NCBI GenBank assembly: GCA_029552745.1
Contig: JAKPDK010000069.1
Location: forward strand, 1-41,818
Source: Candidatus Hydrogenedentota bacterium
Lineage (GTDB): Bacteria > Hydrogenedentota > Hydrogenedentia > Hydrogenedentales > SLHB01
Direction of reading: 5' to 3'
Length of the DNA stretch: 41,818 bases
In this document: in pieces, positions 1 to 41,818 of the stretch
How the letters are laid out: every line of letters begins with the position of its first letter
How positions within the stretch are numbered: position 1 is the first letter of the stretch
The notes under the pieces: generated by a model
The model's database searches: none
The model's input: the letters and a program-made list of their open reading frames with translations, nothing else
Told to the model about the DNA's origin: nothing
Made by a program: the position numbers and the translations under genes

Positions 1-1272
1 CGTATATGTCTGGCAGCGTTCGTCCTCGACTTCGCGGTTATGATAGGCATCACCGCGGTGCCATTTTTTGTCATGCAGCACCTCGGGGGTTCCGCCCCCA
101 TGTTGGGTCTATTCGCGGGAGTTCAGGCTGCGGTATATGCCTTCACCTGTTTGGCTTCTTCCACGTTCGTGACACGCACGCGGAATGGCCTCCGATGGGC
201 AATCTTTGGTGTCGCCCTGTACATGTTTGCCATGACGACAGTGCCCTTCCTAAAAAACCCCTACCTGTGTTGTGCCGCCGCGGCATTGTCCCACTTGGCG
301 CTGGCGTTTGTCTGGCCTGCTCTCCATTCTTGGGTTGGAGCAGAACCGGACGAACAGCTCCGCGCAAAACGCATGGCGACATTTAACGTTTCCTGGAGTT
401 TCGGCTTCGCCGTCAGTCCCCTAATCGGCGGTCCCTTGTACGACGCTGATTACCGTCTCCCGTTCGCCGCGCTGTTTCTCCTGTGCATCTATGTGCTATA
501 TCTCATCAGCACCCTACCGCATGAAAATGCCCATTTTGCAAAAGCCATTGAACAAAAAAACGCATCCGGAGAACCACAAGACGACCGCGCCGAAGCATTT
601 TTGGTCGCCGCTTGGTGCGCCACCGGCGTCGCCAACGTCCTAGCCAACGTGACGCGGTCGGTTTTCACCGAACGTGTCGCTCAGCTCGTCGAAAAAGGAC
701 AACTCCGACTGTTTTTCGAATCGCAACCGGCAACCTTCCTTCAGCATAGCGCCGCCACAAAATACTCCTGGATGGCGTTCGCCCTTGCGGCAGCCACTGC
801 CGCCACCTTTCTCGTACTCGGACACATCTCGCGTTGGAAATACCGCATGGGTTGGATTTTCGCGCTGCAAGCCGCAGCAGGAGGGGCATTCTGGCTTCTC
901 GGAAATACCAACAGCCTCGTGGTCATGCTGGCGGCTTTTGCTGTCGTGGGGATTAACCTCGGCGGCTCTTTTTTCGCTAGTACCTACTACAGCCTCGCCA
1001 ATCCCCAACATAAACACAGGCGCGCCGCAATCAATGAGGGCGCTGTCGGTATTGGTGGTATCCTGACAGCGGGGTTTGGATTTGTCGTTGCCGCGTTCGG
1101 TTTTCAAACTGCGTTTCGTGCCGTCCCTGCGGCGTTGTTGGTAGCGATAGCCTGCGAGATACTCCTGGTTAGTTGGGGCAAGCGGCGCGCCCAGAAGAAT
1201 ACCTTAAAGACCTCTTCGCACGGCGCCAACACCTCTCTTTCTGCCGCGTCCGTGTCCGTTTCCCCAAAGTAA
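1..1272 (+). CDS. MFS transporter, 5'-truncated by the window edge
   Basis: The reading frame is open from base 1, so the gene starts upstream of the window. The first in-frame ATG, at 40, lies inside the first membrane helix. The visible 423 codons are dominated by hydrophobic helices in the usual major facilitator layout: six N-terminal helices, a polar stretch around codons 170-240, then a second helix block. A short Ser/Thr/Ala-rich tail follows. The segment RAAINEGAVGIGG before the penultimate helices resembles the helix 10-11 region of drug or sugar efflux MFS proteins. It should be an inner-membrane secondary transporter; the substrate cannot be read from the sequence. It is followed by a 133-base gap and then the GAF histidine kinase on the same strand. 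Family call is good, substrate unknown. Confidence 0.8.
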   Translation, partial: RICLAAFVLDFAVMIGITAVPFFVMQHLGGSAPMLGLFAGVQAAVYAFTCLASSTFVTRTRNGLRWAIFGVALYMFAMTTVPFLKNPYLCCAAAALSHLALAFVWPALHSWVGAEPDEQLRAKRMATFNVSWSFGFAVSPLIGGPLYDADYRLPFAALFLLCIYVLYLISTLPHENAHFAKAIEQKNASGEPQDDRAEAFLVAAWCATGVANVLANVTRSVFTERVAQLVEKGQLRLFFESQPATFLQHSAATKYSWMAFALAAATAATFLVLGHISRWKYRMGWIFALQAAAGGAFWLLGNTNSLVVMLAAFAVVGINLGGSFFASTYYSLANPQHKHRRAAINEGAVGIGGILTAGFGFVVAAFGFQTAFRAVPAALLVAIACEILLVSWGKRRAQKNTLKTSSHGANTSLSAASVSVSPK

Positions 1273-1317
1273 TGGGCATCGCCTTCTAACCCAGTCCTCC
1301 CGAAGATTGCATTCACG

Positions 1318-1347
1318 TTGCGCTAATTCCGCAAACTTGCGTATCAT
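1318..1347 (+). promoter_or_regulatory. Candidate sigma-70 promoter for the GAF kinase gene
   Basis: A weak -35 (TTGCGC, 1318-1323) and a good -10 (TATCAT, 1342-1347) are separated by 18 bases. They lie about 58 bases upstream of the ATG at 1406. The spacing is acceptable but the -35 is poor, so this is a candidate only. Confidence 0.35.
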
Positions 1348-1405
1348 GTTTTCAAAGATTTAATCGTCGCTTGGTGTAGATGGTGGGGAAGGAAGAGGTC
1401 AACAC

Positions 1406-2671
1406 ATGCATAGTGAAACCCCGTGGCTTGGTGGTGTCTCATCCGACGAGCTGCGACGAATCGTCGATGCCCTCTATCGGGTACATCGTTTTCTTGCCGC
1501 CATTACAGACCTCGACACCTTGCTCGAACGCGTCATGGAAGAAAACAAGGCGGTCGCTTCGGCAGAAGCTTGCTCCTTGCTCCTGTATGATCCGCAACGA
1601 AACGATTTGTACTTCCATGTCGCCCTGGGCGAACGAGGCGATCAGCAAGCCCTAAAACGTCAAATCCGTCTAAAATTGGGTCAAGGGATAGGCGGCCTTG
1701 CAGCTGAAAAACGCCAATCCATTAACGTCGAAGACGTCCGATCGTTCGAGTCCTGGTATCGCACGGCAGACGACCTCACCCAGTTCGACACGAAATCACT
1801 ACTTGCGGTTCCCCTCGAAGATCACGGCACCCTGATCGGCGTGTTGGAATTGGTGAACAAGCAGGGCGGCGGGGCATTTACCGAAGCCGACCTTCGCATT
1901 ATGGAAATCTTCGCTACGATGGTCTCCACCGCCATTGTTAACGCACGGCTTATCGAGAAAAATATGCGGGCAGAGCGACTTGCCGCCATCGGAGAAGCCG
2001 TGGCGGGTTTATCACATTATGCAAAAAACATCCTCACCGGCATGAGTGGTACCGTCGATTTAATCGACCAAGGCCTGCGCGCCGGTAACATAGAAATGCT
2101 TCAGCGGATGTGGCCCCTATACCGGCGCAATTCGTTTCGCTTGTCCACGTTGGTGGAAGACATGCTCGCCTTCTCAAAACCCCGGGAACCTGTTCGTACA
2201 CGTTGTGATGTCCAACAACTCATCCGCGACGCCGTCGAGACATTTGAAGAACTCCTGATTCAAAAAAAGGTCGAACTGGTCGTAGATACTTCCCAGGCTC
2301 AAGGCTATGTTTCCATCGATCCCAACGGGATCCATCGTTGCTTGCTTAACTTACTGTCCAACGCAGCAGATGCTGTACCCAAAGAAGGCGGCAAGGTCTG
2401 GGTAATTGCCCGTATCTTGCCCGACGAGACCTTGCAGATCGAAGTCGCAGATAATGGTCCCGGCGTACCAGAGGAACTCCGGGAACGTATCCTGGAACCG
2501 TTCTTTTCCACAAAAGGTTCTCAAGGCACAGGACTTGGTCTTGCCGTCACATCAAAAATCATCCGCGAACATGGCGGTACCCTCAATATCGAAAAAAGCC
2601 AAACTGGCGGTGCCCTCTTCCGCATCGTCCTGCCCCCCGAAGTTCATAAACCAGTCAAGGAGGTTCTGTGA
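1406..2671 (+). CDS. GAF-domain sensor histidine kinase
   Basis: A 421-aa cytoplasmic histidine kinase with no transmembrane segment. A GAF domain covers roughly residues 20-185. The dimerisation/phosphoacceptor region follows, with H204 in GLSHYAKNIL. The HATPase_c domain (about 270-412) has all boxes: N box with N319 (LLSNAADAV), G1 box VADNGPGVP (about 347-355), F box FFSTKG and G2 box GTGLGLAV. It should autophosphorylate on His in response to a small ligand, redox or other signal bound by GAF. No response regulator gene is adjacent, so the partner is unknown. The start is set by an SD-like AAGAGG seven bases before the ATG. The stop overlaps the GTG of the next gene (GTGA), which implies translational coupling. 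Confidence 0.9.
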   Translation: MHSETPWLGGVSSDELRRIVDALYRVHRFLAAITDLDTLLERVMEENKAVASAEACSLLLYDPQRNDLYFHVALGERGDQQALKRQIRLKLGQGIGGLAAEKRQSINVEDVRSFESWYRTADDLTQFDTKSLLAVPLEDHGTLIGVLELVNKQGGGAFTEADLRIMEIFATMVSTAIVNARLIEKNMRAERLAAIGEAVAGLSHYAKNILTGMSGTVDLIDQGLRAGNIEMLQRMWPLYRRNSFRLSTLVEDMLAFSKPREPVRTRCDVQQLIRDAVETFEELLIQKKVELVVDTSQAQGYVSIDPNGIHRCLLNLLSNAADAVPKEGGKVWVIARILPDETLQIEVADNGPGVPEELRERILEPFFSTKGSQGTGLGLAVTSKIIREHGGTLNIEKSQTGGALFRIVLPPEVHKPVKEVL

Positions 2672-2937
2672 CAAAAAAAACCAAACAATCCTGGTCGTTT
2701 GACGCGGCTGGCTGGCCGTTTTGGTTTGCTCTCTTCGTCTTATTTATCATCGTTTTCATCATTGTTGGACTAAAGGTTCGCGACAAGGATACCGCTTTAT
2801 ACTCCGTCTTAGGATTGGCGGCGGTATTAGCGGCAACCACCGCAGCGATCGTTTCGTGGGCTGTAAATAGCATCCTTCAACAGATCGCTAAACGCAAGAA
2901 AATCGCGGAACGGAAATCCCTAAAACGAAAGAAATAA
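2668..2937 (+). CDS. Small two-helix membrane protein coupled to the kinase
   Basis: An 89-aa protein starting at a GTG that overlaps the stop of the kinase gene (GTGA), with a strong SD (AAGGAGG, 2657-2663) inside the kinase 3' end. It has a short polar N-terminus, two hydrophobic helices (about residues 17-36 and 44-68) and a strongly basic Lys/Arg-rich tail, so both ends are probably cytoplasmic. I do not recognise a family. The coupling suggests it works with the kinase, for example as a membrane tether or signal input, but that is inference. It ends 31 bases before the convergent polymerase-like gene. Confidence 0.7.
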   Translation: MTKKTKQSWSFDAAGWPFWFALFVLFIIVFIIVGLKVRDKDTALYSVLGLAAVLAATTAAIVSWAVNSILQQIAKRKKIAERKSLKRKK

Positions 2938-2968
2938 AACTCGAGGTATTTGCTTATTCGTTCCCTAC

Positions 2969-4735
2969 TTATGGGGACGGGCTGTCGAACGTCTCCAACG
3001 TGCGGTAAGCCTCTTCCGAAAGATACCGCCGTGCTTCCCCTTTAAGAGAGGCAAGCTCCCCCGGGGAAGACAACCGCAGCAATCGACGCCACACCTCCAA
3101 GTTACTGGGAATGCGAAAGACGGCTTCGCGCAAGTACTCCCTCGCTTCCTCCGTCGAGCCACGCAGTTCGGCTAGCGCTCCCAAAGCAAGATACAACTGC
3201 CCCGTATCAAGCCCATCCAGCGCCTCGCGAATCTCTGCCTCAGCCTCCGCATAATGCCCCGCCGCAATCAGGGCAATTGCGAAATTCCGTTGCGCGAGCG
3301 CATTACGCCAAGGATGGGCACAAACCCTCCGATAGGCATCCAACGTATCAGACGCCTTTGAAAGATATTGGGTGTCGGCAGCCTTTAGCAGGACGCTCTG
3401 CCAAAAAACTGCCCACAACAAAAAACACGCAATAAAGACCGCCGCCGGAGCAAAAAGCCGTTCCAGCGCCTTGCCCACACGAAATACAGGAATGCTCTGC
3501 TCGGCACCCGTGGTATCTTCCGCAAAAAGCCCCGTCGCACACAGGACGCCTAAAAGGGCGTGCGGTGCACTATGGAACGGAAAATGGAAAAGGGAAAACA
3601 CTCCCAATGCGGCGAGTGCCCCCATTTCCGGGGTACGGCGGTAAGGTAGACGAATCAAAAACCACACAATCGCCAACAGCCCTATCAACCCCGTCTCCGC
3701 TGTCCACTGAAGAATATCCGAATGGGCATATAGGGTATGAACATCGTTGTGATAATGAGCTGCGCCATTTGGGGCAGCAAGCGCCTCCCCCAAATACCGG
3801 GGCGACCAGTATGCAAAATTGCCTAAGCCCACCCCTGCAATGAGATGGTCTCGAATCATCCGCACGGCACCGTCCCAGAACCATAAACGTGCGCGAACAC
3901 CAACCCCCTGAACCTGAACCATCTCCAGAATACGTTCCCTCAGAACGCCGCCCGCTAGACCAAAAGCCACGCCCATGGCAACTCCCCCAATCACCAAGAA
4001 TAGCGTCAGACGTTTCCAGGAGAAATCTCGAAAAGACACAAGAACCAATAATCCCGCGCTCCCTGCCAACCACGCCCCACGCGAGCCCGATAAACCCAAA
4101 GCGAGTATGACGGGGAACAAAGACATGCCGAACCATACGGCTTCGTAGCGCCGATCAGGGGACGGTTCTGAAGAAAAAAACGGGGCAGCAAGGAAAGGCA
4201 TCGCCATCGCCAGATACCCACCCAACAGGTCGGCATTTCCAAACACGGAATACATCCGCGCGGAATTTTCCGTAAACTGGGGAAATAAAAGTTTCAAATA
4301 CCCGAGATACTGGCAAATACCCAATATCGCCACCAAGACCGCCGATAATCCAACGCACCCAGACACCCGCCTGCGCCAACCTGGGCTCTGAAATACCTCG
4401 CGGGCGAAAACCCCGACTGATACCACCACAAAACCCTTCGCCGCGGATACCGTCGCATCACTGGGAACTCTCGCATTCCCCAACAGCACGTGAAATACCA
4501 TACCAAAACCCAGTATCACCCAAAACGGAAGCCAAACCGCCACGGATCCCAGTGACACGCCCCGCCGCATATACAGAGCGCTCAAACCAATCACCCCGAC
4601 CCACAACACCGCCTCTTTTGCATGCAAAAATGACATGACCCGAAACGAGTACACGAGGGGACATAAAAGGACTAACAGACACAGGATGTATCCCTGCGCC
4701 GTCAGCCGGCCAGTTCTTTCCCATGCATCAGACAT
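2969..4735 (-). CDS. O-antigen ligase/polymerase-like (Wzy_C/WaaL) membrane protein with C-terminal TPR region
   Basis: A polytopic inner-membrane protein of about 588 aa from the ATG at 4735. Around ten or more hydrophobic helices occupy the first ~470 residues. The large periplasmic loop carries the Wzy_C/WaaL hallmark: GVGLGNFAYWSPRY, then a His-rich loop, then AHSDILQWTAETGLIGLLA. The last ~120 residues form helical TPR-like repeats (HYAEAEAEIREALDGL, then a second repeat about 35 residues later). It is expected to polymerise or ligate lipid-linked glycans at the periplasmic face. The long frame extends to a GTG at 4795, but those 20 extra residues are low-complexity and overlap noncoding-looking sequence, so I prefer the internal ATG. 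It lies well away from the exopolysaccharide run at 15.7-34 kb and could supply its missing polymerase; this is inference. Confidence 0.82.
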   Translation of the reverse strand: MSDAWERTGRLTAQGYILCLLVLLCPLVYSFRVMSFLHAKEAVLWVGVIGLSALYMRRGVSLGSVAVWLPFWVILGFGMVFHVLLGNARVPSDATVSAAKGFVVVSVGVFAREVFQSPGWRRRVSGCVGLSAVLVAILGICQYLGYLKLLFPQFTENSARMYSVFGNADLLGGYLAMAMPFLAAPFFSSEPSPDRRYEAVWFGMSLFPVILALGLSGSRGAWLAGSAGLLVLVSFRDFSWKRLTLFLVIGGVAMGVAFGLAGGVLRERILEMVQVQGVGVRARLWFWDGAVRMIRDHLIAGVGLGNFAYWSPRYLGEALAAPNGAAHYHNDVHTLYAHSDILQWTAETGLIGLLAIVWFLIRLPYRRTPEMGALAALGVFSLFHFPFHSAPHALLGVLCATGLFAEDTTGAEQSIPVFRVGKALERLFAPAAVFIACFLLWAVFWQSVLLKAADTQYLSKASDTLDAYRRVCAHPWRNALAQRNFAIALIAAGHYAEAEAEIREALDGLDTGQLYLALGALAELRGSTEEAREYLREAVFRIPSNLEVWRRLLRLSSPGELASLKGEARRYLSEEAYRTLETFDSPSP

Positions 4736-4812
4736 CGTCACGCACTCTACTGCATTCTCGCCCTTTTTTAAAGGCGGCTTTCTATTTTTTCCCACAAGCC
4801 CATCAAACCGCG

Positions 4813-4843
4813 ATTATACCCGTTTGGTGGCGCGACGAAGCAA
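4813..4843 (-). promoter_or_regulatory. Candidate promoter for the polymerase-like gene, partly inside a repeat element
   Basis: On the minus strand a perfect -10 (TATAAT, plus-strand 4813-4818) has a possible -35 (TTGCTT, 4838-4843) at a long 19-base spacing. The -35 lies in the end of the repeat element at 4831-4948. Transcription would start near 4806, giving a leader of about 70 bases to the ATG at 4735. Confidence 0.35.
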
Positions 4844-4948
4844 TCCCCTCAACCGCGCAGCGCAAGAGGGTCTAGTACACAGCCAGTGTCCTCTCCTAAT
4901 TCCCAAGGGGATTGCCACGTCGTGCCTAACGGCCTTTCTCGCAATGAC
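4831..4948 (-). repeat. Inverted-repeat (MITE/REP-like) element, copy 1, truncated
   Basis: Read on the minus strand it begins GTCATTGCGAGAAAGG, runs through GGCAATCCCC and ends in GGTTGAGGGGATTGCTTCGTCG. It is the same order as the complete copy at 15482-15628, but the far terminal repeat is missing. This sequence class (CATTGCGAG...GCAATCC) is a well-known dispersed intergenic repeat in many bacteria, often mistranslated as a peptide resembling VIARSEATKQS. The remaining sequence of the 330-base gap 4736-5065 shows only the candidate promoter and no gene. Confidence 0.75.
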
Positions 4949-5065
4949 AGGATCCGACACGAACCGGGATAGCGCGCCGTGTCACACGGTCCGCAGGAAC
5001 AAAAGCCAAACTCATGCTCGCATTTTGGAGCTTTGTGTTACGATACGTGTATTATAAATACCGAT

Positions 5066-5404
5066 ATGAGTCCGCAAGCATCCAAAGGACCCGTACGACG
5101 TAGCATCCACGTCAACCCCGACTTGGCGGGTTTCGCTGTCGGCGTGGCGTTAGCAACGATCGTTATGGCATTGGGTTTTCTTCGGGGTGTCGACGGTTTT
5201 GAAATTGCGTTCCGAGTGATTGCAACCTTTGCATTAACTTGGGCGGCTGTATTCTTGTTTTTGTTGGTGTTCGAACGGATTGCATTTTCTGAAATGGCGG
5301 CGGCGCGTCGCGCCCGTCGCGCCGCGGAGCTTGCCGCCCGCGCTCGCGAAGAGGCGGAACAAGCTACTGCAACCGAATCTACAGAAGAAAGGGAATCGCA
5401 GTGA
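5066..5404 (+). CDS. Small membrane protein with charged Ala/Arg/Glu tail
   Basis: A 112-aa protein from the ATG at 5066; an upstream in-frame ATG at 4979 would add 29 residues of unlikely composition. Two hydrophobic helices (about residues 18-38 and 45-70) are followed by a helical tail rich in Ala, Arg and Glu (AAARRARRAAELAARAREEAE), probably a short cytoplasmic coiled coil. No clear Shine-Dalgarno precedes the ATG; an AT-rich stretch (TATTATAAAT) just upstream suggests a very short leader. No family recognised. The stop overlaps the GTG of the isomerase gene, so it heads a coupled three-gene envelope set. Confidence 0.65.
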   Translation: MSPQASKGPVRRSIHVNPDLAGFAVGVALATIVMALGFLRGVDGFEIAFRVIATFALTWAAVFLFLLVFERIAFSEMAAARRARRAAELAARAREEAEQATATESTEERESQ

Positions 5405-6546
5405 AACAGCGCGTACTCTGGATAGGTTGGCTTTTTATGGGGATTTGCGTGTTAGGGTTGGCTCAAGCCCCCGACCTCTCACGCATGGACATCATCTTGA
5501 GGTCAATTCCGGATGGTCCGGTGGCGCATGTCGGCAAGGACAGTATTAAGCCTGATGACTTCCGCGATTTGTATTTGTCCGAGCTGACCCGTTTCCAAGT
5601 GATGACCGGCAAAAAACAGCCGGACGACCTTGATCGCATCAACCTTGCAATAAAGTGTCTGCGTTTGCTCGTGGAACGTTCCATCCTCACACAAGAAGCC
5701 GCACGGCGCAAAGTGACCATCACCGATCAAGAACTCAACACCGCATGGCAGGAAGAGATGAAAAGATTGGGAGAAGCCCTATCCAAAAAGACCGGCGGAA
5801 CCGTTGACGAGGCGGAAATCTTGAAAGTCGCCGGCACTACGCGCGAAGAGGCTTTGCGAGAATTGCGGCGGACTTTGACCATCGAAAAAATGCGCGCAGA
5901 AATTATCAAAGATAAGAAGGTGACGGTGACGGACGCAGAGATTAAAAAGTTTTTTGAGGAAAATAAACAAAACGCCAAACGAGGCGATCAGGTTCACCTG
6001 CAGCAAATCTTTATCCGTGCCGCACAGCCCGGAAACACGCAACGGCGCAACAATGCCCCCACCCGCGAACAAGCCTTGGCGCGCGCCCAGAACGCCCTGA
6101 AACGTATCAAATCCGGCGAAAGCTTTGCTGCCGTCGCGCGTGCGGAGTGTGACGGTCCCTTAAAAGAAAAAGAAGGGGATGTCGGCTTGCTCGCCGTGGA
6201 AAGTCTGCCAGAACCCTTGCAACGCGCTATTGCCACCATGCGCCCCGGCGACCTCAGCGACGTTATCGAGAGTGAACATGGCTTTCATATCGTGAAACTG
6301 CTGGAACTTATCCCAGGCAAAGAGTTGACCCTCGAAGAAGCCACGCCGCAGATCAAAGCGATGCTCATGGCAAAAAAGGGAAATGAAGCCATCCGAGAGT
6401 TTTGTGATGAGGTTTCGCAAAACCGATATCCCATCCAAATCTATCTGGACCTGGACAAACAAATCAGCGCACGTCCCGACCTGAGAAATTTGTTCCAGAA
6501 ACTGCCGGAGATGAATCCTTCTAGCAAAGATGAGGGATCTACGTGA
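5401..6546 (+). CDS. Periplasmic parvulin-type peptidyl-prolyl isomerase (SurA/PpiC-like)
   Basis: A 381-aa protein with an N-terminal signal peptide (basic KQR, hydrophobic core, cleavage probably after GLAQA near residue 22). A SurA_N-like helical chaperone region covers about residues 40-185. One parvulin domain covers about 197-303, with the expected QVHLQQIFI start, a GDVGLLAVESLPEPLQRA segment and GFHIVKLLE end. A short C-terminal helical region follows. It should catalyse prolyl cis/trans isomerisation and assist folding of exported proteins. The GTG start overlaps the preceding stop and an AGAAAGGGA ribosome-binding site lies just upstream. It is coupled through another GTGA overlap to the M23 peptidase gene, which may be one of its clients. 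Confidence 0.88.
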   Translation: MKQRVLWIGWLFMGICVLGLAQAPDLSRMDIILRSIPDGPVAHVGKDSIKPDDFRDLYLSELTRFQVMTGKKQPDDLDRINLAIKCLRLLVERSILTQEAARRKVTITDQELNTAWQEEMKRLGEALSKKTGGTVDEAEILKVAGTTREEALRELRRTLTIEKMRAEIIKDKKVTVTDAEIKKFFEENKQNAKRGDQVHLQQIFIRAAQPGNTQRRNNAPTREQALARAQNALKRIKSGESFAAVARAECDGPLKEKEGDVGLLAVESLPEPLQRAIATMRPGDLSDVIESEHGFHIVKLLELIPGKELTLEEATPQIKAMLMAKKGNEAIREFCDEVSQNRYPIQIYLDLDKQISARPDLRNLFQKLPEMNPSSKDEGST

Positions 6547-8573
6547 CCCACTGTTTCCATGCCCATCCCCACACAACAACTATTGTCACGCAGCTCCACA
6601 CCATCGGGTTCTTACTGACATTCTTGTCCGTATCGTTTGCCGCGGCCCAAGAAGCGTCGCCCCAAACAGAAGAACCCTATTTATGGCCGCTCAAAAAAGA
6701 GCGCCTTATCACCTCCAGCTTTGCTGAATATCGCCCTGGCAGATTTCATGCCGGCATCGATCTCCGCACCGGCGCCGTCGGAGAACCCGTCTATGCGCCC
6801 GCAGACGGATATATCTCCCGCGTTCGTTGTTCGCCCTGGGGATACGGAAAAGCCCTATATCTCACACTGCATGACGGCAACACGGTGGTTTTTGGACACC
6901 TCAGCGATTTTATGCCTCCCGTCCGCGAATATGTCCGACACGAACAACATCAGCGCGAAAACTACACCGTAGATCTTTTCCCTGACCGCAGCCTATTTCC
7001 TGTAAAACAGGGAGACTGCATCGCGTGGAGTGGGGATACAGGCGTGGGTCCGGCTCATCTGCACTATGAAATACGTGACTCGGCGAACCGTGCCATCAAT
7101 CCCCGACAACTCGGCATTTCCTGGCACGACGAGTCCCCACCCCAAATCCGTGGCGTCTTGGTAGCGCCGGACGCTGCCACATCTTCTATCAATGGCGACA
7201 TCATCCCGAAAATTATCTCCGTACATCCCACAGGCACCAATCAATATAGCACCGACCCGGTTTATGTCTCGGGGAGATGCAGTTTCGCCGTGGATACCGT
7301 CGACCCGGCAAATCAAAATCAAAACACACTAGGCATTTACAGAACTTCCACATTTCTTAATGAGCAGGAGATCTTCCGCACACAAAATGATCTCGTCTCC
7401 TACGATTTCATTCATCACGGCGTCGTCTGCTGGCATCCCTTTTGCCTAAAGGAAGGACAGTTTCTCCTCCAATGGCGGTGGCAAGGAAACCGTAGCGAAA
7501 CCCTATCCAATACTCCCTCTGATGGCTGGATAAGCGCTCCCGCGGCGCCTTCCATTGTGCGTATTGAGGTAGAAGATTCATGCGGCAATCGGGCGGAAGT
7601 TAAAATCCCTTTGCAACCCATGACCGAATCCATGACTACCTCAAACAACAACCCCCATAACGAGCCCGCACCAAATGGTTCCGTCCGATTTGATTGTTAC
7701 GGACAGTACCTCACGGTCACGGCAACCTTCCCCAGTCCCGAATCGGAACCTCCTGTTTTAGGCATCACAGGCAACCAACCCGACGACCTATCCACCCCTT
7801 TTCGCCGTATTTCACCGAACGTCTACCGGGCTGGATATCAACCCAGCACAACGACGCAATCCGTCTCGCTGTGGGCAGACCATCCCCGCTTGCCGAATGA
7901 GACTTTACATGCCGCCGTTTTCCATCGAGGAAACCCGCCCCGAGAAGAACGTACGGGCGATGTGGTTATTCGTGCATCAGAGCATTCCCCGTTCGGCACC
8001 CTCTTCGCTCAGGTTGACGAGGTCAAATCCCCTAAACCGTCGAAGCCGCTGCCTCGCTTGGGAAAAGCCTACCGTATCTGGCCTGAGGCGTCCCCCATCG
8101 ACGAGCCCGTAGAAATTCGATTTCCATTTCCAAAAGGGGCGCAACGCCCCGAACGCGTAGAGATCTATTCTCTTGCTGGCTCGGGCTGGACGCGCCAATC
8201 CACCAAACGAATCGGAAAGGAGCTCCAAATCTCCACGCAGCGGTTCGGCACCTTCGCGGCATTGGAGGACACGGTGGAACCGTCGGTTCAAATCGTTTCC
8301 CCTGAGGAAGGCGCACAAACCTCCCGCCGCCCTGCCATTCGTATCAAAGTCTCAGACATCGGCAGCGGCATGGCAGACATACGTATCACCGCAAACGGCA
8401 AATGGTTGTTAACAGAATATGACCCCGAAGCCTCTTCCGTTCAATGGGTCGAAGATGAGGATTTGCCAACAGGAAATGTCACGATACGTGTCGAGGCAAG
8501 AGACAACGTCGGCAACACGCGCACAGTCGAGCGGCCCATTCACGTGGGACAACCCCAGCCCCCATCCAATTAA
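6543..8573 (+). CDS. Secreted M23 (LytM-like) peptidase with C-terminal beta domains
   Basis: A 676-aa exported protein. After a long n-region, a hydrophobic core (about residues 20-35) ends at an FAAAQ cleavage-like site. The M23 domain (about 48-195) has the zinc ligands: H69 and D73 in HAGID, and H172/H174 in HLHYE. All are present, so an active peptidoglycan endopeptidase is plausible. Residues 200-560 are beta-rich with no clear family. Residues ~575-670 look like an Ig-like domain of the Ig/Big type (PSVQIVSPEEGAQTSRRPAI, DNVGNTRTVERPI). The GTG start overlaps the isomerase stop, with GAGGGA as ribosome-binding site. Its 3' end overlaps the convergent pilT-like gene by four bases. Confidence 0.88.
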   Translation: MTHCFHAHPHTTTIVTQLHTIGFLLTFLSVSFAAAQEASPQTEEPYLWPLKKERLITSSFAEYRPGRFHAGIDLRTGAVGEPVYAPADGYISRVRCSPWGYGKALYLTLHDGNTVVFGHLSDFMPPVREYVRHEQHQRENYTVDLFPDRSLFPVKQGDCIAWSGDTGVGPAHLHYEIRDSANRAINPRQLGISWHDESPPQIRGVLVAPDAATSSINGDIIPKIISVHPTGTNQYSTDPVYVSGRCSFAVDTVDPANQNQNTLGIYRTSTFLNEQEIFRTQNDLVSYDFIHHGVVCWHPFCLKEGQFLLQWRWQGNRSETLSNTPSDGWISAPAAPSIVRIEVEDSCGNRAEVKIPLQPMTESMTTSNNNPHNEPAPNGSVRFDCYGQYLTVTATFPSPESEPPVLGITGNQPDDLSTPFRRISPNVYRAGYQPSTTTQSVSLWADHPRLPNETLHAAVFHRGNPPREERTGDVVIRASEHSPFGTLFAQVDEVKSPKPSKPLPRLGKAYRIWPEASPIDEPVEIRFPFPKGAQRPERVEIYSLAGSGWTRQSTKRIGKELQISTQRFGTFAALEDTVEPSVQIVSPEEGAQTSRRPAIRIKVSDIGSGMADIRITANGKWLLTEYDPEASSVQWVEDEDLPTGNVTIRVEARDNVGNTRTVERPIHVGQPQPPSN

Positions 8574-10060
8574 CCGAGAATCTTTCGCCCTTCAGAAGAT
8601 TTGATGCCCGAAACGATGCGTTCAAAGGCTTCTTCGTTACTACACGCGGAAATAGCAACTTCTTTCGTCACAATCTTTTTCTGGTAGAGCTCCACCGCAT
8701 ATTGGTCAAACGATTTCATGTCGCTGTCCACTTCAATGATGCTGTAAAGTCGCCCAATATCGCCCTCCAAAATGGCATCCCGCACAATCGGCTTGCCGCC
8801 CAACAAGATCTCTACGCAAGGAATGCGCCCCCCGCCAACTTTTTTCAGCAAACGCTGGCATACCACCCCCTGCAACGTATACGCAAGCTCCTGACGTATC
8901 AGATCGCGTTCCGCCTGCGGGAAATAACTGATCACACGGTTCACCGTGTCCACCGCCGTCATCGTGTGCAGCGTGCTGAACACCAAATGGCCTGTCTCCG
9001 CAGCGCTCAACGCAGCGCGGATCGTCTCCAAATCACGCATTTCGCCCACCAAAATCACGTCGGGGTCTTCACGAAGAGCCCCTTTCAGGGCGTTCGCAAA
9101 AGAAAACGTGTCTCTCCCCACCTGCCGCTGCGAGATAATGCTCTTCTTGTCGCGATACACGTATTCAATCGGGTCCTCGATCGTGATCACGTTGGCATGA
9201 CGCGTCTTGTTGATATAGTCAATCATCGCCGCGAGCGTGGTCGACTTACCGCTTCCCGTCGTACCGCATACCAAGAACAACCCGCGATGTTTGTCACAAA
9301 CCGCTCGCACGACATCTGGAATGTTCAAAGATTCAAACGGAAGCGGTTCTTCTGGAATAATACGAATGGCCAACGCCATGGCACCCTGCTTGTAATAACC
9401 ACTGCAACGCAAATAGCCCAAACCCGCTGCATGAAATTGAAAACTGGTCTCGCGCTCAGCTTGAAGCCGCGCCACTTCCTCCTCACTCCCCAACTGATAA
9501 ATGATCTCTTGCATATCTTCAGCCGAGAGGGGAGGCATATCCATCGGCATCAAGTCGTTGTCAACACGAATATAAGGCGGCGTACCCGCGCGCAAATGCA
9601 AGTCCGATGCATTCCGCTGCTTCATGATCTCAATCATCTTGTTGATGTTGACGTCGTGCCGTTTATACGCCTGTACCAACACCTTCCACGATTGAGAACG
9701 CAGCGTGTGAATCGCAAACTGCTCCAGAACCTGATCCACCGGCAGCAGCTGGCGTAATTGACGCCATTCAAACGACGGCAAGTGGATCAAACATTTCTCG
9801 TTCATCCCGCGTACTTGACAAGGAATTCGCGCCTGTTGCAACGCCTCAGCGACTGCATTCGGATTTACATCCGGTTTGATCTTAAACTCAATCCGAAACT
9901 TGTCGACGCGCTTGTCCATCTCCGCGCTCTGGACCTGCATGTCACAATACGGCGAGGTAAAAACTACGTCAGAAGGAATTCCTGACTGCCGGGTCAGCTC
10001 CGAGACCCCAACTTGCAACACCTCAAGAATCGTGCTGGTAGACCGCGTTCCAATAAACAT
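8570..10060 (-). CDS. pilT: PilT-like type IV pilus retraction ATPase with N-terminal extension
   Basis: A 496-aa protein. Residues ~139-480 match PilT: NASDLHLRAGTPPYIRVD near 150, Walker A GTTGSGKST (266-274), Asp box IEDPIEY, Walker B DPDVILVGE (332-340) and His box TGHLVFSTLHT (356-366). It should be a hexameric cytoplasmic ATPase that depolymerises pilin for twitching motility. PilT proteins are usually about 340-370 aa; here 138 residues precede the PilT fold and contain a predicted alpha/beta segment (KFRIEFKIKPDVNPNAVAEAL). The C-terminal motif usually seen as AIRNLIRE reads IVRDAILE. The ATG has AGGGG seven bases upstream. No other pilus genes are in the window. PilT versus PilU is not certain. 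Confidence 0.9.
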   Translation of the reverse strand: MFIGTRSTSTILEVLQVGVSELTRQSGIPSDVVFTSPYCDMQVQSAEMDKRVDKFRIEFKIKPDVNPNAVAEALQQARIPCQVRGMNEKCLIHLPSFEWRQLRQLLPVDQVLEQFAIHTLRSQSWKVLVQAYKRHDVNINKMIEIMKQRNASDLHLRAGTPPYIRVDNDLMPMDMPPLSAEDMQEIIYQLGSEEEVARLQAERETSFQFHAAGLGYLRCSGYYKQGAMALAIRIIPEEPLPFESLNIPDVVRAVCDKHRGLFLVCGTTGSGKSTTLAAMIDYINKTRHANVITIEDPIEYVYRDKKSIISQRQVGRDTFSFANALKGALREDPDVILVGEMRDLETIRAALSAAETGHLVFSTLHTMTAVDTVNRVISYFPQAERDLIRQELAYTLQGVVCQRLLKKVGGGRIPCVEILLGGKPIVRDAILEGDIGRLYSIIEVDSDMKSFDQYAVELYQKKIVTKEVAISACSNEEAFERIVSGIKSSEGRKILG

Positions 10061-10225
10061 AACGCTACCCCTGTATCCGTTGGGATAATTATCTGTTTTC
10101 TTGTTAGGTTACGCACCACGCGGGAAGTTCGCGCAGAAGAAAAGCATATCAAAAACGGAGGCAAGACATCAAAACAGGATTGCGAAAAAACCGAAAACGT
10201 CGGCGCACCGCCCTGTAAGCCTGCA

Positions 10226-10303
10226 TGGTACCGGGACAGGGATTCGAACCCTGGACCCCTGGATCCACAATCCAGTGCTCTAAACCAGCTGAGCTATCCC
10301 GGC
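10226..10303 (-). tRNA. tRNA-His (GTG anticodon), G1-U72 / A73 type
   Basis: A complete cloverleaf on the minus strand with encoded CCA (10226-10228). The anticodon arm is CTGGA-TTGTGGA-TCCAG, giving anticodon GTG (His). The D arm GCTC...GAGC and T loop GGTTCGAATCC are normal. The acceptor stem is GCCGGGA against TCCCGGT, so pair 1-72 is G-U and the discriminator is A73; position -1 is T. The usual bacterial tRNA-His has an encoded G-1 opposite C73, so this gene carries the divergent identity set known from alphaproteobacteria. Confidence 0.93.
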
Positions 10304-10344
10304 ACCGATGAGAGACCCAGTATAACCCATCACACCACTGTGAC

Positions 10345-11613
10345 TCAACCCGACACTTGGAGCCAGCGCCGTAGCGCCGTACATGTCCGCATCAGGGCAC
10401 GTCCCGCGTGAAAAGACGTCTTCCATTCCCCGCCTTTATCGGTCGTCACAGGTTCTCCCGAGTCCCAAAAAACGTCCTGATACCAATCCCCATACTCATG
10501 GTCAATCTGATGCTCCCAGACCCACTCGAAATGCTTCTCCAATGCATCGCTGTATTTACGGTCTTGAGTCCAATCCACCGCTGCAACCAGCGCATTCAAC
10601 AGTTCCGCCTGCCCCCACCACGGCTTCAACAAGCGGTCTTCCGGCAAGTCGACCGCGTCCAAAACAGAACCCATCAGCGGTCCGTACGCCGCCAGACCAC
10701 CCCGCTCCTGATCAAATCCATACGCCAACGCGTGATCGATCAAACCAAGTACCACAGCACGATAGGGTTCCCGGGATTCCCCCAACACATCTAATGCCTC
10801 GAGTAGAAGCCATGCCAGTTCCACATTCAGACCATACGACGTCGTCATGCTGCCGGAAGCGTCCGTCACGGGATTCCAATCCGCATCAAACGCAGTTGTC
10901 GTGCACCCATACTCGGGGTGAATACCTTTCGAAGAGATCAATTCGAGCAGGCTCCTCAACGCCGCCCGATGGCGTGCCTCGCCCGAAACCCGCAAAAGAT
11001 ACGTGAACCCCTCCAGGATATTGGTATGCATGTCAATCGTCTTGATCCCACTTCGATTCCCGAGTTTCATTTGATCGGCATTTAACACGGGCCACGCACC
11101 ACCATCAAAGTCCTCAATAAATCCCATATCCCGATCAGCCGCCTGCTCCATCAGTACGTCAAACACGCGACACGCCCACGCCAACGCTTCCCGATCACCC
11201 GATGCCGCATAATAATCACTTAATCCCACCAAGGCATACCCGTGAAAGTCGGTGTTTTTTCGTCCGCATTTCGGGTGACCCTCGCGCGTCACCGAAAAGA
11301 AAAATCCACCCCGTTCCCCGTCCCACATGTGCCGCGTCACAAATTCATAACCCCAACGCGCCAAGTCAAGATAGCCTTGATCCCGAAGGCCAAACGCGTG
11401 GGCAGCCGCAAAACTCGATATTAACCGCACCTGCATGATCAAAATCTTTTCGGACATGTCCAACAAGCGTCCTTGTCGGTCTAGACGGGTCAGAAAACCC
11501 CCATACTCTTTATCCACTGCATGATTCGCCCAGAACGGCAAAAGGTTATCCGTCAACGCAGACGTCGCACGATCCAGCATCACACGTAACACCGGGATCG
11601 AAGAAGCATCCAT
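10345..11613 (-). CDS. AGE-family epimerase/isomerase (N-acylglucosamine/cellobiose 2-epimerase-like)
   Basis: About 422 aa, close to the family's usual ~400, with no signal peptide, so a cytoplasmic (alpha/alpha)6-barrel enzyme. Family landmarks are present in order (numbered from a GTG one codon upstream): R64 in MQVRLISSF, DFHGYALVGL (~123-132), H197 in IDMHTNILEGF, SYGLNVELAWLLLEA (~260-274), KPWWGQAELLNAL (331-343) and H403 in WKTSFHAGRAL. Members isomerise or epimerise at C2 of GlcNAc, mannose or cellobiose-type sugars. Position 263, normally the catalytic His of the YGHxxE motif, is Leu (codon CTG). AGAGGGGA precedes adjacent GTG (11616) and ATG (11613) starts; either may be used. Divergent from the propeller and sialidase-like genes, which suggests joint sugar catabolism. 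Confidence 0.87.
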   Translation of the reverse strand: MDASSIPVLRVMLDRATSALTDNLLPFWANHAVDKEYGGFLTRLDRQGRLLDMSEKILIMQVRLISSFAAAHAFGLRDQGYLDLARWGYEFVTRHMWDGERGGFFFSVTREGHPKCGRKNTDFHGYALVGLSDYYAASGDREALAWACRVFDVLMEQAADRDMGFIEDFDGGAWPVLNADQMKLGNRSGIKTIDMHTNILEGFTYLLRVSGEARHRAALRSLLELISSKGIHPEYGCTTTAFDADWNPVTDASGSMTTSYGLNVELAWLLLEALDVLGESREPYRAVVLGLIDHALAYGFDQERGGLAAYGPLMGSVLDAVDLPEDRLLKPWWGQAELLNALVAAVDWTQDRKYSDALEKHFEWVWEHQIDHEYGDWYQDVFWDSGEPVTTDKGGEWKTSFHAGRALMRTCTALRRWLQVSG

Positions 11614-11830
11614 CACATCAAATCCCCTCTGTAGATCGCCAAGAAATGTGGCCGCGCAAGTTCCTCAACTCAATCCATTTTGCCTCATTCTATCACTTCA
11701 ACTACCTTTCTTCTGAAGAGGATGTTACTGCCCTTGTCACCACCCAATGGAGGGACGCCTACCGACGTGACCTCACGTATTAAGTCCCCCCGACACCTTC
11801 CTTACCAATGAAAAACACGATAGAAATCTC

Positions 11831-11859
11831 TTGATCCTTGCCCCTCCCTTGTCTACACT
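11831..11859 (+). promoter_or_regulatory. Candidate sigma-70 promoter for the propeller/sialidase pair
   Basis: TTGATC (11831-11836) and TACACT (11854-11859) are separated by exactly 17 bases, each matching consensus at four of six positions. The AGGAGG ribosome-binding site and ATG of the next gene follow at 11893 and 11906. Confidence 0.45.
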
Positions 11860-11905
11860 AAGAACTCCCATCGCCCAACGTGTGGACAGCAGAGGAGGAA
11901 GAGGT

Positions 11906-12835
11906 ATGTTTTCTCGCCTTTTGGAAAATCTTGCCCGCTATGACGTCGTACTGGAACCCGACGAGAACACCCCCGAATGGTGGGCAGGGGCACCGTCTGT
12001 GGTAGCTGCCCCGGATGGGACGTTTTGGTTAGCCGCGCGCATGCGTGAAGGGCGCTCGCCTCGGGGAAGACGTGGCTACGAAATTCGTATCCTACAGAGT
12101 AACGATGGTATCCATTTTGAACTGGCACACCGTATCCGACGCGAGGATGCGGGCGTACCGGGGTTCGAGCGACCCGCCCTGGTATACGACGCACAAAAAC
12201 AGGGTTTTCGTCTCTACGGCTGCTCTCCTCTTGAGGATGGCTGGGCAATCATCCAGTTTGACGATGCTTCCTCGCCTTGCGAAATCGACCCGAAATCCTG
12301 GCGAAAAGTTGTCGCACCAACACAGGATGCCGATTTATATCTTGTCCCCGAAGGATATAAAGACCCGTTCGTCTTTTGGGATAAAGACCGCTGGCGCATG
12401 TTTGTCATCGGTTTCGAACGCGTAGAACGCATCCATCACTTTGACAGTATCGACGGAACCATTTGGCGCCGTGCCGGAGATTGGCCTGTGATGCAAAACG
12501 ATGGCTGGCACAATTACTACACCCGCCCCGCGTGCATTGTCCCCCTGGCGTTGGGCTATCTGATGGTTTACGAAGGCTCCCACGTCCGTTGGCGTGACCC
12601 CGCTTACAACATCGCAACGGGCTTGGCTTACTCTTACGACCTGAACCACTTCATTGATTTGACACCCGATGCCCCTCTATTGAAAACCACCACGCCCGGC
12701 GACTATCACACCTGGCGGTACTCTCATTGGCTTTGTCGAGACGACGCCGTGTATGTATACTTCGAGGCAGCACGCCCGAACAACACCAACGAAATACGCG
12801 TGAGCGTCTTGCAACGTTCGGATCTGATGAAATAG
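11906..12835 (+). CDS. Five-bladed beta-propeller glycosidase-like protein
   Basis: A 309-aa protein from the ATG at 11906, which has a perfect AGGAGG seven bases upstream (a longer frame from 11831 would begin on the promoter). No signal peptide, so apparently cytoplasmic. Repeating beta-propeller strands are visible: EWWAGAPSVVAAPDGTFWLAARMRE near the start, ERPALVYDAQKQGFRLYGCS, YKDPFVFWDKDRWRMFVIG in the middle, and YVYFEAAR near the end. The DPFVF-type strand is typical of the GH43/GH32/GH130 five-bladed propeller clans. The exact family and substrate cannot be told. It is followed 13 bases later by the sialidase-like gene on one likely transcript, and is divergent from the AGE epimerase; a role in glycan breakdown is inferred. 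Confidence 0.7.
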   Translation: MFSRLLENLARYDVVLEPDENTPEWWAGAPSVVAAPDGTFWLAARMREGRSPRGRRGYEIRILQSNDGIHFELAHRIRREDAGVPGFERPALVYDAQKQGFRLYGCSPLEDGWAIIQFDDASSPCEIDPKSWRKVVAPTQDADLYLVPEGYKDPFVFWDKDRWRMFVIGFERVERIHHFDSIDGTIWRRAGDWPVMQNDGWHNYYTRPACIVPLALGYLMVYEGSHVRWRDPAYNIATGLAYSYDLNHFIDLTPDAPLLKTTTPGDYHTWRYSHWLCRDDAVYVYFEAARPNNTNEIRVSVLQRSDLMK

Positions 12836-12848
12836 GAGGAAGTGCGTC

Positions 12849-14018
12849 ATGACCATCATTCACGCAGGATTTTTGTTGTGCGCGGTCTTTTCGGGTTCGA
12901 CCGATCAACCCCTCTGTCAAGGAGAACTCATCTTCCCGCCCCAACCCAAACATTGTCATGGCAGCAGTTTGGTAGAATGCCCCAACGGCGATCTCCTCGC
13001 GTGTTGGTTCTTCGGTTCCGGAGAACGCAGCGCCAATGACGTATTGATCCAAGGCGCACGTCTGCGCAAGGGCAAGACCCAGTGGAGCCCCGTATTTGTC
13101 ATGGCGGACACACCCAACATACCGGACTGCAATCCCGTGTTGTTTCGGGACGATCGAGACCGCTTGTGGTTGTTTTGGATAGCCGTCGTGGCGAATCGGT
13201 GGGAAAACAGCCTATTAAAATACCGCCGCGCCGAAGACTACCAAAAAGACGGGCCACCCAAATGGTCATGGCAAGACGTTTTGGTTCTGGGTCCTGGGGA
13301 GGATTTTTCGAAAGCGATCGCCGACGGCTTCCAGGCGCTCGGGTACGAACAGGGATGCTGGGCAGAATACGCGCCTCCTTATGACGAAATGCTCATCGAA
13401 GCCGCTAAGGATAAGTACAAACGCCTTCGCGGCTGGATGACTCGCATTCATCCCATCATTCTCCCGTCGGGACGCTATCTGTTGCCGTTATACTCTGACG
13501 GATTCAATCTCTCTCTTACGGCTTATTCCGATGATCACGGTGAAACCTGGCAAGCCGCAGGACCTATCGTCGGCATTGGACCCTGCCAACCCTCTTTCGT
13601 TATGAAGAAGAACGGCGAGTTAGTCGCGTATATGCGCGACGAAGGCGGGCCTCCGCAACGCGTTCAAAAAAGCGTTTCTCAAGACCAAGGCATGACGTGG
13701 ACACCTGCCGTTGATACCGAGATCCCAAATCCTAGTTCTAGTTTGGAGGTCATCGCCATCAAAGATGGCCGATGGGTCATGATCTGCAACGACACAGAGG
13801 AAGGACGACACCGCCTTGTCTTGCTCATGAGCGATGACGAAGGAGCCACTTGGAAATGGAAACGGTATCTCGAAAACGGCGGCGGCGCCTTCGCCTACCC
13901 CTCGATGATCCAAACCAAAGACGGACGGATCCATGCCACGTATTCGCACCACACTGAAACTGGCAACTCCATAAAACACGTGGCGTTGGACCCGGAATGG
14001 ATTACAAAGGCGGAGTAA
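12849..14018 (+). CDS. Sialidase-like BNR/Asp-box six-bladed propeller protein
   Basis: A 389-aa protein with a short hydrophobic N-terminus (about residues 5-17) that may be a signal peptide. It belongs to the predicted neuraminidase group (COG4692-like): HGSSLVECPNGDLLACWFFGS near residues 37-57, RIHPIILPSGRYLLPLYSD (~200-218). Three Asp boxes are visible: SDDHGETW, SQDQGMTW and SDDEGATW. The C-terminal strand GAFAYPSMIQTKDGRIHATYS is typical. Members hydrolyse glycosidic bonds of sialic acid, rhamnose or uronic-acid-bearing glycans, and not all are true sialidases; the substrate is unknown. AGGAGGA (12834-12840) overlaps the preceding stop. Its 3' end overlaps the convergent ankyrin gene by 17 bases. 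Confidence 0.82.
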   Translation: MTIIHAGFLLCAVFSGSTDQPLCQGELIFPPQPKHCHGSSLVECPNGDLLACWFFGSGERSANDVLIQGARLRKGKTQWSPVFVMADTPNIPDCNPVLFRDDRDRLWLFWIAVVANRWENSLLKYRRAEDYQKDGPPKWSWQDVLVLGPGEDFSKAIADGFQALGYEQGCWAEYAPPYDEMLIEAAKDKYKRLRGWMTRIHPIILPSGRYLLPLYSDGFNLSLTAYSDDHGETWQAAGPIVGIGPCQPSFVMKKNGELVAYMRDEGGPPQRVQKSVSQDQGMTWTPAVDTEIPNPSSSLEVIAIKDGRWVMICNDTEEGRHRLVLLMSDDEGATWKWKRYLENGGGAFAYPSMIQTKDGRIHATYSHHTETGNSIKHVALDPEWITKAE

Positions 14019-15189
14019 GCTGCGCGGAAGGGGCGCCCCGACTTTTGAGCAACGTAACCGTGCTTTTCTGCCCCGATTCCATCGCACAGTCAAGGGGTGT
14101 CTTGCCCCGATAACGCAACGAAAGGTCTGCCCCTGCCTCTATCAGGTGCTCCAAAATTGTTTCATGTCCCAACGATGCCGCCAGATGAGCCGGAGTCTCT
14201 CCCAAAGCATTCCGAGCGTTCACATCCGCCCCAAAATCAATCAACATGTCTACATACGCGGTATGCCCCATCTTCACCGCACAATGCAAGAGTGTCCATT
14301 CGTGGTTCGCCGTCCGTGCCTCTACAAGCGTCTTTTCTTGTTGAAGCATTCGACGAAGCTGATCCAAATCCCCTTCCGCAAGAACCTGGAAGACCTTTCT
14401 TCGATTCACCCCCACCTTGGCATATTCATCGAGGAAACTCGCAAGCCGATAATGACTCTCGCGAAGCGCTAAGTCCCGCGCTGTCATGTTTCCGTGCACG
14501 CGAATAAAGAGATCGGCACCCCCGTCCAAAAGCACGCGCGCCGTCTCCACACCACCCTGCCGCGCGGCAAGCATCAACGCGGTCATCCCTTCCATGTTCA
14601 TCGCGTTCACACGGGCACCCTTCTCAATCAGACGCTGCGCCATCTCCGGGTCTCCTCGACGGACTGCAAGCATCAACGGCGTGATGCCATCGGAGTTGGC
14701 AAGATTCACATCCGCACCCCGCTCCAACAACACCTGTACCACTTTGAACTGATCCGTATCAATCGCCACAAACAAAGCCGTCCGGTCTTTGCCGTCCCGA
14801 GCGTTGATATCCGCACCCCGGTCAAGAAGAAATTTCACAATCTCCACATGACCGCGGTGCGCGGCAATCATCAAAGGTGTGATACCTTTATCCGTCCTCG
14901 CTTCAATATCAGCCCCGTTTTCCACCAACAACCGCACAATCGCCAAGTGCCCTTCCTGCGCCGCCTGAAAAAGGGGCGTGTCCCCCCGATCGCTGGCTTC
15001 GTCTACACTCGCATCATGCTCCAGCAGCAGTTCCACCACTTCCCGTTGACCCGCTCGAGCCGCATAGTACAGCGCCGTCAGCCCACGGTCATCCGGTGTG
15101 TCTGGGTCTTCCCCACCTTGCAATAGTTTAGACAATCGCTTCAGATTCCCCGTGCGGGCTGCCTCATGTAAACCCATCAAAAACCGCAT
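14002..15189 (-). CDS. Ankyrin-repeat protein
   Basis: About 395 aa from the ATG at 15189, made almost wholly of ~33-residue ankyrin repeats: roughly ten, e.g. DDRGLTALYYAARAGQREVV, SDRGDTPLFQAAQEGHLAIV, DKGITPLMIAAHRGHVEIVK. A break in the regular pattern near the middle (DEYAKVGVNRRKVFQVLAEG) separates two blocks. Ankyrin stacks bind proteins; no enzymatic domain or signal peptide is visible, so the partner and function are unknown. The frame extends to a GTG at 15306, but that lies in an insertion-sequence remnant and upstream of a good promoter (15247-15276). A GTG at 15201 is another possible start, with GGAG four bases before it. Confidence 0.85.
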   Translation of the reverse strand: MRFLMGLHEAARTGNLKRLSKLLQGGEDPDTPDDRGLTALYYAARAGQREVVELLLEHDASVDEASDRGDTPLFQAAQEGHLAIVRLLVENGADIEARTDKGITPLMIAAHRGHVEIVKFLLDRGADINARDGKDRTALFVAIDTDQFKVVQVLLERGADVNLANSDGITPLMLAVRRGDPEMAQRLIEKGARVNAMNMEGMTALMLAARQGGVETARVLLDGGADLFIRVHGNMTARDLALRESHYRLASFLDEYAKVGVNRRKVFQVLAEGDLDQLRRMLQQEKTLVEARTANHEWTLLHCAVKMGHTAYVDMLIDFGADVNARNALGETPAHLAASLGHETILEHLIEAGADLSLRYRGKTPLDCAMESGQKSTVTLLKSRGAPSAQLTPPL

Positions 15190-15246
15190 GTTGACCACAG
15201 TTCTCCATAACGTAAATAGAATGAAAAATGCGTTCAGTGCGATACT

Positions 15247-15276
15247 AGTATTCTGCGCCTCACTCACATTTGTCAA
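15247..15276 (-). promoter_or_regulatory. Candidate sigma-70 promoter for the ankyrin gene
   Basis: On the minus strand a perfect -35 (TTGACA, plus-strand 15271-15276) and a -10 (AATACT, 15247-15252) are separated by 18 bases, about 58 bases before the ATG at 15189. It lies just outside the insertion-sequence remnant. Confidence 0.55.
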
Positions 15277-15290
15277 TAGAGTGTATTCGC

Positions 15291-15340
15291 CCAGTACCTT
15301 TGGCACTTTTTGTTAGGTTGGATGAGCAATTGAAGAGAGG
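15291..15340 (-). pseudogene. Insertion-sequence remnant: 3' end of an rve-type transposase gene
   Basis: About 50 bases match the 3' end of the transposase gene at 41401-41818 with few differences. In frame it encodes SSLQLLIQPNKKCQRYW, against SPLQFLIQHNKKCQRYW in that gene (14 of 17 identical). Nothing else of the transposase is left. It is probably the scar of a decayed or partly deleted element. Confidence 0.75.
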
Positions 15341-15414
15341 ATTTTCCATGAAGGTTATTGAGAGGAAGACACTTACGCGTAGCGTCACAGGTAGGTTTGA
15401 TCTGCCCCCCTTAG

Positions 15415-15433
15415 TCCCCCGCGTGCGGGGGGA
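15415..15433. repeat. GC-rich hairpin palindrome
   Basis: TCCCCC-GCGTGC-GGGGGGA can form a short, very stable stem-loop. It sits in the gene-free 565-base stretch 15190-15754, with the remnant, the inverted-repeat element and another hairpin. No coding sequence is seen in that stretch. Confidence 0.5.
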
Positions 15434-15481
15434 AACAGGAGGGCTGAACCCTGCACAGGGGATAGAAAGTCGTCCCCCGTT

Positions 15482-15628
15482 GTCATTGCGAGGAGCCCCG
15501 AAGGGGCGACGCGGCAATCCCCTTAGGAATTCGAAATAGCCACGGAATCTGATTTACCCGCTGTTCTCTTGCGCTACGCGGTTGAGGGGATCGCTTCGTC
15601 GCTTCGCGGACTCGCTCCTCGCAATGAC
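15482..15628 (+). repeat. Inverted-repeat (MITE/REP-like) element, complete copy
   Basis: A 147-base element whose two ends are inverted copies: GTCATTGCGAGGAGC at the left and GCTCCTCGCAATGAC at the right. Next inward are GGCAATCCCCTTAGGAATT and the GGTTGAGGGGATCGCTTCGTCG side. Shorter copies lie at 4831-4948 (opposite orientation) and 39497-39548. It has no open reading frame of its own and could form a long cruciform. It is the class of dispersed intergenic repeat often mistranslated into short spurious proteins. Confidence 0.85.
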
Positions 15629-15649
15629 AAAAGTCCTGGGCAAGCACGG

Positions 15650-15679
15650 TGTAGGGGCGAAGCATCCTTCGCCCCTACA
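15650..15679. repeat. Perfect 12-bp stem palindrome, possible bidirectional terminator
   Basis: TGTAGGGGCGAA-gcatcc-TTCGCCCCTACA forms a perfect 12-bp stem with a 6-base loop. It lies 76 bases beyond the stop of the last gene of the exopolysaccharide run. No T-tract follows, so a terminator role is only possible; palindromes of this type recur in intergenic DNA (see 39576 and 39656). Confidence 0.5.
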
Positions 15680-15754
15680 GGGGACAGAAGGGTGGGGTTT
15701 TACTTGAGCCCGTTGGCTTTTGTGCCCCCGCCCGCTGTCGTTGCGCAATGCCCG

Positions 15755-16726
15755 TCAACGGTGCGACAAATCCATGTTACCCGTAATGAGACGCCGCAGA
15801 ATCTTCCAAGAAAGCACGGTAAGATTGCGCCAAGATGCGACAGACAAGGGCGACACACGGCACGCCCTCCACGCTGAGCGCCAGGAGGCAGCAAGTTCCC
15901 CTCTGTCAAACAACGTCCAGGAATTCCCGATCAAATAACCCCGTAATTGAGCGACGGCCGACGAAGGCTCCTTTATAGTAGGCTCTGGAGGCGACGGCGG
16001 ACAGCCAAGTTCTAAAGCATCTGCCCCCCGCTGCTTTCGTTGGCGTTGAAACTCTAGCGCGGTCTTCTCATAGAATTCCCTCAGGGCCTGCGCTTGACAA
16101 TGGGTGATCGACGCATCATGAAGCCGGTAAAAATACGTCAGGGCAGGGTCGTACCAAACGCGCGTCGTTTCGCCGAGGCGCAGTTGAAAATCGATGTCCT
16201 CGGCAGTCACAAAATAAGACCGAAACCCTCCCATCCGCCGCGCAGTATCCGTTCGAATAAGAAACGTGCACAAGCTCGTTCTGAGGATCCCGGATCGAAG
16301 CTCGTCTGTAATCTCCCCCTCTTCCCCTTCCACGTGCAGTGGCACCGAAATATCGCCACGAGCATCGAGCGCTGCATAACTCCCGCTGATCGCCCCAAAT
16401 TCCCCGTGCTCCCGCAACCACAAAACCTGTCTTATTAACCGTCCCGCAGCCCATATGTCGTCCGCGTCACAACGGGCTACAAACGCCCCTTCTGCCGCTT
16501 CCAAACCGAGGTTCAGCGCTTCCGCAATGCCCTTACGATTACCCGAAAGCACTCGGATACGCCGATCCTGCAGGGATGCTACAATATCCGCTGAATCGTC
16601 CGTAGACCCATCCTCGATGACAACCAGTTCCAATTCCACGTCCGATTGGTGCAGCACCGATTCCACCGCTTGTCGCACAAAAGATGCCGCGTTTTTCACG
16701 GGCATCAGTACGCTCACCTCGGGCAT
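15755..16726 (-). CDS. GT2 family glycosyltransferase
   Basis: A 323-aa GT-A glycosyltransferase from the ATG at 16726; the longer frame to 16765 would overlap the flippase gene and lacks the AAAGGGGAAGGG ribosome-binding site seen before 16726. The fold starts PEVSVLMPVKNAASFV, followed by VVIEDGSTDDS (~36-46) and the metal-binding CDADDIW (DADD about 87-90). The acceptor region has FVTAEDIDFQLRLG, with the ED pair expected for the catalytic base. It should transfer a nucleotide-activated sugar onto a growing lipid-linked glycan in the cytoplasm. It is the last gene of the 12-gene exopolysaccharide run. Confidence 0.87.
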   Translation of the reverse strand: MPEVSVLMPVKNAASFVRQAVESVLHQSDVELELVVIEDGSTDDSADIVASLQDRRIRVLSGNRKGIAEALNLGLEAAEGAFVARCDADDIWAAGRLIRQVLWLREHGEFGAISGSYAALDARGDISVPLHVEGEEGEITDELRSGILRTSLCTFLIRTDTARRMGGFRSYFVTAEDIDFQLRLGETTRVWYDPALTYFYRLHDASITHCQAQALREFYEKTALEFQRQRKQRGADALELGCPPSPPEPTIKEPSSAVAQLRGYLIGNSWTLFDRGELAASWRSAWRACRVSPLSVASWRNLTVLSWKILRRLITGNMDLSHR

Positions 16727-16739
16727 CGCCCTTCCCCTT

Positions 16740-18107
16740 TCAGTGCAGCAGCCAGGCAACAACACATACCGCAGCGGAAATCAGGAAACATGCCGCGTCC
16801 AGCGCAGGAAGCCAAACCCCGTAGCGACGCACACACATCACCGTGATCGGATACGTCAGCACCTGGGCGGCTCCAATACCCAAGAGCAACCCCGTTACCG
16901 AATAAAGATATCCGCCGACAAACATACAAACGATGAACAACAAGGACTGTGCCGCCAAAAGGATCATATGTCGAAACGAATTGCCCACCGCCAATAGCAC
17001 AGGACTGATCGTCATGCTGATAATTCCAAAACAACTCGCGCCGGCACGTAACTGAAGCATCCAACCTCCTCCCTCATAGCGGGTGTCATACAAGATGTGT
17101 AAAATCCAAGGTCCCCATAGCGTCAAAAGGAACAACGGCGGCAAGCCCAATAACGCCAGCGCGGCGCGCACCTGAAACGTGCGACTCCGCAATCGTTCCG
17201 CACCTTGTTCCGCCAATCGGCTGTATACGGGAAACAGCACCGCCCCCGACACCGTTTGCAATGCCCCTGCAACCGCACCGGAAAGAAACGAAGCAATCGA
17301 ATAAATACCCAAGTCCCCCATGGTCATAAACTTACCGAGCACGATACGGTCCACGTTTCCTATCAAAAACGTAAACAGACTGCTGATAAATATCCATCTG
17401 CCGAAGTGGAAAAGCTCGCGCGCGGCGCTCGGTTCCCACGTGAACCACATCGCCGTACCCACCCGAATGAGATGACTCGCCGCTGCTTTGGCGAAGGCAG
17501 ATGCAAGACTGCCAATCACTAACGACCACACGCTAGGCCATACCCATGCGCTCGCCACCGTCACGACAATCCCAAAAGCCTGTGAACCCAAATCGATCCA
17601 GGTCAACCGCGCAATATCCAACCGTCGGTTCAAGACAAATAAGGACATCGAATTCAAACCGCTGATGATATTCGTCAGCCCCGCCACCGGGATCAAATAA
17701 ACGAGTTCCGCCTCGTTGTAAAACCGCGCCGCGGGAAATGCCACCAAGGTAGACAGGACAAAAATGACCAGCCCCCGCAAAAACTGTAGTGTCCATGCCG
17801 TACGAAGAAAAATAGGATCCTCGCCTCGTCGGTTTTGAATGATACTCGGCCCCAACCCCAAGTCGCTGATCATCACCAAGCCTTGGAGAAAAACGTTCAC
17901 CAAAGCCATCACACCAAACGCTTCAGGAAACAACAACCGCGTGATGATTAAATTACTGACAAGGCGCAGCGCTTGCTGCGCACCATAGCCGAATAGCGAC
18001 CAAAACGACCCCCAGATTGTACGCGCCTTCAAAGAAAACTCTTCTGGGAGTTCCGACGAGGGAGCAGCCGCCTCGGTGCGTTCGGCGGTGAGTTCTTCTT
18101 GCGACAT
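16740..18107 (-). CDS. Wzx-like oligosaccharide flippase (MOP superfamily)
   Basis: A 455-aa polytopic protein with about 12-14 hydrophobic helices and a polar ~30-residue N-terminus. The start of the fold (ARTIWGSFWSLFGYGAQQALRLVSNLIITRLLFPEAFGVMALV) matches polysaccharide biosynthesis/flippase proteins of the WzxC type. It should flip undecaprenyl-linked repeat units across the inner membrane. Its ATG starts directly after the stop of the pyruvyl transferase gene (no gap), and 13 bases separate it from the GT2 gene. The pair gives the run a Wzx/Wzy-dependent character. Confidence 0.87.
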   Translation of the reverse strand: MSQEELTAERTEAAAPSSELPEEFSLKARTIWGSFWSLFGYGAQQALRLVSNLIITRLLFPEAFGVMALVNVFLQGLVMISDLGLGPSIIQNRRGEDPIFLRTAWTLQFLRGLVIFVLSTLVAFPAARFYNEAELVYLIPVAGLTNIISGLNSMSLFVLNRRLDIARLTWIDLGSQAFGIVVTVASAWVWPSVWSLVIGSLASAFAKAAASHLIRVGTAMWFTWEPSAARELFHFGRWIFISSLFTFLIGNVDRIVLGKFMTMGDLGIYSIASFLSGAVAGALQTVSGAVLFPVYSRLAEQGAERLRSRTFQVRAALALLGLPPLFLLTLWGPWILHILYDTRYEGGGWMLQLRAGASCFGIISMTISPVLLAVGNSFRHMILLAAQSLLFIVCMFVGGYLYSVTGLLLGIGAAQVLTYPITVMCVRRYGVWLPALDAACFLISAAVCVVAWLLH

Positions 18108-19451
18108 CTAAGCAGCCTCAAGCGACGGACAGTACCCCGTCAAAATCTGGAATTGTCGATACGCTTCTCGCCCCCGTTTGATCTGTTCCTCAGCCACCGA
18201 TAAAAGGCGATTACGAAGTCTCGGCGCCGCCTCCCACTGCTGATTCAGTGCGCTCTCCAACGAAGCCAGAAAATCTGGCTGATCAAAGTTGAGTACCTGG
18301 CAGCCCTCCCCGTATTGGTCTCGCAGCCCTTCGAACTTGTTTCGGTAGTAGGATGATTTTACAAGCGCAACCACAGGTATCCCCTGCGCAAGTGCATACA
18401 CCGCCCCGTGATAAGCCCCCGTTAACATAAGACGACATTCAGAAAGTCGGCGAATAACCGCAAGGGGTGTATCCAACTCTGCACCACAGTCCCGCGCTGT
18501 AGGAATGCTTCGCAAAAGCATCTCCGCAGTTGCCACATCGGAATCCCCCGCGTGACGCGAAATCGGGATACCATAAACCGGCGCTTCCACCCGCCGGGAA
18601 AAATATGCAATGACACGCCGCACTTCAGCCACCTCCTTGAGGCTGACCCCACTGTATCTCGCAAAACGCATGTTGACGCCGAACCCACTCCCCAGATCCG
18701 CCGCTTTCTCGCGGTAAACCATTTCTATCGTGTCATCTCCCGTCACGGGCAAATGGTCTACCGAAACGCCGATGCTCGTCAATACTTCTTTGCTCCGACG
18801 CTCCTCCCGAAGCGCCAATACTTTCGCTATGCCGGCTGCTTCACGCAGTTTGTGACGCAATAGCGGTTCCGTCAGCGGTCCTATCCCCTGACCAAACATT
18901 CCCACCGGTTTTCCCAAAGCCCCTGCAAGACGCACCGTTTCGAGCACGCGGTCTGCCTGCCACACAAAAGTATCCGTTAAATACGTCCCCCCCACCGTCA
19001 CCAACATGTCCACACCGCGAACTGCATCCAAGAACTCCCGCATGGGAGTTATATCCACTCCTCTTCGACTCAACCGCCGATCTATCCGATGTGCCGCCCA
19101 GTCGGCATGTTGGACACGAACATCCGCTTCATAATGGGCAAGACGTCTCGCCAACGAACCAGGAATCATCCGGTAGAGGGCGCCGAACAAATTACGTTCT
19201 TGCAACCATATCTCCCGGCCATTAACCGAAACCGGCACCGCCCCGGGACAATATTCCTGCAGGCGTTCCGTTTCACGCGCAAAAATAAAAAACTTGGCTC
19301 CGGGCCAAAGTTCTTGGAGTCGCGCCACCGCGGCTTGAAGCATTCCCACATCGCCCATGTTCCGAAATTCGTAACCCCCGTGATCGACAAGGATGCGGAT
19401 CGGCGTCCTCTTGCCTTCTGCCCTGCACTCTCGCTCTTCGTTTACGCACAT
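18108..19451 (-). CDS. Polysaccharide pyruvyl transferase family protein
   Basis: A 447-aa cytoplasmic protein. The N-terminal half has the family start ILVDHGGYEFRNMGDVGMLQAAV (~20-42) and the centre has VTVGGTYLTDTF and KPVGMFGQGIGPL (~180-190). The C-terminal half has DDTIEMVYR, then LMLTGAYHGAVYALAQGIPVVAL, typical of the GT-B-like PS_pyruv_trans fold (CsaB/WcaK). Such enzymes add a ketal pyruvate from phosphoenolpyruvate to a sugar, giving the polymer negative charge; some members act in other ways. It is three bases from the TPR lipoprotein gene upstream and touches the flippase gene downstream. Confidence 0.85.
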   Translation of the reverse strand: MCVNEERECRAEGKRTPIRILVDHGGYEFRNMGDVGMLQAAVARLQELWPGAKFFIFARETERLQEYCPGAVPVSVNGREIWLQERNLFGALYRMIPGSLARRLAHYEADVRVQHADWAAHRIDRRLSRRGVDITPMREFLDAVRGVDMLVTVGGTYLTDTFVWQADRVLETVRLAGALGKPVGMFGQGIGPLTEPLLRHKLREAAGIAKVLALREERRSKEVLTSIGVSVDHLPVTGDDTIEMVYREKAADLGSGFGVNMRFARYSGVSLKEVAEVRRVIAYFSRRVEAPVYGIPISRHAGDSDVATAEMLLRSIPTARDCGAELDTPLAVIRRLSECRLMLTGAYHGAVYALAQGIPVVALVKSSYYRNKFEGLRDQYGEGCQVLNFDQPDFLASLESALNQQWEAAPRLRNRLLSVAEEQIKRGREAYRQFQILTGYCPSLEAA

Positions 19452-19454
19452 GCT

Positions 19455-22385
19455 TTAGCGCGCGCCTTCCTTCTGTCGTTGCGATGCGCCACCTCTCGCC
19501 TCACGTAACACATTCTCCGCCTCTTCCCGTTCCGGAAATCCTATCCCCAATTGTTTTGCATGAACCAGCGCCAACTCGATGTGCTGAAATCCTTCCATCT
19601 TCTTACCTAAATCCATCAGCGTCCGCCCGTAATCGTACAACAACGTCGGGTCACCCGGCCGCAATTCCAAAGCCGCGGCGAGGTGCCGCTGCGCCTCTTG
19701 CGGGTTTCCGGCTTTCCGATACGCCAATCCCAACGTGTGCAATACAAAAGCATTCCCCTTTAACAACTCGGCGGCGGACTGCGCCAATTTCAGCGCTTGT
19801 TGCACATCGCCGTCTGTTTGAAGAAGACTGTAAGCCACATTGTTCTGAATCTCTGGTCGCCCCGGTGCCAATTCCAAAAGCTTCTTGTTCGCCGCAAGGG
19901 CTCCCGGGTAATCCCGCTGACGACCACGAAAATCCGCAACCGCCGCCCACACGTCCACGGAGTTCGGCATGAGTCGTAACGCATTCTCCAATGCGTCCCC
20001 CTCTGTCTTCGGATCATTCTGCTTCCGCGAAATTCCCGCAACGCCGAGCCAAACCGCCGCATCATCGCTATGCTCGTCCGCATAGCGCCGCACACGATCC
20101 AAAAGGTCCGCCTCTCCGCTTTCTCGAGCAAAAATCCGCATGCGCAACGAATTTAATGCGCGCGCCTTCCCGAGCTGCGACTCCAATCTTTCCAGCAACG
20201 GCAATGCCAATGACTCGATTTTCCCTTCGACACAGGCAGATGCCAACAAATAATCAGCCAAGGCATCCTTGTCCGCCGCCAACTTGCTAGCCCAATCTTT
20301 ATCGGTCAAGTCAGCGTCGTTCGGGCTGAGACCGAGGGCAAACCGCGCAATGCGAGTCCTCTCCAGATACCACGTACTCGCATCGTTCGGTGGGGTCAAA
20401 CATTTCGCCGCAGCCTCGGTGCCCACCGTGCGCAAGTATGCCGCCGCACACACCAACCGCAACGCCAACGGCACCCGCACGGAAGATTTTGCCTCTTCCC
20501 GAGCCTGCCACAGCGCCGTCGCCTTTTCCCAGTCCTTCATAAAACTATAATTCACCGCACGCAGAAAATCTGCTGCATCCTGCACTGTCTCGGGGAAATC
20601 CCGACCCTCCAACCACGTGACGGCTTGCGCATGTTCTCCGCGACTTGTCTCCACCTCTGCCAATTGCAGACATACATAAGGATCATCCGGGGCTATTTCC
20701 ACAGCGCGGTTCAACACCTTCGCCGCCGCCGCAAAATCCCCCACTTCTCGGTACGCCTTACCCAACAAGCGCAACACCTCAAGGTCATCCGGCATCGTGG
20801 CATATAGCACCTGGGCTTGAGTTAAGGCCTCTTCGTTTCGATCCATTTTCCATAGCGCGTCACTCAACGCGGATTGCGCCTCCAAATTCTCCGGACATAG
20901 CGACACCAAGCGCTTGAGCGATTCGATATGAAATTCCGGCATGTCTGCCTGAGCAAAAATCATCGCCGAATGAAACAACGGCAACAAATACTCCGGACGA
21001 TCCGCCAACGCCTGCGCCAACAAACGTACCGCAACGGCACGACGCCCAACCACAGCCAAACCGTATGCCATGGCATTGTCCCGAAGATCCCGCCGCAGCG
21101 GCGTGTCCTCTGTCCAGTGCTCTAAAAAGCTGAAAAGTTCTTCCGGTTTGCCCCCTTTAAGATGTTGTAGAAACTGTCCCACGGGAGCCGACTCCGGTAA
21201 TCCTTTCGCCAGGGCTTCCGCTTGATCTTTTCGATTCAGAAGTAGGGCGGCGCAAACAAGAAATTCCCGCACGGTGTCGTCCGTCTGTAAGAGGCTTTCC
21301 TGGCGCTCGAGCAACTCCCGAAGACGTCCCGTCTGCCATAAATCTTGCCATCCAGCTGCCTCCTTCTTCTCCGGTGTCGCCGGGACCACTGATGCTACCG
21401 CCTGCCCCGTCGGCGCCCCCGGTTCCGCTCGTTCGCCTCGGTTCATCGCCGCCGTCAGCAAATCTTGAACGGCTTTTTCGTCAGGCAGGGCATGTTGCGC
21501 TGCTTGCAGACAAAGCACCGCCTGTTCATATTGCCCCTTTCGGAAAAGGCATTCCCCCAAAACAAAGTTCGCCCAACCATTATCCGGTGTGGCTTCAACA
21601 ACGGGACGCACCACCCCTTCCGCTTCATCCACCCGATTTGCCGCCAGCAACGCGCGCGCAAGCGCCAACTGGAGGTTCACATTGTCGGGCTTCTTCTTGG
21701 CGAGAGATTCTAATTCCTGAATCGCCTCATCCTGCCGCCCCTGGCGCGCAAGCAAATCCACCCGCGCCATCTGCGCCGGCAAAGAGTCCGCATCTATGGA
21801 CTGCAACACGTAGTTGATCTCTTGCTCCGCCTCAGAAAAACGACCCGCAGCCCCTAAAAGCTTCCCTAATGAAATACGTACCAAAGCGGAATTCGGAAAC
21901 TGATCTCGAAGCCCCGTCAGTCGCTTTAGCGCCGCATCGGTCTCCCCCGACATCGATTCCAACGACGCCAGTAGTACTCCACCGCGTTCCGCATTCTTTT
22001 CCGCATACTGCGCCGCTAACTGTCGCGCCTCTTGCGTTCGCCCGCGTCGCATCAATAAATCGACCGCTTCCAAATACGGAGCATCCGCCGTCGGGTCTAG
22101 TGCGCGTGCTTGCTCATATGCTGCCAAGGCGGCATCCTCGTTATTCTCGACACGGTACGATCGCGCCAACCCAAGACGCGCGGCAAGATTATTCGGATTC
22201 GCTGCAAGCGCCTTCTCATACGCTTGGCGTGCCTCGGGGATGTGCCCCAACCGCAACTGCGTATCACCCACTGCTGTAAACTGACGGCTCCGAGATTCCC
22301 CACATCCCCCGAGAGCCAACAAACATGCCAGCAGTGCCGACATCGCCCAGGTTACCATTCGTCGTTCACGATCTCGCAACCTCAT
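19455..22385 (-). CDS. prsT: Large TPR-repeat lipoprotein (PrsT-like, exosortase-associated)
   Basis: 976 aa from the ATG at 22385 (SD GGAG eight bases upstream; a TTG at 22406 also opens the frame). A basic n-region and hydrophobic core end in a lipobox LALGGC, with the lipidated Cys at residue 28. So it is an outer- or inner-membrane lipoprotein facing the periplasm. The rest is TPR units (e.g. GHIPEARQAYEKALAANPNN, GRFSEAEQEINYVLQSI, NPQEAQRHLAAALELRPGDP) in two blocks, separated near residues 310-350 by a low-complexity Pro/Ala/Glu segment. Size, lipobox and exosortase neighbour match PrsT, the TPR lipoprotein of exosortase/EPS loci. The role is probably a scaffold for polymer assembly or export. 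Gene symbol is a family-level guess. Confidence 0.8.
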   Translation of the reverse strand: MRLRDRERRMVTWAMSALLACLLALGGCGESRSRQFTAVGDTQLRLGHIPEARQAYEKALAANPNNLAARLGLARSYRVENNEDAALAAYEQARALDPTADAPYLEAVDLLMRRGRTQEARQLAAQYAEKNAERGGVLLASLESMSGETDAALKRLTGLRDQFPNSALVRISLGKLLGAAGRFSEAEQEINYVLQSIDADSLPAQMARVDLLARQGRQDEAIQELESLAKKKPDNVNLQLALARALLAANRVDEAEGVVRPVVEATPDNGWANFVLGECLFRKGQYEQAVLCLQAAQHALPDEKAVQDLLTAAMNRGERAEPGAPTGQAVASVVPATPEKKEAAGWQDLWQTGRLRELLERQESLLQTDDTVREFLVCAALLLNRKDQAEALAKGLPESAPVGQFLQHLKGGKPEELFSFLEHWTEDTPLRRDLRDNAMAYGLAVVGRRAVAVRLLAQALADRPEYLLPLFHSAMIFAQADMPEFHIESLKRLVSLCPENLEAQSALSDALWKMDRNEEALTQAQVLYATMPDDLEVLRLLGKAYREVGDFAAAAKVLNRAVEIAPDDPYVCLQLAEVETSRGEHAQAVTWLEGRDFPETVQDAADFLRAVNYSFMKDWEKATALWQAREEAKSSVRVPLALRLVCAAAYLRTVGTEAAAKCLTPPNDASTWYLERTRIARFALGLSPNDADLTDKDWASKLAADKDALADYLLASACVEGKIESLALPLLERLESQLGKARALNSLRMRIFARESGEADLLDRVRRYADEHSDDAAVWLGVAGISRKQNDPKTEGDALENALRLMPNSVDVWAAVADFRGRQRDYPGALAANKKLLELAPGRPEIQNNVAYSLLQTDGDVQQALKLAQSAAELLKGNAFVLHTLGLAYRKAGNPQEAQRHLAAALELRPGDPTLLYDYGRTLMDLGKKMEGFQHIELALVHAKQLGIGFPEREEAENVLREARGGASQRQKEGAR

Positions 22386-22412
22386 AGGACTTTCTCCATT
22401 CCTCAAGAGTAC

Positions 22413-22856
22413 CTACAACCATCTCCTGACTTGCTTGCAGTACTCGGCATACACCGACCCAAAATATTCCGCCAATAGCGCTTCTTCTTTTTGAACAAAA
22501 ACACGGTCAAGAACGATAAACAGGCTTATCACCGCAAGCCAGGGGCTCGCAGAACCCAACAGCAGAGCAATACCCGCCGCCGCAAGCACAAGCGCCAAAT
22601 ACATCGGATTGCGACTGTACCGATAAACGCCTTCTGTAACGAGTTTATCTGGCTTCTGCAGAGGCTTCACGGTCGTCCCCCGACGATGAAACAACCTAAC
22701 CGCCGAAATACCTAAAATCACCGCAAAACCGATAACACCGATTCCCATTTCGAATAGCCAGCCCGACACAACCCGAGCGCCCGGGAAAGACCTGTGTAAT
22801 AAGAGCATCGCACCGACACATAACAAAAAGTATACGGGCGGAACCAATCGTGTCAC
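22413..22856 (-). CDS. Isoprenylcysteine carboxyl methyltransferase-like membrane protein (ICMT/PEMT family)
   Basis: A 147-aa integral membrane protein with three to four helices. The C-terminal half has the family signature: TEGVYRYSRNPMYLALVL (~75-92, with the conserved RNPMY) and the closing EEALLAEYFGSVYAEYCKQV. These bind SAM and the lipid substrate in ICMT and phospholipid N-methyltransferase relatives. The GTG start overlaps the stop of the PAS gene (GTGA). The substrate is unknown; bacterial members methylate phospholipids, thiols or unidentified lipids. Within this run, methylation of a lipid carrier or glycan is possible but unproven. Confidence 0.82.
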   Translation of the reverse strand: MTRLVPPVYFLLCVGAMLLLHRSFPGARVVSGWLFEMGIGVIGFAVILGISAVRLFHRRGTTVKPLQKPDKLVTEGVYRYSRNPMYLALVLAAAGIALLLGSASPWLAVISLFIVLDRVFVQKEEALLAEYFGSVYAEYCKQVRRWL

Positions 22857-23524
22857 GTTTTATGGCTCCCGCCTCTTGGTAGATCAGGAGAATGCGCGTC
22901 ATGCACATCTCCTTTTCTGGTCACTTTCGAATTTGACTCCCGAAACCGCTGAACCTCTTTCTCATAACATTCCCGGCAAAGCCCATGCGAAAACGCCACA
23001 TCCAAATGACGCGATAAATACGATTCCAACTGCACCCAATAGTCTTGGTCGGTGCGCACCTTCTTACACACAGAGCAAATAGGAATCAGCCTGCGCAGTT
23101 CCATCAGTTCGGTGACATCTTCCAAGACAACCAAAGAAAGACGTTTATCTTGAAACGTGACAGGTGATGCACTCACGAGCACCGTACTTTTTGTAACCCC
23201 GTCTTTCGTTTTGCGGAGAAGACGGTGACGCGCCCGAAATACGCTACCCGTTTGTAAACTTCTTCCCACAGCCTCCCTTAAAACACATTCTTTGCATTCT
23301 TCTACCTTGCCACACCCCGCAGGCGTGCTTTCTGCATGCAAACAATGCATCACCTCACCCCCACGCCGTTGAAGCACAACGCGCGCATCTTCCCCGACAA
23401 TCTCCTCCGCGGCACGGTTATATCCATAAATACGCACGTCTTCATCCACGAGCAACACAGGCGCCGGAAAGGCATCACATAGCGTCTCAACCAGGTCATC
23501 AGAAAACTCGTGATGAATAATCAA
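22853..23524 (-). CDS. PAS-domain protein with two Cys clusters
   Basis: 223 aa, no transmembrane helix. A PAS domain (about 10-142) starts FPAPVLLVDEDVRIYGYNRAAEEIVGE and ends LSLVVLEDVTEL. A Cys loop is inserted in it: C61, C71, C77 and C80, in CLHAESTPAGCG and CKEC. A C-terminal module has C150-x2-C153 (PICSVCKKVR), a DYWVQLESYL helix, then H180, C183 and C186 (FSHGLCRECYEKE), a pattern common after PAS domains in deltaproteobacteria-like genomes and likely metal-binding. No kinase or output domain is present. The only in-frame start near the PAS domain is TTG at 23524, with AAAGG about 12 bases upstream; start confidence is moderate. It follows the exosortase gene by 56 bases and overlaps the ICMT-like gene. 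Confidence 0.78.
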   Translation of the reverse strand: MIIHHEFSDDLVETLCDAFPAPVLLVDEDVRIYGYNRAAEEIVGEDARVVLQRRGGEVMHCLHAESTPAGCGKVEECKECVLREAVGRSLQTGSVFRARHRLLRKTKDGVTKSTVLVSASPVTFQDKRLSLVVLEDVTELMELRRLIPICSVCKKVRTDQDYWVQLESYLSRHLDVAFSHGLCRECYEKEVQRFRESNSKVTRKGDVHDAHSPDLPRGGSHKT

Positions 23525-23580
23525 AGTTTAAAAAGCCTTTCTAAAAACTAGGTCCCCAGCTACATTTTTGAAAACGCGTA

Positions 23581-25137
23581 CTAGGGAACATGCCTCATAA
23601 TCTCAGGATATAGTTTCACCGCAAAATCCTCTAAAATAGCAAATGCCGCATCCTCCCCATCGGCACCGATGGGAGTAGCGACCTGTATCATCGCGGATGT
23701 CGGCGAAGCAAACATCATCTGATTCGCCGCCCAATGCAACGCATTCACAAAATAATTACCTGTTAAATAATCACCTGTCTTAAACCAGTATAACACGGCT
23801 TGACGATTCCGCCCGTTCACAAGCACCAGTCGCTTTGCAGAAAACAGAATCCCGATCTGCGTCGTTGTCTGCTCTTTCAATTCCCAACCCGAGCCCATCA
23901 AGCATACCTCTGGGAAATGAAGACTACGCCTTGTAGCGCCGGCATATACAATTACCAACTGCACAGGCCACCCCGAACCTGAATTGTAGTTACGTATCAG
24001 CACCGTGCTCGTCTCCAAAATCGCCGCAGTTCGAGGATCTATCGTTTCGTCAGACCCCACCTGAACATAGTCGGCAATACGGGAGGGTATTGCGCCGATC
24101 GTTTCAGACGGGGCGGTCTGACCTGCACGAAATTGCGTGGTCAATATGACAAAATGAATCCCGGCTACTAGAACAAGACTGGAAACAAGCCCAAGATAAA
24201 CGTTGAAAGACGCTGATGGAAGTGCCAACGCCCCTCGGGCGCCGCTGCGAACGGCGCCGGGCTCCCCGTCCACCGGCGGCAACCAACGACGCAATTGTTT
24301 CTCCAGCGCAAAAAACAAAATAAACGCGACCACAAAGATGAGATACCCGGAAATGTCATGAAACCGCCCCGCCGCCGTTTTGCTCCCGTAAAAATATCCC
24401 ACCACGCAAAGCAAAAAAACGCGGAAAATATTCGACACGATTGCAATAACTGGCGACAAAAGCAAGACCGCCCACCGTCCCGCAGCGCGGGTCTTGCTGA
24501 TGTACGCCATAATCGCACCAAACGCCAACAAAGCAATTAAAGATCGTAACCCCCCACACACATCGCCGATCAGAAGATGGTCCGTACCCTCCGATGTAAT
24601 CCAATACACCATCGAACCATCCCGTACCAGCGGAATCGTGCACCAGCCGGCAATCATTACGGCGCATTCCGTGGCAAACAATTTCAGGCGCAGCGCAATG
24701 CTCTGCGTCAAAGAAGGTGGTATCGGTATCATAAAAAACAAATACACTATGGGGAACCACAATGTCCGCGTTACCGCGCCACCGTAAAGTAATAACAAAA
24801 TCCCCACGATCATGGGCACCAGGGAAATCTGGGAGAATACCCGAAAGCCCAAAAAATCCCCCGCCAATAGCAGCAATGCCGAACCCCAAACCCAAAAAAA
24901 TCCTGTCGAATCACTCTGCACCGGCAATGCCGCCAGCCTACCCCGAAGATGCCACACAAAAAACAGACTGACCAGCGGCACCAAAAACCCATGCGTGTAG
25001 TACGAATCCACCAGCAGCCAAACCGTGATCATCTCCCGGAATGACCGCCAGTACAGCGCCACCAAGACGCCCAACACCAATAAACCGAATGCCAGGTGGC
25101 GTCTTGCCTCTCCGCTACCTTCCTGTTGAGTTTCCAT
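23581..25137 (-). CDS. Exosortase fused to a C-terminal EpsI domain
   Basis: 518 aa. The N-terminal ~285 residues form the polytopic exosortase, with IPIPPSLTQSIALRLK (~137-152) and the three catalytic residues in order: C194 in GDVCGGLRSL, R239 in SNIFRV, H260 in FHDISGYL. After a short loop and one more helix (~311-332), residues ~345-518 are a periplasmic EpsI (DUF3485-like) domain with LHFPEVCLMGSGW (406-418) and the YWFKTGDYLTGNYFVNALHWA segment. Exosortases cleave and anchor proteins bearing PEP-CTERM-type C-terminal signals, usually in EPS-producing Gram-negatives. The ATG has GGAAGAG seven bases upstream. It sits between the 1079-aa TPR protein gene and the PAS gene. No substrate with a sorting signal is encoded here. 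Confidence 0.92.
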   Translation of the reverse strand: METQQEGSGEARRHLAFGLLVLGVLVALYWRSFREMITVWLLVDSYYTHGFLVPLVSLFFVWHLRGRLAALPVQSDSTGFFWVWGSALLLLAGDFLGFRVFSQISLVPMIVGILLLLYGGAVTRTLWFPIVYLFFMIPIPPSLTQSIALRLKLFATECAVMIAGWCTIPLVRDGSMVYWITSEGTDHLLIGDVCGGLRSLIALLAFGAIMAYISKTRAAGRWAVLLLSPVIAIVSNIFRVFLLCVVGYFYGSKTAAGRFHDISGYLIFVVAFILFFALEKQLRRWLPPVDGEPGAVRSGARGALALPSASFNVYLGLVSSLVLVAGIHFVILTTQFRAGQTAPSETIGAIPSRIADYVQVGSDETIDPRTAAILETSTVLIRNYNSGSGWPVQLVIVYAGATRRSLHFPEVCLMGSGWELKEQTTTQIGILFSAKRLVLVNGRNRQAVLYWFKTGDYLTGNYFVNALHWAANQMMFASPTSAMIQVATPIGADGEDAAFAILEDFAVKLYPEIMRHVP

Positions 25138-25155
25138 AGGAGTCTCTTCCCGTCG

Positions 25156-28100
25156 TTACGATGTCTTCGGAGTCTTTTGTAGTTCCTGTTGCACTTCTCG
25201 ATATAAAATCGGGTCCAGGGTCTCGCCTGTTTTTTGTGCCTTCTGGCTGGCAGCGTCAAACAAACTCGCCGCACGACGGCTGTCCCCGACCGCAACATAT
25301 ACACGCGCCAAACGCAGATCGAGGTCCGCAGGGGTTCGGCTCATTGTGCTTGCAGCCTGTTCCAGATCGCTACGAGCCGCCCCATATTCCGCCCGCGCCA
25401 TATAGATCGTTCCCCTGAAATAGTAAAACTCAGGCAGAGGCATCAAACGGATAGCGCTCGTCACCGCGTCCAACGCCGCCGCCTTTTGCGTTGGCATCTG
25501 AAACAGCGCCCGACTCTTCGCAAACCATGCCGACGCGTCTTCCGGGTCTGCTGTCAACAAGCGGTCACACACCGCTGCCGCCTGTCCCGATTCGCCCCGC
25601 AGCAGCAAGGTCTCCGCAAGAAGTCGCAACGCCGGCACATACGCGGGCGCGTCAAACAACAGCTCCGACAAGGTCGAAATGCACCGCGCCGTGGAGCGCG
25701 CTGAGCCCATCCGATACTGGAAAACCGCAAGCGCCATCAAACCCTCTACGTCTCGCCTCGAATGGGTGACGTAGTTCTCCAGATATCGCCCCGCTTCTTC
25801 TTCGCCATGTAACGACAAAAGAACCTCTGCCACCATTCTGGCTATGTCGAGGTTCGCTGAAGGTTCTTCAAGGACTCGTCCCAATTCTGCCTGTGCCTGC
25901 TCTTTTTGACCTTGCAGAGCAAACAGCAATCCGCGTAACACACCGAGCTTGGCACGCCAAGCCTCGTCGTTTTGAACTTGTTGTTGCAAGCGATCCAGAA
26001 TCGTTTGTGCTGTCGCCACATCTCCTACCGCCCCGTTCGCCCAAACCAAAACGGCAAGGGCTTCGGCGCCCACCTTCGGTTCCTCCCATAGACCCCGCAC
26101 GAGTCCCAGCGCCTCCCCGGGTCTACCAAACTCCAAAAATCGCCGTGCCAATCGGATTCGCAACGCATACGTCTTCTCCCCACTGGATTCTGCTGCCCGC
26201 ACCACATGGAACGCCGAACCCGCAAGGTCATCATGTAACAAACAACACGTCGCAAGGCCCAAGCGGACAGCGGAATCTTCCACTCCCGCTCGTAACGCGC
26301 CCGTCAGCAACGCTTTCGCTTTGCTTACCGCCGGGGGATCCGCGTTCAAGAACAAGTAGGCTTCTATCACAGAAGCATGCGCGTCGGCTCGATCAGCGTC
26401 GCGAATCATCTTTAAAATCTTTTCCGCTGTTACGCGATAACCGCGGGGATCACGTTCCAACGCAGAAATGGCGGCGTTCATCCGAACACGATTGAGACTG
26501 GGCACGAGTGCCGCCGGCACGTCCCGCCGGTTGCCAAATTCATCCAACCAGGCAAACGCTTCGGCCAATCGGTCGGCTTGGAGCGCGGCGGCAATCCGCT
26601 CCATTTCCAGCGCAACACGTTCGTCTCCTTCGGATACCTCTATCGCACGCGTCAACATGTCGACTGCATGGCTTGCTTGCCCCCTGCGAATAAAAAGTTC
26701 GATCCAAGGTTTCATGTCACTACGTCCCACGGCACGCAGCGCAAGAAACTCTTGAAAACGTCGGTCTGCCTCTTCCAAACGGTTTTGGACAAGGTCAAGA
26801 TACGCGCCCAAGCGCAAGACCACACCTCGCTCAAGCCCGTTGCTTTCCGCCTTGGATAAGACCGTTGCCGCCGCGTCAATCTGCTGTGCGGCCACCAGCG
26901 CCTCCAGCAATCCCTGATACGCCGTCTCTGAAGTCGGACGAAGCCGAATCGCGCGTTCGTAGAGTCCCACTACCGTGTCAACATGGTCCGCCAACGACTG
27001 AGACGCCACCGCCGCACGAAACAGGGCGAAGGCGGTTTGCACCAACAAATCCGGCGAGTCAGGACCACCCGCCAGCATATCCCGTGCCTGCCGAGCCAAC
27101 TGCGCCAGAGAACCTTCCTCTTGACGATTCCACGCCAACAATGCCTTCGCGCGCTCATCCCCAGGATAACGATACAAATACGATTCCAACGCGCTACGTC
27201 CAAGGCTTTCCTGTCCGGAAGCAAGATACGCAATGGCGAGATAAAACTGTGCCGGCATAAAATTGGGCCGCTGACGGGCGACCGCAGCAAAAAGCTCGAT
27301 CGCAGCGTTTGGGTCCGATTTTGCCAATAAGATCCGACCCCGTAAATAGTCTCCTATAGGCTTTTGCTCTGGATGAGAATCCAAGAACGCTGCAATTGTC
27401 TGTTCTGCCGCGTCCCAATTCCCCGCGGTGATCTGCAAATCCCCCAACGTTATCCACACATCGGGATGATCAGCAAGAAAGAGAGGACTCGCTTTTTCTA
27501 GCACCGCTAGCGCTTTGTCCACTTGACCAAGACGCACATAAGCCTGTGCCGCTGCAATTAACAGAGAAGCGTTTTCCGGCTGCCTCGCCAACGCCTGCTC
27601 CAGAAGCTCACGCGCCGTCGCCCAGTCCCGATTCATCGCGGCTTGTTCCGCAGCGATACGCAACACAAACGGATCATCGGGCGATAACCGCCTCGCCTCT
27701 TCAAGTGCCTTCTGTGCCGCCGCAGTTTCCCCAATCGCTGCGAGAAACTTGGCACGAACGGCATGCAACGCGCCGTTTTGCGGCGATTGTGCACACGCAT
27801 TCTCCAATTCGCTGCGCGCAGTGTCCACTTGGTTTTGGGCACGTAAAAGGAAAACTAACTGCTCATAGATTTCAGAGGGGTCGGAAACAAGCGCGACGAG
27901 TTCTCGATAGCAGGTCACCGCTTCTCCATGTCGTCCCATGTCCCGCAAGGCATCCGCCAAAACTCGAAGCAACGTCGGGTCCTTCGGGCGATGGTTCAAA
28001 AACTCGCGGGCGTAATACTCCAACGTGGGATAACTCCGCATTCGCGCATACAATTCCAACAACCGATCTTCGGCTTCGCGGTCTTGCGGTTGGTATCGAA

Positions 28101-28395
28101 GGATCTGGTGATACGCCGTGGCGGCGTTTTGGAGCGCGCCCAGTCGGCCCGATACCTTCATCAAATTGGCATCGGCATATTTGCGAAGCGCATGCACATC
28201 GTCAGGAACACGCCCTAAATAAAAACTATAGGCGCGCGTCGCCTTATCCCACTGTTGTTGTTCCAAGGCGGTTTCTGCTTCATGCCGCCATCGCCGAGTT
28301 TGAGCGCTACGATAGACAAGAAGACCAACGAGACCGACTATACCCAAGCCAATCAAAAGAAGAAGCAAAATGCCGTATTTCCATCGGGATGTCAT
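25156..28395 (-). CDS. 1079-aa membrane-anchored TPR-repeat protein
   Basis: One N-terminal membrane helix (about residues 8-29: YGILLLLLIGLGIVGLVGLL), then over 1000 residues of TPR-type helical repeats facing the periplasm (inside-positive TSRWK at the N-terminus). Examples: QQWDKATRAYSFYLGRVPDD, RHGEAVTCYRELVALVSDPS, ETAAAQKALEEARRLSPDDP, RQRPNFMPAQFYLAIAYLAS. The ATG overlaps the stop of the GT26 gene (ATGA) and is 18 bases from the exosortase gene downstream. TPR proteins next to exosortases and in EPS/cellulose systems act as scaffolds that link the inner-membrane synthase with the outer-membrane port. I infer that role here. No enzymatic domain seen. Confidence 0.85.
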   Translation of the reverse strand: MTSRWKYGILLLLLIGLGIVGLVGLLVYRSAQTRRWRHEAETALEQQQWDKATRAYSFYLGRVPDDVHALRKYADANLMKVSGRLGALQNAATAYHQILRYQPQDREAEDRLLELYARMRSYPTLEYYAREFLNHRPKDPTLLRVLADALRDMGRHGEAVTCYRELVALVSDPSEIYEQLVFLLRAQNQVDTARSELENACAQSPQNGALHAVRAKFLAAIGETAAAQKALEEARRLSPDDPFVLRIAAEQAAMNRDWATARELLEQALARQPENASLLIAAAQAYVRLGQVDKALAVLEKASPLFLADHPDVWITLGDLQITAGNWDAAEQTIAAFLDSHPEQKPIGDYLRGRILLAKSDPNAAIELFAAVARQRPNFMPAQFYLAIAYLASGQESLGRSALESYLYRYPGDERAKALLAWNRQEEGSLAQLARQARDMLAGGPDSPDLLVQTAFALFRAAVASQSLADHVDTVVGLYERAIRLRPTSETAYQGLLEALVAAQQIDAAATVLSKAESNGLERGVVLRLGAYLDLVQNRLEEADRRFQEFLALRAVGRSDMKPWIELFIRRGQASHAVDMLTRAIEVSEGDERVALEMERIAAALQADRLAEAFAWLDEFGNRRDVPAALVPSLNRVRMNAAISALERDPRGYRVTAEKILKMIRDADRADAHASVIEAYLFLNADPPAVSKAKALLTGALRAGVEDSAVRLGLATCCLLHDDLAGSAFHVVRAAESSGEKTYALRIRLARRFLEFGRPGEALGLVRGLWEEPKVGAEALAVLVWANGAVGDVATAQTILDRLQQQVQNDEAWRAKLGVLRGLLFALQGQKEQAQAELGRVLEEPSANLDIARMVAEVLLSLHGEEEAGRYLENYVTHSRRDVEGLMALAVFQYRMGSARSTARCISTLSELLFDAPAYVPALRLLAETLLLRGESGQAAAVCDRLLTADPEDASAWFAKSRALFQMPTQKAAALDAVTSAIRLMPLPEFYYFRGTIYMARAEYGAARSDLEQAASTMSRTPADLDLRLARVYVAVGDSRRAASLFDAASQKAQKTGETLDPILYREVQQELQKTPKTS

Positions 28396-29216
28396 TCAGG
28401 TTCCCCTTGATTGCAGGAAGTAGACTTGCCCCGTTTCTGGAAACGCTGCCGCCGAAACTCCCGCCATAAAATCGGCATAAACCGAATATCTTCGACAAGA
28501 TACCGCCGCCATAATCGGCGCGGCTCATGCATCAAACGCCACAACCATTCCCCACCAGCCCGTTGAACCCATTCCGGCGCACGTTTTTGCACACCGGCTA
28601 CAAAGTCAATTCCTGCACCCACCCCAATCATCACGCGCGCCCCACTAGCACGATAATTACGGTGCATCCAGATCTCCTGTTGCGGTGCAGAAAACGCCAC
28701 AAAACATATATCGGGCGACGCACGCCTTACTATTTCCACCGTCTCCGCATTCAACCTTTCATCCCGCGCAAAACCAAAAGGGGGACTGTAAACTCCCGCC
28801 ACGCGCAACGTAGGAAAAAGGGCACGCAACCGCTCGGCGGCTTGGGCAGCCACTCCCGGAGCCGCCCCAAGCAAAAAAATAGAGTAGTCATGCGCCGCCG
28901 CAAACGCACTCAGCCGCGGCACAAGATCAGAACCACTCAATTTCTCGGGCAAAGGTCTCCCGCACAAACGCGCTGCCCACAACACCGCGGTTCCGTCCGC
29001 AAGAACAAGGCCAGCGTGGGCATAGGCTTCCTGAAAATCCGGATTACGTTGCAATTGACAAATGTGGTCTACATTTGGTGTCACAATATAGGCAGGCGAG
29101 CACGTCTCTATACAACCCGTGACAAACGCACAAACTTCAGAAAACGTAATATGTGAAAAGGAAACGCCAAAAAGTTCGACACGGGGAATATGTAACGGAC
29201 TCACCACAACACACAC
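28392..29216 (-). CDS. WecB/TagA/CpsF family (GT26) glycosyltransferase
   Basis: 274 aa from a GTG at 29216; other nearby GTG codons could be the true start, since no clear ribosome-binding site is seen. Family hallmarks in order: VTPNVDHICQLQRNPDF (~50-66), LADGTAVLWAARLCGRPLPEKLSGSDL (~80-106), IFLLGAAPGVA (~123-133), PDICFVAFSAPQQEIWM (~178-194) and GVGAGIDFVAGVQKRAPEW (~207-225). It should transfer a HexNAc or ManNAc(A)-type sugar to an undecaprenyl-pyrophosphate-linked acceptor at the cytoplasmic membrane. It overlaps the TPR gene by four bases and lies 70 bases after the tyrosine-kinase gene. Confidence 0.9.
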   Translation of the reverse strand: MCVVVSPLHIPRVELFGVSFSHITFSEVCAFVTGCIETCSPAYIVTPNVDHICQLQRNPDFQEAYAHAGLVLADGTAVLWAARLCGRPLPEKLSGSDLVPRLSAFAAAHDYSIFLLGAAPGVAAQAAERLRALFPTLRVAGVYSPPFGFARDERLNAETVEIVRRASPDICFVAFSAPQQEIWMHRNYRASGARVMIGVGAGIDFVAGVQKRAPEWVQRAGGEWLWRLMHEPRRLWRRYLVEDIRFMPILWREFRRQRFQKRGKSTSCNQGEPE

Positions 29217-29286
29217 CCAAACCTGGTTCTACCACAACACGGTCGGCGCCGTCTGGTGCAATCCACTTCACCACATCTTAAAACGC

Positions 29287-31662
29287 TCATAGAGATTCTG
29301 TGTCGGTTCCCGACCTCGTTTCGGAATCTTCTCTCATATTCTGCCCAGGGACATCTTCATCTTCCAAAAGGATGATGCTAGATAACTCTTCCGTCTCAGG
29401 TTCCGGCTTCTTCGCCTGACTTACCCGATTGGCTCCCCGACGCGAAGAATCACTCGCCGTGGAAGGTTCCTTGCCGTACGCGTAGTATTTGCCAAGATTC
29501 TCTTCCAAATAACCCCACCGTGTAGGCTTGAGTTTGTTTAACACAATACCCACTAAATTCGCACCCACCTGACGCAGCTCCGTAATACAGCGCCGCGTCA
29601 TTCCCAGCGTCGAAACCTCCGAACCCACCACCAGAACCACCCCGTCCACAACAGGCGATAACAACTTCGCATCCGACATCAGGAGCGCCGGCGGACTGTC
29701 AATGATCACATGGTCAAACGCCTTTTCCGCCTCTTCCAAAAACTCCACAAGTTCCCGCGACGCCAATTTTTCTGCTACGACATCGCTTTCCCTCCCAGGA
29801 CCGATGAGGAACAAGTTCGGCACACTCGTCTCCCGGACCACGTCCCGCGGCTGCCGCCCCTTGCTGAATATCTCTTCCAATCCCTCAGAAGGCTCCATGC
29901 CAAAACACCGTTCCACCCCCGGACGCCGCGCACTAATGTCCACCAGCAACACACGCCGCTCTGCCTGCGCTAACGCACACGCAAGGTTGCAAGCCAACGA
30001 CGTTTTGCCATCACCCTGGGAGGGACTCGTAACCAAAACCGTGTTTAATTCTGCGGAACCTTCCGGCGGATAAATAATGCGGGTAATAATGCGACGGTAC
30101 TGGTCTGCCGTCGTCGAGTTAGGAAAATCCACTGAAAGCCGGGCAGGATTGACACCACGCGGGAGCTTGTCGGACGCCGCATCCGGTATCGCCGCCAGTA
30201 CCGGTAAATCCGTGACCGGTTTCAGGTCTTGCGGCATGCGAATGTGCTGATCGGTCATCTCTCGAAACACACCCAAACACACGCCCGCACCTACTGAAAA
30301 CACCAAAGCTAGCAACATAAACTGCAGCCGCTTCCCATACTGCGGCTTTTCCGGCGCAACGGTGGCTGACGGCTCATTCACACGTCCCGGCGCCCGTTCT
30401 TCTACATCCAGAAGTCGAATAGACTCTACAAACTGGTCATACTCTTTTCGCATCTGCTCTAACTTGGCTTCTTCTTCTTCGATCGTCGCCATTGACTGTG
30501 CCAAGTCTTCCAACTTCTTCTCGTGCTCCTGAATCGTCTGTTTGAACTGATCCACTCGACCCTGGGCATCTTCCACCTGCTTTTGCGCCGCCGCCAACTC
30601 CAACCGATGGCGCTCGAAAATTGTGTTCAGTTCATCCGTGCGCAACCGCGCCTTCGTCTGCTCTATTTGATTCTGCACCGTCGCCAACGTATCCCGTTCT
30701 GCCTTCAACGGCGGGGCGTCCTCGACGTACTTCGTTTCCATATCGGCGATCCGCCGAGCTACCGTGACCTCTTGCTGACGGAGCGCTTGAACCGCGGGAT
30801 CGGAACTCACCTTTTCCTCAACACCCATTTCGTATACCGGCTCCGTGGGATTCGCCTGATGCCGCGCCTGGATTTTCTGAACCTCGGCTACCAAGTTCTC
30901 AAGACGGGAAACGTTCGATTGTGCCGTCGACAACTCCGCCTGAGCCTGCCCCAACCGATCGTGATAGAACTGCAGCCCAATCTCTCCCACGGGAGTAGAA
31001 CCCTCCAGGGTCACCCCAGCAGTACGCTTCATGTCGGCAATACGCGCCCGCTGCTCTTCCATCCGCTTCTGAATCGCTTCCCGCTCTTCCACCAAGAGTT
31101 TTCTGCGTTGCCCTATCCCCTCACTCTCGATGCTGGAGACGTACCGTACGTACGTCTCCACAATCTTCGACACCACGGTCATCGCCGCTGCCCGATCGGT
31201 CGACCGACACGATATCCGTATCAACTCGCTCGACGGCTGCACTTTCGCATCTACTTTGGCCATGAGAAAATGTAGCGGGTCTTTTTGATTCCGTATCCAA
31301 GGCAGATCGCGCACCGCAGGGTCATTCACCACTTTGGCAAGAATCGTCGGTCCTTTTATCAGAGACACCTGGGTCGCTACATAACGGTCGTAGTCCACAC
31401 TCGACGGGCTCTGCCCCTCGCGCAACACGCCCGGGCGCGTTGCCTGAATCGCAATAAAATTCGATGCCTCATACTCCGCGGGCACCAAAAACCATGCCGC
31501 TATCATCAGCGGCAACGCCAATACTACCGACGTAATCACCATAAACCGGCCGCGAAGACGCAACAGTCGCTTGATATTCAGCGACGTCCCCGCCTCCCCC
31601 TGCGGCGGCAAACCGCCAGGACCAAATGGCGCCGACAATTCCGTCGAAAATTCTGTGGTCAT
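29287..31662 (-). CDS. Wzc/GumC-like polysaccharide co-polymerase with tyrosine-kinase domain
   Basis: 791 aa. TM1 is at ~41-61 and TM2 at ~447-466, bounding a periplasmic Wzz/GNVR region with two coiled coils (about 185-265 and 320-415). The cytoplasmic BY-kinase domain has Walker A SPSQGDGKTS (546-555) and Walker B VIIDSPPAL (652-660). The Walker A' motif reads VDISARRP (574-581), so the second Asp of the usual DxDxR pattern is Ser. The Tyr cluster is short (Y718, Y726, Y727, Y729) and is followed by a ~60-residue acidic Ser/Glu-rich tail, whereas such clusters are usually near the C-terminus. It should control chain length and export of the polymer with the Wza-like protein. AGGAGG precedes the ATG by four bases. 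Confidence 0.88.
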   Translation of the reverse strand: MTTEFSTELSAPFGPGGLPPQGEAGTSLNIKRLLRLRGRFMVITSVVLALPLMIAAWFLVPAEYEASNFIAIQATRPGVLREGQSPSSVDYDRYVATQVSLIKGPTILAKVVNDPAVRDLPWIRNQKDPLHFLMAKVDAKVQPSSELIRISCRSTDRAAAMTVVSKIVETYVRYVSSIESEGIGQRRKLLVEEREAIQKRMEEQRARIADMKRTAGVTLEGSTPVGEIGLQFYHDRLGQAQAELSTAQSNVSRLENLVAEVQKIQARHQANPTEPVYEMGVEEKVSSDPAVQALRQQEVTVARRIADMETKYVEDAPPLKAERDTLATVQNQIEQTKARLRTDELNTIFERHRLELAAAQKQVEDAQGRVDQFKQTIQEHEKKLEDLAQSMATIEEEEAKLEQMRKEYDQFVESIRLLDVEERAPGRVNEPSATVAPEKPQYGKRLQFMLLALVFSVGAGVCLGVFREMTDQHIRMPQDLKPVTDLPVLAAIPDAASDKLPRGVNPARLSVDFPNSTTADQYRRIITRIIYPPEGSAELNTVLVTSPSQGDGKTSLACNLACALAQAERRVLLVDISARRPGVERCFGMEPSEGLEEIFSKGRQPRDVVRETSVPNLFLIGPGRESDVVAEKLASRELVEFLEEAEKAFDHVIIDSPPALLMSDAKLLSPVVDGVVLVVGSEVSTLGMTRRCITELRQVGANLVGIVLNKLKPTRWGYLEENLGKYYAYGKEPSTASDSSRRGANRVSQAKKPEPETEELSSIILLEDEDVPGQNMREDSETRSGTDTESL

Positions 31663-31670
31663 ACCACCTC

Positions 31671-32921
31671 CTACGGCGTCGGTGTCACAGTACGGAACAC
31701 ATTTCCAAAGTCCCGTAAGCCCTGCAACACCGCCAAGGTGCCCGCTGTACCATCGCCTGCGTTATCGAACATTCTGCTGAATTGCTTATCCGTGTACCAC
31801 GTGTTGTACGCCTCTTGATACAAATCCATAATCGGCAGGAACGACCCCGCAAACCGATTCGCAAAATCCTGTAAACGCACCAACGGACGTCGCGGCACGT
31901 AGACAATGTCTCCAGCCCGCAACGGCACGTCTTTCCCCGTCTTTAACGCCCGCTTCACGTTGATCAACAACACTTCGCTCTCTTCCGTATTCACGCCACG
32001 AATAATCACAACCTTTTGCTTGTACGCCACCGGCTCCAACAGCCCCCCCGCGCGCGCCAATACCTGTAACAACGACTCGCCCTCTACAAGGGAAAATACC
32101 GTCGGCCGCACCACCGCTCCCATGATATAAACCAAATTCACCCCCTCAGGAACAAATACCACGTCGTCAGGCCAAACCGGAATCTGCGATGGATGTTGCC
32201 CCGGGGTTGTCAGTCCTTTCAAATCACACGAGATGATCTCCCGTTCCTTGCCCTTGTGACGGATGATGTACGCCAGACTTAACGACCCCTGCGCCGACTC
32301 AAAATACTCGCCCGTCGCCCGACTCCTGTCGCGAACGCCACCAGCGATATTGATCGCCTGAAGTACCGAGATGGGTCTCCGGTATGGATATTCCGAGGGA
32401 CGGTTCACATCACCCATCACATAAAACGACTGTCCCGTTGCCGCCACCACCGTCAACGACACTTGCGGGTCACGAAATACCTTGCAGTACGCCTTACGAA
32501 CCACCTCCAATGCCTCGTCCCGCGTCAACCCCGCTACAGACACATCTTCGATCAACGGCAACGAAATATACCCATCAAAACGCACCATGACCTGCGGCAC
32601 ATTGAGTGTCTCGTCATCAAACGACCGAAACGCCAACGTGTCACCCGGCGCAATGCGATATTCCGGCAAAGCCATCTTTTCATCAAAAGACGATTCGCCT
32701 CCTTCCGGCGCCGACTCCGGTTGCGCTGCGGCAGCGGGTACGTCGGTCTGAATCACGTCGCCCGTCTTGACGCGCATCGCCTCTTCCACGACCGACGCGT
32801 CGCTGTTAGCTTTAGCCGCCTTCGTTTCGCGCAACGAAGAGGCGCATCCAGCGCCCAGCATCGCAATCAAAACCAACAACGCGCTATGGCATACAACTCG
32901 ACCCCTCTGATGTGCTCTCAT
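31671..32921 (-). CDS. Wza-like polysaccharide export lipoprotein (SLBB)
   Basis: 416 aa with a lipoprotein signal: LLVLIAMLGAGC with the lipid-acceptor Cys at residue 26. The poly_export domain (about 85-180) starts YRIAPGDTLAFRSFDDETLN and has VRFDGYISLPLIEDVSVAGLTRDEALEVV. SLBB-type modules follow (GQSFYVMGDVNRPSEYPY, LVYIMGAVVRPTVFSLVEGESLLQVLARAGGL). It should oligomerise into the outer-membrane export channel. The ATG overlaps the stop of the sigma-54 activator gene (ATGA), and the stop is eight bases from the tyrosine-kinase gene, so it is translationally coupled on one transcript. Confidence 0.92.
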   Translation of the reverse strand: MRAHQRGRVVCHSALLVLIAMLGAGCASSLRETKAAKANSDASVVEEAMRVKTGDVIQTDVPAAAAQPESAPEGGESSFDEKMALPEYRIAPGDTLAFRSFDDETLNVPQVMVRFDGYISLPLIEDVSVAGLTRDEALEVVRKAYCKVFRDPQVSLTVVAATGQSFYVMGDVNRPSEYPYRRPISVLQAINIAGGVRDRSRATGEYFESAQGSLSLAYIIRHKGKEREIISCDLKGLTTPGQHPSQIPVWPDDVVFVPEGVNLVYIMGAVVRPTVFSLVEGESLLQVLARAGGLLEPVAYKQKVVIIRGVNTEESEVLLINVKRALKTGKDVPLRAGDIVYVPRRPLVRLQDFANRFAGSFLPIMDLYQEAYNTWYTDKQFSRMFDNAGDGTAGTLAVLQGLRDFGNVFRTVTPTP

Positions 32922-34093
32922 TCCGTTGATTCTCCCTGCATCTCCTGCTCGCCGATATTATAGGCCTCTATCCTTCGAAGAATCGAACTATAACTGATCC
33001 CCAAGAGCTTCGCCGCTTTGCGGCGATTCCAAAGGGTCAATCGTAAAGCCTCCTCTATTAACCCACGTTCCGCCTGCTCTATCGCCCGACGACGCGCTTC
33101 CTTCAAGGACATCAACTTGGGTGGCGCCTCTTTCTCCTGCTTAGGAACTGCTCGCCTCGGGGGCGTTTGCACATCACGTTCTTGCGCGGACGACGCCGCC
33201 CGCGATTCGGGCGCTGCAGGCTGCTTCGGAGGTACTCGGAACACCGCCGCAGGAGCCGGCGGCACAAGCGACGACGGTACGATGGGGGAAGAAAGTGTCG
33301 TCTTGCGCGATTCCGGCTCTCCAAAAAGAGATTCCGGATTGCCCGTTGCGACGTACTTACGAACACAAGCGGCAAGTTCTCGAACATTCCCAGGCCAAGG
33401 CAAAGTCAGCATCTTCTGCACGTACGCTTCCGGTAACGGCTCATAGGAACGTCCAAACATTCGTCGAAAATTAAAGTTGAAATGCTCCGCCAACAAGGGA
33501 ATATCCACGGGACGTTCCCGCAAAGGCGGCAGGTGAATGTGTGCCTCCGTTAATCGAAAATACAACTCCTGGCGAATTCGCTCCCGCGCAACCGCATCCT
33601 CGATCCTCATGTTCGTCGCTGCAACGACCCGCACATCACACGGAATCGGTTTCACACCGCCAACCCGCAGGATCGGTTCGCCGTCCAACATCTGAAGCAG
33701 TTTCCCCTGAACCGCAAAACTGGTCTCCGTTATCTCATCCAAAAACAAAGTACCGTGATGCGCCAACTCCACACGACCCGGCTTGGAGGTTTGCGCGCCC
33801 GTAAATGCCCCCCGCTCGTAACCAAAAAGCTCACTCTCAAATATACTCTCCGGAATCGCAGGACAATTCACCTTGATAAACGGTTTCTCCGCGCGCGGCG
33901 ACAACCGGTGCAACATCCTCGCTACGATGTCTTTCCCCGTACCACTTTCCCCCGTGATCAATACCGTGAGACGGGTCTGCGCCATCCGCCGAACCAGTTC
34001 GTTCACCTCGCGCATCGCCTCACTTGTGCCTAAAAGTACCTCGTGAAGAGGCGCACTAATGAGTTCTATTGGAAAACGCGTCTGTTCGCCCAT
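32918..34093 (-). CDS. Sigma-54-dependent activator lacking a receiver domain
   Basis: 391 aa from the ATG at 34093 (a TTG one codon upstream opens the frame; AGGGA lies just before). The AAA+ domain begins within ~20 residues of the N-terminus. It has Walker A GESGTGKD (~48-55), the sigma-54-contacting loop ERGAFTGA (~94-101), Walker B GTLFLDE (~114-120) and the R-finger/sensor segments. A Pro/Ala/Ser-rich linker of about 80 residues follows (SSLVPPAPAAVFRVPPKQPA). Then comes a Fis-type helix-turn-helix (NRRKAAKLLGISYSSILRRI). No receiver, GAF or PAS domain is present, so it is PspF-like in layout. It is the first gene of the exopolysaccharide run and is coupled to the Wza-like gene, which suggests autogenous control. 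I found no convincing -24/-12 site upstream. Confidence 0.9.
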   Translation of the reverse strand: MGEQTRFPIELISAPLHEVLLGTSEAMREVNELVRRMAQTRLTVLITGESGTGKDIVARMLHRLSPRAEKPFIKVNCPAIPESIFESELFGYERGAFTGAQTSKPGRVELAHHGTLFLDEITETSFAVQGKLLQMLDGEPILRVGGVKPIPCDVRVVAATNMRIEDAVARERIRQELYFRLTEAHIHLPPLRERPVDIPLLAEHFNFNFRRMFGRSYEPLPEAYVQKMLTLPWPGNVRELAACVRKYVATGNPESLFGEPESRKTTLSSPIVPSSLVPPAPAAVFRVPPKQPAAPESRAASSAQERDVQTPPRRAVPKQEKEAPPKLMSLKEARRRAIEQAERGLIEEALRLTLWNRRKAAKLLGISYSSILRRIEAYNIGEQEMQGESTE

Positions 34094-34422
34094 CAAGTTC
34101 CCTTTTAGTCTCGACGATTCACCTTCCCAGTCACGAAAATCCTGATTAAAAAATAGTTTTTGCGCTCCACTCAGACAATAAACCGACCAAAAGCCATCTT
34201 GAGCATTCCCAAGAATGACACATATGTTATCAATACGTCAATATTCTTATTCGAATGTGAATTGCAGTAAAACAGCCTACAAAAAGCGAATAATATACTG
34301 AGCTAGAAAAAACAAAAAATCCGGTATGAGAATCCGAAAGACCAATGGCCGTTGGTACCCCAGCCCAAAAGAAATGGGAGTTATCTAATGAAATAGTTGC
34401 CGAATAATCCGTTTATATCTTG
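34094..34422. other. AT-rich noncoding leader between two minus-strand gene sets
   Basis: About 329 bases with no gene, clearly more AT-rich than the flanks. It contains a short imperfect stem-loop at 34340-34355 (ACCAATGGCCGTTGGT) and an AT-rich stretch with TATATTATT on the minus strand near 34290. A TTGACG on the same strand is at about 34234-34239 with no good -10. The promoter of the exopolysaccharide run presumably lies here but I could not fix it; no canonical sigma-54 -24/-12 pair is visible. Confidence 0.5.
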
Positions 34423-35610
34423 CTATTCAGGGGAATGCTTGTTCTCTTCAGGAACGGCGCCATTTCTGCCTTTGTTAGCGCCCAGAACATTCTTGCCGAT
34501 GCGCCCGAGCAAACGCGCCGCCTCTCCGGGTCGGTTCACCGTACGGCTGTATGCGGCACACTCCCACGTGCAAGCGCAATCGTGGGTGTCTAGCCACTCG
34601 ATCAGGCGCCTGGCTTCCGGGGTTTTCAGCAAAGCCGACAAATCGTAGTCAAAATCGTGCAAATTACCCAGACACGGGTTCGTCGGCGCCCCTTCACCTT
34701 TCGGAATCCCCACTACGTCCAACAACTCACACGGATACACCGCTCCATTATCGTAAACCACAATGAAGTTACGCCCCGCCCGACAATCCAAATCTTGAAG
34801 GGTGCCTTCTGCGACTCGAGACACCGTCACACATATCTGCTCGGCGATCGCGTCAAAAATCAGCGAATAAGGGTTAAACGTCGCTTTCGGACGCTTCTGC
34901 TTCAGGAGATAAACATTCGCTTCTCGATATATCTGCACGGGTACATCCACCGCATCCCGTTCATGCGTTATCCCCCGCGCATAGGCAATTCCGATCGGCA
35001 CTTCCGGAAACTCTCTCGCCGCCTTGTCTATGATCGAACGGTAATGTTGATAGTTGAACTTGCTCATCACAAAGTTCAGTACACAAGACACATTGGGCGA
35101 CGATTCCCGCGCCTTACGGATAACTTCATAGGTCTTCAAGAACTTCTGATAATTGCCCGGAACCCCCATAATATCGTCGAAGTGTTCCTCCGTACCGTGA
35201 AACGGTAAACAAAAATTGAGAAACGCGTCCGGGCAGTTTTTCACAAAGGCCCGTATCGTTTCCTCGACACGATCCGGCAAAAGCGAATTCGTCGGAATTG
35301 TAAAAAAACGCGTGGCGGCGTTTTCGTAAAACGTCTGCAAAATCAACGCGATGTCCTTGCGGAGAAAGGGCTCTCCCCCTGATAACGTCAATTGCGGCAA
35401 AACCTCCAGGCTGCGCGCCAGTTTGGTCAGTTCCTCCACGGTGTGCGCTTTCTCGTTCCGGCGCGCCATCATACCGTCCCAGTTGAAGCACATGCGGCAC
35501 TTGGCATTGCACACGGAATTCACATGCAAAATGAGGTACCGAATCTTCTTGTGCAGCAACGCCTTACCGTAACTTTTCAATCCGGCTCGATAACGTTTCC
35601 ATTGACCCAC
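34423..35610 (-). CDS. Radical SAM protein with SPASM-like C-terminal Cys region
   Basis: 395 aa. The radical SAM cluster motif is C34-x3-C38-x2-C41 (VNSVCNAKCRMCFNW), and the glycine motif LTLSGGEPFLRKD is at ~74-86. The C-terminal region has six more cysteines in SPASM-like order: C276 (DLDCRAG), C294 (VYPCELL), C313 (CLGNL), C345, C347 and C351 (DCACTWEC). It should bind a second Fe-S cluster. SAM-dependent radical chemistry is expected, but the substrate is unknown. The GTG start has GAGGGT six bases upstream and a TATAAG -10-like box before it. It is the last gene of the GT39-GT2-radical SAM set, 55 bases after the GT2 gene, so the modified molecule may be a glycan or glycolipid (inference). 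Confidence 0.85.
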   Translation of the reverse strand: MGQWKRYRAGLKSYGKALLHKKIRYLILHVNSVCNAKCRMCFNWDGMMARRNEKAHTVEELTKLARSLEVLPQLTLSGGEPFLRKDIALILQTFYENAATRFFTIPTNSLLPDRVEETIRAFVKNCPDAFLNFCLPFHGTEEHFDDIMGVPGNYQKFLKTYEVIRKARESSPNVSCVLNFVMSKFNYQHYRSIIDKAAREFPEVPIGIAYARGITHERDAVDVPVQIYREANVYLLKQKRPKATFNPYSLIFDAIAEQICVTVSRVAEGTLQDLDCRAGRNFIVVYDNGAVYPCELLDVVGIPKGEGAPTNPCLGNLHDFDYDLSALLKTPEARRLIEWLDTHDCACTWECAAYSRTVNRPGEAARLLGRIGKNVLGANKGRNGAVPEENKHSPE

Positions 35611-35665
35611 GGTGTCACCCTCGTCTTATAAACCGTTCGCTACATAGTGTAACACGCTTGTACCC

Positions 35666-36703
35666 TCACATAGTCCTAATCGGTTTGTCCCAAAAGTACC
35701 ATAAAAGCCCCCAACACCCTCCCGCGACAATCGGAAAAGCAGAAAGAAAATGGATGACCGCACAAAAAACAACAAAACGCAAGCTATGTCCCAAATGCCA
35801 CGCCGTCCGAAGAAACTTCCGGATTCCTATCCCATAAAGCAAAATCAAGAACAAGGCGAGTCCCCAAGCCGTCCACCCCCAAAGACCGGGTAAAGCACCG
35901 CAACAAACAACCACAGGCACGCTACATACCACCACACGTAGTCGTGCCTCGTCTGCTGACACCTGAACCGGATCCAACCTCGGCCGATACTGCAAATAGT
36001 AAGGGACCCACAGCGCCGCGCGCACAAAATAATTCCGCATGACTCGCAAAAAAGAATCGGGAAAGTTGTGATACACGTTGGGCTCCCGCATCAGGACGAG
36101 TTTATACTGCGCCGCCAGGCGTTTACCTAGATCGTAGTCCTCAATCGCGTTTGTTTTGAATCGGGTATCAAAACCTCCCACTGCTTCAAAAACGTCCCTA
36201 CGCACCGCAAAATTGCGCGTCGTAACGCCTTGTACCACGGCCACCTCTTCCCCCTCCCGAAAGTACTGATGAAACCAAAAATACTCTAACACCGCGCCAA
36301 AGTTCTTCATGAACCCATCCTGCGCCGAATAAGGGACACTCAAAAAAGAGATCGCATGAATATCCGGATGAGCCGTCATCTCCTCCAAGACTTTTTCGAT
36401 GAGCCCTTCGGGACACTCCACATCGGCGTCGAAGAACAGCAAAATCACCCCGCGTGCATGGGCGGCACCCACATTCCGGGAAGCCGCAGGACCGATCGAC
36501 TCCTCATTGCGAAAATACCTCGCCCCGTACCGCTCACAGAGCTCCTCGGCACGTTCGCGAGAACCGTCATCGATCACAAGGATTTCCACCGACACGTCTC
36601 GCGGCACTGTGTTTTGGAGCGAGTCCAATAACCTGGTCAGAAAACAGAGCTGGTCACGCACCGGGATAATCACGGACAAAGTCGGGCTCACCTCTCCGTT
36701 CAT
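35666..36703 (-). CDS. GT2 family glycosyltransferase with C-terminal membrane helices
   Basis: 345 aa from the ATG at 36703, which overlaps the stop of the GT39 gene (ATGA); the longer frame to 36754 would run well into that gene. GT-A fold: LSVIIPVRDQLCFL, VEILVIDDGSRERAEEL (~39-54), GPAASRNVGAAHARGVILLFFDADVECP (metal-binding DAD at 92-94). The acceptor-side motif is NAIEDYDLGKRLA with the ED pair. About three hydrophobic helices at the C-terminus (residues ~255-340) anchor it, as in dolichol-phosphate-sugar and undecaprenyl-phosphate-sugar synthases or membrane chain-extending GT2s. It may make the lipid-phosphate sugar donor used by the adjacent GT39-like protein; this is inference. Confidence 0.87.
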   Translation of the reverse strand: MNGEVSPTLSVIIPVRDQLCFLTRLLDSLQNTVPRDVSVEILVIDDGSRERAEELCERYGARYFRNEESIGPAASRNVGAAHARGVILLFFDADVECPEGLIEKVLEEMTAHPDIHAISFLSVPYSAQDGFMKNFGAVLEYFWFHQYFREGEEVAVVQGVTTRNFAVRRDVFEAVGGFDTRFKTNAIEDYDLGKRLAAQYKLVLMREPNVYHNFPDSFLRVMRNYFVRAALWVPYYLQYRPRLDPVQVSADEARLRVVVCSVPVVVCCGALPGLWGWTAWGLALFLILLYGIGIRKFLRTAWHLGHSLRFVVFCAVIHFLSAFPIVAGGCWGLLWYFWDKPIRTM

Positions 36704-39195
36704 TTGGACAAATCCTTCATGAAAATCCGGTACGCTTGCCCATCTTCGCGACATTCAACAAGCCACACGTCGAGACGGCGGGAGCCATCCGGCATCCGCA
36801 ACTCCCATGTCCGCGCCTCGTGCCCGGATAATGTAAACTCTTCCGTATGAAACCACGACGCCCCGTCCCCAACATCGACCGCTTCGGGCAGCCAAGCCAA
36901 ATAGGCAAATGCCGCCCACTTCGCATCTTCGCGAGGATTGATTTGGAGTGATAAAGGCTTCCCGCCGTCATCATGAGGAACAGGACTCCCTTTCAACCAC
37001 GACCAACCAAACCATGGACCGCCAAAACAGGTAACCTCTGTGAAAACGTCGTTTCCCTGAATTTCCAAACCAAACGGATACAATCCATGTGTGTCCGGAG
37101 TTATACCCGCACAATACAAAATAGGAACGTATGTTCCGGGAGATAACGTCTCTTCACCTTTCAATTCGCCGTGACCGCCGTCGCTCCGGTAAAACTGCCA
37201 CACCGACCAGTCCAACATCGATAAGGGCGCGTCAAAAACCGGCATCGCCACAATTCGCCACACACCTGACTCCGGGTGGGTCTCTTCCAGGCTCGTCAAG
37301 TCGGTTACATCAACGGAAAACAGGCTCATCATCTTACACGGCACAGACCTATCCTTACGGTTCTCAATACTAAAACGAATCCCCCGCGTGTCTGTGTCCG
37401 ATTTCATCAACCCCGTGTCTAAAAACGACAGCGTGAGTCCACCACGACGCTCCTCCTCCGAACGGGGTACAAGCCCAAAATCCGGCTTGACCTTGCGATA
37501 AGGCACCTCGCTCCCACGAAACGTAAGTTCGGCAGACACCCCATCGTCTTTATCCCGGCGGACTGCCTCGGTGGCATCGTCGTGACCTCGTTTATAAAGG
37601 AAAACGTCGTAATCACCAAACACCGTGTGTTCCTGTTCGACAAAATGGCTATCTAACCACCGCCAGGTCTGTCCCGCGCTCCCGGGCAAATATTCACGCT
37701 CCCAATCCGTTGCCACAAACCAAATCCGCTTTGCCTGCGCGGCGACCGGCTGCAACGGACGCATAAACCATGGTTGAAACTCGGGGCGACGCACCGAAGA
37801 AGGAAAAATGGCGAGAACATGCTGGACGAGACCCGGATCGGGGGAAACCACAAACTGGGGCGCGTCTTTCGAGCCATACCAATAGAACGGAAACCAACTG
37901 CGACCCGAAGCATGCAAGACCACGTCGCCAGGCTTACACCTCTCCCGTATCGCCGCAACAGCAGGTCGATAGTCCTGCGGTGCATGTACGCCCGGACGAT
38001 GAGGCCATTGATACAACGGGAAACGACCGTTGAAGTCATCCAACAGGGGAATAAGCGCAAAAAGCAGAAATCCCGCAATCCCAGCGTTTCTCACAGAACC
38101 TTTGGAGACGCTCGCAAGTGCAAAACCGCACCAGATGAATAGCGGCACGGTGAATTGCATCATCGCGCGTGTGAGAAACACACTCCGAAATCCAACCGAA
38201 ATAAGATAAATGACGCCAACCGGCAGAATAAACCAAAACGCCAAAAGTCGACACGCTTGGGAATTGTGGCGATACCCGTACCACAAACCAACGCAGGCAA
38301 ACACCGCGTAAAATATCATCGCCGCTTGAAACAAAGGATCGCGATCCGAATATCCGAACGTCGCAGCCTTCAAATAAAACACCACCGACCAAAACGTGGG
38401 CGCTTGCAAATAAGACTCCGCCTGCACCAAGCGTTCTTGCGCCTGCATGAAAACCACACGTAAATACGGGAGAAACAGCACCGCCGCCACCGCATTCGTA
38501 ACAAACCAACGTTTCACAATGACCCACCGCCCCGTGTTGGTAAAAACAAACGTCTCCCCCAAAAACCAGAGATTCAGCGCAAGCAACATGGGAGCAGCAA
38601 ACAGGTCGTTATAACATTCCAGCACCGCCGCCACACCATAAAATACCCAGTCACGAATGCGATTCCGCACCGCAGCCTGATACATCCCAATCGCCGCCAG
38701 CATCGCCGTCAGGGTTATGAACGTCACATCCTTGAGATCCCGCGCCGCGTGCACGTGCATCGGAGAGATAGCTAACAAGAACGCCCCAAATAGTGCCGCG
38801 CGACTTCCAAACATCATCCTGGCGCAACCATAGACCGCAAGAAGGGAACATAACCCAAAAAGCACGGGAAGCAACCGCATGCACCATTCGCTTTCCACAG
38901 GCAGCACCAGTCGCCACCCCGCAAGAACGGTGGGGAACAACGGCAAGTGATTCGATGCGAGCTCACCATGGGACCAAACGTCTTTTAACATCTCGGATTG
39001 GAGCAGGTGCACGACTTCGTCCTGCCAATACCCAGAGGCATCAAGCCGGTACAGACGCACTGCCAGTGCGATCAATAGGACGAGAAGCAACGCCGCTCCT
39101 TCCCGAAATAGGTTCTTCCCTGAAGCGGTCCGCCCTCCTGAGGACGAGTTGGAATCTCCCTGTTTCACAGCATTTCCAGCCAATTCTTGACGCAC
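36700..39195 (-). CDS. GT39-like polytopic membrane glycosyltransferase with large C-terminal domain
   Basis: 831 aa from a GTG at 39195; a GTG at 39168 (with GGAAA upstream) is an equally good start. About nine to ten membrane helices fill residues ~33-390. The first periplasmic loop has the catalytic acidic pair D59/E60 (YWQDEVVHLL), as in PMT/ArnT-type lipid-linked-sugar transferases. SPMHVHAARDLKD at ~144-156 is another conserved loop. Residues ~400-831 are a non-membrane, beta-rich domain of no family I recognise, unusually large for GT39. It should glycosylate a periplasmic acceptor from a polyprenyl-phosphate sugar. It is coupled to the GT2 gene downstream. Confidence 0.8.
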   Translation of the reverse strand: MRQELAGNAVKQGDSNSSSGGRTASGKNLFREGAALLLVLLIALAVRLYRLDASGYWQDEVVHLLQSEMLKDVWSHGELASNHLPLFPTVLAGWRLVLPVESEWCMRLLPVLFGLCSLLAVYGCARMMFGSRAALFGAFLLAISPMHVHAARDLKDVTFITLTAMLAAIGMYQAAVRNRIRDWVFYGVAAVLECYNDLFAAPMLLALNLWFLGETFVFTNTGRWVIVKRWFVTNAVAAVLFLPYLRVVFMQAQERLVQAESYLQAPTFWSVVFYLKAATFGYSDRDPLFQAAMIFYAVFACVGLWYGYRHNSQACRLLAFWFILPVGVIYLISVGFRSVFLTRAMMQFTVPLFIWCGFALASVSKGSVRNAGIAGFLLFALIPLLDDFNGRFPLYQWPHRPGVHAPQDYRPAVAAIRERCKPGDVVLHASGRSWFPFYWYGSKDAPQFVVSPDPGLVQHVLAIFPSSVRRPEFQPWFMRPLQPVAAQAKRIWFVATDWEREYLPGSAGQTWRWLDSHFVEQEHTVFGDYDVFLYKRGHDDATEAVRRDKDDGVSAELTFRGSEVPYRKVKPDFGLVPRSEEERRGGLTLSFLDTGLMKSDTDTRGIRFSIENRKDRSVPCKMMSLFSVDVTDLTSLEETHPESGVWRIVAMPVFDAPLSMLDWSVWQFYRSDGGHGELKGEETLSPGTYVPILYCAGITPDTHGLYPFGLEIQGNDVFTEVTCFGGPWFGWSWLKGSPVPHDDGGKPLSLQINPREDAKWAAFAYLAWLPEAVDVGDGASWFHTEEFTLSGHEARTWELRMPDGSRRLDVWLVECREDGQAYRIFMKDLSK

Positions 39196-39207
39196 ATTAA
39201 CGTGGAA

Positions 39208-39237
39208 AGTGTATCACAACCACCGCATGCCCCGTAA
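39208..39237 (-). promoter_or_regulatory. Weak candidate promoter for the GT39-like gene
   Basis: On the minus strand an extended -10 (TGATACACT; hexamer at plus-strand 39208-39213) has a poor -35 (TTACGG, 39232-39237) at 18-base spacing. Transcription from it would leave almost no leader before the GTG at 39195, favouring the GTG at 39168 as start. Confidence 0.25.
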
Positions 39238-39496
39238 GACCCAAAGAGAGCAAACCGTAGCCCGAAACCCTAGTCCTCGGCGACGGTGGATACGAATAGG
39301 CCTGCAGTGAGGACTAAAAAGATAAGTCACGCACGGCTTCGTACGTTGATAGACATTTGGCAATGTATAAAAATGAAGTCCCCAGGTACGGCTACATCGC
39401 GAAGGGCTCCCGATGGTTTTCGGTGCAAAATCTTGAAAAGAAGTCGTTCTTGGAAGGGCACTTTCCACAGCGTCCCCTGACGCCACGTCTCAGGGT

Positions 39497-39548
39497 GTCA
39501 TTGCGAGGAGTGCCGTAGGCACGACGCGGCAATCCCCTTAGGAATTTT
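39497..39548 (+). repeat. Half-copy of the inverted-repeat element
   Basis: GTCATTGCGAGGAGTGCC...GGCAATCCCCTTAGGAATTTT matches the left half of the complete copy at 15482-15628; the right half is absent. Sequence after 39548 is unrelated. Confidence 0.75.
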
Positions 39549-39575
39549 GGGGGAAACCAAGAAGCAGGATAGATA

Positions 39576-39595
39576 GGGCGCAACGCGTTGCGCCC
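39576..39595. repeat. Perfect 20-base palindrome
   Basis: GGGCGCAACG followed by CGTTGCGCCC: a perfect palindrome flanked by TA and CTAA. It belongs to the same type of GGGCG-N-CGCCC intergenic hairpins as 15650-15679 and 39656-39677, whose middle parts differ. Confidence 0.6.
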
Positions 39596-39655
39596 CTAAA
39601 ACACAACGACAATACGGAGATAATAGACAAAACGTTTTTATGCCGAATTACTTAG

Positions 39656-39677
39656 GGGCGACACCCTGTCGTCGCCC
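39656..39677. repeat. GGGCGAC...GTCGCCC hairpin
   Basis: A seven-base stem with an eight-base loop (GGGCGAC-N8-GTCGCCC), about 108 bases beyond the stop of the DUF3748 gene. It could act as its terminator, but no T-tract follows. Confidence 0.45.
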
Positions 39678-39784
39678 GACCAATCAATTCCTCGCTCCTA
39701 CAAGTTCGCGTCCACGCAGTGAGACCCGTCCTTTCAGAAAACGGGCATCGTGACCAAATCCATTCGCATCGTTTTGTAAGACCA

Positions 39785-41170
39785 TCAACCAAGATCGTCG
39801 GCAATCCCGTCCCCATCAGTGTCTGGGAAATCCACCATGAATATCTGGGTAAAATCTTCCCCTTTGTAGTTCGTGACCCGATTGCCTGCTTCATCGACCG
39901 TTTGCGTCTGCCGGTTATAAGCAATGTGTTTGCCATCGGGAGACCAACAGAAAGCGAACCGCGGCGCTCCGTCACCATGCGGCGTCAAGAAAAGGGATTT
40001 CCCAAAATGAGGTCCCGGCTTAACGCACGTCACGACCAGCCCACCGTCGCTAATACACGCAATCGAATTGCCCGATGGATGCCAGCGCGGGGCCGCGTCT
40101 ACACCCTTTTCCAAAAACGTGGCTTGTACGGGATGTTTACTCGGATCTTCCGCGCGATCAGAACCATCGGACGGAATGATGAAAACCTGCGTCGTACCAT
40201 TCGGTGCCTTTCCAAGATAGGCAATCCGGTCCCCCTCCGCTGTACCTCGTACCGTTCCGCCCGCCCAACTGTGTGTCAACCGACGTATCCGCGTGCCTTT
40301 CGGAGGTCGAGGGTACTCCGTAGCGGAGCCCGCATACGCCGTCGTTATGTCCACCTCCAATGGGACATCCACCACAAACAACGATTCCTGATACGACCCG
40401 TCCTGTTCGCGCACTTTACCGATAAACGCCCGCATCGTACCATGACGCCCTACCCACGAGTCGCCAGAAGCCTTTTCCAATTCTCCGGGTTTCGCTTTTT
40501 CTTTCGGCACAACAGGCACAAGCACCGCAAACCAATGCGTAGCACCTCCCGGGGCATCCGCGCGTGGCTCCATATATCCCACCGTCCGATCGTACTGCGG
40601 CAGAAGAAAGTCATCATACGTAAAACCTATCCTCTTACCATCCAACGTATACTCGTGACGGTGCGTGCCGCCCCGATGCGCACCTGGCAACGTAGGCCGA
40701 GACGTCTCCACATCTCGGTAATCCACCCAGACCAACTTGCCGCTGCCATCCGCAACCACTTCCGCCCCGCGACGATTCGCTTTGTCATAATAACCTCGCT
40801 TGTCGACCTCTTCGAGCAACGGCCCGTGGATAAACACCACTTTCTTCTCAACTGGCGAAAAAGACACCGCCCCCACTCCGGGCGCTGCGTGTTCTCCCGT
40901 CACCGATGCCGCGGGCTTATAAATGACAGTCTCTTTCCCAGTCGCAATCTCCACCATCTCAATGGTCTGCCCATTACCAATCCCAGACCCTACGGTTTCC
41001 CGAGTGTCATAGCACAAAAAACGCCCGTCCGGAGAAAAATTGTCATTATTGTCCAGCTCGTGGTTCTTTGCAGAATGAGTTATCTGTTTCTCCGCCATCG
41101 CAACCGCAAACAATGACCGTGTCGTCAAGAAAACAAGCGTAAGCGTTACCATAGCTATACTGTTCCTCAT
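39785..41170 (-). CDS. DUF3748 (YidR-like) beta-propeller protein, exported
   Basis: 461 aa from the ATG at 41170 (AGAAGGGCG upstream; a frame to 41236 adds 22 unlikely residues). Signal peptide: RNSIAMVTLTLVFLTTRSLFAVAMA. The body has PD40/WD40-like strands (NFSPDGRFLCYD, RWHPSGNSIACISD, CWSPDGKHIAYNRQ) and DUF3748 landmarks also found in E. coli YidR, as I recall it: ITHSAKNHELDNN at the start, VVFIHGP, RRGAEVV, LPGAHRGGTHRHEYTLDGKRIGFTYDD, WVGRHGTMRAFIGKV. Function of the family is unknown. The C-terminus ends in DTDGDGIADDLG, a thrombospondin-type-3/dockerin-like calcium-binding motif. No operon partner; a tRNA gene lies 100 bases upstream on the same strand. Confidence 0.85.
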   Translation of the reverse strand: MRNSIAMVTLTLVFLTTRSLFAVAMAEKQITHSAKNHELDNNDNFSPDGRFLCYDTRETVGSGIGNGQTIEMVEIATGKETVIYKPAASVTGEHAAPGVGAVSFSPVEKKVVFIHGPLLEEVDKRGYYDKANRRGAEVVADGSGKLVWVDYRDVETSRPTLPGAHRGGTHRHEYTLDGKRIGFTYDDFLLPQYDRTVGYMEPRADAPGGATHWFAVLVPVVPKEKAKPGELEKASGDSWVGRHGTMRAFIGKVREQDGSYQESLFVVDVPLEVDITTAYAGSATEYPRPPKGTRIRRLTHSWAGGTVRGTAEGDRIAYLGKAPNGTTQVFIIPSDGSDRAEDPSKHPVQATFLEKGVDAAPRWHPSGNSIACISDGGLVVTCVKPGPHFGKSLFLTPHGDGAPRFAFCWSPDGKHIAYNRQTQTVDEAGNRVTNYKGEDFTQIFMVDFPDTDGDGIADDLG

Positions 41171-41270
41171 GTTGGCGCCCTTCTTATTGATCCACACGTT
41201 GGGAATGAGTGTACTGCATATGACAAGCAGAGGCAAATCCGCCCTGAAGCCGGAAGGGAAAATGGGTGGT

Positions 41271-41347
41271 TGGTGCCGGTGGAGGGACTCGAACCCCCGA
41301 CACGTGGATTATGATTCCACTGCTCTAACCAACTGAGCTACACCGGC
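41271..41347 (-). tRNA. tRNA with CAT anticodon, probably elongator tRNA-Met
   Basis: A 77-base cloverleaf with encoded CCA (41271-41273). Acceptor GCCGGTG/CACCGGC is perfect with A73. The anticodon arm is GTGGA-ATCATAA-TCCAC, giving anticodon CAT. The T arm GGTTCGAGTCC is normal. The anticodon-arm context resembles elongator tRNA-Met; an Ile tRNA whose C34 becomes lysidine has the same anticodon and is not excluded. It is not initiator-like (C1-A72 mismatch absent). Confidence 0.9.
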
Positions 41348-41400
41348 AACCTAGGGCTTAACAGAATACCAAAGACTCCCCTTCCCGGTCAATTCGCTGG

Positions 41401-41818
41401 TTAAGTCCAGTACCTTTGGCACTTTTTGTTATGTTGGATGAGGAATTGAAGAGGGGAGAAGCCGTTCAGGGAATGATGGGGGAGGACGGTATTGTATGCC
41501 AGTAGCCATTGGGCGAGCTTCCTATTGAATTCCTTGAGGTCCGTAAACAGGAGGTCTTCATGATAATCTACAAAAGTTTCTTGTAAGGTGCGGTTGAACC
41601 GTTCGCAGTGGGCATTCATTTTAGGGGTTTTGGGATAGGTATACCAACGCTGGATACCATACGCTTGTGCGGTATCGGCGAAGTGTCGTTCGAACTCTGA
41701 GCCGTTGTCCGAGAGGAGCACGCGCGGGGTACTGGGGAGAAGAGACAAGATGGCTTTTAAGGCAGCAGCCGTATACCGGCTGCTCTTTGAGGGAACGGCG
41801 CATGCGCAGGCAAACCGA
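41401..41818 (-). CDS. rve/DDE transposase (IS481-like), 5' part beyond the window
   Basis: The frame stays open to the window edge (139 codons visible; protein from RFACACAVPSKSSRYTAAAL). It contains the second and third catalytic residues of the integrase core: D in LLSDNGSEF and E in AHCERFNRTLQETF. The C-terminal end is LAYNTVLPHHSLNGFSPLQFL. This is typical of IS481-type and related rve transposases. A TTG inside at 41748 is not a real start. The 3' end is repeated as a scar at 15291-15340. The stop lies 54 bases from the tRNA gene at 41347, so the element's right end is between them; I cannot see its terminal repeat. Confidence 0.88.
   Translation of the reverse strand, partial: RFACACAVPSKSSRYTAAALKAILSLLPSTPRVLLSDNGSEFERHFADTAQAYGIQRWYTYPKTPKMNAHCERFNRTLQETFVDYHEDLLFTDLKEFNRKLAQWLLAYNTVLPHHSLNGFSPLQFLIQHNKKCQRYWT

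Follow-up and report, generated by a model that had tools for sequence, protein, structure and literature searches.

The Hydrogenedentota appear to use a Caulobacter-type histidine identity pair, in which the tRNA-His lacks an encoded G at position -1 and the histidyl-tRNA synthetase (HisRS) lacks the residue that would read it. We consider it likely, with a probability of roughly 85%, that this pair exists outside the Proteobacteria, is fixed across the phylum and contains a HisRS related to the alphaproteobacterial enzyme by transfer. The starting point is the tRNA-His gene in a stretch of 41,818 nucleotides from one genome of the phylum, referred to as the window.

The G-1 of tRNA-His is among the most conserved features of tRNAs and is nearly universal. 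Two recent papers name the alphaproteobacteria as the only G-1-independent case among bacteria (PMC9976931, 2023; PMC6471195, 2019), and we found no reports of such a histidine identity in Acidobacteria, Solibacter or Hydrogenedentota in the open-access literature. The identity system itself is already known; what is new is a phylum-wide case outside the Proteobacteria, an insert shared by the two groups of HisRS and the evidence from the tRNAs. The case implies that distant bacterial lineages have either altered the tag marking a histidine tRNA or passed it from one to another. It also supplies an outgroup against which the origin of the alphaproteobacterial HisRS can be traced, and a possible source of a naturally orthogonal HisRS/tRNA-His pair for genetic-code engineering.

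The tRNA-His gene and the tRNA set of its genome

ARAGORN calls a single tRNA-His within the window (Table 1), which scores 69.8 bits (E 5.7e-15) against the tRNA covariance model. On its own strand the full gene reads GCCGGGATAGCTCAGCTGGTTTAGAGCACTGGATTGTGGATCCAGGGGTCCAGGGTTCGAATCCCTGTCCCGGTACCA; taken by parts, it begins GCCGGGA TA GCTC AGCTGGTTTA GAGC A CTGGA TTGTGGA TCCAG and continues GGGTC CAGGG TTCGAAT CCCTG TCCCGGT A CCA. The acceptor stem is closed by a G1-U72 pair, and the canonical bacterial histidine identity, an encoded G-1 opposite C73, is absent, as the gene has T-1 and A73. A tRNA-His with T-1, G1-U72, A73 and the anticodon GTG had been proposed in an earlier sequence-only reading of this DNA, and ARAGORN, the covariance model and inspection of the sequence all confirm it. 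The interval given there for the gene also stands, with the refinement that it includes the CCA tail, the tRNA body being 10229-10303.

Table 1. Positions of the tRNA-His gene, its identity elements and other features of the window
Feature	Position	Strand	Basis
tRNA-His (GTG), G1-U72, A73, encoded CCA, no encoded G-1	10226-10303	minus	ARAGORN, covariance model, sequence
Base -1 of tRNA-His, read as T on the strand of the gene (complement of 10304), not G	10304	minus	sequence
Encoded CCA (10226-10228) and discriminator A73 (10229)	10226-10229	minus	sequence
Anticodon GTG of tRNA-His	10266-10268	minus	ARAGORN, position 36 of the gene
Exosortase with EpsI domain	23581-25137		
PrsT-like TPR protein	25156-28395		
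Wzc-like kinase	29287-31662		
Export protein	31671-32921		
Sigma-54 regulator	32918-34096		

The source assembly comprises 4.36 Mb in 188 contigs and is 99.69% complete with 1.59% contamination. A tRNA scan of this genome identified 45 tRNA genes that cover all twenty amino acids and include a single GTG anticodon, and a DNA search of the genome with the window tRNA-His matched only itself, revealing no second tRNA-His. The TIGR00442 model found one HisRS above cut-off, a protein of 486 amino acids on contig C93, with all other matches in the genome far below cut-off. No Thg1 (PF04446) was detected in the genome by a search that gave a positive result in the control, Methanosarcina acetivorans. 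As there is no second tRNA-His or HisRS and no PF04446 protein, the genome has no canonical tRNA-His and no known enzyme able to add G-1. The sequence-only reading would have been contradicted by an alphaproteobacterial contig, or by a canonical HisRS alongside a second tRNA-His with G-1:C73; the genome is not alphaproteobacterial (see below) and was found to contain one tRNA-His and one HisRS.

Within the tRNA set of this genome the G1-U72 pair is found only in tRNA-His and in one tRNA-Glu, which has G73. The combination of U72 and A73 occurs in no elongator tRNA other than tRNA-His, and the initiator tRNA has C1/U72 with A73. Being unique among the elongators, U72 with A73 suits a discriminating role in histidine identity.

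Histidine tRNAs across the phylum

The phylum was represented by 68 genomes of 3-8 Mb from 11 families, all in one order. The alphaproteobacterial class sample, that of Methylovirgula, came from a larger set made up of different genomes, and the genome of the window is not alphaproteobacterial, in agreement with the earlier impression from the genes of the window. A strict tRNA-His pattern with A73 and U72 (TTGTGR...TACCA) matched in 51 of these genomes. A looser pattern that left positions 72 and 73 open found tRNA-His in more genomes than the strict one, and across all 68 it recovered no tRNA-His with C73. Of 41 distinct tRNA-His sequences, 40 have T72 and one has C72; likewise 40 have A73 and one has G73. 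The pairs 2:71 and 3:70 are C-G throughout. Position -1 varies freely, with T in 30, G in seven and C in four of the 41 genes. The U72/A73 scheme is thus apparently phylum-wide, with few deviating relatives that have C72 or G73.

The deviating forms are of two kinds. One genome (G018, locus L253) has G73 in place of A73 and retains G1-U72, while G1-C72 with A73 is found in three genomes of a single genus, g44 (G060-G062, loci L144-L146), so that U72 is not universal among these genomes. The C72 form is also present in an extra tRNA-His copy of G007. Neither pattern found a tRNA-His in a handful of mostly incomplete genomes, of which G002 and G019 are more than 90% complete; the nearest BLAST matches there proved to be tRNA-Met or other tRNAs. 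Thg1 (PF04446) was found in none of 67 of the 68 genomes, the sole Thg1-like gene being in G055 (locus L264).

In eight relatives (G004, G008, G009, G016, G017, G021, G044 and G051; neighbour loci L285, L287, L293, L294 and L297-L300) the tRNA-His gene precedes hisS in the same orientation, at a distance of approximately 80-360 bases, an adjoining arrangement that would make co-transfer of the two genes easy. In the genome of the window they are on different contigs.

The HisRS of the phylum and its alphaproteobacterial counterpart

A HisRS without the residues that recognize G-1:C73, and of the alphaproteobacterial type, was the enzyme implied by the sequence-only reading. The HisRS of this genome does lack the Gln that reads G-1:C73, and it has the loop, insert and C-terminal extension of the alphaproteobacterial A73 type. 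Its motif-2 loop is RADKPGAGRFREF, and the stretch with Gly in place of Gln is RADKPGAGRFRE. The motif-2 Gln interacts with G-1:C73, and the A73 clade has Gly at this position as a derived state (PMC3937112). In E. coli and most C73-type alphaproteobacteria motif 2 reads R-x-ERPQKGR, whereas in the phylum it is KPGpGR, and the Gln position is occupied by Gly in 49 of 50 phylum HisRSs and by Ala in the other. We scored the covariation of loop and tRNA in alphaproteobacterial genomes of known tRNA-His type (the Methylovirgula class sample): all 15 HisRSs of the A73 type have Gly and the loop KPGPGR, and every C73-type alphaproteobacterium tested retains Gln. The loop therefore follows the tRNA-His type in both the alphaproteobacteria and the phylum. 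Four C73 alphaproteobacteria (G216, G119, G082 and G158; loci L220-L223) have a eukaryote-like HisRS and keep both Gln and the canonical tRNA-His, which indicates that a eukaryote-like HisRS can be present on its own without the identity switch.

Two further features lie outside the loop. An insert of approximately 11 residues with the motif GRxDxSGD is present in the insertion domain of all 50 phylum HisRSs and of 13 of the 15 from A73 alphaproteobacteria, and in none of 29 HisRSs from elsewhere. A C-terminal extension of approximately 20 residues is common to the HisRSs of the phylum and of the A73 alphaproteobacteria. The insert is a testable candidate recognition element, which may take part in reading the acceptor end.

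The HisRS of this genome scores 281-329 bits against A73-alphaproteobacterial genomes, 190-249 bits against the four C73 alphaproteobacteria with a eukaryote-like HisRS and 82 bits or less against ordinary C73 alphaproteobacteria. In a collection of plasmids and chromids the best HisRS matches were from Rhodobacterales and Rhizobiales (approximately 35-40% identity, mostly at roughly 250-275 bits), and a Sphingomonas HisRS of the C73 type scored 118 bits; phage records contained ordinary or distant HisRSs only. A scan of genome contigs with this HisRS matched only a threonyl-tRNA synthetase of Methylovirgula, around which the alphaproteobacterial sample was drawn.

In phylogenetic trees the HisRSs of the phylum and of the A73 alphaproteobacteria are both clearly separated from the E. 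coli-type enzyme that ordinary alphaproteobacteria have, and a single alphaproteobacterial HisRS clade is rejected by the AU test (p 6e-60). With all columns included, the phylum and the A73 alphaproteobacteria form one clade with support of 100/97. With the motif-2 loop removed and another set of taxa the two groups are not joined, but the AU test does not reject such a clade (p 0.23); with the loop dropped and more diverse members of the phylum included they are joined at 68/60. The tree alone does not settle the matter. The case for a common origin of the two HisRSs is built chiefly on three shared sequence features (loop, insert and C-terminal extension), which strongly suggest it. Few other phyla were sampled, and this type of HisRS and tRNA-His may also exist in additional lineages.

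The predicted charging rule and 5' processing are inferred to be those of Caulobacter crescentus, as the same parts are present. The window gene would make the only tRNA-His of the cell; RNase P would presumably cut it at +1, leaving no extra 5' nucleotide and an end formed by G1-U72 and A73, and the single HisRS would recognize U72, A73 and the anticodon in place of G-1:C73. According to established work cited in PMC9976931, the C. crescentus HisRS recognizes its tRNA-His in vitro through A73, U72 and the anticodon, and this tRNA is without G-1.

Compared with known systems, the present pair shares with the Caulobacter-type (RRCH clade) pair the missing G-1, the G1-U72 pair and A73, and in the HisRS the KPGPGR loop with Gly for Gln, the GRxDxSGD insert and the C-terminal extension. 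It differs in belonging to another phylum, in the approximately 35-42% identity between the two HisRSs and in the start of motif 2, which is RAD- here and RNE- in the Caulobacter type; the identity rule is also phylum-wide here but confined to part of a class in the Alphaproteobacteria. With E. coli the pair shares the GTG anticodon, the cloverleaf and membership of the class II HisRS family, but E. coli encodes G-1 with C73 and has the motif 2 sequence ERPQKGR, neither of which is found in this genome. The eukaryotic system, in which Thg1 adds G-1 to tRNA-His, has A73 and a HisRS backbone of the same eukaryote-like kind, but this genome has no Thg1, its tRNA-His has G1-U72, and the loop and insert of its HisRS are unlike those of human HARS.

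History of the pair and alternative explanations

The tRNAs carry some information on how the two groups came to share this pair. The tRNA-His of A73 alphaproteobacteria is 74% identical to that of the phylum and 65% identical to that of C73 alphaproteobacteria, a difference of 0.092 (column-bootstrap interval 0.034-0.155) that falls to 0.054 (0.003-0.111) when the acceptor stem is left out. The tRNA-Leu(GAG) of A73 and C73 alphaproteobacteria is 93% identical, and identity to the tRNA-Leu of the phylum is approximately 66%, a rough control as different Leu isoacceptors are compared. Such sequence identities hint that the tRNA-His may have travelled with the HisRS, or that a common pressure shaped the evolution of both. 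An old horizontal transfer most likely ties the HisRS of the phylum to the alphaproteobacterial G-1-independent HisRS, and the tRNA-His gene possibly moved along with it. The sequence-only reading had offered a transferred pair and a more widespread identity shift as alternatives, and both are partly right: the shift is indeed phylum-wide, and the shared HisRS features point to one related type of enzyme. A more specific version, in which tRNA-His and G-1-independent HisRS moved together between phyla as an orthogonal module, the alphaproteobacteria received the pair from this phylum or from one related to it, and the GRxDxSGD insert is a new recognition element for the acceptor end, is one we hold tentatively, at somewhat less than even odds. 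If such a joint move took place, the native alphaproteobacterial tRNA-His was not remodelled after the arrival of a eukaryotic HisRS.

The switch could also have arisen separately in the phylum and in the Alphaproteobacteria, with eukaryote-like HisRSs each losing the Gln and the same charging rule as the outcome. The weak joining of the two groups once the motif-2 loop is removed from the tree would fit such convergence, as would the protists, where independence of G-1 is seen to be able to evolve more than once (PMC6471195, PMC9976931). We nevertheless regard it as unlikely, as the insert and the C-terminal extension lie outside the loop and occur in none of the other HisRSs examined, and the tRNA-His of A73 alphaproteobacteria is nearer to that of the phylum than to that of C73 alphaproteobacteria, the reverse of what is seen for tRNA-Leu. 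It is much less probable still that a Thg1-type enzyme adds G-1 post-transcriptionally opposite A73, making the identity eukaryote-like and not Caulobacter-like. A73 is the eukaryotic discriminator, the HisRS is of a broadly eukaryote-like type and one relative has a Thg1-like gene, but neither this genome nor any other of the remaining 67 has Thg1, the conserved G1-U72 pair matches Caulobacter-type tRNAs, and the motif-2 loop and insert resemble those of the alphaproteobacterial G-1-independent HisRS and not human HARS.

A similarly slight chance, if anything a little smaller, attaches to U-1 being kept in the mature tRNA-His, where it would pair with A73 to give an acceptor stem of eight pairs. 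Such pairing is possible in the precursor, and T is found at -1 here and in most of the distinct relatives, but G or C at -1 in 11 of the 41 means that the pairing is not conserved. Moreover T precedes 22 of the 45 tRNAs of this genome and is the commonest -1 base, so that T-1 on tRNA-His is ordinary and no evidence of a retained identity base. The acceptor end does resemble that of A73 alphaproteobacterial tRNA-His, as it would if the contig were an alphaproteobacterial contaminant or the tRNA-His a decoy or pseudogene; this can practically be dismissed, given that dozens of genomes from the same order contain close relatives of the sequence, that the genome has no second tRNA-His and that the assembly shows low contamination. 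The same end is kept in nearly all relatives, so it is not a product of chance and the gene is no pseudogene. We therefore retain the Caulobacter-type pair, with a HisRS related by transfer, as the preferred reading.

The tRNA-His is flanked by genes of the PilT-family ATPase and GlcNAc 2-epimerase families (8570-10060; 10345-11616), all three on the minus strand, and a large polysaccharide/exosortase locus, to which the exosortase, PrsT-like, kinase, export and regulator entries of Table 1 belong, occupies 15755-39195 of the window.
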